A stretch of DNA of 64,000 nt from Oscillospiraceae bacterium (GTDB taxonomy: Bacteria; Bacillota; Clostridia; Oscillospirales; Oscillospiraceae), in contig JAGAQA010000031.1 in assembly GCA_017622995.1 (NCBI GenBank), forward strand, positions 42,055-106,054, given 5' to 3'. Shown here piece by piece: positions 1-64,000 of the stretch. Position 1 is the stretch's first letter. Every line of letters begins with the position of its first letter. The notes beneath the pieces were generated by a model. That model was not told the origin of the DNA and did no database searches. It was given only the letters and a program-made list of their open reading frames with translations. The position numbers and the translations under genes were made by a program.

Positions 1-406
1 GGGATACCGGGGGGAGCCCCATTTTTTCCGTGATCAGCTCCGTCATAAAGCGGATCTTTTCCTCCATGGCCCTTTCGCTGTACTCAATCAGGTAGGCCGC
101 CCCGGGGGTACAGTCGGTGCGGGCAGGAAGCGCTTCCTCCATAGGCGGACAGTTCCAGGCGTGCAGGTGCATCCCGATTTCGCAGAGCCCCCGGTCCTGT
201 TTTCCCCTGGCAAAGGCGCAGAAGCGGGGATCCTGAAGCATTTCGTAATTACTCAGGTAAACGGGCTTCATGCCGTATTCTTCGCAAAGACTCTGAAACG
301 GGGGCAGAAACCGGGTGTTTTCCGTGCCGATGGGCTGGCCTTCCCGCCAGGCCCACAGGTTGTCCCCCTCCGTATCGATGGTGATGATCAGATGTTTATG
401 TTCCAT
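1..406 (-). CDS. Polysaccharide deacetylase-like protein (5' part of gene only)
   Basis: The gene runs off the left edge; 135 N-terminal codons are visible. The protein opens with a hydrophobic strand followed by TIDTEGDNLW, resembling the start of the metal-binding strand in NodB/WalW-type carbohydrate esterase 4 relatives, and later shows GMHLHAWNCPP, a plausible second metal-site segment. Such enzymes remove acyl groups from cell-surface sugars. Its ATG overlaps the stop of the upstream glycosyltransferase by 11 bases, so it is the sixth visible gene of the polysaccharide operon and is probably translationally coupled. The family call rests on the N-terminus alone; catalytic residues further on cannot be seen. 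Confidence 0.6.
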   Translation of the reverse strand, partial: MEHKHLIITIDTEGDNLWAWREGQPIGTENTRFLPPFQSLCEEYGMKPVYLSNYEMLQDPRFCAFARGKQDRGLCEIGMHLHAWNCPPMEEALPARTDCTPGAAYLIEYSERAMEEKIRFMTELITEKMGLPPVS

Positions 407-1514
407 GCAGCAGACCTTCGTATTCCTTTATCAGTTCCGGAATCACCGTTTCCATATCAAAGCGGGTCAGATCCTTGGGCGCCGGGTTTTCTATGTCCCC
501 GTTCAAAATGGCCTCCGCCCAAACCTCATTGGGCTCCTCCAGGCTGACGGACACGGCCTGCCGGGTACACAGCACATCCTCCGGCACCGCCCGGGATACC
601 ACGCACCGCACCCCCTGGGCCTGGGCTTCCACCGCCGCCAAGCCAAAGGACTCGGATTTGGAGGGCAGCACAAAGCAGTCCAGGGCCGCCAGAATGGCAT
701 CCGCGTCCGAACGGATGCCCGGGAAGAATACCGCTTCCCCAAATCCGTATTGAACTGCCTGTGCCTTCAGCTTTTCCATTCTGCCCTCCGCGTCTCCGCC
801 TACAATCAGCAGCAGCGCGTCAGGCCGTTTTTCTTTAACCTTTCCGAAAATCGCCAGCAGCCGTTCGTGATTCTTCACTTCATGCAGGCGGCCCAGGGTG
901 CCCACCAGAAAGCCCTCTTTCGGGATCCCCAGACGTTTGCGCAGCTCTTCCCGGTCATACCGGATTTCCCGCACCTTGCCCAGGTCCAGTCCATTGGGGA
1001 TGCAGAGTACCCGGTCCGTTTGAAGACGCATCTGCGCTTCCTGCCGGTCTTCCTGGGTCAGCGCGCATAGATACATCCCCCGAATGCACAGCTTCTTCAG
1101 AAGCCGGGTATTCGCCTCTCCCAGCATCCCCAGATTCCGCTCCACCCGGGAGTGGAAGGTAAACACCATCCGCTCTGCCGGAAAATCCAGCCGGTCCACA
1201 TGGTCCGGCAGGCCGTGCAGGTGGACAATATCCGGTTGATAGGTTTTCAGCAGCCGGTTAAAGGCGTGGGAAAGGCCCAAAAGCCGTGCGGCCCGCTTGC
1301 GCTGCATACCGAACGGTGCCGTAACAGAGCCTTTCCACAGGGGGATTACCGGCACGCCGCCCTCCTGCAATTTTCTCGCCAGGAAGCTGTCCGTATGGAA
1401 ATCCTCCACCAGGCACACCTCACAGCCCCGTTTTTTCAGTTGAAGCAGATACTCTGCACACACCGTTTCCGCTCCCCCAATTTGGAGGGAATAGGTGTAA
1501 AACAGGATGCGCAT
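396..1514 (-). CDS. GT4-family glycosyltransferase
   Basis: This 372-residue protein is a GT-B fold, retaining glycosyltransferase that would add a sugar from a nucleotide-sugar donor to the growing glycan at the inner membrane face. The N-terminus has the typical GGAET acceptor-domain loop (residues 13-17) and the C-terminal donor domain carries PSKSESFGLAAVEAQAQG, which contains the E-x7-E signature of GT4 enzymes. It lies 21 bases downstream of another GT4 gene and overlaps the deacetylase-like gene after it, all in one orientation. Donor and acceptor sugars cannot be read from sequence. Confidence 0.88.
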   Translation of the reverse strand: MRILFYTYSLQIGGAETVCAEYLLQLKKRGCEVCLVEDFHTDSFLARKLQEGGVPVIPLWKGSVTAPFGMQRKRAARLLGLSHAFNRLLKTYQPDIVHLHGLPDHVDRLDFPAERMVFTFHSRVERNLGMLGEANTRLLKKLCIRGMYLCALTQEDRQEAQMRLQTDRVLCIPNGLDLGKVREIRYDREELRKRLGIPKEGFLVGTLGRLHEVKNHERLLAIFGKVKEKRPDALLLIVGGDAEGRMEKLKAQAVQYGFGEAVFFPGIRSDADAILAALDCFVLPSKSESFGLAAVEAQAQGVRCVVSRAVPEDVLCTRQAVSVSLEEPNEVWAEAILNGDIENPAPKDLTRFDMETVIPELIKEYEGLLHGT

Positions 1515-1535
1515 TGGGTTCCTCCTTTTCGCAGG

Positions 1536-2786
1536 TTACTCTGTTACGCCGATCCGGCGGGCAATTTCCAAAAAGCGCTGCCAATGGGCCTGGGGCGCGT
1601 ATTTTTTCTCACACAGTTCCCTTGCGTAACGGCCCATTTCCATCCGCTTTTCCGGATTCTCATACAGGGTCCGGATGGCCTGGGCGATTTGGGAAGAATT
1701 CCGGGGTTCAAACAGGATCCCCGACTTTCCGTCCTCCACCGCGTCGGAAAGGCTTCCCAGGTCGGAGGCGATTACCGGCTTTCCGTAGGCATAGCTTTCC
1801 AGAATCACATTGGGCAGATTCTCATACCAAACGGCGGGGCAGGCCACACACATGGCGTTTGCAATCAGGTCCTCCAGGGCTTTGCCCTTCCGGAAGCCCG
1901 CGAAGCGGATCTTCTCCCGGATGCCCAGCTCCTCGATCCGGGCCATCAGCGCCGGGTCGCAGCTTTCCTCTGTGCCCGTAATGGCCAGGGTAACCGGGAG
2001 CTCCTTCAGCAATCCCATGGCCTCCACCGCATAGCCGAAGCCCTTTTCCTCGGAAAACCGGCCCAGACAGAGCACATAGTCCTCCGATTCGTAGTGGGGC
2101 TGAATCTCCGTGCAGTCAATGAAGGTTGGGTTTACATAAACCTTATCCTCCGGGAAAAAGCCAGACTCCACCAAAAGCTTTTTGGTAAATTCCGGCGGGG
2201 TGATCACCGCGTCCACCGCGTCGTAGGTTCTGCGCGCTCTGTGGTAAGCGCAGGAGGCCGCCCGGAGGGCGGACAGGGCCCCGGAGCCCTTGACGCAGCG
2301 GTGCCGGATCATGGGCCGGTAATCTCCGGACATACATTCCCGGCAGATTTCCCCCTCCCGCATCATATTGTATTTCCCGCAGATCAGCCGGAAATCCGAG
2401 ATGCGGTGGATAACGGGAACCCCTTCTTCCTTTGCCGCCCGAAAAATATCCGGTGTCAGCTGGCCCGGGATCAGAACGTACAACAGGTCCGGCTTTATCT
2501 CCCGGATCAAAGCCTTCATCTTGCGATAGGCCTCCCGGTTGTGGAATTCGTGCCAGACGCCCTTTGCCAGATAGGAAAGATTTCTGTTCCCCGCGTCGTA
2601 GTTTCCGCCGGCGTTTTCATCCCCCACAAAGAAGCGGCCATATTCCGTTTCCTCATTGGTGGGATAGTTTACGGAAAAGGGAATCACCTCTGCCCCGTTC
2701 TGCCGGGCCAAATCCATAAACTTGAACAGATACCGTTCCGGTCCGCCCTGAAAATAAAACTTATAGTGGGCCACAATAATTTTCAT
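1536..2786 (-). CDS. GT4-family glycosyltransferase
   Basis: A 416-residue GT-B glycosyltransferase. The N-terminal loop reads YFQGGPERYLFKF and the donor-binding half has YENLPNVILESYAYGKPV, the E-x7-E region of family GT4. A cysteine-rich insert around residues 125-150 (CGKYN...CRECMSG...RCVKG) resembles the small metal-knuckle insert seen in some bacterial GT4 enzymes of capsule loci; its role is unknown to me. The gene begins 3 bases after the radical SAM gene ends, so the two are probably translated together. Likely a middle-step transferase of the same repeat-unit pathway. Confidence 0.87.
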   Translation of the reverse strand: MKIIVAHYKFYFQGGPERYLFKFMDLARQNGAEVIPFSVNYPTNEETEYGRFFVGDENAGGNYDAGNRNLSYLAKGVWHEFHNREAYRKMKALIREIKPDLLYVLIPGQLTPDIFRAAKEEGVPVIHRISDFRLICGKYNMMREGEICRECMSGDYRPMIRHRCVKGSGALSALRAASCAYHRARRTYDAVDAVITPPEFTKKLLVESGFFPEDKVYVNPTFIDCTEIQPHYESEDYVLCLGRFSEEKGFGYAVEAMGLLKELPVTLAITGTEESCDPALMARIEELGIREKIRFAGFRKGKALEDLIANAMCVACPAVWYENLPNVILESYAYGKPVIASDLGSLSDAVEDGKSGILFEPRNSSQIAQAIRTLYENPEKRMEMGRYARELCEKKYAPQAHWQRFLEIARRIGVTE

Positions 2787-2789
2787 AGC

Positions 2790-3968
2790 TCAGTTTTCCT
2801 CTTTCATCTGGCCTGCCAGATCCTCCGCCACGATCTCCTCACCGGAGCGGCTTTCCAGCTGCTCCTTGCTCTTTTCGCTGAGACCGTTGTCAATCTGGCA
2901 GCTGAAGTCGCAGGTGGAGCAGGCATCCAGCTCTTCCTTGGTGACCTTGCCGTCCCGGTAATCCCGGACAATTTTGTTTTCATACATACTGTATGGGTGC
3001 TTGGTAAAGAGGGACTTTGCCTTGTGGACCAGAACCCACCAGGCAGGCACCCAGATATACTTTTTCATGGCGGGCGACGCGGAGCCGATCATCCAGCATT
3101 CCCGGCCGCAGTGCTTGACCCGGGCCCGGACGGCGTTGGCCTGATCGCTGTTCCACAGGGTATCCCAATCCGTATCCTTGAGGTTTCCCATAACCTCCTT
3201 GTCCTTGGTGCCGTTGCAGGGCATCACGTCGCCGTAGGGGTCGATGAAGAAGGTGTCCACGCTCATGTCGCAGGGCAGAAGCCGGGGCTGTCCGTAGATG
3301 TAGTTGATGAGGCCGTGGTTGAAATAGGCCCGGAACCACTTTTTGGGGCTGTTGGACCGCAGCAGCTCGTTGACCAGGTCCTCAAAATGCTTGGCAACCG
3401 CGGGCCGGTCGTGGATGATGTTTTTGGACTCCACGAAGTAGAAGCTGTTGTGTAAGGAGGCGGTGGCGAACTCCATGCCCATCTCGTCGGAGATTTTGTA
3501 CAGCGCCACCAGGTCCTGGGCGTTTCTGTCCTGCACCGTCATGCCGAAGCCCACATCGGGGTGGTGCTTTTCCACCAGCTTCTTGAGGGTGGTATACCCC
3601 CGGTTGAAGCCGTCGGGCAGGCCCCGGATGGCATTGTTGGTCTCCTCCAAGCCCTCGATGGAAATGCGGATGCCCAGTTTGGGGAATTTGTCGCACAGGT
3701 CCAGAATCCGGTCCGTAAAGAAACCGTTGGTGGAGATCACCACCCGGTCCGTCTTGGTGTACAGCTCCCGGATAATATCCTCCAGATCCTGGCGGATAAA
3801 GGGCTCGCCGCCGGTGACATTCACAAAATTCATTTTGGGCAGCTTGCGGATGGTTTCCACCGTCAGCTCCTCCTCCGGTCTGGAGGGGGCCTTATACCGG
3901 TTGCACATGGAGCACCGGGCGTTGCAGCGATAGGTCACGATCACCGTGCCGTTCAGTTTTTTAGCCAT
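2790..3968 (-). CDS. Radical SAM protein with C-terminal SPASM-like cysteines
   Basis: A 392-residue radical S-adenosylmethionine enzyme. The [4Fe-4S] cluster motif CxxxCxxC is at residues 15-22 (CNARCSMC), followed by GGEP, which binds the SAM amino group, and further barrel strands. The second half has several cysteines (LPCDMS, MPCNG, HCGRECWM, CSTCDFSC) in the arrangement expected for a SPASM domain holding auxiliary iron-sulfur clusters. SPASM proteins modify peptides, proteins or sugars; here the gene sits inside a glycan operon between an acyltransferase (12 bases upstream) and a glycosyltransferase, so a modification of the glycan, its lipid carrier or a co-encoded protein is possible. 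Substrate unknown. Confidence 0.85.
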   Translation of the reverse strand: MAKKLNGTVIVTYRCNARCSMCNRYKAPSRPEEELTVETIRKLPKMNFVNVTGGEPFIRQDLEDIIRELYTKTDRVVISTNGFFTDRILDLCDKFPKLGIRISIEGLEETNNAIRGLPDGFNRGYTTLKKLVEKHHPDVGFGMTVQDRNAQDLVALYKISDEMGMEFATASLHNSFYFVESKNIIHDRPAVAKHFEDLVNELLRSNSPKKWFRAYFNHGLINYIYGQPRLLPCDMSVDTFFIDPYGDVMPCNGTKDKEVMGNLKDTDWDTLWNSDQANAVRARVKHCGRECWMIGSASPAMKKYIWVPAWWVLVHKAKSLFTKHPYSMYENKIVRDYRDGKVTKEELDACSTCDFSCQIDNGLSEKSKEQLESRSGEEIVAEDLAGQMKEEN

Positions 3969-3980
3969 AGGTTTTCCTCC

Positions 3981-4535
3981 CTAGCATAGGCCGTCTGTCC
4001 CGGATTCCGGGATCCGGCTGTTGATGTAGCCCTCCGTCGCACCGTCCCGATGCACCCAGCTGCAGGGATTCCCCACAACCACACTATGGGCGGGTATGCT
4101 CCGGTTGACAAACGCGTTGGGCGCGATGAGCACATCGTCCCCGATGGTAATGTTCCCGACGATGGTGGCATTCACACCAATCCATACCCTGCTGCCGATG
4201 GTAGGCGCGCCCTTTCGCACACCCCGGTTTTCTTTGCCAATGGTGACGCCCTTGGAAAGATTCACATTCTCCCCCAGCACCGCATCGGAATTAATGGAAA
4301 TCCCGTAGGGGTGATCTATAAAAAAGCCTCTTCCAATTCTGGCTCGCCAGGAAATTTCGACGCCATGTTTCCTGCTCAGCATCACATAGCGCACAAGGTA
4401 CAGCTTTCGCAAAAACGGATTCCGGCAGGTATTGACCTTTCTATGGTAGAAATGGAATCTGCGCATCCACCAATCCAACCGGATATGACCGTATCGGGCA
4501 AGATCCCCCCGATAGTAGGACTGAAACTCATTCAT
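3981..4535 (-). CDS. Hexapeptide-repeat acyltransferase (serine acetyltransferase-like)
   Basis: A 184-residue protein whose C-terminal half is a left-handed beta-helix of hexapeptide repeats (for example IGVNATIVGNITIGDDVLIA), preceded by RIGRGFFIDHPYG with the histidine expected in CysE/CysE-like acetyltransferases. It lacks the long N-terminal CysE domain and belongs with the short forms found in capsule and O-antigen loci, which move an acetyl group from acetyl-CoA to a sugar. Its start overlaps the end of the upstream GT4 gene by 8 bases. It could still be a metabolic serine acetyltransferase; context favours glycan O-acetylation. Confidence 0.8.
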   Translation of the reverse strand: MNEFQSYYRGDLARYGHIRLDWWMRRFHFYHRKVNTCRNPFLRKLYLVRYVMLSRKHGVEISWRARIGRGFFIDHPYGISINSDAVLGENVNLSKGVTIGKENRGVRKGAPTIGSRVWIGVNATIVGNITIGDDVLIAPNAFVNRSIPAHSVVVGNPCSWVHRDGATEGYINSRIPESGTDGLC

Positions 4536-5622
4536 AGAAGGATGCTCCTTTCTCTTTGCCCCGGTAGGCCTCCAGGGTCTTTTCCGTCACCTGATCCCAG
4601 CCCAAAAGCGCGTCGGAGGGCACATAGTCCTTCCGGTGGGCGCTGACGGCTTCCAGCTGGGCCTGCAGATCCGCCACATCCCCATGCCGGAAGAAATAGC
4701 TGTTGGCTTCATCCACCCGGTTTTCCCGGATGTCGGATACCAGGCACACCCGGCCATAGCCCAGGGCCTCCAAAAGGCTCATGGGCATCCCCTCAATGTC
4801 GGAAGGGAGCACGTAAAGGTAGGCATTGCTGTAGAGCTCCGAAAGAAGCTCCCCCTGTACAAAGCCGGTAAAGAGAATGCCAGGGTCATCTCCTGCCAGA
4901 GCCCGCATTTCTTCGTAATACTCCCTGCTGTGGCCGCTGCCGCCGGCAATGACCAGCTTCTGGGGGATATTCGCCTTTTTGTAAGCCTGGATCAGGTAAT
5001 GCAGGCCCTTTTCCGGCACGATCCGGGCAAGAAACAGGATGTAGTCTTCCCCCAGCAGCCCAAACCGCTCCGTAATCAGCCGGGCTTTCCTGGTTTCAAA
5101 CCGCTCAAAGCCATTGGGAATCAGGATTGTTTCCAGGCCGTAGGCTTCCTGAAAATAATCGTAGTCGTTGCGGCACAGGGTGATGATTTCGTCGGCGTAC
5201 CGCACCACCATTTTCTCGGAGAAATGAAGGATTTTGTTTCCGATCCCCTGGAATTTGCTCCGTTTCCAGTCAATTCCATGGATGGTGACCACAATTTTCT
5301 TCCTGCTCAGGGCAGTGAGAAACAAAAAGCAGGTATTGCCCAGGGCATGAAAATGGAGCACATCGTAGCTGCCCCACAGAGCGCGGATGGTTGCCAGGAA
5401 CGAGGACACCAGCGCGTCTGTGGCCTTTTTGTCAATGGTGAACACCTCTTTCACCCGGACGCCGTCAACCGTTTTTTCCGACCGGACACCCTTTTTCTTC
5501 CGGACATACACCGTCACAGCCTGGCCCTTTTTGACCAGCTCCCGGGAGAGTCTGCCCACGACCACATCGATTCCGCCCTCACGGGAGGGGATTCGTTTTG
5601 GGCCGATCATGGCGATTTTCAT
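4528..5622 (-). CDS. GT4-family glycosyltransferase, first gene of the operon
   Basis: A 364-residue GT-B enzyme starting MKIAMIGPKRIPSREGGID, the loop typical of rhamnosyl- and related GT4 transferases, and ending with PSDIEGMPMSLLEALGYG, the E-x7-E donor region. It is the promoter-proximal gene of the minus-strand polysaccharide operon, with a good promoter 64-92 bases upstream. Being first, it may add the second sugar after the phosphosugar transferase encoded divergently at 5843, but this is inference. Specificity cannot be assigned. Confidence 0.88.
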   Translation of the reverse strand: MKIAMIGPKRIPSREGGIDVVVGRLSRELVKKGQAVTVYVRKKKGVRSEKTVDGVRVKEVFTIDKKATDALVSSFLATIRALWGSYDVLHFHALGNTCFLFLTALSRKKIVVTIHGIDWKRSKFQGIGNKILHFSEKMVVRYADEIITLCRNDYDYFQEAYGLETILIPNGFERFETRKARLITERFGLLGEDYILFLARIVPEKGLHYLIQAYKKANIPQKLVIAGGSGHSREYYEEMRALAGDDPGILFTGFVQGELLSELYSNAYLYVLPSDIEGMPMSLLEALGYGRVCLVSDIRENRVDEANSYFFRHGDVADLQAQLEAVSAHRKDYVPSDALLGWDQVTEKTLEAYRGKEKGASFYE

Positions 5623-5685
5623 GGCAATCCCTCACATACACGCATTCTTTCTGATTTTTCCCGGAATCCGGGCATTCTTCCGCTT

Positions 5686-5714
5686 ATTGTACCATACTCC
5701 TTTCGGAAAGGCAA
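5686..5714 (-). promoter_or_regulatory. Promoter of the minus-strand polysaccharide operon
   Basis: Read on the minus strand: TTGCCT, 17 bases, TACAAT. It lies upstream of the GT4 gene starting at 5622 and back to back with the plus-strand promoter at 5757. Confidence 0.65.
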
Positions 5715-5756
5715 GCAGCCCTTTCTCTCAAACGGCCCTTTGCCAAAGGAAATCTA

Positions 5757-5785
5757 TTGCATTCTGTCTGAAAAACAGGTATAAT
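5757..5785 (+). promoter_or_regulatory. Promoter of the sugar-phosphate transferase gene
   Basis: TTGCAT, 17 bases, TATAAT, followed by a leader of about 50 bases to a GTG start with a GGAG site. The two divergent promoters are about 45 bases apart and could share a regulator. Confidence 0.7.
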
Positions 5786-5842
5786 AAAGAATACAATGGG
5801 TTTTGTATGGGCTAGTCCCATTTTGGAATAGGAGTAAACACC

Positions 5843-7270
5843 GTGCGGAAACGAAATATACTGGATGATCTGAAATTTTTAATACGTGCCACGGAAGGAA
5901 TCCTGGAAATCGGGCTGCTGACCATCGTTTTTTACGGTGCCTGGAAGCTGGGCTACTGGGGCATTTCCTTCCCGGAAGACTTTGGCGGAACTTCCCTGTA
6001 CCTGTTGCTGGGCGTATACGCCCTGACCATGACCGCGGTCTTTTTTCTCTGCGACTGCTTCCGCTACGGTCACGCCAAGCTCATCGATCTGGCAATTTCC
6101 CAATGGCTGTCCGTATTTATTGTGGATGTCATCATCTTCTTTGTGCTGTGTCTGGTGGCCTCTGACCGGGTCCGGATCTGGCCGATTTTCACCGCCCTCG
6201 CCCTGGACTGTGTTCTGAGCTTTGCCTGCTGTGCCCTCTTCACCCGGATCTACCACTCCCTGTACGTTCCCCGGAATATGCTGCTGATCTATGAGGACGA
6301 AAGCGCTCTGGATCTGAAGTTCAAAATGGATGCCCGCCGGGACAAATACTCCATCACGGAAGTGATTTCCGTAAAGGCCGGTCTTCCCAGAATTCTCTCC
6401 GCCATCGACCGCCACGATGCCGTTGTCATCAACGATGTGGACGGCGACGAGCGGAATGCCCTGATCAAATACTGCTACGCCCGCAGCATCCGCACCTATG
6501 TGGTTCCCCAGGTAACAGACATTATTCTCTCCTCCGCCCAGGATGTAACCCTGCTGGACACACCCCTGAAGCTGGTTCGGGGCCGGGGCCTTACCGTGGT
6601 GCAGCGTATCTGCAAGCGGGCCATGGACATTGTGCTGTGTCTCATCGCCCTGATTCCCGCGGCGCCCATTATGCTGGTCACCGCCCTGGCCATCAAGCTG
6701 GAAGACGGCGGTCCCGTATTCTACCGGCAGAAGCGGGTCACCCGGGACGGCAAGGTTTTTGAGATTCTGAAATTCCGCAGCATGATCGTGGATGCCGAGA
6801 AAAACGGCTATGACCTGAGCATGCGCGCCAACGGCAGGGACCCCAGAATTACCAAAGTGGGTAACGTGATCCGGGGCTGCCGGGTGGACGAGCTGCCCCA
6901 GATTCTGAACATTCTCCGGGGGGATATGTCCATTGTGGGTCCCCGGCCGGAGCGGGTAGAAAACGTGGAAGCCTACAGCCGGGAGTTCCCGGAATGGCAC
7001 TACCGGGAGCGGGTCAAGGCAGGTCTCACCGGCTACGCCCAGATCTTCGGCAAGTACAACACCACTCCGGAGGATAAGCTGCGGCTGGACCTCATCTATA
7101 TTGAAAACTACTCTCTGCTTCTGGACATCAAGCTGATTTTTATGACCGGCCGGGTTCTGTTCAGCAAGGAGTCCACCGAAGGCTTTGAGATGCAGGAGCA
7201 GATGCGGGCCTATCGGGAGGAAACCCTGAAAAACTTCACCGTAGAAGACGAGCCCTTACAGAAGGTATAA
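5843..7270 (+). CDS. Exopolysaccharide polyprenyl glycosylphosphotransferase
   Basis: A 475-residue integral membrane enzyme that starts glycan synthesis by moving a sugar-1-phosphate onto undecaprenyl phosphate. The first half has four hydrophobic segments and a nucleotide-binding-like soluble part. The last ~210 residues form the bacterial sugar transferase domain: a membrane re-entrant segment (MDIVLCLIALIPAAPIML), then VFYRQKRV, KFRSM and VDELPQILNILRGDMSIVGPRP, all hallmark motifs. The start is GTG at 5843 with GGAG 8 bases upstream. It faces away from the glycosyltransferase operon and presumably supplies its first lipid-linked intermediate. The first sugar is unknown. Confidence 0.93.
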   Translation: MRKRNILDDLKFLIRATEGILEIGLLTIVFYGAWKLGYWGISFPEDFGGTSLYLLLGVYALTMTAVFFLCDCFRYGHAKLIDLAISQWLSVFIVDVIIFFVLCLVASDRVRIWPIFTALALDCVLSFACCALFTRIYHSLYVPRNMLLIYEDESALDLKFKMDARRDKYSITEVISVKAGLPRILSAIDRHDAVVINDVDGDERNALIKYCYARSIRTYVVPQVTDIILSSAQDVTLLDTPLKLVRGRGLTVVQRICKRAMDIVLCLIALIPAAPIMLVTALAIKLEDGGPVFYRQKRVTRDGKVFEILKFRSMIVDAEKNGYDLSMRANGRDPRITKVGNVIRGCRVDELPQILNILRGDMSIVGPRPERVENVEAYSREFPEWHYRERVKAGLTGYAQIFGKYNTTPEDKLRLDLIYIENYSLLLDIKLIFMTGRVLFSKESTEGFEMQEQMRAYREETLKNFTVEDEPLQKV

Positions 7271-7308
7271 AACAACCGCCCGAATCGGGAGCGTTCGTAA
7301 AACAGTTT

Positions 7309-7338
7309 CAGTCCCGGCAGTAATGTCTGCCGGGACTG
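7309..7338 (+). terminator. Stem-loop after the sugar transferase gene
   Basis: A perfect 12-bp stem (CAGTCCCGGCAG and its complement) with a 6-base loop, followed by GTTCTTG. The tail is only moderately T-rich, so termination may be partial. Confidence 0.6.
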
Positions 7339-7413
7339 TTCTTGCATAAATTGAAGCCGTATGATATGATTAAACAGACCGATAGACTTGAATTTGGCAA
7401 AGGAGGTACTCAC

Positions 7414-7770
7414 ATGAAAAAGTTGATAGCATTGTTTTTAGCATTGGCTTGCGTGTTGGCTATGGTTGGTTGTGCCACTCAAAATGAAGAACCAACGGGA
7501 TACCCCACAGGTAAAATCCAGCAACCGCAAATCATGTATAATGGGCAGATTTATTTCTATTTCGCAACTGGTTTTGACGAACCCTTACCCGATGGATATG
7601 CACTTGCTGGCAGCATCGCCGTGGTTGATAATGACAATGAGCCAGCAGAAGATTTTCATGGTGCAAGAGTTGAATTAGCACAAGAGGTTTATGCATCGGA
7701 AGACGATACCGACACTGTCTATGTAAAATACGAAAAGGGCTATGCTCAATTTACGATAAAGAAAAAATGA
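7414..7770 (+). CDS. Small lipoprotein of unknown function
   Basis: A 118-residue secreted lipoprotein: a lysine-start signal peptide and the lipobox LAMVGC, so the mature protein begins at Cys21 or thereabouts and would be anchored to the outer face of the membrane. The mature part has no motif I recognise; it is beta-rich, with many acidic residues and tyrosines. The start is chosen at 7414 because AAAGGAGG lies just upstream; an in-frame ATG at 7342 has no such site. The gene is visibly richer in A and T, with different codon choice, than the polysaccharide genes on either side, and it adjoins a transfer-origin-like sequence, suggesting it arrived by horizontal transfer. Confidence 0.75.
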   Translation: MKKLIALFLALACVLAMVGCATQNEEPTGYPTGKIQQPQIMYNGQIYFYFATGFDEPLPDGYALAGSIAVVDNDNEPAEDFHGARVELAQEVYASEDDTDTVYVKYEKGYAQFTIKKK

Positions 7771-7800
7771 CAGCCAGATTCCAATTTTTCGAACTGATAC

Positions 7801-7840
7801 TAAGGGCGCACTTCTATACGGATTAAACCCGTATGTGCGC
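7801..7840 (-). other. Orphan MOBQ (IncQ/pIP501-type) origin of transfer
   Basis: On the minus strand an inverted repeat (ATACGG, 7-base loop, CCGTAT) is followed two bases later by AAGTGCGCCCTTA. The 11-base core AAGTGCGCCCT is the nick-region sequence known for RSF1010-like and pIP501-like plasmids, and the order inverted repeat then nick region is the same. A second pair, GCGCAC at 7806-7811 and GTGCGC at 7835-7840, extends the stem across the nick region. No relaxase gene is present on either strand nearby, so this is an isolated or leftover origin. Confidence 0.6.
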
Positions 7841-7858
7841 TCATCTCCGGCCAAAGAG

Positions 7859-8050
7859 CCGCCGCAATGCGGCGGTTGGCCTCCGAAACGCCTCGCTGCG
7901 GCTCGGTGTGCGAGACCGAACACCCCGGACACCTGAATGTCCGGGGTGCTTTGCGTCACTATGTTCCGAACGAGGGGCTGCACCCCTTGCGACGCTAAAG
8001 TGGCTATTCTCTTAAGACAACAGGCGTGACCACAAATTGGTCGCGCCTTT
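7859..8050. repeat. Cluster of strong stem-loops, probable mobile-element remnant
   Basis: The non-coding stretch between the lipoprotein gene and ugd holds several hairpins: CCGCCGCAATGCGGCGG at 7859-7875, an 11-bp perfect stem at 7921-7948 with a 6-base loop, a short stem around 7971-7989, and a 10-bp stem at 8022-8048 followed by TTTTGCC that looks like a plus-strand terminator. No ORF of note crosses it. Together with the adjoining transfer-origin sequence it looks like the end of a decayed mobilizable element. Confidence 0.45.
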
Positions 8051-8098
8051 TGCCTAATGTTACTGTCTTACAAACACCCCGCTAAGGGCGGTTGTTTT

Positions 8099-9331
8099 TT
8101 AGTCTCTTCGGAACAGGTCCCGGGTGTAGACCTTCTGCCGCACATCGTCCAGGCAGGTATCATAGCGGTTGGCAATGATGGCCTGGCTCCGGGCCTTAAA
8201 GCATTCCAGGTCGTTGACCACCCTGGAGCCAAAAAAGGTGGAGCCGTCTTCCAGGGTGGGCTCATAGATGATCACCGTGGCGCCCTTGGCCTTGATCCGC
8301 TTCATGACACCCTGGATGGAGGACTGGCGGAAGTTATCGGAATTGGACTTCATGGTCAGGCGGTACACCCCCACCACCACTTCGTGCTCCTTGCTGGGGT
8401 CGAAGCTGGCGTTTTCGCTGTAGGCGCCGGCCAATTCCAGCACACGGTCGGCAATGAAGTCCTTCCGGGTCCGGTTGCTCTCCACAATGGCCTCTATCAG
8501 ATTTTCGGGCACATCGGCATAGTTGGCCAGGAGCTGCTTGGTGTCCTTGGGCAGGCAATAGCCGCCGTAACCGAAGCTGGGGTTGTTGTAGTGGGTGCCG
8601 ATTCTGGGATCCAGGCACACGCCCTCGATGATCTGTCTGGTGTCCAGACCCTTCATCTCGGCGTAGGTATCCAGCTCGTTAAAGTAGGACACCCGCAGAG
8701 CCAGATAGGTATTGGCGAAGAGCTTGACGGCCTCCGCCTCCGTAAAGCCCATAATGAGGGTATCCACCTGTTCCTTGATGGCCCCCTCCTGCAAAAGGGA
8801 CGCAAAGGTGTTGGCGGCCTTCAGAAGCCGGGCGTTTTCCGTATCCGTACCCACGATGATGCGGCTGGGGTACAGATTGTCATAAAGGGCCTTGCTCTCC
8901 CGCAGAAACTCCGGGGAAAAGAGAATGTTGTCGCAGTGGTACTTTTCCCGCACGGAGGCGGTAAAGCCCACGGGAATGGTGGACTTGATGACAATGATGG
9001 CCTCCGGATTGCACCGGATCACCAGCTGGATAACCGCTTCCACAGCGGAGGTGTCGAAGAAATTTTTCTTGCTGTCATAGTTGGTGGGGGCGGCAATGAT
9101 CACAAAATCGGCATCCCTGTATGCCCTTTCCCCGTCCAGGGTTGCCGTCAGATCCAGCTCCTTTTCCGCCAGGTATTTTTCAATATACTCGTCCTGAATG
9201 GGGGACTTTCTGCTGTTGATGAGCTCCACCTTTTCTGGAACAATGTCCACCGCCGTAACCTGATTGTGCTGGGCAAGCAGCACAGCCAGAGAAAGGCCCA
9301 CATAGCCGGTACCGGCAACCGCAATTTTCAT
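8099..9331 (-). CDS. ugd: UDP-glucose 6-dehydrogenase
   Basis: A 410-residue NAD-dependent dehydrogenase oxidising UDP-glucose twice to UDP-glucuronate. It has the N-terminal Rossmann motif GTGYVGLS, the KSTIPVGF segment, the SPEFLRE segment and the catalytic-cysteine motif GGYCLPKD. Length and the short inter-domain region fit the E. coli Ugd subgroup rather than UDP-ManNAc dehydrogenases, though that alternative is not excluded. It is the second gene of a two-gene operon, 9 bases after the epimerase gene, and supplies uronic-acid donors to the neighbouring glycosyltransferases. Confidence 0.9.
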
Positions 9332-9340
9332 AGCAACTCC

Positions 9341-10372
9341 TTATTCCATATAGAATTCTTTATACCACTGGGCAAATTTCCGCAGGCCTTCCCGCAGGGG
9401 GGTATGGGGCTTGAAGCCAAAGTCCCGCTCCAAAGGGGTGGTGTCCGCATAGGTCACCGGCACATCCCCGGGCTGCATGGGCACCAGCTTTTTATGGGCC
9501 TCAAAATCGTAGTCCTCCGGCAGAACACCGGCACGGACCAGCTCTTCCGACAGGATCTGTACAAAATCCAGCAGGTTTTCCGGATTGCTGTTGCCGATGT
9601 TATACACCGCGTAGGGGGCAATGGGCAGGCCGTCTTCCCCGGTCTTCTTCTGAGGAGGCTTCCGCATCACCCGGAGCACACCCTCCACAATGTCATCGAT
9701 GTAGGTGAAATCCCGCTTGCAGTTTCCGTAGTTGAAGATTTCGATGGTCTGTCCCGCCCGCAGCTTGTCGGTAAAGCCAAAGTAGGCCATGTCCGGCCGT
9801 CCGGCAGGTCCGTAAACGGTGAAGAACCGCAGGCCGGTGGAGGGAATGTTGTAAAGCTTGCTGTAGGCGTGGGCCAGCAGCTCATTGCTTTTTTTGGTGG
9901 CCGCGTACAGCGAAACGGGATTGTCCACCTTGTCCTCCGTGGAATAGGGCACCTTTTTGTTGGCGCCGTAGACGGAAGAAGAGGAAGCGTACACCAGATG
10001 CTCCACCGGGTAATGGCGGCAGGCTTCCAGAATATTGTAAAAGCCCAGAAGATTGCTCTCCACATAGGCATCCGGATTGATGATGGAATACCGCACTCCT
10101 GCCTGGGCCGCCAGATTCACCACAATTGCCGGATGATAGGTTTCAAACAGGTCAAATACCAGGCTCTTGTCCGCCAGGTTTCCCTTGACGAACACATAGT
10201 TTGGAAAAGCCTCCAGTTCCTTCAGCCGGGCCTCCTTGATGCGCACATCATAGTAATCATTCATATTGTCCAGGCCGATGACCCGGGTATCCGGTGCATC
10301 CGTCAGAATTCGCTTTGCCAGGTTGGAGCCGATAAAGCCGGAGGCTCCGGTGATCAATACACACTGATTCAA
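9341..10372 (-). CDS. NAD-dependent sugar epimerase, probable UDP-glucuronate 4-epimerase
   Basis: A 343-residue extended short-chain dehydrogenase: GASGFIGSN (NAD binding), SSSSVYG and the catalytic Y-x3-K (YAATKKSNE), and TYIDDIVEGV near the C-terminus. The overall pattern is that of UDP-glucuronate 4-epimerases, which make UDP-galacturonate from the product of the adjoining dehydrogenase. The start is put at TTG (10372), six bases after GAGGG, because the conserved N-terminus begins there; upstream in-frame ATG and GTG codons lack a ribosome binding site and run into the promoter. First gene of the operon. Confidence 0.85.
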   Translation of the reverse strand: MNQCVLITGASGFIGSNLAKRILTDAPDTRVIGLDNMNDYYDVRIKEARLKELEAFPNYVFVKGNLADKSLVFDLFETYHPAIVVNLAAQAGVRYSIINPDAYVESNLLGFYNILEACRHYPVEHLVYASSSSVYGANKKVPYSTEDKVDNPVSLYAATKKSNELLAHAYSKLYNIPSTGLRFFTVYGPAGRPDMAYFGFTDKLRAGQTIEIFNYGNCKRDFTYIDDIVEGVLRVMRKPPQKKTGEDGLPIAPYAVYNIGNSNPENLLDFVQILSEELVRAGVLPEDYDFEAHKKLVPMQPGDVPVTYADTTPLERDFGFKPHTPLREGLRKFAQWYKEFYME

Positions 10373-10428
10373 GGTAATCCCTCTTTTCCTCGCGCCGGGG
10401 CGCCGCATTGGATAACGTATCAGTGTGG

Positions 10429-10457
10429 ATTGTACCACAATTGCGCGGCATTTTCAA
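10429..10457 (-). promoter_or_regulatory. Promoter of the epimerase-ugd operon
   Basis: On the minus strand TTGAAA, 17 bases, TACAAT, giving a leader of roughly 50 bases to the TTG start at 10372. Confidence 0.65.
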
Positions 10458-10544
10458 CCCTTGCGCCGGGCTCTACCCTGCGTAGGTTGCGGATTGCCCG
10501 CCAAGCTGGTATTCTGTTTACAGAATGAAAGGAGCGTGAAGCTT

Positions 10545-11147
10545 ATGAATCATTATGTAACCGGAAGCGTCATCCATCAGCTCCGGGAAAAAGCAAAGCT
10601 TACCCAGGCACAGCTGGCGGAAAAGCTCTGCGTCAGCGACAAGGCGGTATCCAAGTGGGAGACCGGCCGGGGGCTTCCGGACATCAGTCTGCTGGAACCC
10701 CTTGCGGAATGCCTTGGCATCTCCGTGCCGGAGCTGCTCTCCGGCCAGCCCATCCACAATCAGAACAGGAGTGCCAACGTTATGCGGTCCCGGTTTTATG
10801 TCTGCCCGGTCTGCGGCAATGTGCTGTGGGCCACCGGAGAAGCCATGATCTCCTGCTGCGGCATTGCCCTGCCTGCGCTGGAAGCGGAGGAGCCTGAGGC
10901 GGCGCACCTTGCCCAGGTGGAAAGCGTGGAAGATGAGCTGCTTGTTACCCTGCCCCATCCCATGACCCGGGAGCACCACATCCGATTTATCGCCTATGTG
11001 ACCTCTGACCGGACGGAACTGGTCCGGCTCTACCCGGAAGGGGACGCCCAGGCCCGTTTCCCGAACCGCGGCCGGGGGAAGCTCTACTGGTACTGCAACC
11101 GGCATGGGCTGTACGCCGCCCATTACGGAAGGAAAACCCGGATATAA
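10545..11147 (+). CDS. XRE-family HTH regulator fused to a complete desulfoferrodoxin
   Basis: A 200-residue two-part protein. Residues 8-66 form an XRE/Cro-type helix-turn-helix (LTQAQLAEKLCVSDKAVSKWE). Residues 84-200 match desulfoferrodoxin: a desulforedoxin-like rubredoxin-type site CPVC...CC (Cys87, 90, 104, 105), then the superoxide reductase domain with all five expected iron ligands, His121, His138, His144, Cys184 and His187 (PHPMTREHHI and YCNRHG). Superoxide reductases reduce superoxide to peroxide without making oxygen. A DNA-binding domain attached to an intact metal site suggests either a redox-sensing regulator or a regulated enzyme. Start at 10545 with AAAGGAG 9 bases upstream. 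Confidence 0.85.
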   Translation: MNHYVTGSVIHQLREKAKLTQAQLAEKLCVSDKAVSKWETGRGLPDISLLEPLAECLGISVPELLSGQPIHNQNRSANVMRSRFYVCPVCGNVLWATGEAMISCCGIALPALEAEEPEAAHLAQVESVEDELLVTLPHPMTREHHIRFIAYVTSDRTELVRLYPEGDAQARFPNRGRGKLYWYCNRHGLYAAHYGRKTRI

Positions 11148-11148
11148 A

Positions 11149-11176
11149 AAACCCGTCTCGGTTGAGACGGGTTTTC
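11149..11176. terminator. Bidirectional terminator between the XRE fusion gene and rpsR
   Basis: The stem AAACCCGTCTC / GAGACGGGTTT has a short GGTT-type loop, with A-rich and T-rich flanks on both sides, so it can end transcription of both convergent genes. Confidence 0.85.
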
Positions 11177-11185
11177 ATTCCTGTA

Positions 11186-11422
11186 TCAGTCAGTGACGTA
11201 GGGCAGCAGGGCGATCTGGCGGGCACGCTTGATGGCGGTGGTCAGGTCGCGCTGATGGGCTGCGCAGGTACCGGTGGTACGGCGGGGCAGGATCTTGCCG
11301 CGCTCGGACAGGTAACGGCGGAGCTTTGCGGTATCCTTATAGTCAATGCTGGTCACTTTATCCACACAGAAAGCGCAGACCTTTCTACGCTTACGGGGAC
11401 GCATACGCTGTTCGTTAGCCAT
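11186..11422 (-). CDS. rpsR: 30S ribosomal protein S18
   Basis: A 78-residue basic protein of the small ribosomal subunit platform, where it binds S6 and 16S rRNA. It has the family core [20 protein letters not shown] and [19 protein letters not shown]; the CAFC pair near the N-terminus is of the zinc-ribbon type seen in many Firmicutes S18 copies. It is the last gene of the classic rpsF-ssb-rpsR operon and has a good GGAGG site. Confidence 0.98.
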
Positions 11423-11460
11423 GGAAAATTCCCTCCTTTAAGTTTTGATAGAAAAGTTTC

Positions 11461-11958
11461 TCAGAAGGGCAGCTGGGCGTCATCGTCTTCCAGCATCGCG
11501 AAATCGGATGCGGGAGCACTGGCGGGAGCGGAATAGCTGTTGTTGGCAGAGCCATAGCCGCCGGTGGAAGCACCGCCGTAACTATTGCCGCCGTAGCTGT
11601 TATTGCCACCGTAGCTGTTTCCGCCGTCGCTGTCACGCTTACTGTCGCCAAAGTAGGCATTCGCCACAACGACCTCAGCAGACGTACGCTTGTTGCCGTC
11701 CTTGTCGGTCCAGTCGCGCATTTCGAGGCGGCCATCCACCACAATCATGCGGCCCTTGGTGAAGTACTTGGAGATGAACTCTCCCGTCTGACGCCAGGCA
11801 ACACAATCGATGAAGTCAGCCTTTCTCTCTGAGCCGTCCTTGGGAGCGAAGTCCCGATCTACGGCTACGCGAAAGCTTGCCACAGCCACACCGCTGCCAG
11901 TGCGACGCAGCTCAGGGTCACGGACCAGGCGACCCATGATGACAATGTGGTTGAGCAT
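11461..11958 (-). CDS. ssb: Single-stranded DNA-binding protein
   Basis: A 165-residue SSB. An OB-fold of about 105 residues (MLNHIVIMGRLVRDPELR ... VVDGRLEMRDW) is followed by a flexible glycine/serine/asparagine linker made of imperfect NSYGG repeats and the acidic tip DDDAQLPF, which recruits replication and repair partners. It coats single-stranded DNA during replication and repair. Lying between rpsF and rpsR, it is the standard chromosomal SSB of Firmicutes. Confidence 0.98.
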   Translation of the reverse strand: MLNHIVIMGRLVRDPELRRTGSGVAVASFRVAVDRDFAPKDGSERKADFIDCVAWRQTGEFISKYFTKGRMIVVDGRLEMRDWTDKDGNKRTSAEVVVANAYFGDSKRDSDGGNSYGGNNSYGGNSYGGASTGGYGSANNSYSAPASAPASDFAMLEDDDAQLPF

Positions 11959-11962
11959 AGAA

Positions 11963-12259
11963 TTACTCCTCCACAGCGGTGGTCAGGCAGCGCAGGACGC
12001 CGTCGGTGATCTTCATCACACGCTCCAGCTCTGCGGGGAAGTCGGGCTTGCATTCCATGTTCATCAGAACATAGTAGCCCTCAGCCAGGTCGTTGATGGG
12101 ATAGGCCAGCCGACGCTTGCCCCACTCATCAATGCTGGACAGAGTACCCTCCGCCTCCACCATTGCCTTGAACTTTTCTACCAAAGCAGCGATGCCCTCT
12201 TCGCCCTGAGCAGGGTCGACGATGTAAAGCACCTCATACTTACCGGTGATCTTAGCCAT
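11963..12259 (-). CDS. rpsF: 30S ribosomal protein S6
   Basis: A 98-residue small-subunit protein that pairs with S18. The core KYEVLYIVDPAQGEEGI and GKRRLAYPINDLAEGYYV is typical. The start at 12259 is set by AAAGGAGGTG nine bases upstream; the in-frame ATG 51 bases earlier lies in the leader. First gene of the operon, four bases before ssb. Confidence 0.97.
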   Translation of the reverse strand: MAKITGKYEVLYIVDPAQGEEGIAALVEKFKAMVEAEGTLSSIDEWGKRRLAYPINDLAEGYYVLMNMECKPDFPAELERVMKITDGVLRCLTTAVEE

Positions 12260-12337
12260 GTTGATTGCACCTCCTTTTGGACTTTTGGCCCCCGGCGCCG
12301 CCGGGAGCAAGGATCGTCTGCACTCGCAGACCGGTTC

Positions 12338-12366
12338 ATTTTACAGGATTTTCTTCCAATTGTCAA
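12338..12366 (-). promoter_or_regulatory. Promoter of the rpsF-ssb-rpsR operon
   Basis: On the minus strand a near-consensus promoter: TTGACA, 17 bases, TAAAAT. The leader of about 75 bases contains a GGTCTGCGAGTGCAGACG hairpin and a CCCGGCGGCGCCGGG palindrome, which could hold the S6:S18 autoregulatory site known in other bacteria; I cannot confirm that fold. Confidence 0.8.
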
Positions 12367-12385
12367 GGCCTTTTTCCGATATTTT

Positions 12386-13282
12386 TCACCAAGTCAGGCC
12401 TTTGGGATAGAAAAAGCGCAGTTTTTCCTTTGCCAGGGAAATGCGGATTTCCTCCGCCCGGCGCAGCTCTCCGTCCAGGTTGATGGCTGTGGGTCCCTTT
12501 GCCCGGATGGTCAGACTGTCCGTACGGAAATGGCGGATATACCGGGGCAGCTCCCGATAGCGGCCCGCCTTATATTTGCCGATGAGCCCCGGCACCTGAT
12601 GCCTTCGCACCTTGTCCACCAGCAGCACCTCCAGCATCCCATCCGCCGGGTCCGCCTCCGGCACCGGGCAGAAGCCGCCGCCATAGTACCGCCCATTGCA
12701 TACGCAGACCATGGTCATCTCCCCGGCGAAGCGTTCCCCGCAGATTTCCACCTCCAGGGGCTCCGCAATTCCCTTGATCACATTCACCACTGCGGAAGCC
12801 GCATAGGCCCGGAAGCCCTGCAGCAGGGGGAACCGCTTGTAGCTTGCCACATCGGTGCCGATACGGGCATCCAGGCCCACGGAGCAGATGTTCACGGACA
12901 GGCTGTCGTTGCACCGAATGAGGTCCAGCTCCCGCTCCTGGGCATCCAGCAGCCGGTGCAGATCCCGGAAGGCCTGGGGCTCGGAAAACAGCCGCACAAA
13001 ATCATTGCCGCTGCCCCCGGCGAATACCGTCACCGCGGCATTGGGATAACCCGCCGCACCGGCGGCCACCTCGTTCAGGGTGCCGTCGCCGCCGCAGGCA
13101 TAAATGCGGTATTCCTCCCCGCTTTTTGCCGCCTCTGACGCCAGACGGGTACAGTCCCCCGGCGCCGCGGAAACCTCCACCCGGTAGTCAAGGCCCTGGC
13201 AGGCCTCCGCAATGGCCTTCCGATATTCCTTTGTCCGGTCCCGGCTGCCCGCTGCCGGGTTGATGATAAACAGGTGTTTCAT
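12386..13282 (-). CDS. Diacylglycerol/lipid kinase family protein (DagK/YegS type)
   Basis: A 298-residue soluble lipid kinase. The N-terminal catalytic domain starts MKHLFIINPAAGSR and contains GGDGTLNEV, the nucleotide-binding motif of the family, with AGGSGNDFVR further on. DgkB-type enzymes phosphorylate diacylglycerol to recycle the by-product of lipoteichoic-acid or lipoprotein synthesis, but YegS-like members use other lipids. It follows the RlmL-like gene by 19 bases in the same operon. Confidence 0.88.
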   Translation of the reverse strand: MKHLFIINPAAGSRDRTKEYRKAIAEACQGLDYRVEVSAAPGDCTRLASEAAKSGEEYRIYACGGDGTLNEVAAGAAGYPNAAVTVFAGGSGNDFVRLFSEPQAFRDLHRLLDAQERELDLIRCNDSLSVNICSVGLDARIGTDVASYKRFPLLQGFRAYAASAVVNVIKGIAEPLEVEICGERFAGEMTMVCVCNGRYYGGGFCPVPEADPADGMLEVLLVDKVRRHQVPGLIGKYKAGRYRELPRYIRHFRTDSLTIRAKGPTAINLDGELRRAEEIRISLAKEKLRFFYPKGLTW

Positions 13283-13301
13283 CTCTCTATCCCGCCCTAC
13301 G

Positions 13302-14450
13302 TTACCGTTTTCCCTTTTGCTTGGGGCCCAGATACATATAGTAGTCGCACTTGATCATTCCGTTGTAGAGCTTGCGCTTCTTGTCCGCCCGCTTTCCGAA
13401 GTAGTGCTCAAACTCCGGCTCGGAGGTGATCACATACTTTTTCCAGCCGTCGGCAAACTTCAGGTGCCGTCCCAGGGCGGCATAGAGCCGCTGGGCGCTT
13501 TGCTGTTCCATCATCCGCTGGCCATAGGGCGGGTTGCAGATCAGAATGCCTTCGTCGCAGGGCAGGCTCAGCTTGGTGGCGTCCCCGTCCCGGAAGTCGA
13601 TCAGGTCCCCCAGCCCCGCCTTGCGGGCATTTGCCATAGCCAGAGACACGCACTTGGGGTCATTGTCGGAGCCCAGAATCCGGTAGTTGCCGTGAAACTC
13701 CCGGTCCTTTGCCTCCGTGCGGACCTCCCCCCAGAGCTTGGGGTCCATCCAGGCGAAGGCCTCGGCAGAGAACCGGCGGTAGGCACCGGGGGCCTTGTTC
13801 TTGGCAATCATCGCCGCCTCAATGGGAATGGTTCCGCTGCCGCAGAAGGGATCCCACAAAAACTCCCGGCCCCGATACCGGGTCAGGATCACCATGGCGG
13901 CGGCCAGCGTCTCCCGCAGGGGGGCATCGTTGGCGTTTGCCCGGTAGCCCCGCTTGTGCAGGCCCGGGCCGGAGGTATCCAGGAACAGCTGCGCCCGGTC
14001 GTTCATCAGGGAGAACTGAAGCTGATACTTGGCGCCGGTTTCCGGCAGCCAGGATATGCCGTATTTTTCTCCCAACCGTCTGGAAGCGGCCTTTTTCACA
14101 ATGGCCTGGCAGTCCGGAACGCTCATAAGGGTGCTGTTCAGGCAGTGGCCCTTTACCGGGAAGGCGCCGTCCTTGGGAATATAGGCTTCCAGAGGGGTAT
14201 TGTAAACCCCCTGGAACAGTTCTTCAAAGGTTGTGGCCCGGAAATCCGCCAGGACGATGAGCACCCGCTCGCCGGTGCGCAGGCACACATTGGCCTTGGC
14301 CAGGGCCCGGGCATCGCCGGAGAACAGCACCCGGCCGTTTTCCACACGGACGTTGTCCATGTTCAGCCGCCGCAGCTCGTCTCCCGTCAGGCCCTCCAGG
14401 CCAAAGAGACAGGGGACGTAAAATTCCATTTGATCCATATACATTCTCAC
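13302..14450 (-). CDS. THUMP-domain class I RNA methyltransferase (RlmL/YpsC type)
   Basis: A 382-residue enzyme predicted to methylate guanine N2 in 23S rRNA. The N-terminal third is a ferredoxin-like/THUMP RNA-binding domain; the rest is a Rossmann methyltransferase with DPFCGSGTIPIEAA (SAM binding) and the catalytic ICNPPYG motif characteristic of N2-guanine methyltransferases. The start used is GTG at 14450; ATG codons shortly downstream (residues 3, 5 and 8) are alternatives. Six bases separate it from queH upstream, so the two RNA-modification genes are cotranscribed. Confidence 0.87.
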   Translation of the reverse strand: MRMYMDQMEFYVPCLFGLEGLTGDELRRLNMDNVRVENGRVLFSGDARALAKANVCLRTGERVLIVLADFRATTFEELFQGVYNTPLEAYIPKDGAFPVKGHCLNSTLMSVPDCQAIVKKAASRRLGEKYGISWLPETGAKYQLQFSLMNDRAQLFLDTSGPGLHKRGYRANANDAPLRETLAAAMVILTRYRGREFLWDPFCGSGTIPIEAAMIAKNKAPGAYRRFSAEAFAWMDPKLWGEVRTEAKDREFHGNYRILGSDNDPKCVSLAMANARKAGLGDLIDFRDGDATKLSLPCDEGILICNPPYGQRMMEQQSAQRLYAALGRHLKFADGWKKYVITSEPEFEHYFGKRADKKRKLYNGMIKCDYYMYLGPKQKGKR

Positions 14451-14456
14451 TTTCTG

Positions 14457-15002
14457 TCAGGGAATGATCTTGCTTTTCTTCAAATACCGCTCTTCCTCGG
14501 AGAACACGCAGCCGCAGTACTTCTGGATGTAGAAGCCCAGCTCTCTGGCCTTTTCCTGCCCCGCACGGAAATAGGGGCGGAAATCCCGGTACAAAAATTC
14601 CACCCCGTATTCTGCCGCCGCCCGCTGGGCCACCTCCCGCATCAGCTCGTGGTTCTGGTAGGGGCTGATGAACAGCGAGGAAGTGAAGCTGTCAAAGCCC
14701 CCTTCCTTCGCCGCCCGGGCGGCTTCAAACAGGCGGAATTCGTAGCATTTCACGCAGCGGTGCTCGATGTCCTCCGCCACTGCCCGGACAAAGGGGCGCA
14801 GGCCATAGTCGTTGCGTTCGATGAGAGGCAGGTCGATGGTCTGGGCATACTCCCGGAGGCAGTTTCGTCTTGCCCGGTACTCGGTAAAGGGGTGAATGTT
14901 GGGGTTATACCAGTAGCCGGTTACCTCATAGTGATCGGCCCGCAGAACGTCAATGCATTGATTGGCGCAGGGGGCGCAGCAGATATGCAGCAGGGTATTC
15001 AT
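14457..15002 (-). CDS. queH: Epoxyqueuosine reductase QueH
   Basis: A 181-residue member of the former DUF208 family that carries out the last step of queuosine synthesis in tRNA, reducing epoxyqueuosine; it is the alternative to QueG. Visible features are HICCAPC at residues 7-13 and HRCVKCYEFR, together giving the four cysteines that hold the iron-sulfur cluster, plus a cysteine pair near the C-terminus (YCGC). First gene of its operon, with its own promoter and a GGAGG site. A glutamyl-Q-tRNA synthetase is encoded at 36 kb, in line with queuosine use. Confidence 0.93.
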   Translation of the reverse strand: MNTLLHICCAPCANQCIDVLRADHYEVTGYWYNPNIHPFTEYRARRNCLREYAQTIDLPLIERNDYGLRPFVRAVAEDIEHRCVKCYEFRLFEAARAAKEGGFDSFTSSLFISPYQNHELMREVAQRAAAEYGVEFLYRDFRPYFRAGQEKARELGFYIQKYCGCVFSEEERYLKKSKIIP

Positions 15003-15061
15003 AGCTTCCTCCGGATTCCGACGGGGCCTGGAGCGCCCCGGTTGTTGGATATGTTGCCATC

Positions 15062-15090
15062 ACTATAACATGGCCGCCCCAAAAACGCAA
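15062..15090 (-). promoter_or_regulatory. Promoter of the queH operon
   Basis: On the minus strand TTGCGT, 17 bases, TATAGT, about 60 bases before the queH start. A GGGGCG...CGCCCC-type short hairpin lies in the leader. Confidence 0.6.
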
Positions 15091-15144
15091 CGAAAACCGG
15101 ATGGATCTCCCTGCCGATTTTCGTTGGGGGGGCAAAGCCCGCCC

Positions 15145-15426
15145 TTATAGAAAGAAGCCCGCTTCCAGGAGCCGGGTCAGGGCCTCGTTGGCCTGCTCAT
15201 CGGTAAACAGTCCCGTAAACCGCTTGTCCACCGCCAGGGCCTCCAGCGACAGATCCAGCCGTTTTTTCGCGGCCAGGGCATCAAAGCCGTCGCTGAGCCG
15301 TCTGCCGGAAAGCATCCGCCGGGCGGAAGCCAGGGCCTGTCCCTTTTCCACCGGGCGCATCCGCACCCCCAGTGCCAGCGCATCCAAACGGGCCTTTTCC
15401 CAGGCGGCAGCAAATTTTTCTTCCAT
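15145..15426 (-). CDS. Small hypothetical protein
   Basis: A 93-residue, charged, helix-rich protein without signal peptide or membrane segment and without a motif I recognise. The start at 15426 has AAGGAG upstream; extension to 15510 would run into the preceding gene. It is the last gene of the MoxR-DUF58-transglutaminase operon, 11 bases after the transglutaminase stop, which makes a real gene likely. Function unknown. Confidence 0.6.
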   Translation of the reverse strand: MEEKFAAAWEKARLDALALGVRMRPVEKGQALASARRMLSGRRLSDGFDALAAKKRLDLSLEALAVDKRFTGLFTDEQANEALTRLLEAGFFL

Positions 15427-15437
15427 ATTGTTTCTCC

Positions 15438-17369
15438 TTAATCCCGCACATAGAGATAGCGGTTGATCAGTTTCTTCCAGAACGGTGCCTTTTGCAGCCG
15501 CTCCCGGCATTCCTGGCAGAAGGTTTCCAGAGGCACCGCGTCCATGGCGGTGATCCGGTGCTGGCTGAATTTCGCCCTCTGGGCAAGCTCCAGCAGCTCA
15601 TCGGGTATGGGTTTTCCGGTGGCTTCGGAAAGGTCCTCCGCTTCCTGCCACAAAAGGAGAATTCGCTTTCGGGCGGGCGAGCGCCGTTTCCGGCCCTCCC
15701 GAACCAACCGCACCAGTGCCCTTCGGGCCGCCAGCACCAGTGCCACACCCGGAAGCACCAGCCACACCGGAAGCCAGGCTTTTGCTGTTTCCGACCCGGC
15801 GGGAGGTTCCTCCTGAGCGGGCGTTTCCGCATGGGGCCGGTCAGCATCGGGTTCCGGAGCCGTCGCAGAGCCGTCTGCCGAAATTTCCCTGCCGGGGGTT
15901 GCCTCCAGGATTTTCCAGCAGCCCCTTTCCCCGTCATAGTATTCCGCCCAGGCGTGGGCTTCCTGAGAGGTGACCACCGTGGGCTTTCCCGCCGAAACCT
16001 CCTGCCGGTAGCCGGTTACATACCGGGCGGGAATCCCGGCGGCCCGGAGCAGCACCGTAGCCAGGGACGCGAAATGGACACAGTAGCCCCGGTCCGACTG
16101 TTCCCAGAACCAACGGACGAAGTCCGTCTCCCCTTCCGGCATTTGAGGTGTTTTCAGATCGTAGACGGCGCTCCCCTCCACCAGAGCCTCGATTGTGGCC
16201 GGATCCGCGGAAGCCGGCAGGATTCCCTTTGCCCAGCCCAGTGTGCTTTCCGGCAGGGAAAGATAGATTTCCAGGGCCTCCTGGGGAAGGGCGCTGCCCT
16301 GGCTGCGGTTGGGGAAGGTATAGCTGGTGGTGCCGCCGGTATTCGGCAGGGCCCCGCCGGTGAGGATGGTGCCGGTGCCGGGATAGTAAGGAAGATAGAT
16401 AAGGTCCTGCACCGCAAAGGTCTTTACGGAAAAGGCGCCCTTTTCCTCCCCCCAGCCGTCAAAGTTTTCGGACCGGGCCGGATCTGCCGTCCAGCCCCTG
16501 CCGGTATAGGTGTCAAAATCCTGGCCCCGGAGGTATACGCCGCCGTTTTCGGGGGCTGTCACCGTCAGCACCGGCATCCGGGGCTGTTCTCCGCCGGAAA
16601 GGGCTGCCAGATCCCTGCTCCGGTCCACCTGGGGAACGAAGGCATAACGGGAGAGCGCCCCGGAGCCGCCCCGGAATTTCGCGAGAATCGCCTCCCGGAC
16701 AGGGGCTGACCGGTCAACATAACGTTCCTGGGGATTGCACAGCAGCAGCGCCCCCACGCAGACCAGCACCGGAAGCGCCGCCCCGAAGGTCAGACGCAAG
16801 CCCTGCAGGGCGCCGTTTTTCCGGGCGCCGGAAGTCAGCAGCAGCATACCGGCGCCGAACAGCAGGCAGGCCACCGCCCAGGCTGCCGGATTTTTCCCCT
16901 GGACCATGGCGCACAGCGCCACCGGCGGCGCGGCCAGCAGAATGGGCACCAAGCTTGTCCGTCTGCGCAGCACACTGCGGCACACCGCCAGACACAGGCC
17001 GCAGCCGTAGATACACAGCGGCAGCTCCGTGTTCCCCGGCTTCAGGCCGGGAAACACAAAATAGCCCCAATGGTATACCCCATCCAGAAAGATGCTCACA
17101 TCATACAAAAAGCTCTTGATCTGCCGGACAGTTTCCGGACGGTGGAGCAGATAGCCCAGGGCCAGGGCGCACAGCGCCAGGGTAAGCTCGCTTCCCCGGC
17201 GCAGGGGCAGCACCAGAATGCCAAACAATGCCGCTGCCAGAAGGGAGCACACCAGGGATGGCTCCGAAAAGGGCAGGGGGTACACCGTCAGCAGACAGCC
17301 CAGGGCTCCTGCCGTCAGCGCCAGGGCCAGGAGAAACGCCCAGAATCGGTTGGCAAGGGCTGCTTTCAT
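15438..17369 (-). CDS. Membrane transglutaminase-like protease-fold protein
   Basis: A 643-residue membrane protein. About seven hydrophobic segments fill the first ~220 residues; an extracytoplasmic region follows with a transglutaminase-like core: GYCVHFASLATVLLRAAGIP (catalytic Cys) and EAHAWAEYYD (catalytic His), then a Pro/Glu-rich stretch, a last membrane helix and a basic tail. This is the TgpA-like architecture. The ATG at 17369 overlaps the DUF58 stop (ATGA) and has GGAGG nine bases upstream. With MoxR and DUF58 it forms a common bacterial trio whose biochemical role is unclear, perhaps assembly or cross-linking of exported proteins. Confidence 0.87.
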   Translation of the reverse strand: MKAALANRFWAFLLALALTAGALGCLLTVYPLPFSEPSLVCSLLAAALFGILVLPLRRGSELTLALCALALGYLLHRPETVRQIKSFLYDVSIFLDGVYHWGYFVFPGLKPGNTELPLCIYGCGLCLAVCRSVLRRRTSLVPILLAAPPVALCAMVQGKNPAAWAVACLLFGAGMLLLTSGARKNGALQGLRLTFGAALPVLVCVGALLLCNPQERYVDRSAPVREAILAKFRGGSGALSRYAFVPQVDRSRDLAALSGGEQPRMPVLTVTAPENGGVYLRGQDFDTYTGRGWTADPARSENFDGWGEEKGAFSVKTFAVQDLIYLPYYPGTGTILTGGALPNTGGTTSYTFPNRSQGSALPQEALEIYLSLPESTLGWAKGILPASADPATIEALVEGSAVYDLKTPQMPEGETDFVRWFWEQSDRGYCVHFASLATVLLRAAGIPARYVTGYRQEVSAGKPTVVTSQEAHAWAEYYDGERGCWKILEATPGREISADGSATAPEPDADRPHAETPAQEEPPAGSETAKAWLPVWLVLPGVALVLAARRALVRLVREGRKRRSPARKRILLLWQEAEDLSEATGKPIPDELLELAQRAKFSQHRITAMDAVPLETFCQECRERLQKAPFWKKLINRYLYVRD

Positions 17370-18274
17370 GATTCCGAACCTCCGATCGCGTAATGCCACC
17401 CGGTGCCCTCCGGCTCGGGAGGCACAGGTTCCACCGGCTCCGGCAGGCAGAGCATGGCATCCACCGCCTGTGACAGACTCTTTTCATCCGAAACCCGGAA
17501 TCTGGCGGTTCCTTCCCCGGAGGACACCAGAATCACCGGCTCCATCCCGGCATACAGCAGTTCCCTGCCGATCCACAGGAGTCTGCCCAAGCGGTCATCC
17601 ACCTGTTCCGGCGTGCCCCCCAGGGTCAGGGTCAGGCAGGCCTTCTGGCGCAGCGGCTCCATGGTCTCCCGGACCGTCAGCTTTCCCGTCTTCGCGGAGA
17701 GCTTCCAGTGGACACTGTTCAGGCTGTCTCCCGGGCGGTAGGGCCGCAGCTCATAATTTTCACCCAACCGGCAGGGGCTGGCTTTCCAGCGCACAGGGGG
17801 CTGGGTCAGCAGCCGGGGCAGGTCCTCTGCCGGTATGGGTATCGGGGCAACCAGAATCCGGGCGCTCTGCTTCTTCCGCACCGGAAAGGAAAAGAGACCC
17901 AGGTAATCCATCACCCGGCCCTTTTCCACCGTAACCTCATAGCCTCCGCAGTGGACGGGCGTAAAGCCCAGCTCTTCCCGGTAGGCGATTTTTTCACCGG
18001 TGCGCAGATTCCGCAGCCGGATTTTCCCCTTAAAGGGCGGCATGGGGCTGCCGCAGGAGCCCATCAGCATCAGCTCCGCCTTCTCCCCCACCGCCACACG
18101 CTCCGGGCCCATCGGCGCCAGCTGAAAATCCAGGATGGCTTTCATGCTCAGTGCCAGAGAAAGCAGAGGCAAGCTCAGAAGGCCCAGCAGAAATATCCAG
18201 GCCAGCCACTGCCCGAAGGTCAGATACCACAGTCCTGCCCCCAACAGGGCGATGATGTACGCGGCCCTCCGCAT
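17366..18274 (-). CDS. DUF58 domain protein
   Basis: A 302-residue protein with two membrane helices at the N-terminus (residues ~5-45), a beta-rich middle and the DUF58 signature YRPGDSLNSVHWKLSAKTGKL near residue 200, which begins a von Willebrand A-like fold. It lies between moxR and the transglutaminase gene and overlaps the latter by four bases. The start chosen (18274) is the ATG just after the moxR stop; no strong ribosome site is visible, in keeping with coupled translation. Confidence 0.85.
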   Translation of the reverse strand: MRRAAYIIALLGAGLWYLTFGQWLAWIFLLGLLSLPLLSLALSMKAILDFQLAPMGPERVAVGEKAELMLMGSCGSPMPPFKGKIRLRNLRTGEKIAYREELGFTPVHCGGYEVTVEKGRVMDYLGLFSFPVRKKQSARILVAPIPIPAEDLPRLLTQPPVRWKASPCRLGENYELRPYRPGDSLNSVHWKLSAKTGKLTVRETMEPLRQKACLTLTLGGTPEQVDDRLGRLLWIGRELLYAGMEPVILVSSGEGTARFRVSDEKSLSQAVDAMLCLPEPVEPVPPEPEGTGWHYAIGGSES

Positions 18275-18275
18275 A

Positions 18276-19226
18276 TCAGCGCAGACGGGGGGCAGGGGTA
18301 ACATCCAGAATGGATTTTAACACCTGCTCCGCCGTTTTCCCCTGGGTTTCCGCCCGGCCGGTGAGGATCATCCGGTGAGCCAGGGTGGGAATGAACACTT
18401 CCTTCACATCCCCCGGCACCACAAAGTCTCTGCCCCGGAGCTGGGCGATGGATTTGGACATGGCCGCCACAGACAGGGTCCCTCTGGGGCTGGCCCCCCG
18501 GGCGAAGAACTCCTGCTTCCGGGTGGCGTCGCAAAGGGCCACAATGTAATCAATGACGCTGTCGCTGAGAAAGGTGGCCTCCACCGTCTCCTGGAGGGTC
18601 AGGAATTTCTGTCGGGTCAGCACACTGCGGACCGTTTCCAGGGGGTTCACGCCCTGGCGGGTTTTGATCATGGCGGCCTCGTCCCTGGGGGCGGGGTAGC
18701 CCAGCCGGATCCGCAGGGCGAACCGGTCGATCTGGCTGTCCGGCAGCAGCTGGGTGCCCGCCGCGCCGGTGGGATTCTGGGTGGCGATCACCGCAAAGGG
18801 CCGGGGAAGGGGGTGGCTCACCCCGTCCACCGTCACCTGTCCCTCCTCCATGGCCTCCAAAAGGGCGGACTGGGTTCGGGAGGTGGCCCGGTTCAGCTCG
18901 TCCGCCAGGAACAGATTGCACAGAATCCCGCCGGGACGGTACACCATATTGCCCGTACCGTCGGGCACGCTGTAGCCGGTTACATCCGAGGGCAGCACAT
19001 CCGGCGTAAACTGGATGCGTCCGTATTCCAGATCCAGGGCCCGGGCAAAGGACAGGGCCATGGTGGTTTTGCCCACACCGGGTACATCCTCCAACAGGAT
19101 ATGGCCCTTGGCCAGCAGCGCCGCCAGTACCCAAAGAAGGACCTCATCCTTTCCCACGATGACCCGCCGCACCTGATCCAGAATCTGATGCACGCTGGCA
19201 ACCACTTCATTTTCCCGGGTCTGCAT
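18276..19226 (-). CDS. MoxR-family AAA+ ATPase
   Basis: A 316-residue AAA+ ATPase with Walker A (LEDVPGVGKTTMA), Walker B and sensor motifs (LFLADELNRATSRTQSALLEAMEE; IATQNP) in the MoxR arrangement. MoxR proteins act as chaperones that insert cofactors or assemble complexes, usually with a DUF58/VWA partner, as here. The start at 19226 is preferred over 19247 because AAAGGGG lies upstream of it and the promoter puts the transcript start close to the earlier ATG. Confidence 0.93.
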   Translation of the reverse strand: MQTRENEVVASVHQILDQVRRVIVGKDEVLLWVLAALLAKGHILLEDVPGVGKTTMALSFARALDLEYGRIQFTPDVLPSDVTGYSVPDGTGNMVYRPGGILCNLFLADELNRATSRTQSALLEAMEEGQVTVDGVSHPLPRPFAVIATQNPTGAAGTQLLPDSQIDRFALRIRLGYPAPRDEAAMIKTRQGVNPLETVRSVLTRQKFLTLQETVEATFLSDSVIDYIVALCDATRKQEFFARGASPRGTLSVAAMSKSIAQLRGRDFVVPGDVKEVFIPTLAHRMILTGRAETQGKTAEQVLKSILDVTPAPRLR

Positions 19227-19261
19227 TGTTACCTGCCCCTTTCGCATTGGTTTTGGATACC

Positions 19262-19290
19262 ATTATACCCGCTGATTATCCGAAAAACAA
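19262..19290 (-). promoter_or_regulatory. Promoter of the moxR operon
   Basis: On the minus strand TTGTTT, 17 bases, TATAAT, immediately upstream of moxR. Confidence 0.65.
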
Positions 19291-19324
19291 GTCGGTTTCC
19301 AAGATGGCAGGGGAACACAAAATT

Positions 19325-19349
19325 CCCCCGCCGGACCAGCCGGCGGGGG
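19325..19349 (-). terminator. Terminator after htpG and its membrane-protein neighbour
   Basis: A 10-bp GC stem (CCCCCGCCGG and complement) with a 5-base loop, followed on the minus strand by AATTTTG. Confidence 0.75.
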
Positions 19350-19355
19350 ATGGGC

Positions 19356-19970
19356 TCAATTGGTTTCAGGGGCGGAATCCGGAGCGGGATCCTGCCGGGG
19401 CGGGGTTTTCCTGGGAGGCATACCCCTTTCCAGATTCCGGGAAACAAACAGGAAGACGGGCTTTAAGAACCGGAAGAAGATGCTCAGCACCAGATACAGC
19501 GCCGCGTTCTGGGGATCGCAGGAGGCGTATACATCGTACAGCGCCATCAGCTTTACCACCCCCAGGGCGATGGCGGTGCCGCCGGTAAGCAGCACAGCCG
19601 CCAACAGGGTCACCAGGGAAGCGGTGCTTCCGTTGGCGGCAAAAACCCAGACCGCACAGCCCACCAGCGCGCCGGACAGGGCCCCGGTGACAATCTCCAG
19701 CACCAGCAGCACCACCCGCTTGTGCTTTACCTGTCCCCAGGTCAGATACCGGTACTGGTCGGACAGAGAGCCCAGCAGCCACAGATTCGCCACGGGAATC
19801 CAGGCCAGCCAGGGAGCTGCAATTCCCCTGCGCCGGGCCATGGTGTACAGGGCCAGGGCCGTGAACACATAGATGGCCAGGCTCAAAAGAGGCGCCACAC
19901 CGCCGGTGAGCACCTTGGCAGCCAGCGACAGCCCGTGGTTAATATAGTAGTGGGTTTGGGGAAACAGCAT
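19356..19970 (-). CDS. Multi-pass membrane protein of unknown function
   Basis: A 204-residue protein with about five hydrophobic segments: roughly residues 18-42, 52-66, 82-108, 118-140 and 155-175. The soluble tail is proline- and charge-rich (PPRKTPPRQDPAPDS). The phrase ARRRGIAAPWLAWIPVANLWLLG between the first two segments resembles a pattern common in small uncharacterised Firmicutes membrane proteins, but I cannot name a family. It follows htpG by 42 bases and probably shares its transcript; no functional inference can be drawn beyond that. Confidence 0.7.
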   Translation of the reverse strand: MLFPQTHYYINHGLSLAAKVLTGGVAPLLSLAIYVFTALALYTMARRRGIAAPWLAWIPVANLWLLGSLSDQYRYLTWGQVKHKRVVLLVLEIVTGALSGALVGCAVWVFAANGSTASLVTLLAAVLLTGGTAIALGVVKLMALYDVYASCDPQNAALYLVLSIFFRFLKPVFLFVSRNLERGMPPRKTPPRQDPAPDSAPETN

Positions 19971-20012
19971 GGCTCTCCCGCCTTTCTATTTTTCTAAGGG
20001 TACTTCGATTGA

Positions 20013-21902
20013 TTATTTTACCAGACGGCACACCAGATCGGTGTAGGCGTAGGGGTCATCAATGGGCAGCTGGGCCATGAGCTGGGCCTGATAGCACAGC
20101 AGCTGAGCCATATCCTTGGCCTTGACGGGATCCTCGGTCATGATGCTTTGCAGCTGTTTGACGGTATCGTGGTCCGGATTCAGCTCCAGAATTCTGGCAG
20201 CGGGGAAGGCGAACTCCGGGTTCACCCGCTTCATATACTTCTCCATCTCAAAGCTCATACCGGCATCGGGAACCATGGCGGCAGGGTAAGCGCCCAGGTT
20301 CTTGGACAGCTTTACCTCCTTGACCTGGTCGCCCAGGCTCTCCTTGACGAAGGTCAGGAAGCCCTTCTTCTCCTCTGCTTCGGCCTCGGCAGCCTTCTTT
20401 TCCTCCTCGGACTGGAGACCCAGGTCCTCGGTGGACACGTTGCAGAACGGCTTCTCCTGATAGGTCATCAGGGTCTGGGGCACAAACTCATCCACATCCT
20501 CGGTAAAGAGCAATGTGTCAAAGCCCTTGCTGTCCAGCAGGGAAACCTGGGGGAGCTTGCTGAGCAGCTCCTTGTTCTCGCCGGGGGCAAAGTAGATCTT
20601 CTCCTGGCCCTCAGCCATGGCATCCACATACTCCTTCAGGGAGATGAGCTTCTTCTGCTTATGGCTGTAGAACAGCAGCAGATCCTGGCAGCTGTCCTTG
20701 TGGGCGCCGTAGTCGGAAACCGTACCGTACTTCAGCTGACGGCCAAAGGCGGCGTAGAATTCCTCGTACTTCTCCCGGTCGTTGTCCAGCATGGACTTGA
20801 GCTCGCTCTTGATCTTCTTTTCGATGTTCCGGGCGATGATGGTCAGCTGGCGGTTGTGCTGCAGCATTTCCCGGCTGATGTTCAGGGAAAGATCCTGGCT
20901 GTCTACCACACCCCGGACAAAGCGGAAGTGCTCGGGCAGCAGGTCCTCACAGGAATCCATAATCATGACGCCGCTGGAATAGAGCTGCAGGCCCCGCTTG
21001 AAGTCCTTGGTGTAGAAATCGTAGGGCGCCTTGGAGGGGATATACAGCAGGGCCTTGAAGGAAACCTGGCCCTCGGCGCTGAAGTGGATCACCCGCAGGG
21101 GCTTGTTGTAGTCGTAGAACTTATCCTGATAGAAGGCGTTATATTCTTCCTCGGTCACGTCCTTCTTATTCTTCTGCCACAGGGGGACCATGGAGTTGAG
21201 GGTGGTCATCTCGGTGTAGCTTTCGTATTCGGGCTTATCCTCGGGAGAATCCTCCTTCTTCCGGGACTTCTCCACCTCCATGCGGATGGGGTAGCGGATG
21301 TAGTCGGAATACTTGGTAACCAGGTTGCGGATTTCGTACTCCTCCAGATACTGGTTGTAGGTATCCTCCTCGGTATCGGCCTTCAGCACCATAATCACAT
21401 CGGTGCCGGCGCTATCCCGCTCCGCTTCCTCAATGGTATAGCCGTCGGTGCCCTGGGAGACCCACTTATAGGCCACATCGGAGCCGTACTTTTTGGAAAT
21501 CACGGTCACCTGGGAGGCCACCATAAAGGCAGAGTAGAAGCCCACGCCGAACTGGCCGATGATGTCAATGTCGTCCTTCTTTTCCATGGCCTGCTTGAAG
21601 CCCAGAGAGCCGGACTTGGCAATGGTGCCCAGATTCTCCTCCATCTCCTCCTTGGACATACCGATGCCGTTATCGGAAACGGTCAGGGTTCTTGCTTCCT
21701 TATCCCGGGTGATGGTGATGGCGAACTGATCCCGATTCAGTCCAACCTTGTCATCGGTCAGCGCCGTGTAGGCCAGCTTGTCGATGGCATCGGAGGCATT
21801 GGAGATAATCTCCCGGAGGAAGATCTCCCGGTGGGTATAAATTGAATTGATCATCAAATCCAGCAGCCGCTGAGATTCCGCCTGAAACTGTTTCTTTTCC
21901 AT
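20013..21902 (-). CDS. htpG: Molecular chaperone HtpG (Hsp90)
   Basis: A 629-residue cytosolic Hsp90 of normal bacterial length. The N-terminal GHKL ATPase shows ISNASDAIDKL, DNGIGMSKEE and GQFGVGFYSAF; the middle domain includes the catalytic-arginine segment and NISREMLQ; the C-terminal dimerisation domain ends without the eukaryotic MEEVD. It remodels client proteins under stress. Directly upstream is a perfect CIRCE operator, so it is under HrcA heat-shock control. Confidence 0.97.
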   Translation of the reverse strand: MEKKQFQAESQRLLDLMINSIYTHREIFLREIISNASDAIDKLAYTALTDDKVGLNRDQFAITITRDKEARTLTVSDNGIGMSKEEMEENLGTIAKSGSLGFKQAMEKKDDIDIIGQFGVGFYSAFMVASQVTVISKKYGSDVAYKWVSQGTDGYTIEEAERDSAGTDVIMVLKADTEEDTYNQYLEEYEIRNLVTKYSDYIRYPIRMEVEKSRKKEDSPEDKPEYESYTEMTTLNSMVPLWQKNKKDVTEEEYNAFYQDKFYDYNKPLRVIHFSAEGQVSFKALLYIPSKAPYDFYTKDFKRGLQLYSSGVMIMDSCEDLLPEHFRFVRGVVDSQDLSLNISREMLQHNRQLTIIARNIEKKIKSELKSMLDNDREKYEEFYAAFGRQLKYGTVSDYGAHKDSCQDLLLFYSHKQKKLISLKEYVDAMAEGQEKIYFAPGENKELLSKLPQVSLLDSKGFDTLLFTEDVDEFVPQTLMTYQEKPFCNVSTEDLGLQSEEEKKAAEAEAEEKKGFLTFVKESLGDQVKEVKLSKNLGAYPAAMVPDAGMSFEMEKYMKRVNPEFAFPAARILELNPDHDTVKQLQSIMTEDPVKAKDMAQLLCYQAQLMAQLPIDDPYAYTDLVCRLVK

Positions 21903-21936
21903 AATCGAAGCTTCCTTTCGTAATGTCCGAATGCAT

Positions 21937-21963
21937 TTAGCACTCGCTTCATATGAGTGCTAA
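21937..21963 (-). promoter_or_regulatory. CIRCE operator (HrcA binding site)
   Basis: A perfect TTAGCACTC, 9-base spacer, GAGTGCTAA inverted repeat just downstream of the htpG -10 box, where bound HrcA would block initiation. Confidence 0.95.
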
Positions 21964-21964
21964 T

Positions 21965-21992
21965 ATTATAGCGCACTTCCCGGAAAAAGCAA
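21965..21992 (-). promoter_or_regulatory. htpG promoter
   Basis: On the minus strand TTGCTT, 16 bases, TATAAT, adjoining the CIRCE operator; the transcript would start inside CIRCE. Confidence 0.75.
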
Positions 21993-22062
21993 GTACCTGA
22001 AAAAAAGTTCTTTCTTTATTTACAATTTTGTGGTAACATTAGGCTGTATGAGTATGTAAAAA

Positions 22063-22200
22063 AGCCCTCTCCTGGGAGAGGGTGGCACGGCGGAGCCGTG
22101 ACGGGTGTGGGGCGGTACACGGTGCGAATTTGGCTGTCCGGGAATCCTACCCTTCCCCGCCCCACATCCGCCCTTCGGGCACCTTCTCCCAGGAGAAGGC
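22063..22200. repeat. Palindromic intergenic repeat element
   Basis: Two arms of about 45 bases, each beginning with a CTCTCCTGGGAGAG-type hairpin and ending near GTGGGGCGG, face each other around a ~40-base centre. The arms are imperfect inverted copies. It fills most of the gap between htpG and the ABC-F gene and has no coding capacity of its own. It looks like a short dispersed palindromic repeat. Confidence 0.6.
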
Positions 22201-22240
22201 TATATTTCGTCAACAATTATTTCATATAAGGAGACTCTCA

Positions 22241-23845
22241 ATGATCACAGTCAGCAATTTGGGTATGCAGTTCGGCGGCCAGTGGCTGTTCCAGCATGTA
22301 GACCTGCAATTCCTGCCCGGCAACTGCTACGGCATCATCGGTGCCAACGGCGCGGGCAAATCCACCTTCCTGCGGATCCTCACCGGTGAGCTGGATTCCA
22401 CCACCGGCAGCGTAGAGATTGACCCCACCAAGCGGATGTCCGTTCTGAAGCAGAACCAGAACGCCTACGATGAATTTACCGTTCTTGACACCGTCATTAT
22501 GGGCAACCAGCACCTGTATGATGTGATGAAGGAAAAGGACGCCATCTACGAAAAGCCCGACTTTACTGACGAAGACGGTCTGCGGGCCGCCGACCTGGAG
22601 GCAGAGTTTGCCGAGCTGGGCGGCTGGGAGGCCGAATCCGACGCCAGCCGCCTTCTTCAGGGTCTGGGCATCGGCACCGAGCTGCACTACGACCAGATGG
22701 CAAACGTGGACCCCCGGCTGAAGGTGAAGGTTCTGCTTGCCCAGGCGCTCTTCGGCAATCCCGACATCGTCATGCTGGACGAGCCCACCAACAACCTGGA
22801 CATCGAGGCCATCAACTGGCTGGAGGACTTCCTGCTGGACTTCCCCGGCATGGTCATCGCCGTTTCCCACGACCGTCACTTCCTGAACACCGTGTGCACC
22901 CACACCGTGGACATCGACTACGGCAAGATCAAGATGTATGTGGGCAACTACGACTTCTGGTACGAATCCTCCCAGATGGTCCAGGCCATGATCCGCAACA
23001 AGAACAAGAAAAACCAGGAAAAGATTGAGGAGCTGCAGCTGTTCATCCAGCGGTTCTCCGCCAACAAGGCCAAGGCCAAGCAGGCCACCGCCAGAAGAAA
23101 GCTGCTGGACAAGCTGACCGTGGAAGAAATGCCCTCCTCCACCCGACGCTATCCCTTTGTGGGCTTTATGCCGGAACGGGAGCTGGGCAAGGATGTGCTC
23201 ACCGTGAAGGATGTGTCCGTCACCGTAGACGGGGTAAAGCTGCTGGACAAGGTCTACTTCTCCGTGGGCCGCACCGACAAGATTGCCTTTGTGGGTGAAA
23301 ATGAATTGGCCCAGACCGCCCTCTTCAAGGTACTGATGGGTGAGCTGGAGCCGGACGAAGGCAGCGTCAAATGGGGCGTTTCCACCATCCGCAGCTACCT
23401 GCCCAAGGACAACAGCGAATACTTCGAGGGCAACGAGATGGAGCTGGTGGACTGGCTGCGGCAGTACTCCGCCAAGAAGGACGATGTGTACCTCCGGGGC
23501 TTCCTGGGCCGGATGCTCTTCTCCAACGAGGATGTATTCAAGCATGTAAACGTTCTGTCCGGCGGTGAGAAGGTCCGCTGTATGCTGAGTAAAATGATGC
23601 TTTCCGGCGCCAACGTGGTGCTGCTGGACCAGCCCACCAACCATCTGGACATGGAATCCATCCAGGCGGTGAACAAGGGTCTGGAAGCCTTTACGGGCGT
23701 GGTGCTGCTGGCCTCCCACGACCACGAAATGCTGACCTCCACCTGTAACCGGGTGATTGCCTTCCAGCCCGACGGCACCATCGTGGACCGCTACGGCACC
23801 TACGACGACTATCTGGAATGGGTCGCCCAGCAGAAGCAGGGCTAA
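22241..23845 (+). CDS. ABC-F family ATPase (YkpA/YbiT type)
   Basis: A 534-residue soluble protein with two ABC ATPase domains and no membrane part. Domain 1 has GANGAGKST and LDEPTNNLDIEA followed by SHDRHFLN; a charged linker (NKKNQEKIEELQ...AKAKQATARRK) joins domain 2, whose Walker A is unusual (VGENELAQTALFK instead of G-x4-GK-S/T) but whose signature LSGGEK and LDQPTNHLDMES are kept. ABC-F proteins bind the ribosomal E site and act in translation or antibiotic protection. The start at 22241 has AAGGAG 7 bases upstream. argS follows after 9 bases, a translation-linked pair. Confidence 0.9.
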   Translation: MITVSNLGMQFGGQWLFQHVDLQFLPGNCYGIIGANGAGKSTFLRILTGELDSTTGSVEIDPTKRMSVLKQNQNAYDEFTVLDTVIMGNQHLYDVMKEKDAIYEKPDFTDEDGLRAADLEAEFAELGGWEAESDASRLLQGLGIGTELHYDQMANVDPRLKVKVLLAQALFGNPDIVMLDEPTNNLDIEAINWLEDFLLDFPGMVIAVSHDRHFLNTVCTHTVDIDYGKIKMYVGNYDFWYESSQMVQAMIRNKNKKNQEKIEELQLFIQRFSANKAKAKQATARRKLLDKLTVEEMPSSTRRYPFVGFMPERELGKDVLTVKDVSVTVDGVKLLDKVYFSVGRTDKIAFVGENELAQTALFKVLMGELEPDEGSVKWGVSTIRSYLPKDNSEYFEGNEMELVDWLRQYSAKKDDVYLRGFLGRMLFSNEDVFKHVNVLSGGEKVRCMLSKMMLSGANVVLLDQPTNHLDMESIQAVNKGLEAFTGVVLLASHDHEMLTSTCNRVIAFQPDGTIVDRYGTYDDYLEWVAQQKQG

Positions 23846-23854
23846 GGAGTTATT

Positions 23855-25603
23855 ATGGAAAAAATCTTAGACATCATCACCGAAAAAATGCAGCAGGCCT
23901 TTGAGGCCGCGGGCTATGACCCCGCCTTTGGCCGGGTCACCGTATCCAACCGGCCTGACCTGTGCGAATATCAGTGCAACGGCGCTCTGTCCGCCGCCAA
24001 GCAGTACAAGTGTGCCCCCATTCAGATCGCCAAGGCAGTGGTGGAGCAGCTGAACGCCCAGGACTACAGTCTGGTGGAGGCGGTTATGCCGGGCTTTATC
24101 AACCTGAAGCTCTCCGGCAGCTTCCTGCAAAGCTATCTGGAACAGATGCGCACCGCGGAAAAATTTGGCGTTGCCATGTCCGGTTCGGGCAAGACCATTG
24201 TGGTGGACTACGGCGGCGCCAATGTGGCCAAGCCTCTGCACATCGGCCACCTGCGCCCCGCCATCATCGGCGAAAGCCTGAAACGGCTCTACAACTATCT
24301 GGGCTGGAACACCATCGGCGATGTCCACCTGGGAGACTGGGGCTTGCAGATGGGCCTGATTATCGCGGAGCTTTCCGAGCGGCAGCCGGAGCTTCCCTAT
24401 TTTGATCCCGATTATACCGGGGACTATCCCACGGAGGCACCCTTCACCGTCACGGATCTGGAAGAAATCTACCCCACCGCCTCCGCCAAGAAGTCTGACC
24501 CGGAATTCTCCCATAAGGCCCACCAGGCCACCCTGGAGCTGCAACAGGGCCGCCGGGGCTACCGGGCGCTGTGGCAGCATATTATGAACGTATCCGTGGC
24601 GGATCTGCGGAAAAACTACGACAATCTGGATGTCCACTTTGAAAAATGGCTGGGAGAGAGTGACGCCGATCCCTACATCCCCGCCATGGTGGAGAATCTG
24701 AAGGCCAGAGGCATCGCCGTCCAGTCCCAGGGCGCCTGGGTCATTCCCGTGGCCCAGGAAGGCGACAAAAAGGAGATTCCCCCCTGCATCCTGGTGAAGT
24801 CCGACGGCTCCTCCATCTATGCCACCACCGACCTGGCCACCCTGGTGCAGCGGATGCAGGACTGGCACCCGGACAAGGTGCTCTATGTCACCGACAAGCG
24901 GCAGAATCTGCACTTTGAGCAGGTGTTCCGGGCTGCCCGGAAGGCAGGCATCGTTCCTCCCGAAACCGAGCTGGAGCACGTGGGCTTCGGCACCATGAAC
25001 GGAGCCGACGGCAAGCCCTTCAAGACCCGGGACGGCGGCGTGCTGCGGCTGGAAACCCTGATTTCCGACATGACCGATTTTGTCAGAGCCAAGGTCGTGG
25101 AAAACAAGATCGTAGACGACAGCGAGGTGGAAGCCACCACTGCCAAGATTGCCATGGCGGCCCTGAAGTACGGCGACCTTTCCAACCAGCCCACCAAGGA
25201 CTACAACTTTGACATGGAGCGGTTTGCCGCCTTTGAGGGCAACACCGGCCCCTACATTCTCTACACCATTGTCCGGATCAAGAGCATCCTGACCCGGTAC
25301 GGCGCCTGGGAAGGACTTCCCATCCAGGCCCCCGCCAATGACTGCGCCAAGGATCTGATGCTCTCTGTCACCAAGCTGGGGCCCACCCTGGAGCAGGCCC
25401 AAAAAGCCTCCTGCCCCAACCTGATCTGTGCCTATATCTATGAGCTGGCCGGCTGTGTGAACAAGTTCTACCACGAAACCCGGATTCTCAGCGAGGAAGA
25501 CGAAAGCCTGAAGGCAGGCTACATTTCCCTCATTGGTCTTTCCAAGGAGATTCTCGAAACCTGCATCGGCATCCTGGGCTTCTCCGCCCCGGAGAAAATG
25601 TAA
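23855..25603 (+). CDS. argS: Arginyl-tRNA synthetase
   Basis: A 582-residue class I synthetase charging tRNA-Arg with arginine. An N-terminal additional domain (to ~110) is followed by the catalytic core with ANVAKPLHIGHLR (HIGH around residue 129) and the region GKPFKTRDGG that takes the KMSKS place in this subgroup; the anticodon-binding DALR domain is at the end (GPYILYTIVRIKSIL...). Normal length, followed by a strong terminator. Confidence 0.97.
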   Translation: MEKILDIITEKMQQAFEAAGYDPAFGRVTVSNRPDLCEYQCNGALSAAKQYKCAPIQIAKAVVEQLNAQDYSLVEAVMPGFINLKLSGSFLQSYLEQMRTAEKFGVAMSGSGKTIVVDYGGANVAKPLHIGHLRPAIIGESLKRLYNYLGWNTIGDVHLGDWGLQMGLIIAELSERQPELPYFDPDYTGDYPTEAPFTVTDLEEIYPTASAKKSDPEFSHKAHQATLELQQGRRGYRALWQHIMNVSVADLRKNYDNLDVHFEKWLGESDADPYIPAMVENLKARGIAVQSQGAWVIPVAQEGDKKEIPPCILVKSDGSSIYATTDLATLVQRMQDWHPDKVLYVTDKRQNLHFEQVFRAARKAGIVPPETELEHVGFGTMNGADGKPFKTRDGGVLRLETLISDMTDFVRAKVVENKIVDDSEVEATTAKIAMAALKYGDLSNQPTKDYNFDMERFAAFEGNTGPYILYTIVRIKSILTRYGAWEGLPIQAPANDCAKDLMLSVTKLGPTLEQAQKASCPNLICAYIYELAGCVNKFYHETRILSEEDESLKAGYISLIGLSKEILETCIGILGFSAPEKM

Positions 25604-25605
25604 GC

Positions 25606-25644
25606 AACACACCGCCCTTTCTGATTCGGAAAGGGCGGTGTGTT
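25606..25644 (+). terminator. argS terminator
   Basis: A perfect 16-bp stem (AACACACCGCCCTTTC and complement) with a 7-base loop and TTGTTC tail. A short TTGACAATTGACAATTG repeat follows at 25650-25666, the same unit as in the repeats at 46.5 and 49.5 kb. Confidence 0.8.
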
Positions 25645-25697
25645 GTTCATTGACAATTGACAATTGGGAAAACTCTTTCCCCGGTGCATCCGGTTCC

Positions 25698-26078
25698 CTA
25701 CAGCAGATTCCACCAGGTCAGGCGGTGGGCGTCGGACATGGCTTCGATCCGCCGTGCCAGCTCCCGGCAGGCGGCCACATAGTGGGTCTGTTCCCGCTGG
25801 GTCAAATACACCGGAAGCTCCGAAAACATGCTGTCGATATCCTCCATGGGCATATGATCCGCAAAGGCTGCGGTGAGCCGCCAGCTCTTCCGCCAAAGCC
25901 TGGCGGCGTTCTCCTGGTGGACCAGAGCCGCATCCCACAGCTCCCGGGTTCCCGTCTCAGCGGCCTGGGTCAGCTCTCTGGCAATGGGCGCGTGGATGGT
26001 ATCCATGGTAAACTGGACGAACATCCCCCCTGCCAGCAGCACCAGCAGCAGTACCACGCCAATGATGCCCCGTGTCAC
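25698..26078 (-). CDS. DUF4363 family protein
   Basis: A 126-residue protein with one N-terminal membrane helix (VTRGIIGVVLLLVLLAGGMF) and an extracytoplasmic alpha-helical part. The GTG start at 26078 overlaps the DUF421 stop (GTGA) and has GGAGG seven bases upstream. DUF4363 genes regularly follow DUF421 genes in spore-forming Firmicutes, which supports the family call; the biochemical function is unknown. Confidence 0.75.
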   Translation of the reverse strand: MTRGIIGVVLLLVLLAGGMFVQFTMDTIHAPIARELTQAAETGTRELWDAALVHQENAARLWRKSWRLTAAFADHMPMEDIDSMFSELPVYLTQREQTHYVAACRELARRIEAMSDAHRLTWWNLL

Positions 26079-26752
26079 ATCACTTCCTCCCTTCCGATCC
26101 AGTGGTGCTTCCCGGCGGCATCCACCGTCAGCAGCATGGTGGTTTTCACCTCCGCCTGGTGGGCGTCCAGGGTATCTTTCACCCACTGTTCACTCTTTCC
26201 GCTCTTTTGCAGATTCTGCCGGATGAGTTTTCCGTCATCCACCAGCACAATGGGCAGAAACTGGTCGCTGGCCTGGAGCCCTGCGTCCTTGGCGCTGGCA
26301 GGAGTAAACTTGGGATAGAGAAACACGGACAGATTGCCGTCGGTTTCCAGGATGGCGTACTGGACCTGGGAAATATCCAGCACATCCTTTTCCCGGAGCT
26401 TTCCGGCCAGCTCATCCAGGGTGACCCGGGTCATGCGCAGATTCCCCTGGAGGAGCTTTCCGTTGTCAATGAGCAGAATGGGCTTCCCGCAGAAAAACCG
26501 CCGCAGAAGCCCGCACTTCAGCACCAGCCAGGAAAGCACCAGCTCCACGGCCAGCACCGTAAGAATGGGCACCAGCCCCGACAAAAGGGGAATGCCGCTG
26601 TCCTGCATGGGGATGGCCGCCAGATTCGCAACCAGCATGGTTACCACAAATTCCGCCGGCTCCATTTCCCCGATCTGCCGCTTGCCCATAAGCCGAATGA
26701 CGCAAATCAGCACCAGATAGAGGATCACCGTGCGGACATAGGATAGGATCAT
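26075..26752 (-). CDS. DUF421 (YetF/YcaP-type) membrane protein
   Basis: A 225-residue protein with three N-terminal membrane helices (residues ~5-80) including RLMGKRQIGEMEPAEFV, the most conserved stretch of the family, followed by two YetF-like soluble repeats, each with a PILLIDNG/PIVLVDDG-type strand. Related Bacillus proteins are spore-membrane components, and SpoVA-neighbouring or germination roles have been suggested. Forms a two-gene operon with DUF4363. Confidence 0.88.
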   Translation of the reverse strand: MILSYVRTVILYLVLICVIRLMGKRQIGEMEPAEFVVTMLVANLAAIPMQDSGIPLLSGLVPILTVLAVELVLSWLVLKCGLLRRFFCGKPILLIDNGKLLQGNLRMTRVTLDELAGKLREKDVLDISQVQYAILETDGNLSVFLYPKFTPASAKDAGLQASDQFLPIVLVDDGKLIRQNLQKSGKSEQWVKDTLDAHQAEVKTTMLLTVDAAGKHHWIGREEVM

Positions 26753-26859
26753 CTTCCCGCCCCCTTCCGGAACAGGTTTCCCGGAAAACCGGGAATTATA
26801 CCCGGGAGCCGCCGAAAGAAAAGGGAGATTCTTTTCTCAAATAAGGGTGCAATTGCGGA

Positions 26860-27984
26860 TCAGGACTTGTTCTCTTCTGGATCATGCACGATCCAGAAAT
26901 CATCCACGCCGTTCTTGCTGCAGGTAGAGCAATTCATAACGATTTCCGTCCACTTTCCGAGATTACCGTTATTCCATTTCAGTGTGGATGCTCCATTTTC
27001 ATTATTGAAGACATAGTAATGAACATCTTTCGGATTAGAGTCGTCAATGAAGTAGTCGCCCCGCTGGAGACTGATGTATCTGTTTTCGTTATTCCACTCT
27101 GTAATCCGATTGTTGTATACGATATTTTTCCCGTCTTCTAAGACATTCTTGCTATATTGGAAAACCTGAGGGTATTTCTTTTCGGTAACAGTTTGGGGAA
27201 TATCGTTTTCCTCGTAATACTGGGGCTTCTGGAGAGGAATGAAATCCTTCCAATACTCCTGGGAGTCAGGGCTAAAGTCTTTGCCTGCGGGAATCTTGCG
27301 ATTCGTGTTTGCAATGTAGATCGTATCATTATACATATACCGATGGCCCAACTGGAATTTCACGCCCGACGTGGTACTTCCCTGCTTCACTTCGGAAAAT
27401 TCGTGGTAATGACCGGAGGAAGTGGTTTCTTCAGAACCGGATGGAACGCTGGGATTCGGGGTATCGGGATCCTCCTTTTCCGTAGGCTCTGTGGTGGGCC
27501 GGGTGTGGAATGTGGCGTAGGTCGGGGCGGTGGCAGAGGGTGTGCCGGTGGAATGGTCGCCTACACTCCAGTGAACGTGGGCAATCCGGGTATCTGAATC
27601 ATACCAGCAGACGATGTAGGCACCGGTATAGTCCAGAGAAGGATCGTATTCATAATCATCGCAGGAGGACCAGACCTCACCGCCGGATTTGGCGGTGCCT
27701 CTGCCGTAGCCCACAGGCTGGGCAGCTACCAGATTCCCGGCTTCGTCAAAGTAGAGCGGGTGGTCCCGGGTATAGTCTCTTGCGGGCTTGCCGCCGATGA
27801 CCTTGCCGCTGAGGGCCGCGGAGGTAATCAGGGAGTCCGCGCTCTGCATGGCCGTAATATCATTGGATTCCTTGCTTTTTTCAAAGCTCTTTTCAACGGT
27901 CGGATAGCCGATGGCGGCCAGTGCACTGATGGCGCCCACAACCACCAGCATTTCAATCAGGCCGAAGCCCAGTTTTCTTTTCAA
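26860..27984 (-). CDS. Type IV prepilin-like protein with large C-terminal domain
   Basis: A 374-residue protein. The N-terminus KRKLG|FGLIEMLVVVGAISALAAIGYP is a class III/prepilin-peptidase signal with Gly before the cut and Glu at +5, followed by the usual hydrophobic helix. After a pilin-like segment (to ~150) comes a Thr/Pro/Ser-rich linker (TRPTTEPTEKEDPDTPNPS), then two aromatic-rich modules around residues 205-260 and 295-360 with patterns such as YMYNDTIYIANTN. The second half is more AT-rich than the first. No other pilus gene is nearby, so it is an orphan major or minor pilin, or a pseudopilin carrying a binding domain. Confidence 0.78.
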   Translation of the reverse strand: MKRKLGFGLIEMLVVVGAISALAAIGYPTVEKSFEKSKESNDITAMQSADSLITSAALSGKVIGGKPARDYTRDHPLYFDEAGNLVAAQPVGYGRGTAKSGGEVWSSCDDYEYDPSLDYTGAYIVCWYDSDTRIAHVHWSVGDHSTGTPSATAPTYATFHTRPTTEPTEKEDPDTPNPSVPSGSEETTSSGHYHEFSEVKQGSTTSGVKFQLGHRYMYNDTIYIANTNRKIPAGKDFSPDSQEYWKDFIPLQKPQYYEENDIPQTVTEKKYPQVFQYSKNVLEDGKNIVYNNRITEWNNENRYISLQRGDYFIDDSNPKDVHYYVFNNENGASTLKWNNGNLGKWTEIVMNCSTCSKNGVDDFWIVHDPEENKS

Positions 27985-28071
27985 AGCCTGGCACCTTCCT
28001 TTCTATATCTATCATTATGCAATCGGATTTTCAATCTGACAAGGTGTTATCCGGGAGGAAACGGAAACTTT

Positions 28072-28758
28072 TCATACCCTTTCCAGCAGCTCCGGAAGCT
28101 GGGAAAGGGATTCAATCCGGTAGTCCGGCACAATATCCGGCCTGCCCTGGGCCTCCGGGGGGCAGACCCAGCAGGTTTTCATCCCGGCGTTGATCCCACC
28201 CAGGATGTCGGAGGTCAGGCTGTCGCCCACCATCAGGGCCTTTTGGGGATCGAAACCTGGAATCTGGGCGGCACAGGCATCGAAAAACGCCCTGGAGGGC
28301 TTGTTGGCCCCCAGAGCCTGGGAGACGAACACCTTTTCAAAATAGGGGTACAGCCCCGCGCTGGTCAGGCGGCTGTGCTGCACCGAGGCGGTGCCGTTGC
28401 TGGCGAGGAACAGCCGGTATTTCCCCCGGAGGGCATCCAGCGCTTCCTTTGCCCCGGGGAGGAAATAGTGGCCAAGCCCCAGGTTGTGTTCATAGCCTTT
28501 GGCAACGGCTTGGGGCTGGGCGGGAATGCCCAGCTCCTCAAAGAGCATCTGAAACCGGCCGGTAAGCACCTGATCCCGGGTGAGCTCTCCCCTTTCCAGC
28601 CGTTCCCAGTGCTGGCGGTTGATCACATGGTAGCGCTCCAGCACCTGATCCGTGGGCTCCAGGCCGAAGGAACGGAAGGTCCTGGAAATGGCCAGCCGTT
28701 CTGCCTTGTGGAAATCCAGAATGGTGTCGTCCAGGTCGAGAAAGAGAAATTCCGTCAT
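28072..28758 (-). CDS. HAD-superfamily hydrolase, YjjG-like nucleotidase
   Basis: A 228-residue phosphatase of the haloacid dehalogenase superfamily. Motif I is FLDLDDTILDF, motif II LASNGT, the lysine of motif III is in GANKPSRAFF, and motif IV is MVGDSLTSDI. The sequence is closest in look to YjjG pyrimidine nucleotidases, which remove phosphate from non-canonical pyrimidine nucleotides. It overlaps the end of rsmA by four bases (ATGA), so the two are coupled. Confidence 0.85.
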   Translation of the reverse strand: MTEFLFLDLDDTILDFHKAERLAISRTFRSFGLEPTDQVLERYHVINRQHWERLERGELTRDQVLTGRFQMLFEELGIPAQPQAVAKGYEHNLGLGHYFLPGAKEALDALRGKYRLFLASNGTASVQHSRLTSAGLYPYFEKVFVSQALGANKPSRAFFDACAAQIPGFDPQKALMVGDSLTSDILGGINAGMKTCWVCPPEAQGRPDIVPDYRIESLSQLPELLERV

Positions 28759-29621
28759 CTGCTTCTCCTCCCGGCGATGGCGTTGGCAATGGCGGCGAAT
28801 TCCGGGATGCCCAGGGTTTCCCCCCGGACATTATCCGGGAAGCCGCAGGCTTGCAGCACTTCCTCCGCTCCGGCTTTGCCCAGCTCCGGGAAACCGGAGG
28901 CCAGACCGTTGGAGAGCTTCTTGCGCCGCATGGCAAAGCTGGCCTTTACCACCCGGAAGAAAACCGCCGGATCCCCGATGTCCCAGGGGCGGCTTTCCCG
29001 GCGGCGCAGGGTAATCACGCCGGAAGTAACCTTGGGCTGGGGCACAAAGCAGTGGGGCGGTACGTCAAACAGATACTTTGGCTCCGTGTAATACTGGCAG
29101 AAGACGGAGAAAGCGCCGTAGTCGGCGGTGCCGGGCCGGGCGGCAATCCGCTGGGCCACCTCCTTCTGCACCATAACGGTAACAGAATCGAAGCAGTCCG
29201 CTTCCAGCAGGGCGGAGAGAATGGGTGTGGTAATGTAGTAGGGCAGATTGGCGCAGGCCATGGGCCGCAGCCCGGGGAACTGCCGGGCCACCAGGGCGGG
29301 GATGTCCTGCTTCAGCACATCCCCCCAGAGGATGTCCAGGTTATCAAATTCGCCTACGGTTTCCCGCAGGATGGGTTCCAGCCGGTTGTCCACCTCCACG
29401 GCGCAGACCTTTCCCGCCCGCAGACACAGCTGCTGGGTCAGGGGGCCCATGCCGGGGCCGATTTCCAGCACACCGGAGGACCGGTCCACCCCGGCCTCTT
29501 CGGCAATGGAGGCGGGGACCCAGGGGGCAACCAGGAAATTTTGCCCCTTGGCCTTGGAAAAGTGGAAGCCATGGGCAGCCAGCAGCGGCTTCATCACCTG
29601 AATATCACATACATTGATCAT
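28755..29621 (-). CDS. rsmA: 16S rRNA dimethyladenosine transferase
   Basis: A 288-residue KsgA enzyme that dimethylates two adjacent adenines near the 3' end of 16S rRNA late in 30S assembly. Motifs are KAKGQNFL (N-terminal), EIGPGMGPLT (SAM binding) and the catalytic NLPYYIT, with the small helical C-terminal domain complete. Its promoter lies about 370 bases upstream, beyond a palindrome-rich leader. Confidence 0.96.
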   Translation of the reverse strand: MINVCDIQVMKPLLAAHGFHFSKAKGQNFLVAPWVPASIAEEAGVDRSSGVLEIGPGMGPLTQQLCLRAGKVCAVEVDNRLEPILRETVGEFDNLDILWGDVLKQDIPALVARQFPGLRPMACANLPYYITTPILSALLEADCFDSVTVMVQKEVAQRIAARPGTADYGAFSVFCQYYTEPKYLFDVPPHCFVPQPKVTSGVITLRRRESRPWDIGDPAVFFRVVKASFAMRRKKLSNGLASGFPELGKAGAEEVLQACGFPDNVRGETLGIPEFAAIANAIAGRRSR

Positions 29622-29639
29622 TCTATTTTGCCTTTCTGT

Positions 29640-29980
29640 CTATCCGATACTATGTTCCAATTGAAAATGTGAATCAAGCGTTGAAATAGGGTAAACGCTT
29701 GAATCACAGAAACGTATGTCATCCTGAGCGGAGCGCGAAGCGCGCAGTCGAAGGATCTTTCCGGTAATTTGACCGTGCTGCTGGGCGAAGCTAGAAGATC
29801 CTTCGACTCGCTGCGCTCGCTCAGGATGACAAATCCGTACGTACTCCGGTTATTCGTAACCTTTCAATCCTTGATTCGCATTGAAAGTAGACTTTCAATG
29901 CGAACGGCATCGCTTGATCGCGTTGCCGAAGCTGTGATTTTTGGAAAGAAAATCACAGCTTCCCATTTCATCCAATCTCG
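29640..29980 (-). other. Long palindrome-rich leader of rsmA
   Basis: The gap before rsmA holds no credible ORF but several perfect stems: AAGCGTT/AACGCTT near 29676-29695, TTCGCATTGAAAG and its complement around 29875-29904, and AAGCTGTGATTTT with its complement around 29929-29961, together with the repeat at 29718-29830. With a promoter at its upstream end, the region would be transcribed as a ~360-base structured leader or a separate small RNA. Confidence 0.4.
29718..29830. repeat. Inverted dispersed repeat (GTCATCCTGAGCG type)
   Basis: The left arm starts GTCATCCTGAGCG and contains GTCGAAGGATC; the right arm is its inverted copy ending CGCTCAGGATGAC. Arms of about 35-40 bases are separated by a ~35-base spacer. 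This GTCATCCTGAGCG...GTCGAAGGATC sequence is a very widespread intergenic repeat in bacterial genomes. Confidence 0.75.
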
Positions 29981-29983
29981 GGT

Positions 29984-30013
29984 ATTATACCATACCCGGG
30001 GCCCTTTTTACAA
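29984..30013 (-). promoter_or_regulatory. Probable promoter for the rsmA leader
   Basis: On the minus strand TTGTAA, 18 bases, TATAAT; the -10 lies in a GGGTAT/ATACCC palindrome just after the end of the 3D-domain gene. Confidence 0.45.
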
Positions 30014-30015
30014 CA

Positions 30016-31020
30016 TCATTCCAGAAAATACACGGTACAGCGGCGCCTTCCAAAGGCCATGCACTCCTGGTAATTGGGCAGGTACAGATCCACCCGGTCC
30101 CCCTTGATGTCACCGCCGCAGTCCTCCGCCTCCGCCAGGCCGTAGATATAGCTGCCGTCGGAGGCCATAATGAACATCCGGGTGCCGTAGGGAATGTACC
30201 GGGGATCCACGGCTACGGTGCCCCGGTGGACCCGGGAACCGGTGGCGGTGGTGCTGGTGCAGCCCGCGTCCGTATGGGTATAGGCGGTAGCCCGGACATA
30301 ATCCACCCGATTGTAGCGCACCCGCTCCCCTGTGGGCAGGAGAATTTCCTGATCCGTAATGACAGGCTGGGGCGTTTCAGCCCCTTCCGCGGTGCCGGTG
30401 CCCACCGCCACCATTTCCGTGACGGGAGAACAGGTCAGTGTCTCCTCCAGCACCTCCCGGGCGGATTCCTCTCCGTTTACATAAGTAACCCAAGCCCGGC
30501 ATTTCAGGGTGCCGTCCCGCCCTTCCACCAGCACCTTCCGGCTGCCCTCCGGTAGGGCGGCGCAGTACAGCTCCTCTGTTTCGTGGGGGAGGCACCGGGT
30601 AAAGCAGGTCTCCCGGCTGATTACCCGGTCAACCCGCAGAACCATCCCTTCGCACAGCAGAGTCTGGGCAGGGATGTTCAGCACATCGTCCTCCTCCAGG
30701 CTGAGGCCCAGCCGGTCCAGAAGGGCCTGGGCCGTTTCTTCCCGGGTGGAGACGGAGATGCTCTGGCCGTGCCAGATTACCTCCACCACCGGCGCCCGCC
30801 GGACGGTAATGGTGCCCGCGTCCCTTATAAGCTGATCCCGGTCATCCAGGGCCACCCCTGCCCCCTGGAGCACGGCGGAGGTATCCCGGGAAAAGCCGGT
30901 GTAGGAATAGACCCGGCCGCCGTCCCGAATGGTAAAGCTGGCGGCAAATACACTCTGCACCATTACCCCGGCGGTAAACAGAACAGGAATCATCAGGAAA
31001 ATAGCAAGCATTCTTCGCAC
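30016..31020 (-). CDS. YabE-like exported protein with DUF348, G5 and 3D domains
   Basis: A 334-residue exported cell-wall protein. After a signal peptide (VRRMLAIFLMIPVLFTAGVM..., cleavage near residue 26) come DUF348 repeats, a G5 domain (around residues 165-240) and a C-terminal 3D domain with the three-aspartate pattern (VAVDPRYIPYGT, AEDCGGDIKGDRVDLY). This layout is that of YabE/resuscitation-promoting-factor-like lytic transglycosylases. The start is set at GTG 31020, nine bases after GGAGG; an open frame extending to 31242 crosses the promoter and is not used. Confidence 0.88.
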   Translation of the reverse strand: MRRMLAIFLMIPVLFTAGVMVQSVFAASFTIRDGGRVYSYTGFSRDTSAVLQGAGVALDDRDQLIRDAGTITVRRAPVVEVIWHGQSISVSTREETAQALLDRLGLSLEEDDVLNIPAQTLLCEGMVLRVDRVISRETCFTRCLPHETEELYCAALPEGSRKVLVEGRDGTLKCRAWVTYVNGEESAREVLEETLTCSPVTEMVAVGTGTAEGAETPQPVITDQEILLPTGERVRYNRVDYVRATAYTHTDAGCTSTTATGSRVHRGTVAVDPRYIPYGTRMFIMASDGSYIYGLAEAEDCGGDIKGDRVDLYLPNYQECMAFGRRRCTVYFLE

Positions 31021-31105
31021 AGAGACTGTCCTCCATAACCCGTCCAGTCTCTGTGTCTCCTGGGAAGTGGCCTTTCCCGGGACGGTTTCCCTATAGAATG
31101 GCTTT

Positions 31106-31133
31106 ATTATATATTTTTCTATAGAAAAGTCAA
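31106..31133 (-). promoter_or_regulatory. Promoter of the 3D-domain gene, with palindrome in the spacer
   Basis: On the minus strand TTGACT, 16 bases, TATAAT. The perfect palindrome TTTTCTATAGAAAA (31115-31128) fills the spacer and touches the -35 box, a natural operator position. Confidence 0.75.
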
Positions 31134-31242
31134 GTTTTTTCGTATTACATAGAATTTTCGAAACTTTTCGAAACCAATCGAGCCACCCCGGTATTTGCCG
31201 GAGCGGCAGGAAAAAAAGCATTTGCCGTCGAAGAAATGGCAA

Positions 31243-31271
31243 GAAGCCTCCGGGGCTGCCCCGGAGGCTTC
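31243..31271 (-). terminator. Stem-loop after the ABC transporter operon
   Basis: A 13-bp perfect stem (GAAGCCTCCGGGG and complement) with a 3-base loop a few bases after the ATPase stop; the T tract is weak. Confidence 0.6.
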
Positions 31272-31273
31272 GG

Positions 31274-31846
31274 TTAAAGGTTTATGATTTCCCGGATTCC
31301 CAGCTTGTCCCCGTCCTCCGGGTGGTGGGTCACCAGCAGGAGGGTGGCATTGGGACAGTGGGACAGGATAGCCCTGCGGCAGCGGTCCGTGGCTTCTTCA
31401 TCCAGTCCCGTAAAGGGCTCATCCAGAACCAGCAGCTCCGGATCCGTCAGAATTGCCCGGGCCAGCGCTGCTCTGCGGGCCATGCCGCCGGAAAGCTGAG
31501 AAGCGGGAAGGTTCGCGGCCTGTTCGATGCCAAGCTCGGCAAGGGTATCCAAAATCGCCCGGTCAGGGACCTTTCTCCCCAGAACCATACGCAGGTTCCC
31601 CATGACCGTCAGATTCCGGCACAGCCGGTCTTCCTGAAAGACTGCGGCTTTTCGGTCCGGGATGCCGGTGACCGTGCCGCTCTGGGGCTTTTCCAGGCCC
31701 AGTATCAGCCGAAGCAGGGTGGTTTTTCCCCTGCCGGAGGGGCCGGAGATCCGGTAGCGTCCCCCGCTTTCAAAGGTGAGGGAGACATCTTCCAGTACGG
31801 TCTTCTCCCCATAGGCTTTGGTGATGTGGCTCACAATCAGTTCCAT
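31274..31846 (-). CDS. ABC transporter ATP-binding protein (SsuB/TauB type)
   Basis: A 190-residue ATPase, short for the family but with all motifs: Walker A GPSGRGKTTLL, Q-loop VFQEDRL, signature LSGGMARRAALARA, Walker B LLVLDEPFTGLD and the switch histidine in VTHHPED. It powers import by the permease and binding protein encoded upstream. The start at 31846 has AGGAGG six bases before it, and follows the permease stop by ten bases. Confidence 0.9.
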   Translation of the reverse strand: MELIVSHITKAYGEKTVLEDVSLTFESGGRYRISGPSGRGKTTLLRLILGLEKPQSGTVTGIPDRKAAVFQEDRLCRNLTVMGNLRMVLGRKVPDRAILDTLAELGIEQAANLPASQLSGGMARRAALARAILTDPELLVLDEPFTGLDEEATDRCRRAILSHCPNATLLLVTHHPEDGDKLGIREIINL

Positions 31847-31856
31847 GGGCCGCCTC

Positions 31857-32618
31857 CTACCATGCCGTTTCCAGGGCCCGGAAAACACGGTCCAACAGGA
31901 ACAAAAACAGCTTTTCAAAACAGGCGCTGATGGCCACAATGATCACGGTCCAGGCAAACAGATCCCCGATTTCCAGGTAAACCTTGGCATCATACAGCAT
32001 CCCTCCGATGGAGTGGGAGGTGACGGCAATGACCTCGGCAGCAACACCGGATTTCCAGCACATGCCCAGGGCCACCCGGCTGCCGGACCGGAGGCTTGGA
32101 GCCAGGGCGGGCAGGTAGATACCCGGAATCCGGCGGTACAGGGGAACCCGGAAAACCCGGGCCATTTCGAGAAGCTGAGGATCGGCGTTTTTCAGTCCCT
32201 GCAAGGCGTTGGCGTACAGCACCGGCAGCACCATGAGAAAGGAAATGAAGGTGCCGAGTTTTTCCCCGGAGAGCCACAGCAGGGCAATCACAATAAAGGA
32301 GGCCACGGGAACGGACTGAACCGCCAGAATATAGGGCCGCAGCAGCACCTCCACCGTATGGGACGCCGCGCTGGCGGCAGCCAGGGCCAGAGCCACCAGG
32401 AAGGCCAGCAGAAAGCCCAGGCTGATGCGTTGAAAGGTAAAGCCGATGGCCTGCCAGGTACTTGCGTCCCCCAGCAGCCGCCACAGAGCCAGGGCCACCT
32501 GGATGGGGCCTACCAGCAGCAGCCGGTTGTGGAGTCCCAGGGCAGCCAGCTGCCACAGAACCAGGGCAAGCGCCACCGAAAGAATCCGCAGGGCTTTCCT
32601 GGTGGGATCAGGCACCAT
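31857..32618 (-). CDS. ABC transporter permease (SsuC/TauC type)
   Basis: A 253-residue permease with about six membrane helices and the EAA-like cytoplasmic loop (LEMARVFRVPLYRRIPGIYLPALAPS) that contacts the ATPase. It belongs to the nitrate/sulfonate/taurine-type importer group. It overlaps the end of the binding-protein gene by 11 bases. Confidence 0.9.
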   Translation of the reverse strand: MVPDPTRKALRILSVALALVLWQLAALGLHNRLLLVGPIQVALALWRLLGDASTWQAIGFTFQRISLGFLLAFLVALALAAASAASHTVEVLLRPYILAVQSVPVASFIVIALLWLSGEKLGTFISFLMVLPVLYANALQGLKNADPQLLEMARVFRVPLYRRIPGIYLPALAPSLRSGSRVALGMCWKSGVAAEVIAVTSHSIGGMLYDAKVYLEIGDLFAWTVIIVAISACFEKLFLFLLDRVFRALETAW

Positions 32619-33663
32619 AGTAGAAGTCGTCGCCGGGCAGGTTCCCGCCTACGGCCTTGGGATTCTGCTCAAAGAGCACCTGCAGGCAGCCTCCCAGGGC
32701 CGAGCGCATCTCGGAACCGGTGATGCAGACGATGTTGCACCTGGGGATGGCCTTTTTGGCAACGGGAGCCTTGACAATCTCATATTTACCGCAGAGCTCA
32801 CCGGCATCCTCTACGTTTTCATTGACCCAGGAGGCGCTGGCGGCAAAGTCGGACAGGAACTTCTCAACCGCTTCCGGATGCTCCTCCGCGAATTTGGTGC
32901 GGACCAGAATGCAGGCGGTGGTGCACAGGCTGCCTGCACCCACCTTTTCCCATTCCTCCGAGACGGAGAGCTTGATTTTGAAGTTCTCGCCCAGCTGTCC
33001 GGCCGCGGCAATCACATAGGGCTGGGGCAGCATGGCGATGCCGCTGCCCTCGGCGTTCAGAACGGCCACCACCTCGCTGGGCTCGCTCTTAAAGTCGATG
33101 GTCACGTCCTTGTCCGGGTCCAGACCGTTCTGGGTCAGCACATAGCGCAGGAAGTATTCAGGGGTGGAGCCCTTGCCGGTGGCATAGATGGTCTTGCCCT
33201 TCAGGTCGGCAACGGAAGCTACTTCGTCACTGCCAAACTCCGCGATGTAAAGCACGCCCAGCACGTTGACGGCCAGGGCCCGAACGCCGCCCTCGGTCTT
33301 GTTGTACAGGACGGAAGCCAGGTTGGCGGGTACGGATACTATGTCCAGCTCCTCCTGCAGGAGCATGGGGGTCAGCTCGTCGGCAGCGCCCTTGATGGTG
33401 TAGGTATAGCCGGAAGCGGCATCCTGATCCGCATCGTCAAAGAGCTTTATCATACCGATGCCGGTGGGACCGGTCATGGCGCCCAGACGCACGGGAACCG
33501 GCGCGACGGTGGGAGCCTCCGTAGGGGCCTCGGTTGCCGCGGTGGTTTCGGGAGCGGCAGTGGTCTCGGGGGCTGTGGCGGCGGGAGCGGCAGGGGCGCC
33601 GCAGCCGGAAAGCATGGAGAGCACCAAAGCCAGCAGGCAAAGAACGGAAGTCAGTTTTTTCAT
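32608..33663 (-). CDS. ABC transporter substrate-binding lipoprotein (NMT1/SsuA type)
   Basis: A 351-residue lipoprotein: signal peptide with lipobox LSMLSGC, a long Ala/Pro/Thr/Glu linker (residues ~22-55) and a two-lobed binding domain with GKTIYATGKGSTPEYFLRYVL, typical of NMT1/aliphatic-sulfonate binding proteins. The start at 33663 is the lysine-rich signal peptide Met; open frame upstream lies in the leader. The ligand cannot be read; sulfonates, thiamine precursors or similar small anions are candidates. First gene of the three-gene importer operon. Confidence 0.87.
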   Translation of the reverse strand: MKKLTSVLCLLALVLSMLSGCGAPAAPAATAPETTAAPETTAATEAPTEAPTVAPVPVRLGAMTGPTGIGMIKLFDDADQDAASGYTYTIKGAADELTPMLLQEELDIVSVPANLASVLYNKTEGGVRALAVNVLGVLYIAEFGSDEVASVADLKGKTIYATGKGSTPEYFLRYVLTQNGLDPDKDVTIDFKSEPSEVVAVLNAEGSGIAMLPQPYVIAAAGQLGENFKIKLSVSEEWEKVGAGSLCTTACILVRTKFAEEHPEAVEKFLSDFAASASWVNENVEDAGELCGKYEIVKAPVAKKAIPRCNIVCITGSEMRSALGGCLQVLFEQNPKAVGGNLPGDDFYYGA

Positions 33664-33802
33664 AACGATACCTTCTCTCTGGGAAAGCCCCATTGGGACG
33701 TTCCCGTATTCCCCCAACGGGAAGGGGGATCCTGTCTGCATTGTACAATAGAAACGGGCAGCATTTCCGTTGCGAATGCAACGAAGTCTGAAAAACAGAA
33801 AA

Positions 33803-33827
33803 GCCTGCCGCAAAAACTGCGGCAGGC
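33803..33827 (-). terminator. Terminator of the DUF1292 gene
   Basis: A 10-bp stem GCCTGCCGCA/TGCGGCAGGC with a 5-base loop, followed on the minus strand by TTTTCTG. Confidence 0.85.
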
Positions 33828-33838
33828 GGAAGGGACGC

Positions 33839-34129
33839 TTACTCCTCGAAGGTCAGCACATCCTTGTACTTCTCTTTGAAAATGTCATACACCGCGTTCA
33901 GGATGGTTTCATCCTGGACGGAAAGGTAGTTCTCGGTTTCCTCGTCCACAGGCTCCACTTCCAGAATGATAATGTCGGTGGCAGCTTCGTCGGCAGGCAT
34001 CAGAACCAGGTATTCCTTGCCCTCATAGTCAATGCAGTCCAGGTATTCAAAGTCGGTATCCACACCGTTTTCATCGGTAAGGGTCAGAATGCTGGTTTCT
34101 TCCTCGTTTTCCAGAATTTCGTTGTCCAT
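33839..34129 (-). CDS. DUF1292 domain protein
   Basis: A 96-residue, highly acidic protein with the DUF1292 core (LTDENGVDTDFEYLDCIDYEGKEYLVLMP ... ILEVE), like B. subtilis YrzB. In many Firmicutes the gene sits beside yrrK and alaS or stands alone, as here. Function is not established. Single-gene unit with its own terminator. Confidence 0.9.
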   Translation of the reverse strand: MDNEILENEEETSILTLTDENGVDTDFEYLDCIDYEGKEYLVLMPADEAATDIIILEVEPVDEETENYLSVQDETILNAVYDIFKEKYKDVLTFEE

Positions 34130-34192
34130 CTAAAGGTACTCCTTTCCAAATGTGGGTTTATTATACGGGATTTCCCGGGAAAAAGCAAGGCT

Positions 34193-35569
34193 TCAAATCA
34201 TTTCTTCCGGGTGGAACACCTCATCGAACCGTTCCGGGGTAAGGAAACCCAGCTTTACGCAGGCATCCTTCAAGGAAATGTTCTCTTTGTAGGCAAGCTT
34301 CGCGGTTTTGGCCGCGTTTTCGTATCCGATATAGGGGTTCAGGGCCGTGACCAGCATCAGGGAATTGTGCAGGTTTCCGGCCATCTTTTCCTTGTTGGCC
34401 CGGATGCCCGCCACACAGCGGTCATGGAACGAAACCATCACTTCGGCCAGGAGCCGGGCGGACTGCAGGAAATTGTAGGCCAGCACCGGCATGAACACAT
34501 TGAGCTCGAAGTTGCCCTGGCTGGCGGCAAAGCCCACGGCGGCATCGTTGCCCATGACCTGCACGGCCACCATAGTTACGGCTTCGCACTGGGTTGGGTT
34601 CACCTTGCCGGGCATAATGGAGGAGCCGGGCTCGTTTTCCGGGATGAAGATCTCCCCCAGACCGTCCCGGGGACCAGAGGCAAGCCAGCGAATGTCGTTG
34701 GCGATTTTCATCAGGTCGGCGGCCAGGGCCTTTAGAGCCCCGTGGGCGAAGACCAGCTCATCCTTGGAGGTCAGGGCGTGGAACTTGTTGGGGGCGGTGA
34801 CAAAGTGCCGGCAGGTCAGGGCGCTGATCTTTTCCGCCACCAGGGAATCAAATCCTTCCGGGGCGTTCAGGCCGGTGCCCACGGCGGTGCCGCCCAGCGC
34901 CAGCTCCCGCAGGGGCTCCAGGGCCAATTCAATCAGCTGCCGGTCCCGCTCCAGACTGGTGCGCCAGCCGGAGATCTCCTGGGAGAAGGCGATGGGGGTG
35001 GCGTCCTGCAAATGGGTGCGGCCGGATTTGACGATGCCCCGGTTTTCCTCCTCCAGCCGGGCGAAGGCGGCGGTGAGCAGGTCAATGGCGGGGATCACCC
35101 GGTCAGAAAGGCTCAGCACCGCCGCAATGTGCATGGCTGTGGGGAAGGTGTCGTTGGAGGACTGGGACATATTCACATCGTCATTGGGATGCAGCAGCTT
35201 TTCCCCCAGGATGGCGTTGCCCCGGCCGGCAATGACCTCGTTGGCGTTCATATTGGACTGGGTGCCGGAGCCGGTCTGCCAGACCACCAGCGGAAAATGG
35301 TCGGACAGCTCCCCATGAATCACTTCATCCGCGGCCTGACAAATGGCATCCCGCTTTTTTTCGGTCATCTTTTCCGGCCGGAGCTGGGCGTTTGCCTGGG
35401 CAGCTGCCTTTTTCAGGATGCCGAAGGCGTGGATAATCTCCCGGGGCATGGTCTCCTGCCCGACGCCGATGGGAAAATTCTGGTGGGAGCGCTGGGTCTG
35501 GGCACCCCAATATTTGTCGGCAGGCACCTGCATTTGCCCCATAGAGTCGTGCTCGATTCGGTATTCCAT
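34193..35569 (-). CDS. fumC: Class II fumarate hydratase
   Basis: A 458-residue homotetrameric, iron-independent fumarase interconverting fumarate and malate. The superfamily signature GSSIMPGKVNPTQCE is present, as are TGSGTQSNMNANEV and the catalytic-histidine region THLQDATPI. The start at 35569 has AGGAGG six bases upstream; the frame stays open far upstream but without a ribosome binding site. It stands alone between convergent and divergent neighbours. Confidence 0.95.
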   Translation of the reverse strand: MEYRIEHDSMGQMQVPADKYWGAQTQRSHQNFPIGVGQETMPREIIHAFGILKKAAAQANAQLRPEKMTEKKRDAICQAADEVIHGELSDHFPLVVWQTGSGTQSNMNANEVIAGRGNAILGEKLLHPNDDVNMSQSSNDTFPTAMHIAAVLSLSDRVIPAIDLLTAAFARLEEENRGIVKSGRTHLQDATPIAFSQEISGWRTSLERDRQLIELALEPLRELALGGTAVGTGLNAPEGFDSLVAEKISALTCRHFVTAPNKFHALTSKDELVFAHGALKALAADLMKIANDIRWLASGPRDGLGEIFIPENEPGSSIMPGKVNPTQCEAVTMVAVQVMGNDAAVGFAASQGNFELNVFMPVLAYNFLQSARLLAEVMVSFHDRCVAGIRANKEKMAGNLHNSLMLVTALNPYIGYENAAKTAKLAYKENISLKDACVKLGFLTPERFDEVFHPEEMI

Positions 35570-35635
35570 AGATAGCCTCCTGTTTTTTTCTTCAATATAC
35601 CAACTGGGCGAGCCGCTGTCAACGGCGGTTTTCCC

Positions 35636-35664
35636 TTTACTTTCCGGCCCCAATGGGGTAGAAT
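35636..35664 (+). promoter_or_regulatory. Promoter of the acidic membrane protein-GluQ-RS operon
   Basis: TTTACT, 17 bases, TAGAAT, about 40 bases before the start at 35704. Confidence 0.6.
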
Positions 35665-35703
35665 AACGAAAAGATTCTGTACGACCGTGGGAGGATGGGA
35701 ACC

Positions 35704-36024
35704 ATGTTTGATAATCCCAGAAAAGAACTGGAGCGGCTTCAGCAGGAGCTGCTGGCGGCTGAAGAACCGGAAGAACCGGAAGAGCCGGAAGCGGATTTTG
35801 ATATTCCTCTGGAGTGGGACGAGGAAGAGCGGGAGCCCCTTTCTCACAGCTATACCGATGCCGGGGACGACACCCGGATCTGGGAAACGCCGGAGGAAGA
35901 ACCCTTTGAGGAAGTGCCGGAAAAGCCCCAGAAGAAGCACTATGTGGGCCTGAAATTTGCCATCGCGCTGGAGCTTCTGGGCATTGCGGCCCTGTTCTGG
36001 TGGTGGTATCTATGGATTCGGTAA
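35704..36024 (+). CDS. Small acidic single-pass membrane protein
   Basis: A 106-residue protein: a strongly acidic soluble N-terminal part with PEEPEEPE-type repeats (residues 20-80) and one C-terminal membrane helix (FAIALELLGIAALFWWWYLW), so a tail-anchored protein facing the cytoplasm. No family recognised. The start at 35704 is nine bases after GGAGG; an ATG at 35695 would be too close to it. The gene overlaps the next one by 13 bases, which argues that it is real. Confidence 0.7.
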   Translation: MFDNPRKELERLQQELLAAEEPEEPEEPEADFDIPLEWDEEEREPLSHSYTDAGDDTRIWETPEEEPFEEVPEKPQKKHYVGLKFAIALELLGIAALFWWWYLWIR

Positions 36025-36941
36025 CCCCTGTGGGGCGGTTTGCCCCCACGCCCTCGGGCAGAATGCATCTGGGCAACGTGTTCGCGGCCCTGATTGCCTG
36101 GCTGTCGGTGAAATCCCAGGGCGGTGAAATGGTTCTTCGGATGGAGGATCTGGATACCCAGCGCACCAGTGAAGAATACGTCCGGGTTCTGCGGGAGGAC
36201 CTTACCTGGCTGGGTCTGACCTGGGACCGGGAGACACCGCCCCAGAGCAGGCAGACAAGGGTGTATGATGCTTATTTTGAGCAGCTCCGGGACAAGGGTC
36301 TGCTGTATCCCTGCTACTGCACCCGCAGCCAGCTCCACAGCGTCAATGCCCCCCACCTGAGCGACGGCACCTATGTCTATCCCGGCACCTGCCGGAACCT
36401 GAGTCAGTCGGAGCGGGCGGCCATGGGCAGGAATCCTGCCTGGCGGGTGCGGGTACCGGACCGGGTCTGGGAGGTAGAGGACCGGATCCAGGGAATCTCC
36501 CGGTGGAACCTTGCCACGGACTGCGGGGATATGGTGGTCCGGCGGGCCGACGGCGTATACGTGTATCAGCTGGCGGTCACCGTGGACGACGGCCTTGCCG
36601 GGGTAACAGAGGTGGTAAGGGGCTCGGATTTGCTGAGCTCTGCCCCCCGGCAGATGTATTTGCAGGAGCTCTTTGGGTTTCCCCACCCGGAGTATGCCCA
36701 TGTGCCCATGCTGCTGGCCCCCGATGGACGGCGGCTGAGCAAGCGGGACAGAGATTTAGACCTGGGGCAGCTGCGGAAGGTGCTTCACCCCCAGGAGCTG
36801 ATTGGCGCCCTCGCCTTTTCCGCCGGTCTTTTGGACCGGCCGGAGCCCATCGGGGTTTGGGAGCTTGCGGCCCTGTTTTCCTGGCAGAAGCTGCAAAAGG
36901 AGGACTTCTGTCTGGAGCTGCCTCAGCTGATGGAGCTGTAG
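36012..36941 (+). CDS. gluQ: Glutamyl-Q tRNA(Asp) synthetase
   Basis: A 309-residue enzyme resembling the catalytic half of glutamyl-tRNA synthetase and lacking an anticodon-binding domain. It attaches glutamate to queuosine in tRNA-Asp. Motifs: RFAPTPSGRMHLGN (HIGH-like), RMEDLDTQR, zinc-site region YPCYCTRSQL, and LSKRDRD in the KMSKS place. It pairs functionally with queH at 14.5 kb. The ATG at 36012 lies inside the preceding gene and lacks a clear ribosome site, suggesting coupled translation. Confidence 0.92.
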   Translation: MDSVTPVGRFAPTPSGRMHLGNVFAALIAWLSVKSQGGEMVLRMEDLDTQRTSEEYVRVLREDLTWLGLTWDRETPPQSRQTRVYDAYFEQLRDKGLLYPCYCTRSQLHSVNAPHLSDGTYVYPGTCRNLSQSERAAMGRNPAWRVRVPDRVWEVEDRIQGISRWNLATDCGDMVVRRADGVYVYQLAVTVDDGLAGVTEVVRGSDLLSSAPRQMYLQELFGFPHPEYAHVPMLLAPDGRRLSKRDRDLDLGQLRKVLHPQELIGALAFSAGLLDRPEPIGVWELAALFSWQKLQKEDFCLELPQLMEL

Positions 36942-36974
36942 CAATGGCCCGCGGCACAGTGCCGCGGGCCATTG
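36942..36974 (+). terminator. Hairpin after GluQ-RS
   Basis: A 14-bp stem CAATGGCCCGCGGC/GCCGCGGGCCATTG begins right after the stop codon; no T tract follows, so termination is uncertain. Confidence 0.5.
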
Positions 36975-37104
36975 TGTTCACAAATTACCCGGCAACTCTT
37001 TACAATTTATTCATGCGAACCGGCGGTTTTGCGCTATAATAGGGAGTATATAGAAGATTCGCTTTCCCGGGGTACCGGGAAAGCCAAAAAGGAGAGGACT
37101 CATT

Positions 37105-37800
37105 ATGGCTGTGTCTGTTTTGATTGTAGAGGACGACCGCAATATTGCGGAGCTTTTGCAGATGTATCTGGAAAAAGAGGGCTATGCCGTTACCATTGCC
37201 GGAGACGGAGGCCAGGGTCTTGCGAAATACCGGGCCATCAAGCCGGACCTGGTGCTGCTGGATGTGATGATGCCGGTCATGGACGGCTGGGCGGTCTGCC
37301 GGGCCATCCGGGCCGAGAGTCAGACCCCCATCATCATGCTCACCGCCAAGGGCGAGACCGACGACAAGGTTTCCGGCCTGAAGAACGGCGCCGATGACTA
37401 CATCACCAAGCCCTTTGAAATGAAAGAGGTGCTGGCCCGGATTGAGGCCGTTCTGCGCCGCAGCACCGGAGCCGCAGCGGAAAAGAAAGCCCGGCGCCTG
37501 GTGTTTGACAAGCTGGTCATCGATATGGATGCCTTTGAACTGACCGTAGACGGAAAAAAGGTGGATACGCCCCCCAAGGAGATGGAGCTGCTGTACTATC
37601 TGGCCTCCTCACCCAATCGGGTGTACACCCGCAATCAGCTGCTGGACGAGGTCTGGGGCTTTGATTATTTCGGTGATTCCCGGACGGTGGATGTTCACGT
37701 CAAGCGCCTGCGGGAAAAGCTGGAGGGCGTCAGCCCCAACTGGAATCTGAAGACGGTTTGGGGCGTGGGGTATAAGTTCGAGGTGCTGCAGGGCACTTGA
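37105..37800 (+). CDS. OmpR-family response regulator
   Basis: A 231-residue two-component regulator. The receiver domain (1-~118) has the acidic pocket VEDD, the phospho-acceptor Asp in LVLLDVMMPVMDG, the conserved Thr (MLTAKG) and Lys (ITKPF). A winged-helix DNA-binding domain follows (residues ~133-228, ending VKTVWGVGYKFE-like). The partner kinase is at 38225; the two are unusually separated by 424 bases that hold a toxin-antitoxin-like locus. A TATAAT at 37035-37040 marks the probable promoter, and GGAGAGG the ribosome site. Confidence 0.95.
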   Translation: MAVSVLIVEDDRNIAELLQMYLEKEGYAVTIAGDGGQGLAKYRAIKPDLVLLDVMMPVMDGWAVCRAIRAESQTPIIMLTAKGETDDKVSGLKNGADDYITKPFEMKEVLARIEAVLRRSTGAAAEKKARRLVFDKLVIDMDAFELTVDGKKVDTPPKEMELLYYLASSPNRVYTRNQLLDEVWGFDYFGDSRTVDVHVKRLREKLEGVSPNWNLKTVWGVGYKFEVLQGT

Positions 37801-37824
37801 CTTCTCCCCGGGTTGTGGTATAAT
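37797..37824 (+). promoter_or_regulatory. Promoter of the putative antisense RNA
   Basis: TTGACT, 16 bases, TATAAT. The -35 box overlaps the stop codon of the response regulator gene. Predicted transcript start near 37831. Confidence 0.75.
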
Positions 37825-37830
37825 GAACAT

Positions 37831-37861
37831 GAAAAGAGCACTGCCGATAAGCGGTTCGCTC
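37831..37861 (-). terminator. Probable terminator of the small-peptide mRNA
   Basis: On the minus strand GAGC...CCG, 5-base loop, CGG...GCTC followed by TTTTC. It lies at the start of the antisense gene, so the two transcripts overlap over nearly the whole antisense RNA. Confidence 0.45.
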
Positions 37862-37926
37862 AAGTTTGTTGGTCTAATGCAAACGCTTAGAAACCGTCAC
37901 TTGGCCGAGTGGCGGTTTCTGCTTTT
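37831..37926 (+). ncRNA. Putative type I antitoxin RNA
   Basis: About 96 bases from the promoter at 37797 to an intrinsic terminator: stem AGAAACCGTCACT/AGTGGCGGTTTCT (one G-U pair) at 37889-37920, then GCTTTTT. The RNA is fully complementary to the 3' part of the opposite transcript, including the last eight codons of the 27-codon ORF. Size, position and terminator are like RatA and RNAII antitoxins. No expression evidence is available. Confidence 0.6.
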
Positions 37927-37980
37927 TACAGTGATTGTAATGGTATAGTAACCAATATGTACAGTCAAAGTAATGGGCAT
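37897..37980 (-). CDS. 27-residue hydrophobic peptide, putative type I toxin
   Basis: The peptide reads MPITLTVHIGYYTITITV followed by the basic tail KSRNRHSAK. A 16-residue stretch of beta-branched hydrophobic residues could enter a membrane. The ATG is preceded by GAGAGGGGGTGAAGC, one of the strongest ribosome sites in the window. Its promoter is near consensus, its transcript would begin with a stable hairpin, and an antisense RNA gene overlaps its 3' end. All this fits type I toxin genes such as txpA or fst, though the peptide resembles neither closely. It lies between a response regulator and its kinase. Confidence 0.6.
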   Translation of the reverse strand: MPITLTVHIGYYTITITVKSRNRHSAK

Positions 37981-38005
37981 ATGCTTCACCCCCTCTCAGG
38001 AGTGT

Positions 38006-38056
38006 AGCCAACCGCCTATCCGTTATGGCAATGCTCTTCCCAGCCCCAAATGGGGC
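38006..38056 (-). promoter_or_regulatory. Structured 5' leader of the small-peptide mRNA
   Basis: The predicted 5' end forms GCCCC, AAAT-type loop, GGGGC (38043-38056), a terminal stabilising hairpin. Just downstream, the RNA sequence AAGAGCATTGCC...GGCGGTTGGCT (38006-38038, minus strand) is the inverted counterpart of plus-strand AAGAGCACTGCCGATAAGCGGTTCGCT (37834-37860). In the mRNA the two therefore lie at the 5' and 3' ends and can pair, a long-range closure known to keep type I toxin mRNAs untranslated. Confidence 0.5.
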
Positions 38057-38063
38057 CTCGTTC

Positions 38064-38092
38064 ATTCTATCAACGAACGGGAAAAAAGTCAA
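38064..38092 (-). promoter_or_regulatory. Promoter of the small-peptide mRNA
   Basis: On the minus strand TTGACT, exactly 17 bases, TAGAAT. Predicted start near 38057, giving an mRNA of about 225 bases. Confidence 0.75.
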
Positions 38093-38095
38093 GAA

Positions 38096-38131
38096 ACCGC
38101 GGTCTGCCTGAAGATTGGCAGGCCGCGGTTT
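38096..38131 (+). terminator. Terminator insulating the kinase gene
   Basis: Stem AACCGCGGTCTGCC with near-complement GGCAGGCCGCGGTT around an 8-base loop, followed by TTTTGCG. It would stop plus-strand transcripts coming from the regulator gene before the kinase promoter. Confidence 0.7.
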
Positions 38132-38161
38132 TGCGAAGTTGTAAACTTTTTGTGCGTTTCA

Positions 38162-38189
38162 TTGAAAACCGGAGAAACTGTGATATAAT
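38162..38189 (+). promoter_or_regulatory. Promoter of the histidine kinase operon
   Basis: TTGAAA, 16 bases, TATAAT, about 30 bases before the start codon at 38225 with its GAAAAGAGGTG site. Confidence 0.75.
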
Positions 38190-38224
38190 TCTACCGTAAT
38201 TCAAAGAAAAGAGGTGCCTGGAAC

Positions 38225-39649
38225 ATGAAATCGACCTTCGGCCGGAGCTTTTCCGTATTTGCCGGGATTCTCCTGGTTGCGCTGACGGTGCTGGGCGGCT
38301 CTTTTCAGCTGATGGTGCAGGACTATCTGACGGAAACCACCTTTGATTCTCTGGAACAGGATGCCCAGATCGTCGCGGACCTGGCAGCCAGCTATCTGGA
38401 AGACGAGAGCCTGTCCGGCCGGGAATTCTTAATGAACCTGGATATTGCCTGCAAGGTTTCCGGCTCCGACGCGGTAATCTGCAATTCCCAGGGCAAGGTG
38501 CGCATCTGCTCCGACAGTATGTTCGGCTGCGAGCATCTGGGTCTGTATGTCAATGAAAGCTACCTCAAAAAGGTCCTCACCCAGGGGTCCGACCGGGCCA
38601 CGGGGCTTATCAAGGGGCTCTATAATGAGGAGCGGTTCCTGGTGGCCCTGCCGGTGGCGGCGCCCAGCGGCAATTCCGGCATCATCATTGTGTCCACCCC
38701 CTCCGCGGATGTGCGGGAAGTGCTGACCAAGATTTCCAATATTTTCCTGACCACCGCTATCTGCGTCATCCTGGTATCCGTGGTTGCGGTCAGCTTCTTC
38801 GCCCGGCGGGAAAGCCGGCCTCTGCAGGATCTGGCAAAGGCGGCCAATGCCTTCGGCCACGGCAATCTGGAAGCCCGGGTCCGGGTGGAAGAGGGATCCA
38901 GCGAAGAACTGGAGGAGCTGGCCCTGGCCTTTAACAATATGGCCTCTTCTCTTCAGAAAAGCGAGTACCGGCGGCAGGAGTTTGTGGCCAATGTTTCCCA
39001 TGAGCTGAAAACCCCCATGACCACCATCTCCGGCTATGTGGACGGCATGCTGGATAAAACCATTCCGGAAGAGAAGTGGCCCCACTATCTGCAGATCGTC
39101 TCCGATGAAACCAAGCGACTCAGCCGGCTGGTGCGCAGTATGCTGGATATTTCTCAGCTGCAGAGCGAGGGCGGCATTCCGGAGGAAAAGAAAATCCACT
39201 TCGACCTGGAGGAGTGCTGCGGTCAGGTACTCATTACCTTTGAAAAGAAGATCGAGGATAAGCATCTCAATGTGGAGGTGGATATGCCGGAGCACCCGGT
39301 TTACACCTTCGCCAACGAGGACTACATCACCCAGGTGATCTATAACCTGCTGGACAACGCGGTGAAATTCTGCCCCTCCGGCAAGACCCTGGGGCTGAAA
39401 ATCCGGGAGGGCGGAGCAAAGGTCTATATTTCCGTATCCAACGAGGGAGATACCATCCCGCCGGAGGAGCTGCCTCTGGTATTCGACCGGTTCCACAAGC
39501 TGGATAAGAGCCGGTCCCAGAACCGGGATGGCTGGGGTCTGGGTCTGTATATCGTCAAAACCATTGTGTGCAGCCACGGCGAGAACATCGGCGTGACCAG
39601 CCGGGACGGGAAAACGGAATTTACCTTCACCATGCCCCTGGTGAACTGA
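38225..39649 (+). CDS. Sensor histidine kinase
   Basis: A 474-residue membrane kinase: membrane helix 1 (residues ~10-32), an extracytoplasmic sensor of about 130 residues with a cysteine pair (IACKVSG, SMFGCEH), helix 2 (~177-198), a HAMP domain, a HisKA domain with the phospho-accepting His in NVSHELKTPMTTISGY, and an HATPase with NLLDNAVKF and GWGLGLYIVK. It should phosphorylate the regulator encoded at 37105. Unusually it has its own promoter and is followed after 16 bases by an HtrA protease gene, suggesting envelope-stress sensing. Confidence 0.94.
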   Translation: MKSTFGRSFSVFAGILLVALTVLGGSFQLMVQDYLTETTFDSLEQDAQIVADLAASYLEDESLSGREFLMNLDIACKVSGSDAVICNSQGKVRICSDSMFGCEHLGLYVNESYLKKVLTQGSDRATGLIKGLYNEERFLVALPVAAPSGNSGIIIVSTPSADVREVLTKISNIFLTTAICVILVSVVAVSFFARRESRPLQDLAKAANAFGHGNLEARVRVEEGSSEELEELALAFNNMASSLQKSEYRRQEFVANVSHELKTPMTTISGYVDGMLDKTIPEEKWPHYLQIVSDETKRLSRLVRSMLDISQLQSEGGIPEEKKIHFDLEECCGQVLITFEKKIEDKHLNVEVDMPEHPVYTFANEDYITQVIYNLLDNAVKFCPSGKTLGLKIREGGAKVYISVSNEGDTIPPEELPLVFDRFHKLDKSRSQNRDGWGLGLYIVKTIVCSHGENIGVTSRDGKTEFTFTMPLVN

Positions 39650-39665
39650 GAAAGGAGGCGGCTTT

Positions 39666-40901
39666 ATGGACGACAAGCGATATCCCTTTGACAGCGGCTT
39701 TGATGACGGCGTCTACGGCACCGGCTGTACCGAGCCGCCGAAAAATCACCAGGCCATCATCGCGCTGCTTCTCATCGCCGTGATTTTCCTGGGAGGCATT
39801 TCCACAGCCCTCAGTGTGCTCAATATCCGCCTGTTCCAGCAGCTGAACCGGCCGGAGGAGCAGGCGGTGGCCTTTTCCGCCGCCCGGCAAAACCCGGCGG
39901 AAAGCACAGAGCCTACGGCGCCTCTGGGGCAGGACGCTTCTACCGTAGCGATTCATGCCGCACCGGACCCCCAGGCCAGCCCGGAAGGTCAAGCCCTCAG
40001 CTTACAGGAGATCTATGAAAAGAACATCCCCAGCGTGGTTTCCATTACGGCGCAGTCCGTCGGGGCAACCTCCACCGGCACCGGTGTAGTACTGTCCGTA
40101 AAGGGCTACCTGGTGACCAACTGCCATGTGGTGGAGGGTGCCCAGGATTTGCGTGTCCGGCTCAGCGATGATCGGGAATGCGCCGCGGCACTGGTGGGCA
40201 GCGACCCGGTATCGGATCTGGCAGTGCTGTATATCGATGCGGAGGGCCTGACGGAGGCCCAGTTCGGCGATTCCGACAGTCTCCGGGTGGGCGACAGTGT
40301 GGTGGCCATCGGCGATCCCCTGGGCGTGGAGCTGCGGGGCACCATGACTGACGGCATTGTGTCCGCCATCAACCGGGGCGTAACCGTCAATGGCAGAACC
40401 ATGAATCTGATCCAGACCAACGCGGCTCTGAATTCCGGGAATTCCGGCGGACCTCTTATCAACAGCTTTGGCCAGGTGGTGGGCATCAACACCATGAAAA
40501 TCGGCACCTTTACGGACAAATCCGGCGTGGAGGGGCTGGGCTTTGCCATCCCCAGCGCCACCGTCAAGGAGATCGTCAATCAGATCATCTGCCAGGGCTA
40601 TGTGTCCGGCCGCCCCTGGCTGGGTCTGACCGGAGAAGGCTTTTCCCCCTTCTATCAGCGGTTCTACCAGGTGCCCACAGGACTGTATATCACCCAGGTG
40701 GACCCGGGCAGCCCCGCGGATGCCGTGGGCCTGGTGCCGGGAGATATTCTCGTGGCCATGGACGGCACCGGTATTGCCAGCATGGAGGATCTGAACACCG
40801 CCCTCTATGCCCACCAGGTTGGAGACCGGGTGAACCTGACCGTTTTCCGCAACGGCCTTCAGGCCGATGTGGAGGTAGCGCTGACAGAAAACAAAGGATA
40901 A
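39666..40901 (+). CDS. HtrA/DegP-family serine protease
   Basis: A 411-residue membrane-anchored protease: short cytosolic N-terminus, one membrane helix (~28-52), a trypsin-like domain with catalytic His (VTNCHVVEG), Asp (DPVSDLAVLYI) and Ser (NSGNSGGPLIN), then one PDZ domain (GLYITQVDPGSPADAVGLVPGD). Such proteins degrade or refold damaged exported proteins outside the membrane. Cotranscribed with the kinase, as in several Gram-positive envelope-stress systems (compare CssRS or CiaRH with htrA). Confidence 0.93.
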   Translation: MDDKRYPFDSGFDDGVYGTGCTEPPKNHQAIIALLLIAVIFLGGISTALSVLNIRLFQQLNRPEEQAVAFSAARQNPAESTEPTAPLGQDASTVAIHAAPDPQASPEGQALSLQEIYEKNIPSVVSITAQSVGATSTGTGVVLSVKGYLVTNCHVVEGAQDLRVRLSDDRECAAALVGSDPVSDLAVLYIDAEGLTEAQFGDSDSLRVGDSVVAIGDPLGVELRGTMTDGIVSAINRGVTVNGRTMNLIQTNAALNSGNSGGPLINSFGQVVGINTMKIGTFTDKSGVEGLGFAIPSATVKEIVNQIICQGYVSGRPWLGLTGEGFSPFYQRFYQVPTGLYITQVDPGSPADAVGLVPGDILVAMDGTGIASMEDLNTALYAHQVGDRVNLTVFRNGLQADVEVALTENKG

Positions 40902-40926
40902 ATTCATTTGAAATCGAGGCAGAAAC

Positions 40927-41661
40927 ATGGAATCCGTATTTACGCAAACCTATGAAATCAAAGACAATATGGTGGATTGCCTGGGCTTTCTGAGGCCCTC
41001 CCAGATCCTCTTTATCGCCCAGGACATGGGCGGACGCCACTGCAGAGAGCTGGCGCTGAGCTATGACGAGATGGCGGCCCGGGGCCTTTTCTGGGCGGTC
41101 AGCCGGCACAGGGTGCAGATCACCCGGCTGCCCCGGTCCGGAGAAATCCTGCGGGTGGAAACCTGGCCCATGCCGGCCACGGCTGCTGCCTTCCCCAGAA
41201 GCGTGGTGGCCTACGACGAAGGGGGGAAGGAATGCTTCCGCTCCATTACCCTGTGGGTGATCATGACCCTGGATACCCGGAAGATGATTGCCCCCGGCAA
41301 GAGCGGAATCATGGTGCCCGGTACGGTTCGGGGACTGGAGCTGGCAAATCCCAAGGGTCTGGTTCCCCGGGACATGGTGAACTCCTGCCCCAGAAAGGTG
41401 TGCTTTACAGACATCGACCGGAACGGACACATGAACAACACCCGGTATCTGGACTGGGTAGACGATCTGTTCCCCAGTGACTTCCACCGGGAGCATCAGC
41501 TGAAGGAGCTGCTGGTCTGCTACCTGGCGGAAAGCAGAGAGGGGCAGACTCTGGATCTGCATTATGATCTGGGTGATGCCGACTGCGTTCAGGTGGATGC
41601 CTACCGCCAGGATGGGGAAGAAAACCACCGGGTCTTCTCCGCGCGGATGCTCTATGCATAA
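40927..41661 (+). CDS. Acyl-ACP thioesterase
   Basis: A 244-residue tandem hot-dog protein of the FatA/FatB-like family, hydrolysing acyl-acyl carrier protein to free fatty acid. The C-terminal hot-dog has the active-site region TDIDRNGHMNNTRYLDW with the essential Asp, Asn and His; the N-terminal one has HCRELALSYDEM. It is the last gene of the kinase-HtrA operon, 25 bases after htrA, possibly tying fatty-acid release to membrane stress. Confidence 0.9.
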   Translation: MESVFTQTYEIKDNMVDCLGFLRPSQILFIAQDMGGRHCRELALSYDEMAARGLFWAVSRHRVQITRLPRSGEILRVETWPMPATAAAFPRSVVAYDEGGKECFRSITLWVIMTLDTRKMIAPGKSGIMVPGTVRGLELANPKGLVPRDMVNSCPRKVCFTDIDRNGHMNNTRYLDWVDDLFPSDFHREHQLKELLVCYLAESREGQTLDLHYDLGDADCVQVDAYRQDGEENHRVFSARMLYA

Positions 41662-41686
41662 AACCGTGTTCTGTCAACACAAGCTT

Positions 41687-41719
41687 TTCCACAGCCCAAA
41701 TGCGGGCTGTGGAATTTTT
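41687..41719 (+). terminator. Terminator of the kinase-HtrA-thioesterase operon
   Basis: A perfect 11-bp stem TTCCACAGCCC/GGGCTGTGGAA with a 6-base loop and TTTTT tail. Confidence 0.92.
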
Positions 41720-41773
41720 GATCCCCAAACCGGGTTTTCTCCCGGGGTTTCCCCGATTTTCCTGGGGATACGC

Positions 41774-41816
41774 TGTGGAGAAACCTGTGGACAATGTGGA
41801 TAAACTCTGTGTATAA
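41774..41816 (-). other. Cluster of four DnaA-box-like 9-mers
   Basis: Four same-direction 9-mers in 43 bases: TGTGGAGAA (41774), TGTGGACAA (41786), TGTGGATAA (41795) and TGTGTATAA (41808). The last two are exact complements of the DnaA boxes TTATCCACA and TTATACACA; the first two differ by one base. The cluster lies in the 517-base gap before rpsO, whose remaining upstream part (41820-42020) holds only a GC-rich CGGCCTCCGG-type hairpin. No dnaA, dnaN or replication gene is in the window. Confidence 0.6.
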
Positions 41817-42022
41817 ACGTTTCAAATGGCCGGAATCCCGTGATTATGTAAAGTTCTTTTATGGTACAAACGCAAATCGGAATGCAAAACGGGAGCGCGC
41901 TGTGGGCGTAAGGCCCTGTAAGCCGGTGAGGCGGATTGCCGGGCGGCCTCCGGCTTTTTCCTGCCGCGTCTCTTTCCCGTGATTTTTGCAGGATCTTTCT
42001 ACGAAAAAAGTGAAAGAAATGC

Positions 42023-42051
42023 TTTACTTCCGGGAAAACTTATGGTACAAT
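42023..42051 (+). promoter_or_regulatory. rpsO promoter
   Basis: TTTACT, 17 bases, TACAAT. The ~120-base leader that follows (CTCGGCTCAGTTGCGGGAG... CCCATACTTAGCCC) is long for a single ribosomal protein gene and likely holds an S15 autoregulatory fold. Confidence 0.7.
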
Positions 42052-42178
42052 ACCGGAGCTGGTTATGGCCAGCTGATATTTTGTGCCCTCGGCTCAGTTG
42101 CGGGAGAAAACCCATCGGGTATTTCACCGGACCCCATACTTAGCCCTTGGGAAATTTTTTGAAAAGGTGGAAAACACA

Positions 42179-42445
42179 ATGATCCAGAAGGAAAAGAAGA
42201 CCCAGGTTATCCTGGACAACGCAACCCACGAAGGCGACACCGGCTCTCCCGAGGTTCAGATCGCCATTCTGACCGCCCGTATCAACGAGCTGACCGATCA
42301 CCTGCGTGTGCACAAGCACGACAACCACTCCCGCCGCGGTCTGCTGATGATGGTTGGTAAGCGCCGCAAGATGCTGGACTATCTGGCAAACAAGGACATC
42401 AACCGTTACCGTGCTCTGATCGCCAAGCTGGGTATCCGTAAATAA
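42179..42445 (+). CDS. rpsO: 30S ribosomal protein S15
   Basis: An 88-residue small-subunit protein that binds the 16S rRNA central-domain three-way junction early in assembly. Typical segments are [32 protein letters not shown] and [13 protein letters not shown]. Start at 42179 follows AAAGGTGG. pnp follows 165 bases later with its own structured leader, the common rpsO-pnp order. Confidence 0.98.
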
Positions 42446-42453
42446 TCGTTTCC

Positions 42454-42482
42454 GGGGCGACGGCTACCGTCGCCCCCTTTTC
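42454..42482 (+). terminator. rpsO terminator/attenuator
   Basis: A 10-bp stem GGGGCGACGG/CCGTCGCCCC with a short CTA loop and CTTTTC tail, between rpsO and pnp; read-through would feed pnp. Confidence 0.85.
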
Positions 42483-42505
42483 GCATTCACGCGCAACGAA
42501 AACCC

Positions 42506-42579
42506 CCGGGAGACCCTTTAGCGTTTGAAAGTGATGTTTTTTCAGGAAACCATCAGTTTCAAGTGCTAAATCCTCCCGG
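42506..42579 (+). promoter_or_regulatory. Long hairpin in the pnp leader
   Basis: CCGGGAG...TTTAGC.TTTGAAA.TGATG pairs with CATCA.TTTCAA..GCTAAA...CTCCCGG to give an interrupted stem of about 25 bp just before the pnp ribosome site. In E. coli a comparable leader stem is cut by RNase III and then used by PNPase to limit its own synthesis. Confidence 0.65.
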
Positions 42580-42609
42580 AAAAAATAAAAAAATCAGGAG
42601 GAAAAATCT

Positions 42610-44730
42610 ATGATCACCCACAAGCAGTTCCCCAATCATAAGGTGTACGAGATGGAAATCGGCGGCCGCCCCTTTACCGTGGAAACCGGTAAGGTCGCGG
42701 AACTGGCCAATGCCGAGTGCATCTGCCGTTACGGCGACACCGTGGTGCTGACCACCTGCACCGCCAACCCCATTCCCAAGGCCGGTATTGACTACTTCCC
42801 CTTAACCATCGAGTTTGAGGAGCGGATGTATTCCGTAGGCCGGATCCCCGGCTCCTTCAACCGCCGGGAAGGCAAGCCCTCCGAGCGGGGCATCCTCAAC
42901 AGCCGGATCATTGACCGGCCCATGCGTCCCCTGTTCGACGAAGAGCTGCGCAACGACACCGTGGTCACCTGCACCGTCATGGCCAACGACTACGACAATC
43001 CTGTGGAAATCGTGGCTTCCCTGGGCGCTTCCATCGCCATCGCTTCTTCCGATGTGCCCTGGAACGGGCCCGTTGCCACCACCAACGTGTGCCACCTGAA
43101 CGGGGAATACATTGTGAACCCCTCCCAGGACCAGAGAAACGCTTCCGATTGCTTCGTGTGCATCTCCTCCACCTTTGAGAAGGTGGTCATGATCGAGACC
43201 GAGGCCAACGAGGCCCCCGAGTCCGTGGTGCTGGAGTCCATCCGCATCGCCCACGAGACCAATATGGAGATCGTGAAGTTCATCAATGGCATCGTTGCCG
43301 AAATCGGCAAGCCCAAGTTCACCTTCGAGAAGGCCGCCGTCAACCACGAGCTGCTGGACGACCTGATGAACTATGGCTTGGGCCAGATTGAATACGCTCT
43401 GGATACCGATGACAAGAACGTCCGGGAGGAGCGGCTCACCGCTGCCCGTCTGGACTTTGCCGATAAGTTCGCGGACAAGTACGAGGACTTCGAAACCCAC
43501 ATTGAGGTCTGCCTCTACAAGATGCAGAAGAAGGTCGTCAAGAAGTGGCTGCTCCAGGGCAAGCGGGTGGACGGCCGCGGTATGGATGAGATCCGTCCCC
43601 TGGCTGCCGAAGTCGGCGTCCTGCCCAGAGTACACGGCAGCGGCCTGTTCACCCGGGGCCAGACCCAGGTTCTGTCTGTCTGCACCCTGAACACCCTGTC
43701 CGCCGCTCAGAAGCTGGACACCATCTACCAGGAAGACACCAAGCGCTATATCCACCACTACAACTTCCCCGCCTACTCCACCGGCGAAGCCCGTGCCGCC
43801 CGTTCCACCTCCCGTCGTGAAATCGGCCATGGCGCTCTGGCGGAAAAGGCGCTGCTGCCGGTCATTCCCAGCGTGGAAGAGTTCCCCTACGCCATCCGTG
43901 TGGTTTCCGAGGTTCTGAGCTCCAACGGCTCCACCTCTCAGGGCTCCATCTGCGGCTCCACCCTGGCACTGATGGATGCGGGTGTGCCCATCAAGCGGCC
44001 CGTGGCCGGTATTTCCTGCGGCCTGATCTCCGACCAGGAGACCGGGGAGTGGAGAACCTTCACCGACATTCAGGGCGTGGAAGACTTCCACGGCGAAATG
44101 GACTTTAAGGTCGCCGGCACCACCGAGGGCATTACCGCCATTCAGATGGACCTGAAGAACAAGGGCCTGACCATGGAAATCATTGCCGACGCTCTGGAGC
44201 GCTGCCGCAAGGCCCGGCTGGAGATCCTGAACGAGATCATGCTGCCCTGCATCGCCGAGCCCAGACCCGAGGTTTCCGAGTACGCCCCCAAGATGCTGAG
44301 CCTGAAGATTCCCGTGGACAAGATCCGGGAGGTCATAGGTTCCGGCGGCAAGACCATCCAGAAGATCTGCGCCGATACCGGCGCCAAGGTGGACATCGAT
44401 GATGACGGCTCCGTCTTCATCTCCGCCGTGGACGCCGCCGCTGCCTACGCTGCCAAGAAGATGGTTGACGACATCTGCTTCGTTCCCGAGGTGGGCAAGC
44501 TGTACTACGGCAAGGTGGTCCGCATCCTGCCCATCGGCGCCTTTGTGGAGATTGCCCCCGGCCACGACGGCATGGTGCACATCTCCAAGCTGGAGAACCG
44601 CCGGGTAGAGAAGGTGGAGGATGTTCTGAACCTGGGCGACATGACCTGGGTCAAGTTCATGGGCTTTGATGAGAAGGGCCGCGCCAACTTCAGCCGTAAG
44701 GATGCCCTGAAGGAAATGGAAGGCAAATAA
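42610..44730 (+). CDS. pnp: Polyribonucleotide nucleotidyltransferase (PNPase)
   Basis: A 706-residue trimeric 3'-5' exoribonuclease that degrades RNA by phosphorolysis. Two RNase PH domains (FNRREGKPSERGILNSRIIDRP; ARSTSRREIGHGALAEKAL) flank an alpha-helical segment; a KH domain (KIREVIGSGGKTIQKI) and an S1 domain (YYGKVVRILPIGAFVEI...GHDGMVHIS) follow. Length and order are normal. Confidence 0.98.
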   Translation: MITHKQFPNHKVYEMEIGGRPFTVETGKVAELANAECICRYGDTVVLTTCTANPIPKAGIDYFPLTIEFEERMYSVGRIPGSFNRREGKPSERGILNSRIIDRPMRPLFDEELRNDTVVTCTVMANDYDNPVEIVASLGASIAIASSDVPWNGPVATTNVCHLNGEYIVNPSQDQRNASDCFVCISSTFEKVVMIETEANEAPESVVLESIRIAHETNMEIVKFINGIVAEIGKPKFTFEKAAVNHELLDDLMNYGLGQIEYALDTDDKNVREERLTAARLDFADKFADKYEDFETHIEVCLYKMQKKVVKKWLLQGKRVDGRGMDEIRPLAAEVGVLPRVHGSGLFTRGQTQVLSVCTLNTLSAAQKLDTIYQEDTKRYIHHYNFPAYSTGEARAARSTSRREIGHGALAEKALLPVIPSVEEFPYAIRVVSEVLSSNGSTSQGSICGSTLALMDAGVPIKRPVAGISCGLISDQETGEWRTFTDIQGVEDFHGEMDFKVAGTTEGITAIQMDLKNKGLTMEIIADALERCRKARLEILNEIMLPCIAEPRPEVSEYAPKMLSLKIPVDKIREVIGSGGKTIQKICADTGAKVDIDDDGSVFISAVDAAAAYAAKKMVDDICFVPEVGKLYYGKVVRILPIGAFVEIAPGHDGMVHISKLENRRVEKVEDVLNLGDMTWVKFMGFDEKGRANFSRKDALKEMEGK

Positions 44731-44748
44731 GCCTGCCTAAGATCACAG

Positions 44749-44784
44749 ATCCGGACTTTGCGTCAGGCAGAGTCCGGATTTTTC
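44749..44784 (+). terminator. pnp terminator
   Basis: A 9-bp stem ATCCGGACT/AGTCCGGAT with a 13-base loop and TTTTT tail. Confidence 0.85.
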
Positions 44785-44841
44785 AGGGGTCGTTTTTCCC
44801 CGGGAGAAAGGCAAGTGAAGATAAATGGCTGACAAAATCCC

Positions 44842-45858
44842 TCAGCCCATCTCCAACAGCTCTTCAATGGCCTGGGCAAGGACCGGGATGGTCCGCAGGG
44901 CTTCCTGCCGGGTGTTGCCCGCACCGCCGATTTCCACAATCAGGCAGCCGGGAGACAAATCCTGATTAAACCGCTGGGGCCGCAGGCAGGTGGGACGGGT
45001 CAGCCCCGGCGACAGCCGCTCCAAAAGGGCCTGGAGCTTCAGCCCTATGGAAAGGTTTTCTTCCCAGTTGGGATGCACCAGCCCCCGGGCATCGGTGCCC
45101 ACCACCAGCATCAGCTGAGCCGAATTCTCCCCATCTGTCTGGGCCAGGGTCCGCAGCTGGCCGGAGCCGGTGTCCGCCGCGTCCCGGTGCAGGTCCAGAG
45201 CCAGTACAATGGATGGATATGCCCGCAGATACGCCCGGAGGGATTTCCGGCTGCTCCCGTAGGCGCTGTTGTAGGAGGGGTAATCATAGATGGTTTCATC
45301 CCGCAGAACCGGGATCCCCCGGTCAAGAAGCGCTTCTTCCAGTGCCTTCCCCAGAGACAGCATATTGCAGCCTTTCTCCAGAGTGCGGTATGGGGCTGTT
45401 TCCGGATAGGGCTCCTGCCCCTGGGTGTAGCTTTCCGTGGAGTGGGTGCTGTAGATCAGCACTCTGGGCCCCTCTCCTTCCGGGAAGGGCGTGTCCCGGA
45501 GCAGCAGCTCCCCCGGATCCGCCTGCAGGCCGGAGGTATTGTAGAGCTTCAGAGCCTCCCCCTCTTCCTGGGTAAAGGGGGCCGGTCCGGTTTCTTCCGG
45601 CAGAGACGCTTCTTCCTGCACCGGGGCTGTGGTTTCCGGAATCCATGCCGGCGATGACTCCGGTGCGTAGGAAAGCTCCCATACAGAAGAAGACCGGACT
45701 GCCCGTCCGGTCTCTAAATATATCAGGAAGTCCCGTATTCTGGGGGTATTCAGCAGCGCCGCTGTTTTGGGGATCAGCCCCTCGGAAAACAGCCGGACAA
45801 TCAGGGCACACAGCACAATGGCAGCCCCCAGCCGCAGGCTTTTTTCATACTGCCGCAC
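44842..45858 (-). CDS. spoIIP: Stage II sporulation protein P
   Basis: A 338-residue membrane-anchored peptidoglycan amidase/endopeptidase used with SpoIID and SpoIIM during engulfment of the forespore. One N-terminal membrane helix (~10-30), an acidic spacer, then the amidase-type domain with VLIYSTHSTESY (metal-binding His and Glu), LALDLHRDAA and CLIVEIGG near the end. Its presence indicates a spore-forming lineage. It is followed by no minus-strand partner and preceded by tadA 19 bases upstream. Confidence 0.92.
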   Translation of the reverse strand: MRQYEKSLRLGAAIVLCALIVRLFSEGLIPKTAALLNTPRIRDFLIYLETGRAVRSSSVWELSYAPESSPAWIPETTAPVQEEASLPEETGPAPFTQEEGEALKLYNTSGLQADPGELLLRDTPFPEGEGPRVLIYSTHSTESYTQGQEPYPETAPYRTLEKGCNMLSLGKALEEALLDRGIPVLRDETIYDYPSYNSAYGSSRKSLRAYLRAYPSIVLALDLHRDAADTGSGQLRTLAQTDGENSAQLMLVVGTDARGLVHPNWEENLSIGLKLQALLERLSPGLTRPTCLRPQRFNQDLSPGCLIVEIGGAGNTRQEALRTIPVLAQAIEELLEMG

Positions 45859-45877
45859 ACGCCTTCCCCCCAGCCAA

Positions 45878-46393
45878 TCACTCCCGCCGCGGCCGCCACT
45901 TGGGGCGGGTACGCAGTGTCACACGCAAATCCTGAAAAAACTGCCGCAGAAGCCGGGCCGACTCCTCCTCCATAAGCCCGCCTTCCAATTGGGGATGGTG
46001 GTGAAAGTCCATGGAAAACAGATCGCACACCGAGCCGCAGGCCCCGTACTTACTGTCTCTGGCCCCGTAGACCACTCTGGGAATCCTGGCCTGGAGAATG
46101 GCCCCGGCACACATGGGGCAGGGCTCCAGGGTCACATAGAGGGTACACTCCCACAGCCGCCAGCCCCCCAGGTTCCTGCAGGCCTGGTTGATGGCCTCCA
46201 CCTCCGCGTGGAAAAGGGCGTTTTTCCCGGTTTCCCGGCGATTATAGCCCCGGCCTACGATTGCTCCCCGGCACACCACCACACAGCCCACCGGCACTTC
46301 TCCCATGTCAAAGGCCTTTTGGGCCAGGGCCAACGCCTCCTGCATATACAATCTATCTTCCACGGTCAGGTCCATCCCTTTTTCTTTTATCAT
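45878..46393 (-). CDS. tadA: tRNA-specific adenosine deaminase
   Basis: A 171-residue zinc deaminase changing the wobble adenosine of tRNA-Arg(ACG) to inosine. The zinc and catalytic motif HAEVEAI and the PCPMCAGAI pair are both present, with the C-terminal helix LLRQFFQDLR. The start could be 46393 or the internal ATG at 46375; the family N-terminus favours either. Cotranscribed with spoIIP. Confidence 0.94.
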   Translation of the reverse strand: MIKEKGMDLTVEDRLYMQEALALAQKAFDMGEVPVGCVVVCRGAIVGRGYNRRETGKNALFHAEVEAINQACRNLGGWRLWECTLYVTLEPCPMCAGAILQARIPRVVYGARDSKYGACGSVCDLFSMDFHHHPQLEGGLMEEESARLLRQFFQDLRVTLRTRPKWRPRRE

Positions 46394-46499
46394 ATCACAT
46401 TCGTCAAGGAACAGAATACCACAGACCAGCGGAAAAATCTGCCGGAAGCCGTCCCCTTTACACCGGGGAGAAAATTTGGTATGCTATAGGCAAAAGGGA

Positions 46500-46708
46500 G
46501 CTTTTGTGAATTGACAATTGACAATGAACAATTGACAATTATGGTATCCCTTCGGGATGATTGAAATAAATTGGTTAGGAAGGCTGGAAAATACCCAGAA
46601 ACCTTTCAGTTTCACAATCATATTATATTCATCCCCGGAGGGGATTCCTTCATTGTCAACTGTCAACTGTCAACTGTCAATTGTCAATTGTCAATTGTCA
46701 ACTGACCA
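46500..46708. repeat. Short dispersed repeat, copy A (MITE-like)
   Basis: A non-coding element between divergent tadA and the component I-like gene. It begins GCTTTTGTGAATTGACAATT, has a core with GGTATCCCTTCGGGATGATT, AAATACCCAGAAAC and TCAGTTTCAC, and ends in inverted TGTCAA-type repeats. The complement of 49446-49608 matches it along its length at roughly four bases in five. End sequences TTGACAATTGACA and TGTCAATTGTCAA are inverted copies, so the element can fold on itself. Confidence 0.75.
46654..46702 (+). repeat. Seven tandem TGTCAAY heptamers
   Basis: Seven head-to-tail 7-mers: TGTCAAC three times, TGTCAAT three times, TGTCAAC once. They form the right end of repeat copy A; copy B has only one or two units at that end, so the number changes between copies. 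Confidence 0.9.
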
Positions 46709-46746
46709 TACTCCTTCTTATCCTCTTCCAAAAGGAATCACTTTCT

Positions 46747-47256
46747 ATGAAAACACGAAAAATGGTCCTGCTGGCGCTGCTTTCCGCCATTGCGCTGACC
46801 ATCTTTATGATCGAAGCCCAGATCCCCATGCCCATTCCCATTCCGGGAATCAAGCTGGGCCTTGCCAATATCGTGACCGTTTTTACGGTGTTTCTGCTGG
46901 GTCCCATGTCCGGCATCGCCGTACTGCTGACCCGGATTTTTCTGGGCGCCGTCTTTGCCGGGAACTTCAGCACCATTCTCTACTCTCTGGCCGGCGGCGG
47001 ACTGGCGATTCTCACCACCATATTGCTGCGAAAGGTGCTGAAACACAACCAGCTCTGGATCGCCGGCTGCATGGGAGCCATTGCCCACAGCATCGGGCAG
47101 ATGATTGTGGCCATCTGGGTCTCCGGAACGCCGGGGCTCATTGTCTACCTGCCTGTTATGATCGCCACCGGCATTGTAACCGGTCTATTCACCGGGCTCT
47201 GCGCCCAGTTTTTGCTGAATCGAGGGAACCGCTTTTGGAAAACTATTTTCAGATGA
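46747..47256 (+). CDS. Gx transporter / heptaprenyl diphosphate synthase component I-like membrane protein
   Basis: A 169-residue protein with about five membrane helices. The segment MIEAQIPMPIPIPGIKLGLANIVTVF and LTRIFLGAVFAGNFSTILYSLAGG are typical of the family annotated as heptaprenyl diphosphate synthase component I (Pfam Hpre_diP_synt_I), which looks like an ECF-type transporter S component. Substrate unknown. The start at 46747 lies just outside the repeat element and has AAAAGGAA upstream. It overlaps the next gene. Confidence 0.85.
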   Translation: MKTRKMVLLALLSAIALTIFMIEAQIPMPIPIPGIKLGLANIVTVFTVFLLGPMSGIAVLLTRIFLGAVFAGNFSTILYSLAGGGLAILTTILLRKVLKHNQLWIAGCMGAIAHSIGQMIVAIWVSGTPGLIVYLPVMIATGIVTGLFTGLCAQFLLNRGNRFWKTIFR

Positions 47257-47654
47257 ATCTGCCCAAGAATAAAATCGATGCCATTTCCAACCTGGGCCTT
47301 GCCCACATCGGAGACGGGGTCTTTGAGCTGCTGTGCCGCAGCTACCTGTGCGCCCAGGGCCACACCAATGTGCTGGAGCTCCACAAACGCACCGTTGCCA
47401 TGGTCAAGGCGCCGGCCCAGGCCGCTTTTGCGGAACGGCTTCTGCCCAGCCTCACCCCGGAGGAAACGGACTACTACCGCCGGGGCAAGAATGCCCACGT
47501 TCACGCGGTCCCCAAGGGGGCAACCCCCGCCCAGTATGCCAAGGCCACCGGCCTGGAAGCACTCTTCGGGCGGCTGTACCTGGAAGGAAAGCTGGAAAGA
47601 ATCAACGAGCTCTTTGCTTTGGGACTGACGAAGGAGGAAGAAAATGGCCTTTGA
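47235..47654 (+). CDS. mrnC: Mini-ribonuclease III
   Basis: A 139-residue RNase III catalytic domain without a double-stranded-RNA-binding domain, which trims the ends of precursor 23S rRNA. The signature region is LAHIGDGVFELLCRSYL, with the catalytic Asp and a later Glu in EALFGRLYLEGKLERINELF. The start is placed at TTG (47235), eight bases after GAGGG, giving the MENYF N-terminus usual in Clostridia; ATG at 47253 is the alternative. Overlaps rqcH by 11 bases. Confidence 0.88.
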   Translation: MENYFQMNLPKNKIDAISNLGLAHIGDGVFELLCRSYLCAQGHTNVLELHKRTVAMVKAPAQAAFAERLLPSLTPEETDYYRRGKNAHVHAVPKGATPAQYAKATGLEALFGRLYLEGKLERINELFALGLTKEEENGL

Positions 47655-49395
47655 TGCGTTTTATCTCTCCGCCGTTCTGGGGGAAATGGAAGAAAAATGC
47701 CAGCAGGCCCGGGTGGAAAAGATCTTTCAGCCCAGCCGGGACACCCTGATTTTCCTGCTGCGCTGCAAAGAGGGCCGGGAAAAGCTGCTGATTGCCGCCA
47801 ATCCCACCGCCCCCCGGCTGCACCTGACCACCGCTTCTCCGGAAAATCCCCCGGAGCCGCCCATGTTCTGTATGCTTCTGCGCAAGCACCTGATGGGCGC
47901 CCGGCTCAGCGCCATCAGCCAGACGCCCATGGAGCGGGCTGTGGAATTTACCTTTGACTGCACCGATGAAATGGGCTACCCCATCCGGAAAAAGCTGGTG
48001 GTGGAGCTCATGGGCCGGACCTGCAACGTATACCTGCTGGGGCCGGAAGACCGGATCCTGGACTGCCTGCGCCGGGTGGGTCTGGACGAAACCAGCCGTC
48101 CTGCCCTGCCGGGGCTCCACTATCAGCCACCCCGGAGGGTGGAAAAGCAAGACCCCCGGAGCCTGTCCCAGGAAGGCTTTGTCGGGCTTCTCCGTGGCCC
48201 GGGAGCGGATATTCTGGCTGACCGGTTGATGGACGCCCTGGGTGGACTGTCCCCCCTGGTCTGCCGGGAGGCCGCCCTGTACGCGGCGGGAGATGTGGAT
48301 GCCCGGGTGGATGGGTTGGACCCGGATACAGCGGCGGAAAAGCTGAGCCGTTTCTTTGGCGATGCCTTCTCCGCTCCCGCCCCCTGGTACTGGAGCGCTC
48401 CGGACGGGACCCCAAAGCAGTTTGCCTTCTGCCCTATTCATGAATACGGACAGTGCCAAAAGGCCGAGAGCTTCAGCGCCCTGCTGGACCGCTTTTACAC
48501 CCTGCGGGACCGGAAGGACGCCATGCGGCAGAAAGGCCAGGCTCTGCGCAAAACGGTTCAAAACAGCTGCCAGCGGCTGAAGCGGAAGCTCAGTTTACAG
48601 GAAAAGGAGCTGGCGGCCACCCTGGACCGGGAGCGGCTGCGGCAGCTGGGAGATATTCTCACCGCCAACATCCATCGGATTCAAAAGGGTCAGACCACCA
48701 TCCGCTGTGAAGACTTCTACGACGAGGACATGAAGGAAATTGACATTCCCCTGAGCCCCATCCTCTCCCCCCAGCAGAACGCCGCCAAATTCTACAAGGA
48801 CTACAGCCGGATGAAAAACGCCCAGAAGGAGCTGACCCGGCAGCTGGAGCTGGGGACCGAGGAGCTGAGCTATCTGGAAAGCGTACTGGAGGAGCTGAAC
48901 CGGGCCCAGACGGATGGCGAGCTGGAGGAAATCCGGCAAGAGCTCTATGCCGGGGGCTACGTCCGCATGGATTCCGCCCGGAAACGAATGAAAACAGCCA
49001 GGCTCTCCCCCATGCGGTTTGAGAGCACCGACGGTTTCCCCATCTATGTGGGCCGCAACAACCGCCAGAATGACGAGCTGACCTTCCGGCTTGCCCGAAA
49101 GGACGACATCTGGTGCCACGCCTCCAAGGTTCACGGCAGCCATGTGATCATCTCCTGCGGCGGAAAGACCCCTCCGGACAACACCGTTACCCAGGCGGCC
49201 CAGCTGGCGGCTTACTATGCCGAATCCACTGGCGGCCAGAACATCCCGGTGGACGTAACCACCGTCAAGCAGGTGAAAAAGGTTCCCAGCGGCAAGCCCG
49301 GCATGGTCATATACCACACCTACCGCACCGCCATTGTGAATCCCTATCCCGATGTCAGAATCGACCCGCTGAACGCGGAAGCAACAGGAGAATAA
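47644..49395 (+). CDS. rqcH: NFACT-family ribosome quality-control factor RqcH
   Basis: A 583-residue protein, often annotated as fibronectin-binding protein. The N-terminal NFACT-N domain (MAFDAFYLSAVLGEMEEK), helix-hairpin-helix and long coiled-coil (residues ~280-440) and the C-terminal NFACT-R domain (DDIWCHASKVHGSHVII) are all there. RqcH binds stalled 50S subunits and directs alanine tailing of the unfinished chain. Grouping with mrnC ties two ribosome-maintenance factors together. Confidence 0.92.
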   Translation: MAFDAFYLSAVLGEMEEKCQQARVEKIFQPSRDTLIFLLRCKEGREKLLIAANPTAPRLHLTTASPENPPEPPMFCMLLRKHLMGARLSAISQTPMERAVEFTFDCTDEMGYPIRKKLVVELMGRTCNVYLLGPEDRILDCLRRVGLDETSRPALPGLHYQPPRRVEKQDPRSLSQEGFVGLLRGPGADILADRLMDALGGLSPLVCREAALYAAGDVDARVDGLDPDTAAEKLSRFFGDAFSAPAPWYWSAPDGTPKQFAFCPIHEYGQCQKAESFSALLDRFYTLRDRKDAMRQKGQALRKTVQNSCQRLKRKLSLQEKELAATLDRERLRQLGDILTANIHRIQKGQTTIRCEDFYDEDMKEIDIPLSPILSPQQNAAKFYKDYSRMKNAQKELTRQLELGTEELSYLESVLEELNRAQTDGELEEIRQELYAGGYVRMDSARKRMKTARLSPMRFESTDGFPIYVGRNNRQNDELTFRLARKDDIWCHASKVHGSHVIISCGGKTPPDNTVTQAAQLAAYYAESTGGQNIPVDVTTVKQVKKVPSGKPGMVIYHTYRTAIVNPYPDVRIDPLNAEATGE

Positions 49396-49399
49396 GCTT

Positions 49400-49434
49400 G
49401 GGCTCGCCGCTTTCCTTTGCGGCGAGCCCTTTTT
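49400..49434 (+). terminator. rqcH terminator
   Basis: An 11-bp stem GGGCTCGCCGC/GCGGCGAGCCC with an 8-base loop and TTTTT. Confidence 0.93.
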
Positions 49435-49445
49435 GCTTTGTTTTG

Positions 49446-49608
49446 AAATTGACAGTTGAGAAATCCCCTTCAGGGATGAATAAAATATTATCGTGAAACT
49501 GGAAGTTTTCTGGGTATTTACCGGACTTGCCAACCAAATATTTTGAATCATCCCGAAGGGATACCATAATTGTCAATTGTTCAATGTCAATTGTCAATTC
49601 ACAAAAGC
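49446..49608. repeat. Short dispersed repeat, copy B (inverted relative to copy A)
   Basis: The minus-strand reading starts GCTTTTGTGAATTGACAATT and carries the same core blocks as 46500-46708 (GGTATCCCTTCGGGATGATT, AAATACCCAGAAAACTTC, CAGTTTCAC, ATTCATCCC). It fills most of the ~300-base gap between rqcH and gap. Copies A and B face each other around the three-gene operon 46747-49395. Confidence 0.75.
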
Positions 49609-49649
49609 ACCCGTTCCCCCATAAAAAGCATACCTTATCCACAGAAAAA

Positions 49650-49671
49650 CCCGCCCCGGGAACGGGGCGGG
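49650..49671 (-). terminator. gap terminator
   Basis: On the minus strand CCCGCCCC, 6-base centre, GGGGCGGG, followed by TTTTTCTG. Confidence 0.9.
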
Positions 49672-49691
49672 CAAATCAGCAGCTTTCGAAA

Positions 49692-50708
49692 TTACAGGAG
49701 CTTTGCGAAGTACTTGATGGTGCGGCACATCTGAGAAACGTAGGAGTTCTCGTTGTCGTACCAGGACACAACCTGAACCTGAGCCTTGCCGTCGGGCAGA
49801 GCGCAAACCATGGTCTGGGTGGCATCGAACAGGGAGCCGAAACGCATGCCAATGATGTCGGAGGAAACGATCTCGTCCTCGTTGTAGCCGAAGGACTCGG
49901 TAGCGGCAGCCTTCATGGCGGCGTTGATCTCATCCTTGGTAACAGCCTTGGAAACAACGGCGTTCAGGATGGTGGTGGAGCCGGTGGGGGTGGGAACACG
50001 CTGTGCAGCGCCGATCAGCTTGCCGTTCAGCTCGGGGATAACCAGGCCGATGGCCTTAGCAGCACCGGTGGAGTTGGGAACGATGTTCACAGCGCCGGCA
50101 CGGGAACGACGCAGGTCGCCCTTTCTCTGGGGGCCGTCCAGGATCATCTGGTCGCCGGTGTAGGCGTGGATGGTGCACATAATGCCGGACTCGATGGAAG
50201 CCAGGTCATTCAGAGCCTTGGCCATGGGAGCCAGGCAGTTGGTGGTGCAGGAAGCGGCGGAGATGATGTTGTCTTCCTTGGTCAGGGTCTCATGGTTGAC
50301 GTTGTAAACGATGGTGGGCAGGTCATTGCCGGCAGGAGCGGAGATAACGACCTTCTTGGCGCCGGCATCGATGTGTGCCTGAGCCTTGGCCTTGGAGGTG
50401 TAGAAACCGGTGCACTCCAGAACAACATCCACACCCAGCTCGCCCCAGGGCAGCTCGGCAGCGTTGGCCTTGGCGTAGATGGTGATCTTCTTGCCGTCGA
50501 CAACGATGTTGTCCTCGCCAGCCTCAACGACATGGCCCTGAGCAGCGTAGTTGCCCTGGGTGGAATCGTATTTCAGCAGGTGAGCCAGCATCTTGGGAGA
50601 GGTCAGATCGTTGATGGCAACGATCTCGAAGCCCTCAGCACCGAACATCTGACGGAAAGCCAGACGGCCGATACGGCCAAAACCATTGATCGCAACTTTA
50701 ACAGACAT
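49692..50708 (-). CDS. gap: Glyceraldehyde-3-phosphate dehydrogenase
   Basis: A 338-residue glycolytic enzyme oxidising glyceraldehyde 3-phosphate with NAD and phosphate. NAD-binding [13 protein letters not shown] is at the N-terminus and the active-site [12 protein letters not shown] holds the catalytic Cys; the conserved SWYDNENSY region is near the end. The start at 50708 has GGAGG eight bases upstream. Codons are highly biased, as expected of a strongly expressed gene. It stands alone with its own promoter and terminator. Confidence 0.97.
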
Positions 50709-50793
50709 GGGAATTTCCTCCATTTCAAAAATTACTGTTTTTGCCAGTAGCTTATTGCTTCAGCACAGGAATCGATATTCCCGTACGGATTCC

Positions 50794-50822
50794 ATTATAC
50801 TATATGATAAGGTTCTTGTAAA
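50794..50822 (-). promoter_or_regulatory. gap promoter
   Basis: On the minus strand TTTACA, 17 bases, TATAAT, giving a leader of about 80 bases. Confidence 0.75.
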
Positions 50823-50956
50823 CTGGAAAAAGCGTCAAAACCGCCAAAATTTCCGGTCCGATTTTTGTGCAAAATCAGGTTTTCTTTCGGATGCGGGGAC
50901 TTGCTCCGAAATGCTGGCCGAAACACCTGTACACATTCCTTTCTCTCTACGAAAAA

Positions 50957-50978
50957 CCCGCCCGGTTCCCCGGGCGGG
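50957..50978 (-). terminator. Terminator of the secA-pgeF-lipoprotein operon
   Basis: On the minus strand a 9-bp stem CCCGCCCGG/CCGGGCGGG with a 4-base loop followed by TTTTTCG, just after the DUF3048 stop. Confidence 0.9.
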
Positions 50979-50986
50979 CAAGGGCG

Positions 50987-52087
50987 TTATTCAAAGGTTA
51001 CGGGAGAATCCTGGGGCGCGATGGCCATATAGGTGTTGCCCACGCCCAGCTCCAGAGGCGCGCCGTCGGCAGTCTTGAACCAGAAGGGGCTGGTTTCATC
51101 ATCGGCGCCCCAGAAGATGGGGATGATCTTGCCGCCGCAGGCATAGTAGCCGGTGCCGCCGTTTACAAAGTCGGCGGTATGGTAGATGCTGTCCCGGGTG
51201 ATGTCTGCCAGCATCACAATGACGTTGGTGAAGCACTCGGGATCCTGGGTGTCACCCACCACCATTGCCTTGCCGTACTGGTTGTATACATACTTGCCCA
51301 GGGCCGCGTCATAAACCATGGTGGTATCCTTCTTGGAGCCCCGGAAGGTAAAGCTGACGGTTACCTTGTTGGCAGTTTCGCCGTCGGCGGGGGTGCCGTC
51401 CTCCCGGAAGCGCAGGTTATACTCCTTGCCCTCCGGCTGGGTCACCGAGAAGCCCTTCTGCTTGGCATACTCCACCAGGCCCGGGCCCTTGGCAAACAGG
51501 CTGTGCTCAAACTTGCTCTCCGGCTGGAAGGTGAAGGCCCGCTTGGTGTTCCGGACGGAATAGTCTGTGGTGCCGCTGGTGTCGATCATCAGGCGGTTGA
51601 CATTCTTGTTCCGGGCGTCATTCAGGACCTGATCGGAACCCGCCGCATCGGCGATGATGGCATCGTAATGCTTGGCAATCTGGTTGAACATCAGCCGGTC
51701 GGAACGGACGGAGCCGATGGCCTCTGCCTTAGTAACATCGGTATACAGGGCCAGGTCACGGATAATGGAGTGGTTGACAAACATTTCCATCAGAATATCC
51801 GCTTCCATGGTGCCGTAGTGGGGCAGCGCGTCGTGAATGTTGCTGATGGTCACCGCGAAGATCCGGCCGGTGTAGGGCTCGTCCAGGGGCTGCCCGTTCA
51901 GGGGATTAAAGTAAGCAGGGGCGGGCTCGGTGGTTTCCGGCACCGTCTCCTCCACAGTGGGCTGGGTCTCAGGTGCAGCGGTTGCCTCCGTGGCAGGGAC
52001 AGCCTCCGTGGGAGCGGGCTCCGTTTTGGCGCCGCAGCCGCACAGGAGCAGGCAGAGCGCCAGGGTGATTGCAAGAATTCTTTTCAT
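50987..52087 (-). CDS. DUF3048 (YerB-type) lipoprotein
   Basis: A 366-residue lipoprotein: signal peptide with lipobox LLLCGC, a Thr/Glu/Pro linker (residues ~22-56), then the DUF3048 N and C parts (NPLNGQPLDEPYTGRIFAVTISN; IGSVRSDR; GKYVYNQYGKAMVVGD). The family is widespread in Gram-positive bacteria; its function is unknown. Follows the family 5 binding protein by 27 bases. Confidence 0.87.
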   Translation of the reverse strand: MKRILAITLALCLLLCGCGAKTEPAPTEAVPATEATAAPETQPTVEETVPETTEPAPAYFNPLNGQPLDEPYTGRIFAVTISNIHDALPHYGTMEADILMEMFVNHSIIRDLALYTDVTKAEAIGSVRSDRLMFNQIAKHYDAIIADAAGSDQVLNDARNKNVNRLMIDTSGTTDYSVRNTKRAFTFQPESKFEHSLFAKGPGLVEYAKQKGFSVTQPEGKEYNLRFREDGTPADGETANKVTVSFTFRGSKKDTTMVYDAALGKYVYNQYGKAMVVGDTQDPECFTNVIVMLADITRDSIYHTADFVNGGTGYYACGGKIIPIFWGADDETSPFWFKTADGAPLELGVGNTYMAIAPQDSPVTFE

Positions 52088-52114
52088 AAAAACGTACCTC
52101 TTTTCTTAAAAGCA

Positions 52115-53707
52115 TTACTTGTTTTCTGTATTATCCTCCAGAATAGACGCCATGGTCTTTCCGATGGTATAATAGAACACATTGTCCCGGGACGGGTTCA
52201 GGTCCAGCAGCTCTCCCCGCTTGGAGTAGATATTGTAGGTGCCGAACAGCACCGGAATCACGCTGCCGTCCTCCGCCACCATCTGGTTGAGGTTGTAGAA
52301 ATTGCCGCTGTTGGACAGGGACTCCTTGGCCATGTTGAGAAGGGTCTCGTTGGCCAGCACGCTGTTGCCCAGATTTCCGTAGCCCTTGAAGAACTCGGAC
52401 ACATCATAGGTAGGCGGCAGCCGGGTCTGGCCCAGGTAAAGATCATAGGTTCCGGCGTTGATGACATGGCGATAGGTCACAGCGCCGCCGGAGCCGTATT
52501 CCAGCACGCCCGCGGGGATACCCAGCTCCGTCAGGTGACTGGCGATCTGCCGGGCCGCCCGCAGCCGGGCGGAATCGTCCGCGTTCACCAGGATTTTCAG
52601 CTTCTGCACCTCGTTCTTATCGTTCTTGGGCAGCTGAATATTGCCGATGGCATCCAGAAACCGCATGGGGTCATACTCATATTTCTTGGCCAGGTCCGCA
52701 TTGTAATAGGGGCTGCGGGGGGAGGTAATCAGGGTGCTGGGCTGGGCCATGCCCCGATAGTTGTCCTCATTGATCTGCTCCCGGTCAATGGCATAGGTCA
52801 GGGCCTTGCGGAGGCGGTCGTTGTCCTTGAACCAGTCGGAGTACAGGGTGTTGCAGGCCAGGTAAACCATGACGCCGTTGTCTACTTCCCAGAGCTCAAA
52901 GTCGCAGCGGTATTCGCCGTAGGAGTCCAGCAGCGGGTCGGCGCAGGCCAGGTTCAGGTCGCCGAACTCAAACTCGTCCCGCAGCTGGCTCTGGCTGGTG
53001 GCCTCGATTACATTAATCTTCTTTGCCCGGGTGGACAGGTTTGCCTCGCACCACCAGGATTCCACCTTCGTCAGATCCGTGCCGTCTTCCCCGGCGTGGA
53101 ATTCATAGGGGCCGGTGCCCAGCGGATGCTCCGCCGCCACCTCCGATGCCTTGACAATGGGAATGTCCAGCAGCAGCGGCAGATTTTCATAGGGCGTATC
53201 CAGGTAGAAGGTCAGGCCCTCATCCTCCCGGAGCTTGTACTCAATAATATGGGTAAACCGGCCCTTGTAATAGTCGCTCTCCCGGGCGGCATCGTAGGAC
53301 GCGATCACATCGCCGATGGTGACCCGGGTGCCGTCGGAAAACCGGGCGTTGGGGTCCACATAGAAGGTGTAAATCATGTTGTCCGGGGATACCCGGTATT
53401 TGGAACACAGGATGGGCACCGTCTGATTCTGGCTGTTGTAGGCAAACAGGCCCTGATAGATCAGGGAAAACAGCACCCGGTTGGAAAAGTTCATGGCGAT
53501 CAGGGGATTCATGGACCGGTTGGGGTAATAGGCCAGAACAAGTGTCTCATCCTCACCGGCATCCGGCGCCTCCGTGGGCTCCTCCCCCTCCATCAGGATG
53601 GCGTCGCCGGTGGGCACATAGGCTTCCTCTTCCTCCTTGGTGCCGCAGGCAGCAAACAGGCTCAGGATGGTACACAGGCACAAGGCCATTGCAACGATTC
53701 GTTTCAC
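52115..53707 (-). CDS. ABC-type family 5 solute-binding lipoprotein
   Basis: A 530-residue extracellular lipoprotein (lipobox LSLFAAC) of the DppA/OppA peptide-binding family: residues ~55-500 hold the three-domain fold with NRVLFSLIYQGLFAYN, FSDGTRVTIGDVIASYDAA and LRKALTYAIDREQIN. No permease or ATPase genes are nearby, so it is an orphan binding protein. The GTG start at 53707 overlaps the pgeF stop (GTGA) and is seven bases after GGGAGG; the ATG at 53713 is too close to that site. Confidence 0.86.
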   Translation of the reverse strand: MKRIVAMALCLCTILSLFAACGTKEEEEAYVPTGDAILMEGEEPTEAPDAGEDETLVLAYYPNRSMNPLIAMNFSNRVLFSLIYQGLFAYNSQNQTVPILCSKYRVSPDNMIYTFYVDPNARFSDGTRVTIGDVIASYDAARESDYYKGRFTHIIEYKLREDEGLTFYLDTPYENLPLLLDIPIVKASEVAAEHPLGTGPYEFHAGEDGTDLTKVESWWCEANLSTRAKKINVIEATSQSQLRDEFEFGDLNLACADPLLDSYGEYRCDFELWEVDNGVMVYLACNTLYSDWFKDNDRLRKALTYAIDREQINEDNYRGMAQPSTLITSPRSPYYNADLAKKYEYDPMRFLDAIGNIQLPKNDKNEVQKLKILVNADDSARLRAARQIASHLTELGIPAGVLEYGSGGAVTYRHVINAGTYDLYLGQTRLPPTYDVSEFFKGYGNLGNSVLANETLLNMAKESLSNSGNFYNLNQMVAEDGSVIPVLFGTYNIYSKRGELLDLNPSRDNVFYYTIGKTMASILEDNTENK

Positions 53708-54504
53708 GCCCATACCTCCCTGCATACAATCACTGCCCCCTGGCTGCCCCGCTGGCCCTGGGTGACCCGGTGGGACCAGAAGCGGTGGCTCTGACACACG
53801 GTGCAATCCCCGCTGATGTCCATTTTGTCCACCCCGGCCCTGCGCAGCACCCAGGCGTTGACCGCTTTCAGGTCAACATAATACTTCTCGCCCTGGGGCC
53901 GGATAAAGGCATTCATGTCCGGGCCGAGGGCTTCCAGCAGCGCCCGGGGCACATCCTCACCGGTTTCAAAATGGCAGGCGCCGATATTGGGGCCGATGGC
54001 AGCGCGGATGTCTTCCGGCCTGCTTCCGAAGCACGCCCGCATAGCCTCCACGGTTTTGGCCGCGATGCCGGAAACCGTTCCCCGCCATCCGGCGTGGGCA
54101 GCGCCCACGGCCCCGGTAACGGGATCCCAAAACAGGATGGGGGTGCAGTCGGCGGTGAATACCACCAGGGCCGTGCCCGGTGTGTTGGTCACCAGGCCGT
54201 CGCAGTCCGGCAGGGGCTGGGTATACAGTCCCGCGCCCCAGTCTCCCTCCCCCACCGGCAGTACGATATTGGAATGAACCTGCCGGGATAGTACCGCCTT
54301 TTTGGGATCAAAGCCCAGGGCTTCTCCAAGGATTGCGTAGTTCTTGCGGACATTTTCCGGGTCGTCTCCCCGGCTCATGCCCAGATTCAGGGAACGGAGA
54401 TACCCTTCGCTGACGCCGCCCAGCCGGGTGGTGAAGCAGTGGGGGGCGGAGATGCCCTCCGCGGTCAGGTATTCCAGGTTCCCTTTTTTCTGTGTGATTA
54501 CCAT
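53704..54504 (-). CDS. pgeF: Peptidoglycan editing factor PgeF (laccase-domain protein)
   Basis: A 266-residue former DUF152/YlmD protein. PgeF acts as an enzyme correcting misincorporated serine in peptidoglycan precursors; the family was earlier called multicopper polyphenol oxidase and has purine-nucleoside activity. Metal-site motifs are SRQVHSN, ADCTPIL, AAHAGWRGT and the CH pair in IGACHFETG. It follows secA by 23 bases. Confidence 0.92.
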   Translation of the reverse strand: MVITQKKGNLEYLTAEGISAPHCFTTRLGGVSEGYLRSLNLGMSRGDDPENVRKNYAILGEALGFDPKKAVLSRQVHSNIVLPVGEGDWGAGLYTQPLPDCDGLVTNTPGTALVVFTADCTPILFWDPVTGAVGAAHAGWRGTVSGIAAKTVEAMRACFGSRPEDIRAAIGPNIGACHFETGEDVPRALLEALGPDMNAFIRPQGEKYYVDLKAVNAWVLRRAGVDKMDISGDCTVCQSHRFWSHRVTQGQRGSQGAVIVCREVWA

Positions 54505-54527
54505 ATGTTGTCTCCGAAGGGGATCGA

Positions 54528-57293
54528 TTACTCCATCCCCGCTTCTTTATCTTTCTGCATACAGCACTTTTTATACTTTTTGCCGCTGCCGCAGGGGCAG
54601 GGATCGTTGGGGCCCACCTTCTTGGAGGCATTGCGGATGGGCGCTTTCTTTACGGCGCTTCCGTCGCTGGCACCGGCGGCACCGGTCTCCTTGGCCACCT
54701 TCTCCCGCTTGACCTCCTGCTGGGGCTGGACCCGCACCAGGAACATCCGGCGGACCGTCTCCTCCTTGATGGACTCGATCATGCTCTCGAACATCTGGTA
54801 GCCCTCTTCCTTGTAGGCCACCACCGGATCATGCTGGCCGTAGGCCCGCAGACCGATGCCCTGCTTCAGATCGTCCATGGCGTCGATGTTGTCCATCCAG
54901 TATTCGTCCACCACCCGGAGCATGACCACACGCTCCAGCTCCCGCATCAGGTTTTCGCCGTAGGCGTTTTCCTTTGCCTGATAGGTGGCCAGGCAGATGC
55001 CGTAGATGGTATCGGTCAGGGCCGCCCCATCCATGGCCAGCAGCTGGGCTTCCCGGCTCTGGAGGGTGCCCTTGATGAAGTAGATGCCCTCCATCTGGCG
55101 GGCCAGCTCCTTCAGCGCTTCCTCGTTCACACTGCCGCCGTTTTCACTGAGGGCGGTGGACACATTGCCCTCCACCACCGTGCGGAGCATGGACAGGATG
55201 TTCTCCCGCAGGTCCTCTCCGTCCAGCACCTTCTGTCGCTGGGCGTAGATCACCTCACGCTGGGTGTTCATCACGTCGTCGTATTCCAGCACGTTCTTTC
55301 TGGCCTTGAAGTTCCGGCTTTCCACGTTCTTCTGGGCGTTTTCCACGGCGCCGGAGAGAATCTTGGCGTCGATGGGGGTATCCTCATCCAGGCCCAGGGA
55401 ATCCATCATGCCCATAACCCGTTCCGAGGAGAACAGCCGCATCAGGTCGTCCTGCAGGCTCAGGTAGAACCGACTCTCACCAGGATCGCCCTGACGGCCG
55501 GAACGGCCACGGAGCTGATTGTCGATCCGGCGGGACTCATGCCGCTCGGTGCCGATGATGAAGAGGCCCCCGGCCTGGCGGACCTGCTGGGCTTCTTCGG
55601 AGATATGGGCCTTGTAGGCTTTCAGCAGATTGTTGTATTCCTCCCGGATGGCCAATACTTCCGGATCCCGGGTTTCGGCAAAGGAATCGGCCTCGGCGAT
55701 CAGCTCCTCGGGCTTTCCCTGTCTGCGCAGGTCTGCCTTTGCCAGGAACTCGGCGTTGCCGCCCAGCATGATGTCCGTACCACGGCCTGCCATATTGGTG
55801 GCGATGGTCACGGCCCCCAGCTTACCGGCCTGGGCCACGATCTGGGCTTCCATTTCGTGGTATTTGGCGTTCAGCACGTTGTGGGGGATGCCCTCCCGCT
55901 TCAGCATCTTGCTGAGAATTTCACTTTTTTCGATGGAGATGGTGCCCACCAGCACAGGCTGGCCCTTGGCGTGGCACTGCTTCACCTGCTCCACAATGGC
56001 GCGGAATTTGCCCGCCTCTGTTTTGAACACCACATCCGGGTGATCCACACGAATCACAGGCCGGTTGGTGGGAATTTCCACCACATCCAGGTTATAAATG
56101 GCTTCAAATTCTTCCTGCTCGGTCAGCGCGGTGCCGGTCATGCCGGAGAGCTTATCATACAGCCGGAAGAAATTCTGGAAGGTAACGGTGGCCAAAGTCT
56201 TACTTTCGCTGGCAACGTTTACGCCTTCCTTGGCTTCGATGGCCTGGTGCAGGCCCTCGTTATAACGTCGGCCGTACATCAGCCGTCCGGTGAACTCATC
56301 CACAATGATGACTTCCCCATCCTTGACCACATAGTCAATGTCCTTTTTCATCAGGCCCCGGGCCTTCATGGCCTGGTTGATGTGGTGAGACAATGTGGCA
56401 TTCTCGGCATCGGCCAGGTTGTCCACGCCGAAGAACCGCTCCGCCTTGGCAATGCCTTCGGCGGTCAGGGAGACGGTGCGGGATTTTTCATCCACAAAGT
56501 AGTCGCAGTCGTAGTCATCCTGGACTTCCTTATCCTCCGTCTTGGCAAAAACCTGCTTGCGCAGGGAGGAGACGAACCGGTCGGCCATCTGGTAGAGCTG
56601 GGAGGAGTCCTCCCCCTTGCCGGAAATGATCAGAGGGGTACGGGCTTCGTCAATGAGGATGGAGTCCACCTCGTCCACGATGGCAAAGGCATGGCCCCGC
56701 TGGACCAGTTCCTGCTTGTAAATGGCCATATTGTCCCGGAGGTAGTCAAAGCCCAGCTCGTTATTGGTGCAGTAGGTAATATCCGCGGCATAGGCAAGGC
56801 GCCGCTGGGCAGGCTGCACACCGGGAATCACCAGGCCCACGGTAAGGCCCATATACCGGTAGACCTTGCCCATCCACTCAGACTGATATTTGGCAAGGTA
56901 ATCGTTGACGGTAACAATATGGACGCCCCGGCCCGCCAGGGCATTGAGATAGGCAGGCAGAATGGCCACCAGGGTTTTGCCTTCGCCGGTTTTCATCTCG
57001 GCGATGCGGCCCTGATGCAGCACAATGCCGCCGATGAGCTGCACCGGATAGGGCCGCAGACCGATGACCCGGTCGGCAGCCTCCCGGATGGCCGCGAAGG
57101 CCTCCGGCAGCAGATCATCCAAAGTCTCGCCTTTTTCCAGCCGGGCCCGGAATTCCGCGGTTTTGCCCTTCAGCTCCTCTTCCGGCATTTGCTTATATTG
57201 GGATTCCAGCGCCAGAATGGCATCCACCATGGGCTGGATTTTCTTCAGTTCACGCTGGGAACGGGTTCCGAACAGCTTTGTGATCAGTCCCAT
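54528..57293 (-). CDS. secA: Preprotein translocase ATPase SecA
   Basis: A 921-residue motor that drives proteins through SecYEG. N-terminal DEAD motor with [20 protein letters not shown] (Walker A) and [16 protein letters not shown] (Walker B region), preprotein cross-linking domain, second motor with [12 protein letters not shown], helical scaffold, and a C-terminal zinc SEC-C motif [13 protein letters not shown]. The start at 57293 has AAAGGAG eight bases upstream. The single-stop operon continues into pgeF and two lipoproteins. Confidence 0.98.
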
Positions 57294-57418
57294 TGGAGTT
57301 TCTCCTTTCACGTCCCCGGTAAATCCGGGGTTCTATAAAAAATCACCGTATCCAAAGCATTATAGCATACCCTTCCGGAAAAATATAGGTTTTTTTGTAA
57401 ACAAACGGCAGGCGGCAA

Positions 57419-58579
57419 TCAAATCTGCCGGAACCCCTTTTCCAGGAAGAATTTCCGGATTTCTTCTTTGGAAGCCCGGAGCCTGCCCATCTGGAAGGGG
57501 GGCTTACCGCCGCCCCGGCCGGAAAGGGCAGCATTCATTTCCTTGTTCAGGCTCCGCAGGTCGCCCCCGGGAAGGGCCAGGCAGTAGTCAAAGCCCTCTG
57601 CCATTTCGCCAAATACCGCAGTGATGCCGCCGGACACCCTTGCCGCTCCGTCCGTCAGCTCCCGCAGGCCGTCGGGGCTCAGGTCCCCTCCGAAGGTGAA
57701 GCAGTTCCCCGCCCCCCCAAATGCGTCTACCCGGGCAAGCAGGCTCTGCTTTTCCAGATTCAGCGCCTTTGTTTTCCAGCTTTCCAGGGTACAAAGCAGC
57801 TTTTCCACAGCCTGACCGGTCTGGGTGATCTGGGCGGACAGGAGCCGGGATACCTGTTTATTCTGTTCAAACACCCGGTTGAGCAGTGCCAGCGCCGGGA
57901 CGCCGCAGGCCATTTCCATCCGTGTGCCCCCCCGGAACGGAATGGCGGAAAAGAGCTTGATGAGGCCAATCTCGCCCGTGGCCGCCACATGGGTGCCGCA
58001 GCAGGCGCAGGTATCGTAGCCCGGAATCTCCACAATCCGTACCGGCCAGGGAAGCGCCCGCTTTGTCCGGTAGGAAAGAGCCGCCAGCTCTTCCGGGCCG
58101 GGGGTGAAGACCCGCACCGGGATATTCCGCATCACTGCCCGGTTGGCCTCGGCCTCGATTTCCGGCAGCACTTCCACCGGAATCACGCCGTCAAAATCGA
58201 TGACGACGCTCTGCAGGTTCATGTGAAAGCCCGTATTGTGGTAGCCCCAGCGCTGGTGGATAATGCCGGAAACAATGTGCTCTCCGCTGTGCTGCTGCAT
58301 CCGCACAAACCGGTCCTGATAATCGATGGTACCCTCCACCTGGGTGCCGGGCGTCAGCGCAGCGTCACACAGGTGGATAATATCCTTCCCCTGCTCCCGG
58401 GTATCCAGCACCCGGGCATTCCCCAAAACACCGGTATCCGCTGCCTGGCCGCCGCCAAGGGGGTAAAACGCCGTTCGATCCAACACCACTTCAAAGCCCT
58501 TTTCCGTCTGGGTGCAGGAGATGACCTCCGCCCGGAAGGAAGCCAGGTGGCTGTCGAGATAATAGAGTTTTTCGGTCAT
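57419..58579 (-). CDS. AlaX-type alanyl-tRNA editing protein with DHHA1-like domain
   Basis: A 386-residue stand-alone relative of the alanyl-tRNA synthetase editing half. The zinc-binding editing site is split as usual: MQQHSGEHIVSG and CACCGTHV. The C-terminal part (GGAGNCFTFGGDLSPDGLREL... ) is a DHHA1-like domain with SGRGGGKPPFQMG, matching C-Ala of AlaRS. It would deacylate Ser- or Gly-tRNA-Ala. Start at 58579 after AAAGGA; no partner gene. Confidence 0.88.
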   Translation of the reverse strand: MTEKLYYLDSHLASFRAEVISCTQTEKGFEVVLDRTAFYPLGGGQAADTGVLGNARVLDTREQGKDIIHLCDAALTPGTQVEGTIDYQDRFVRMQQHSGEHIVSGIIHQRWGYHNTGFHMNLQSVVIDFDGVIPVEVLPEIEAEANRAVMRNIPVRVFTPGPEELAALSYRTKRALPWPVRIVEIPGYDTCACCGTHVAATGEIGLIKLFSAIPFRGGTRMEMACGVPALALLNRVFEQNKQVSRLLSAQITQTGQAVEKLLCTLESWKTKALNLEKQSLLARVDAFGGAGNCFTFGGDLSPDGLRELTDGAARVSGGITAVFGEMAEGFDYCLALPGGDLRSLNKEMNAALSGRGGGKPPFQMGRLRASKEEIRKFFLEKGFRQI

Positions 58580-58840
58580 AATGGAGAGTCCTTTCTGTGA
58601 ATCGGAAGGCGGAAACACCGGCCTTTTTCCGGAAAATCCGCCTTGCTGCCCCGCACTGCTGCCAGATTCTGCCCGCTTTCATCCATCGGGCGTTCAAAAT
58701 ACCAGGTGATTATACCATATCCCCCCGGCGTTCGCAATGAAAAGCCGTAAAAAGCCCCCAAAGAAAATTTTACAAAAAAGTATCTGGTTTTTCTAGCGGA
58801 AATGGGTTACAATGGAAAAAACTTTTCCGAGGTGACTTCC

Positions 58841-59611
58841 ATGCCTTCTGCCTACGCGCATCTGCGGTTTGGCTGGGAAATGACCCCTCCCGGCAAATAC
58901 GCGGTGCTTTCCAAGAATTTTCCCCAGCTTTACAACGTGGGGCTTCAGGGCCCGGACCTGCTGTTTTACCACAACCCCCTGGTCTCCACAGCCGTCACAA
59001 AGCTGGGCTACAGCCTTCACAGCCTTTCCGGCCAGACCTTTTTCGGCAATGCGCTGGAAGCCTTCCGGAAAGCGCCCTCCGACGGCGCAAAGGCCTACCT
59101 GTTCGGCCTTCTGGGCCACTACTGCCTGGACTCCCGGTGTCATCCCCTGATCAACCAGCTCACGGCCCAGGGGCAGCCCGGCCATATGGAGCTGGAAACG
59201 GAATTTGACCGGTATTTGCAGCAGCTGGACGGCAAGGTGCTGCCCCAGGACCGGCATGTGAGCCAATACCTCCGGCTGACCCGGGGGGAGCAGGCCACCG
59301 TGTCCGGGTTCTACAATGAGGTATCCCCCGGCGCCATCGGCTGGTGCTCCGGAAATATGGCACGGGTCTACCGGATCATCACCTCCCGCAGGCGGAACAC
59401 CGCCCGGTTTCTGCTGAGCCTGGGAGGCGAAAAGGCCAAGGGCCTGCTGCCCACCGTGGGCCCCAACCCAAGCTGCGCCTATCTGAACGGGAGCCTCTTT
59501 ACCTGCTACCAGATGGCCGCGGAGGACTACCCGGTTCTGGCGGAGCAGCTGGTCCGCGCGCTGGAAGAAAACAGCCCTCTTGGCGAGGAATTTGCCCCTA
59601 TTTTTGGTTGA
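58841..59611 (+). CDS. Zinc-dependent phospholipase C family protein
   Basis: A 256-residue protein of the bacterial zinc-dependent phospholipase C superfamily. Metal-binding histidines are suggested by MPSAYAHLRFG, LQGPDLLFYHNP, YSLHS and LLGHYCLDSRCHP. There is no signal peptide, unlike secreted clostridial alpha-toxins, so it is likely cytosolic and is not expected to be a toxin; the S1/P1-like fold hydrolyses phosphodiesters. Start at 58841 follows GAGGTG. The MFS gene begins 14 bases after it. Confidence 0.82.
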   Translation: MPSAYAHLRFGWEMTPPGKYAVLSKNFPQLYNVGLQGPDLLFYHNPLVSTAVTKLGYSLHSLSGQTFFGNALEAFRKAPSDGAKAYLFGLLGHYCLDSRCHPLINQLTAQGQPGHMELETEFDRYLQQLDGKVLPQDRHVSQYLRLTRGEQATVSGFYNEVSPGAIGWCSGNMARVYRIITSRRRNTARFLLSLGGEKAKGLLPTVGPNPSCAYLNGSLFTCYQMAAEDYPVLAEQLVRALEENSPLGEEFAPIFG

Positions 59612-59625
59612 TTGGAGAGCGGAAT

Positions 59626-60921
59626 ATGAAAGAAAAGTTCAAACTCACGGCTCTGGAAAAATCCTGGATCGGCTACGACATCGGCAACTCCGCCTTTATT
59701 CTGCTGGTCACCGCCATCGTCCCCATCTATTTCAACGCCCTGACCGATGCCGCCGGGCTGACGGAGAGCCAATACTTCTCCTACTGGGGCATCGCCACCT
59801 CCATTGCCACCCTTTTGGTTGCGTTCATCGGCCCCATCTGCGGCACCCTGGCGGACTACAAAGGCTTCAAAAAGCCGCTGTTCACTCTGTGTGTCATGCT
59901 GGGTGTTCTCGGCTGTGCCGCCCTGGGAGCCGCCCACTCCTGGCTGTCCTTCCTGGTGATCTTCGTCATCGCCAAGGTTGGCTTCAATTCCAGCCTGATC
60001 TTCTACGACGCCATGCTGCCCGAGGTCACCGACGACAAGCGGATGGACAACGTGTCCGCCACCGGCTATGCGCTGGGCTACATCGGCTCCGTGATTCCCT
60101 TCATCGTCTGCCTGGTGCTGGTTCTGTTTGCCGGATCCTTCGGCATTTCCACCGGCACCGCCATGGCCATCGCCTTTCTGATCACCGCCGGATGGTGGGT
60201 GCTCCTCACCCTTCCTCTGCTGAAGCGCTACCGGCAGGTTAGCTTCGTGGAGCCGGAAGCCCATCCCTTTGTGGATTCCTTCCGCCGTCTGGGCACAACC
60301 CTGGGGAAGGTGAAGCAGGAAAAGCACATCTTCCTGTACCTGCTGGCGTTTTTCTTTTTCATCGACGGCGTCTACACCATCATCAGCATGGCAACCACCT
60401 ACGGCCAGTCCCTGGGTCTTGACAGCACCGGACTGCTGCTTGCTCTGCTGGTGACCCAGATCGTGGCCTTCCCCTTCTCCATCCTCTTCGGCCGGCTCTC
60501 CGCCAAATATGACACGGGTCTGCTGATCAAGGTCTGCATTCTGTGCTACACCGGCATCACCATCTTCGGTATGTTCCTGTTCCACCTGTGGCAGTTCTGG
60601 GTGCTGGCGGTGCTGGTGGGGATGTTCCAGGGCGGTGTGCAGGCTATGAGCCGCTCCTACCTGGGCAAGATTATCCCGCCGGAAAACAGCGGCGAATACT
60701 TCGGCCTTATGGACATCTGCGGCAAGGGCGCGGACGCCCTGGGCCCGGCCCTCATCGCCATGGTTTCCAGCCTGATGGGAGCGCGGACGGTGACGGTTTT
60801 CGGAATGCGTCTTCAGGGTCAGAACCTGGGCGTGGGCTTCCTGACTGTACTTTTTGTCATCGGATATGTCCTGTTCTGCAAGGCGGACAAGCTCAACAAA
60901 GCCCGCCTGCCCAAGGTCTGA
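59626..60921 (+). CDS. UMF1-family MFS transporter
   Basis: A 431-residue transporter with about twelve membrane helices. The N-terminal ALEKSWIGYDIGNSAF is the signature of the UMF1 group (Vacuole effluxer Atg22-like), and the loop GTLADYKGFKKP is the MFS A-motif. Bacterial UMF1 proteins are thought to export amino acids or other small solutes. Cotranscribed with the phospholipase-like gene. Confidence 0.88.
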   Translation: MKEKFKLTALEKSWIGYDIGNSAFILLVTAIVPIYFNALTDAAGLTESQYFSYWGIATSIATLLVAFIGPICGTLADYKGFKKPLFTLCVMLGVLGCAALGAAHSWLSFLVIFVIAKVGFNSSLIFYDAMLPEVTDDKRMDNVSATGYALGYIGSVIPFIVCLVLVLFAGSFGISTGTAMAIAFLITAGWWVLLTLPLLKRYRQVSFVEPEAHPFVDSFRRLGTTLGKVKQEKHIFLYLLAFFFFIDGVYTIISMATTYGQSLGLDSTGLLLALLVTQIVAFPFSILFGRLSAKYDTGLLIKVCILCYTGITIFGMFLFHLWQFWVLAVLVGMFQGGVQAMSRSYLGKIIPPENSGEYFGLMDICGKGADALGPALIAMVSSLMGARTVTVFGMRLQGQNLGVGFLTVLFVIGYVLFCKADKLNKARLPKV

Positions 60922-60976
60922 CCACCCCGCAAATACAGGTTTCCTCCCCCTGCGGAAAAATTTTTGAAAATGGGGC

Positions 60977-61005
60977 TTGACAAACGGGGTTTTGTCCTGT
61001 AAGAT
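60977..61005 (+). promoter_or_regulatory. Promoter of the T-box-controlled operon
   Basis: TTGACA, 17 bases, TAAGAT, just upstream of the T-box leader. Confidence 0.8.
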
Positions 61006-61011
61006 GCAGAC

Positions 61012-61312
61012 AACAATTTCACACCGCTTCCAAATGTGTTGAATCAGAAGAGTAGGTTCCCGATTCCCTCATCAGAGAGCTGCCGGAAGGTGCAAGGCAG
61101 TTGTGAGACCCGATCCGAAAATCCCTGAGGAGCAGCCTGCTGAAAGGAAACAAGTAAGCCAGGACGTAGGGCATACGTTATCGTGCCGCGCGTTTAACCG
61201 GTAAGGGCGACGTGACTAAGGGGCCGTTTTAGCGGCAAATTGAGTGGTACCGCGGAGTTTGTATATGCACAGCTTCGTCTCAAGGTTTGAGACGAAGCTG
61301 TTATTTTTTTCA
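61012..61312 (+). promoter_or_regulatory. T-box riboswitch with transcription terminator
   Basis: Stem I carries the GAAGAGTA (AGTA) and AGAGAG elements and a GGTGCA terminal-loop motif; the T-box core TGAGTGGTACCGCGG is at 61241-61255, and the 3' end is a 14-bp terminator CAGCTTCGTCTCAA/TTGAGACGAAGCTG with a long T tract (61270-61310). In the specifier region the sequence is CCGAAAATCCC; by analogy with known stem I loops (GAA, one base, codon) the specifier would be ATC, isoleucine, but AAT and TCC are neighbouring options. Binding of uncharged tRNA lets the dehydrogenase and transporter genes be transcribed. Confidence 0.93.
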
Positions 61313-61338
61313 CAACCAACAAAAAGGAGCGATTGGAT

Positions 61339-62445
61339 ATGAACACTTACACCAACTGCCTGCCCGCCTGGAGCGTTGGCCCTGACTGCTACCGGGAGGT
61401 TTGGAGCGTGGTCCGCCGTTACGGCAAAACCGCCGCTGTGGTAGGCGGCAAAACCGCCCTGCAAAAGGGCTACGGCAAGCTGAAGGCCGCCCTGGAGGGC
61501 ACCGGCCTGACCCTCTCGGAGCCCCTGTGGTACGGCGGCAATTCCACCTATGAAAACGGCGACATGGTTGCCGCCCAGGACGCGGTGAAAAACGCGGACA
61601 TGATCTTTGCCATGGGCGGCGGCCGGGCAGTGGACACCTGCAAATATGTGGCCGACAAGCTGGATAAGCCCCTGTTTACCTTCCCCACCATTGCCTCCAA
61701 CTGCGCCCCCGTCACCGCCATCGGCGTCATGTACAACCCGGACGACAGCTTCAAGGATTACTTCTACCCCACCCGCTGCCCTCTGCACACCTTCCTGGAC
61801 ACCCAGATTGTGGCCGAGGCTCCGGAGCAGCTCCTCTGGGCCGGCATCGGCGACGCCCTGAGCAAGGAGTGCGAGGTGGAGCTGTGCACCCGGGGCCGTG
61901 ACCTGCCCCACACCCCCCTGATGGGCCGGACCATGGCCGCCTGCTGTACCGATCCCCTGGTAAAGTACGGCAAGGCCGCTTTGGAGGAGTGCCGCCAGAA
62001 CAAGGCCGGTGATGCTTTGCAGCAGGTGGCCCTGTGCATTGTGGTATCCACCGGTCTGGTGTCCAATTTCACCACCACCGCCAATGACTATTACTACAAC
62101 AGCAGCCTTGCTCACTGTGTCTACTACGGCGCTACTCTGGTGCCCGCCTCCGGCCGGAATCACCTCCACGGTGAAATCGTCTCCTTCGGCGTTCTGGTGC
62201 TGCTGACCTACGACCGGAACTTCGCCCGCCGGGATGAACTGCTGGCCTTCAATGCCTCCGTGGGCCTGCCCGTAACCCTTTCCCAGGTAGAGCTGACGGA
62301 AGCGGATCTGCAAACTGTAGCGGATAAGGCCGCCACCGTTGTAGAGTGGACCAGTTCCCTGCAAACCTTTACCAAAGAAGGCTTTATGCAGGCCATGCGG
62401 GATGCCGACGCGGCGGGCAAAGCGTATCTGGAGGCAAACAGGTAA
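61339..62445 (+). CDS. Iron-containing alcohol dehydrogenase family protein (HcxA/YbdH- or GldA-like)
   Basis: A 368-residue NAD(P)-dependent dehydrogenase of the glycerol-dehydrogenase-like branch. It shows MGGGRAVDTCKYVAD (nucleotide binding), FPTIASNCAPVTAIGV, and metal ligands in the regions GIGDALSKECE, ARNHLHGE and SSLAHCVYYG. The relatives most alike are E. coli YbdH/HcxA, which act on 2-oxo acids. Control by an amino-acid-sensing T-box supports a 2-oxo/2-hydroxy acid substrate. Start at 61339 after AAAGGAG; the in-frame TTG at 61333 is too close to it. Confidence 0.82.
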   Translation: MNTYTNCLPAWSVGPDCYREVWSVVRRYGKTAAVVGGKTALQKGYGKLKAALEGTGLTLSEPLWYGGNSTYENGDMVAAQDAVKNADMIFAMGGGRAVDTCKYVADKLDKPLFTFPTIASNCAPVTAIGVMYNPDDSFKDYFYPTRCPLHTFLDTQIVAEAPEQLLWAGIGDALSKECEVELCTRGRDLPHTPLMGRTMAACCTDPLVKYGKAALEECRQNKAGDALQQVALCIVVSTGLVSNFTTTANDYYYNSSLAHCVYYGATLVPASGRNHLHGEIVSFGVLVLLTYDRNFARRDELLAFNASVGLPVTLSQVELTEADLQTVADKAATVVEWTSSLQTFTKEGFMQAMRDADAAGKAYLEANR

Positions 62446-62491
62446 GCGCCGTCGGAACAGTCCTTTCGTAAACGATAGGATGCTTAAGCAA

Positions 62492-62508
62492 ATTGACAAT
62501 TGTCAACT
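62492..62508. repeat. Fragment of the TTGACAATTGTCAAC repeat
   Basis: ATTGACAATTGTCAACT in the 142-base gap between the dehydrogenase and the transporter matches the end units of repeats A and B; no core sequence is left. Confidence 0.5.
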
Positions 62509-62587
62509 GAGCTTAATCCCTCTTTAGAGAAGTAAGAAATTCCGGGCTTGACCAGCCCGAAGGATCAAGAGAAAAGGAGTATTCACC

Positions 62588-63772
62588 ATGAACACCAAGG
62601 CCAAATCCTCCTGGGCAGCCGCCCTGTCCATCGGCTTTACCGCCTTTGCCGCCCACGCCGGCGGCGGCTTCGCCACCGGCAATCAGGCCAATACCAACTT
62701 TGTTTCCCTGGGCTGGGTGGGCATTCTGAGCGCCCTGCTGGCCATGGTCCTGCTGGCCCTTTCCACCCGGGAAGCACAGCTGCTGTGGAACACCCGGGGC
62801 TGCAAGAGCTACAAGGATCTGTTCTCCGCCCTCTACCATCCCTACGATCGGATGTGGGTCACCTTTGATGTGTTCTACGATATTATGATTCTCATGGTGG
62901 TGGCCTCCTGCATCGCCGGCGCCGCCAGCGCCCTGAACCAGTATCTGGGGGTCAACTACTACCTGGGCGCCCTGGCCGTGGGCGTTGTGATCCTGCTGCT
63001 GAGCATCTTCGGGGCCAACCTGGTCCGCATGGGCTCCTCCTACATGGGCCTTGCCATCCTGGTGCTGTCTCTCGTCATCTACTTCTACGGCCTCATGAAG
63101 GGCGTCAACCTCTTCGATACTCTGAAGCAGACCTTTGAAACCGACGGCCTGTCCAAGCTCCCCAAGGCGCTGTTGGGCGGCGTGAACTACGCCGCCTTCC
63201 AGTGGGTGACCATTCCCGGCGTTCTGGCCTGCGGCACCGTGCTGAAGACCAAGAAGGACTGCACCCGGGGCATGGGCTGTATGCTCCTGTTCAATGTACT
63301 GGGCCTGGGCCTGTCCGTTCTGATGCTCACCGCCTGGAGCGGCTACTTCACCTCCGTCACCGGCGGCACCACCCTGCCCACTCTCACAGTGCTGATGCGT
63401 CTGGATGTGAACTGGCTGGTGGTTCTGTACTGCCTGGTTCTGTTCCTGTGCATGATCTCCTCCGGTGTTGTTGTGGTCTTCGGCTTTATCAACCGGTTTG
63501 AAAACGCCAGCTATCTGCGGTTCCTGAAGAATACCCATGTGCGCCGGGGCGCCATTGCCACCGCCATCATGTGCGTGTCCATGTTCATCTCCTTCGCCGG
63601 TCTGACCAATATCGTCAAATATGGCTACGGCTACTGCGGCTACTGGGCCATCGTATTCGTCATTGTCCCCCTGCTGACCGTGGGTGTCTACAAGAACCGC
63701 CGGTTCCTGAAGGGCCTGCCCGATGACGGCAGCAGCTTTGAAGCCCTCAGCGGCACCGAAACCGCCATGTAA
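62588..63772 (+). CDS. YkvI-family membrane transporter
   Basis: A 394-residue protein with about ten to eleven membrane helices and the family N-terminus FAAHAGGGFATGNQ. YkvI proteins are distant members of the amino acid-polyamine-organocation superfamily. Position in a T-box-controlled operon points to an amino-acid or oxo-acid substrate. A ribosome site AAAAGGAG lies 7-12 bases before the ATG. The 150 bases after it hold no gene until the insertion sequence. Confidence 0.87.
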   Translation: MNTKAKSSWAAALSIGFTAFAAHAGGGFATGNQANTNFVSLGWVGILSALLAMVLLALSTREAQLLWNTRGCKSYKDLFSALYHPYDRMWVTFDVFYDIMILMVVASCIAGAASALNQYLGVNYYLGALAVGVVILLLSIFGANLVRMGSSYMGLAILVLSLVIYFYGLMKGVNLFDTLKQTFETDGLSKLPKALLGGVNYAAFQWVTIPGVLACGTVLKTKKDCTRGMGCMLLFNVLGLGLSVLMLTAWSGYFTSVTGGTTLPTLTVLMRLDVNWLVVLYCLVLFLCMISSGVVVVFGFINRFENASYLRFLKNTHVRRGAIATAIMCVSMFISFAGLTNIVKYGYGYCGYWAIVFVIVPLLTVGVYKNRRFLKGLPDDGSSFEALSGTETAM

Positions 63773-63863
63773 CCCTCCGTCGAGAGACTGTCTCCGAAGA
63801 ATCCTTTCGTCAAAAAGCGTAAAGAAAACTGTCATTTCGAGCCAGCGATCACACCGGTTTGAT

Positions 63864-63921
63864 ATGCTCCCTTTATGAGATACAGTGAAATAGCAAACAC
63901 TGTAGAACATGAAGGGAGCAT
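63864..63921 (+). promoter_or_regulatory. Inverted repeat enclosing the transposase ribosome site
   Basis: ATGCTCCCTTTATG at 63864-63877 and CATGAAGGGAGCAT at 63908-63921 pair at 13 of 14 positions. The right arm contains the ribosome site (AAGGGAGC). A transcript entering from outside would hide that site; one started between the arms would not. Confidence 0.6.
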
Positions 63922-63925
63922 TATT

Positions 63926-64000
63926 ATGCCAAGACGAAAATACAGCATAGCCCAGCAGATCAGTGCGGCAAAGGCGTGCATCGCTGGTGAAGCAAGCATA
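63926..64000 (+). CDS. Transposase-like HTH protein (5' part of gene only)
   Basis: Only 25 codons are visible before the window ends: MPRRKYSIAQQISAAKACIA, then GEASI. The pattern (basic start, helix, then a small residue-rich turn) is like the N-terminal helix-turn-helix of IS3-type and related transposase OrfA proteins. AAGGGAG lies upstream. The sequence from about 63860 onward is more AT-rich and probably marks the left end of an insertion sequence. The family cannot be settled from this fragment. Confidence 0.55.
   Translation, partial: MPRRKYSIAQQISAAKACIAGEASI

Follow-up and report, generated by a model that had tools for sequence, protein, structure and literature searches.

The 27-residue peptide gene lying between a response-regulator gene and a histidine-kinase gene in the window (the whole 64,000-nucleotide stretch of Oscillospiraceae DNA analysed here) very probably forms part of a type I toxin-antitoxin module, in which a peptide of predicted β-hairpin type takes the place of a membrane helix as the toxin. 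At the level of sequence and RNA folding prediction, the locus combines a selected small ORF (<60 residues), an antisense gene and an occluded ribosome site, as expected of type I systems at the RNA level. A preliminary description of this DNA had already proposed such a module, and the main sequence tests support it: the reading frame is kept, with an excess of third-position changes, both promoters are retained, the two ends of the mRNA coevolve, a hairpin covers the Shine-Dalgarno (SD) region, copies form tandem arrays, and sister loci with the same RNA scaffold carry a recognised class of type I toxin.

The features of the locus are listed in Table 1. The ORF, both convergent promoters, the predicted ~96-nt RNA with its intrinsic terminator opposite the 3' end of the ORF, and the two complementary arms through which the mRNA ends can pair had all been named in the preliminary description, and all are present in the sequence. 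The -35 element of the antisense promoter shares bases with the stop codon of the response-regulator gene that precedes it, and if translation began at an in-frame GTG at 37989, the 27-codon ORF would gain three residues. Five promoter-like sites and six terminator-like sites were counted in 661 bp, versus means of 0.6 and 0.8, respectively, in 50 shuffles; no intrinsic terminator for the minus-strand toxin mRNA was found in the 661 bp scanned. The histidine-kinase gene has its own promoter-like site (TTGAAA-16-TATAAT, 38162-38189) inside the segment that separates it from the response-regulator gene. Elsewhere in the window, a T-box leader is found at 61030-61285 on the plus strand (Rfam RF00230, 118 bits).

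Table 1. Features of the candidate toxin-antitoxin locus and its flanks (positions in the window; RNAs, hairpins and transcription starts are predicted).
Feature	Position	Strand	Details
Response-regulator gene	37105-37800	+	flanks the module segment upstream
Antisense (antitoxin) promoter, TTGACT-16-TATAAT	37797..37824	+	TTGACT 37797-37802, TATAAT 37819-37824
Segment between response-regulator and histidine-kinase genes	37801..38224		absent from most relatives read, in which the two genes adjoin
Predicted ~96-nt antisense RNA (antitoxin)	37831..37926	+	antisense to the final nine codons and to the 3' UTR
3' arm of toxin mRNA	37834..37860	-	same DNA on the plus strand gives the 5' hairpin of the antisense RNA
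Antitoxin intrinsic terminator	37888..37926	+	hairpin 37888-37921, 15 pairs, then CTTTTT
ORF for the 27-residue peptide MPITLTVHIGYYTITITVKSRNRHSAK	37897-37980	-	ATG 37980-37978, TGA 37899-37897; predicted amphipathic β-hairpin at residues 3-18
Shine-Dalgarno hairpin	37985..38006	-	GGGGGUG locked; GNRA-like loops common in relatives
5' arm of toxin mRNA	38006..38038	-	pairs with the 3' arm
5'-terminal hairpin of toxin mRNA, GGCCCC-AUUU-GGGGCU	38042..38057	-	sequence and predicted fold
Toxin promoter, TTGACT-17-TAGAAT	38064..38092	-	TTGACT 38092-38087, TAGAAT 38069-38064; predicted start near 38057
Histidine-kinase gene	from 38225	+	flanks the module segment on the other side

The translated and nucleotide searches suggested in the preliminary description recovered homologous copies, and the module is recurrent. 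The source genome (G000, 2.55 Mb) holds one full copy, its six other matches extending over only 14-19 bases, and a DNA match at E <= 0.001 was obtained in 19 of 136 genus genomes, this one included. The ORF is intact in 21 of the 26 aligned copies found by DNA similarity, two of which come from phage records, and the 18 distinct ORFs found in this way carry 15, 9 and 28 extra alleles at the first, second and third positions of codons 3-19. A peptide search located 144 encoding places in species-representative genomes, 80 of which were kept, and five places in viral contigs. Two sets were used below: 96 distinct copies selected by codons 1-8 alone, and a larger set of 113 copies that resulted from adding diverged forms and comprises 90 peptide strings when upstream in-frame starts are counted in. 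Some of the copies collected lie in tandem. For the 84 coding sequences that remain when 12 copies with no clean, distinct 27-codon coding sequence are removed from the 96, pN/pS is 0.29 at codons 13-19, which lie outside the retrieval pattern, 0.75 at the turn codons 10-12, and 0.08 at codons 2-9, a figure affected, and inflated, by the retrieval pattern. Judged by these allele counts and ratios, the reading frame of the peptide is under purifying selection. Homologues in which the hairpins were conserved and the frame lost had been named beforehand as the pattern that would speak against a peptide gene; the homologues gave the opposite result, the frame being kept.

Within the order, 24 of 394 genomes (the source genome included), from 15 of 168 genera, carry the family, as do three of 238 other genomes in a sample of the phylum. 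A search of the class gave matches at E <= 0.01 in six of 390 genomes besides our own; the reading of these covered L154, L155, L156 and L158, with L157 and L159 left out, and L155, L156 and L158 were dropped as relatives, L154 alone resembling a truncated one. One locus from the order search (L147) reads as chance and another (L146) is doubtful. Promoters and arms are readable by eye in some out-of-class loci; an antitoxin model (R1, 36 nt, trained on 41 β-type copies only) gave no match in five such loci. As far as these searches extend, the module is recurrent in Oscillospirales gut bacteria and thinly distributed elsewhere. A complete module is present in Vescimonas fastidiosa MM35, which is of human source, and Pseudoflavonifractor sp. 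MSJ-30 also carries the module.

The genomic settings of the copies are scattered: clustering of the 160 ORFs that flank 85 loci gave 131 clusters. Among the five viral contigs, three have flanks in common, and one of these flanks looks to us, by eye, like a BRO-type antirepressor. At the site of the present locus, the best 30 response-regulator loci (own included) comprise 25 in which the response-regulator and kinase genes adjoin (23 identified by script; L178 and L189 by eye), two with a module or remnant (our own and L186) and three with other DNA. Judged by coordinates, a module or remnant occurs at this site in six genomes: G000, G103 and G116 with an intact ORF, G089 with a frameshifted one, and G118 and G121 with remnants. 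In L164 and L169 an ORF that looks integrase-like by eye comes directly after the corresponding response-regulator gene, the 3' end of which may thus serve as an integration site. An empty site in 25 of the 29 relatives read, outer inverted repeats, and copies both dispersed and in tandem are also what a MITE-like repeat element would leave, with the inverted ends serving in transposition and the ORF incidental. This reading seems highly improbable: the frame is under selection, promoters and coevolving RNA arms are located within the inverted ends, and the presence of the module or its remnants at one site in six genomes implies that it was inherited there.

The copies selected by codons 1-8 encode 74 distinct peptides with 20 or more residues (one 10-residue peptide was dropped). 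In these, positions 9, 12, 14 and 16 are hydrophobic in all 74 and position 18 in 73, whereas the alternate positions 13, 15 and 17 are hydrophobic in one, none and three, respectively. Together with positions 3, 5 and 7, these residues form the pattern predicted for a β-hairpin with a two-residue turn at positions 10-11, and variation is concentrated at that turn. At the free positions, 73 of the 74 fit the hydrophobic face of a β-hairpin, the exception being L109, which has an altered C-terminus (a frameshift, by eye). The same hydrophobic pattern is found in 88/88 peptides of a wider set, a count that is partly built in because the relaxed finder demands part of the pattern together with a terminator; over these 88 peptides the hydrophobic moment is 0.71 for β and 0.21 for α. 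The first strand is two residues shorter in one subfamily (MRITLHIGRFTVTIIVK...), with the register kept. The best 15-residue GRAVY value is 1.09 for the peptide of this locus and at most 1.94 in the family, versus 2.2-3.3 in nine sister-locus peptides. Type I toxins are usually, not universally, small hydrophobic proteins with a potential membrane domain and a charged C-terminus, according to an excerpt of one article (PMC6563280); the present peptide has the charged C-terminus and lacks the membrane helix.

The basic NRH tail pointed out in the preliminary description is present, but it is encoded by the antitoxin terminator hairpin and must be read differently. The hairpin and U tract of the terminator lie opposite the codons for VKSRNRHSAK, and the NRHSAK tail appears to be the overlapping terminator read as protein, the V-K-S codons corresponding to its U tract. 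The tail is not universal, since the peptides of L145, L137 and L009 stop right after the hairpin.

The statement that the peptide matches no nameable toxin family stands, as no family of known function matches above cut-off. At E <= 10 two peptides had no Pfam match, and at E <= 1 none of 22 members matched PF16935; PHROGs and NCBIfam gave nothing for two peptides at E <= 10, PADLOC and PDB no relative at E <= 1, and Rfam nothing in the region at gathering score, with chance-level matches at E up to 5. Single weak matches to a retroviral SH3 model (E 0.0064) and to MpPF26 (E 0.022) were judged to be due to chance. Among the titles and abstract openings listed in searches of an open-access library, none names such a peptide family, and searches for peptide strings retrieved no paper there. 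The peptide might still be a divergent YrzI protein (PF09501/TIGR02413, a family of small proteins in Bacillus) rather than represent a new family, given that four of 22 members match YrzI models over about residues 6-17, with best E-values of 0.027 (Pfam) and 0.024 (NCBIfam). We regard this as improbable. The similarity is weak and spans 12-16 residues of the hairpin core in models of 45-46 positions; the best NCBIfam score is 14.8 bits against a cut-off of 47.05, and the Pfam scores listed, 10.6 and 8.4, compare with a cut-off of 23, so that they fall far short in each case; and the Pfam YrzI model finds nothing in 21 genus genomes, our own included. The yrzI operon is described, in an excerpt of PMC10100781, as encoding multiple peptides of unknown function. 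The peptide family, predicted to be of β-hairpin class, is apparently undescribed; the module that carries it is of a known kind, though its shared scaffold is unusual.

The predicted mRNA (38058-37820) folds so that its two ends pair, with an energy of -96.4 kcal/mol (z = -6.8) that none of 200 shuffles equalled; the predicted antisense RNA (37831-37927) has a fold energy of -37.4 (z = -4.1). The 5'-3' pairing of the mRNA, for which a covariation analysis had been proposed, proved to coevolve: over 104 copies (113 minus one with a short flank and eight near-duplicates), the energy between the 5' arm and the 3' arm is -51.7 kcal/mol within copies and -41.0 kcal/mol across copies, a difference reached in 0 of 20,000 permutations. 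When 70 copies were folded, 67 had more than 40% of the 5' arm paired with the 3' UTR. All but one of the 104 copies (103) have a local hairpin over the SD region, and its halves coevolve as well (self -9.68, cross -8.95, 0 of 20,000 permutations, with no-duplex energies handled by clipping); GAAA is the most frequent loop (48), followed by GGAA (14). The ribosome site, previously described as exceptionally strong, is thus present, but sits inside a local hairpin and calls for another interpretation. The halves of the first hairpin of the antisense RNA also coevolve (self -11.6, cross -10.0, 105 copies, 0 of 20,000), although the antitoxin 5' alignment used for the model yielded no consensus pair with RNAalifold. 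All of these permutation tests ignore the shared ancestry of the copies. The 5'-terminal GCCCC/GGGGC hairpin is present, but it is not clearly conserved: such hairpins occur in 77 of 81 copies versus 67 expected, a crude test that does not separate them from shuffles.

Two structural variants were noted. A palindromic insert (roughly 60-90 nt by estimate, with ends GGTGTGATTGCCAC... and ...GCGCGACGCACCGC) is found in the toxin 5' arm in both peptide classes (L013/L048, L016, L028/L045, L221, L230 and L233), where it would disrupt the end-to-end pairing. Another variant of the scaffold has GGAGGT in the 3' arm (L039, L040, L133, L144 and L241), so that the antisense RNA would contain ACCTCC and could in addition pair directly with the ribosome site of the toxin message.

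From these features we infer transcription, silencing route, activation step, fold, target and toxicity as follows. An mRNA starting near 38057 on the minus strand would encode the 27-residue peptide and would be inert, with a hairpin over its ribosome site and its 5' arm paired to its own 3' end. The ~96-nt antisense RNA, starting at about 37831, would bind the last nine codons and the 3' UTR, and this would most likely lead to destruction by RNase III, as for txpA/RatA. Once the antisense RNA is exhausted, through loss of the locus or stress, the 5' arm would open, a ribosome would load and the peptide would be made. Its core (residues 3-18) would form a β-hairpin with one hydrophobic and one Thr/His face, followed by Lys/Arg residues, and the peptide would probably act at the membrane, slowing or killing the cell. 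The 5' arm may be where ribosomes land, a place that pairing of the two ends would keep closed, as has been proposed for other systems; we infer this step with the least assurance of all. The activation step is weakened by the finding that removal of the 3' arm in silico leaves the SD shut (unpaired 0.06 in the full and 0.04 in the truncated mRNA, 70 copies sampled).

This arrangement has partial counterparts among known systems. In hok/Sok, the full-length mRNA is inert and is shut by long-distance pairing of its 5' and 3' ends. The same is described for aapA3 in an excerpt of one paper (PMC6733600). The predicted 5'-3' pairing of the present mRNA resembles that of hok/Sok and of aapA/IsoA of Helicobacter, whereas the bacteria and the toxins differ, the antisense RNA here covers the 3' half, and loss of the 3' arm by itself leaves the SD unexposed in silico. 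The par/fst locus of Enterococcus (RNAI/RNAII) has two convergent promoters and a shared terminator region, with direct repeats at the 5' ends of the RNAs, and Fst is a membrane helix. The present locus likewise has a convergent promoter pair and a shared terminator region, but its repeats are inverted rather than direct, so that its two RNAs have like, not complementary, 5' ends. The closest likeness is with txpA/RatA and the Hol_Tox (PF16935) modules, in which a convergent antisense RNA also overlaps the 3' end of the toxin message; the Hol_Tox modules of this genus moreover have the same promoter/5'-arm/3'-arm scaffold and, as here, tandem arrays. Hol_Tox-like peptides differ in being hydrophobic helices with a lysine tail, in contrast to the β pattern of the present peptide, and the one compared has no profile link to it (hhalign probability 0.6%).

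Four loci (L025, L026, L027 and L035) match only the antitoxin promoter and arm and encode quite different, TxpA/Hol_Tox-like peptides; three of these, when tested, gave weak Hol_Tox matches (E 0.0076-0.069, below the Pfam cut-off). Pfam Hol_Tox was found in 17 of 136 genus genomes, in 11 above cut-off, and the source genome G000 has none at E <= 0.01. At E <= 1e-3, the R1 model matches 16 of 27 Hol_Tox-found loci (L212 being left out of 28; two of the 16, L204 and L211, overlap on one contig), as well as L025, L026, L027 and L035, and 11 of the 27 have no match at that threshold. As a control, R1 run over the whole source genome gave one strong match, the module locus itself (E 5.6e-7), the next being at 0.033. 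Coevolution of the two mRNA ends is likewise seen among the Hol_Tox-found loci: for 26 of the 28 (L212 and L200 being omitted) the pairing energy is -60.2 within and -52.4 across loci (0 of 20,000). A scan of the genus for the scaffold returned 55 places in 26 of 136 genomes. Nineteen further places, classed by eye (L239 omitted), comprise 14 with an intact membrane-helix peptide and one with a broken one, two of β type (L221, and L235, which is cut by a contig end) and two remnants. The R1 matches, the coevolution and the peptides at scaffold places together show, at sequence level, one RNA scaffold bearing two unrelated peptide classes; since elsewhere in the genus this scaffold carries TxpA/Hol_Tox-like membrane-helix peptides, the toxin would have been exchanged upon it. 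Four antitoxin-arm matches in a row on one strand, spaced by ~350-410 bp, form tandem arrays at L026, L027 and L203. One scaffold copy (L238) has a peptide, MSITLSDLISILGLIFTALGFGFRLGLRAGKPRNKK, that is not clearly Hol_Tox and possibly represents a further toxin class.

The two sides of the module are not retained equally. Of the 96 copies selected on codons 1-8 alone, 94 have an antisense promoter that agrees with the consensus at 10 or more of its 12 bases, the exceptions being L049, for which the finder picked no good site, and L123, in which the contig stops 136 nt downstream; the terminator pattern is present in 92 of the 96. In an overlapping set, the antisense promoter is found at the same threshold in 111 of 112 copies versus 1 of 112 in shuffles; the toxin promoter reaches 9 or more of 12 consensus bases in 81 copies of this set versus three in shuffles, a lower bound because inserts shift some promoters beyond the range searched. 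Antitoxin promoter and arm persist without the toxin N-terminus in L020 (a whole antitoxin), L024, the damaged L032 and L021/L240. This asymmetry in promoters and remnants, few as the remnants are, would be the trace expected of a toxin and its antidote.

The peptide might instead be non-toxic, a small regulatory, membrane or signalling peptide under a cis antisense RNA, with the scaffold borrowed for tight control. Two of its properties would suit such a role: it has no membrane helix, and it belongs to no family of known function above cut-off. This reading nonetheless appears unlikely in view of the antitoxin promoter kept in nearly all copies, the antitoxin-side remnants, the tandem arrays, the scattered contexts, the copies on viral contigs and the use of the same scaffold by toxin-like peptides.

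Under the preferred toxin-antitoxin reading, the present family would be the first of type I built on amphipathic β-hairpins, on a scaffold interchangeable with that of TxpA/Hol_Tox-like helical toxins, and in the Oscillospirales the scaffold would be what is inherited and the toxin its swappable cargo; this view as a whole we hold slightly more readily than its denial. A β-hairpin class, if true, would mean a new mode of action to search for among type I toxins. Such ORFs are easily overlooked, as in Vescimonas fastidiosa, where the gene is absent from the listing (the PLSDB gene table being incomplete). The occurrence of two unrelated peptide classes on one scaffold would make it possible to ask whether selection retains the RNA control or the toxin.
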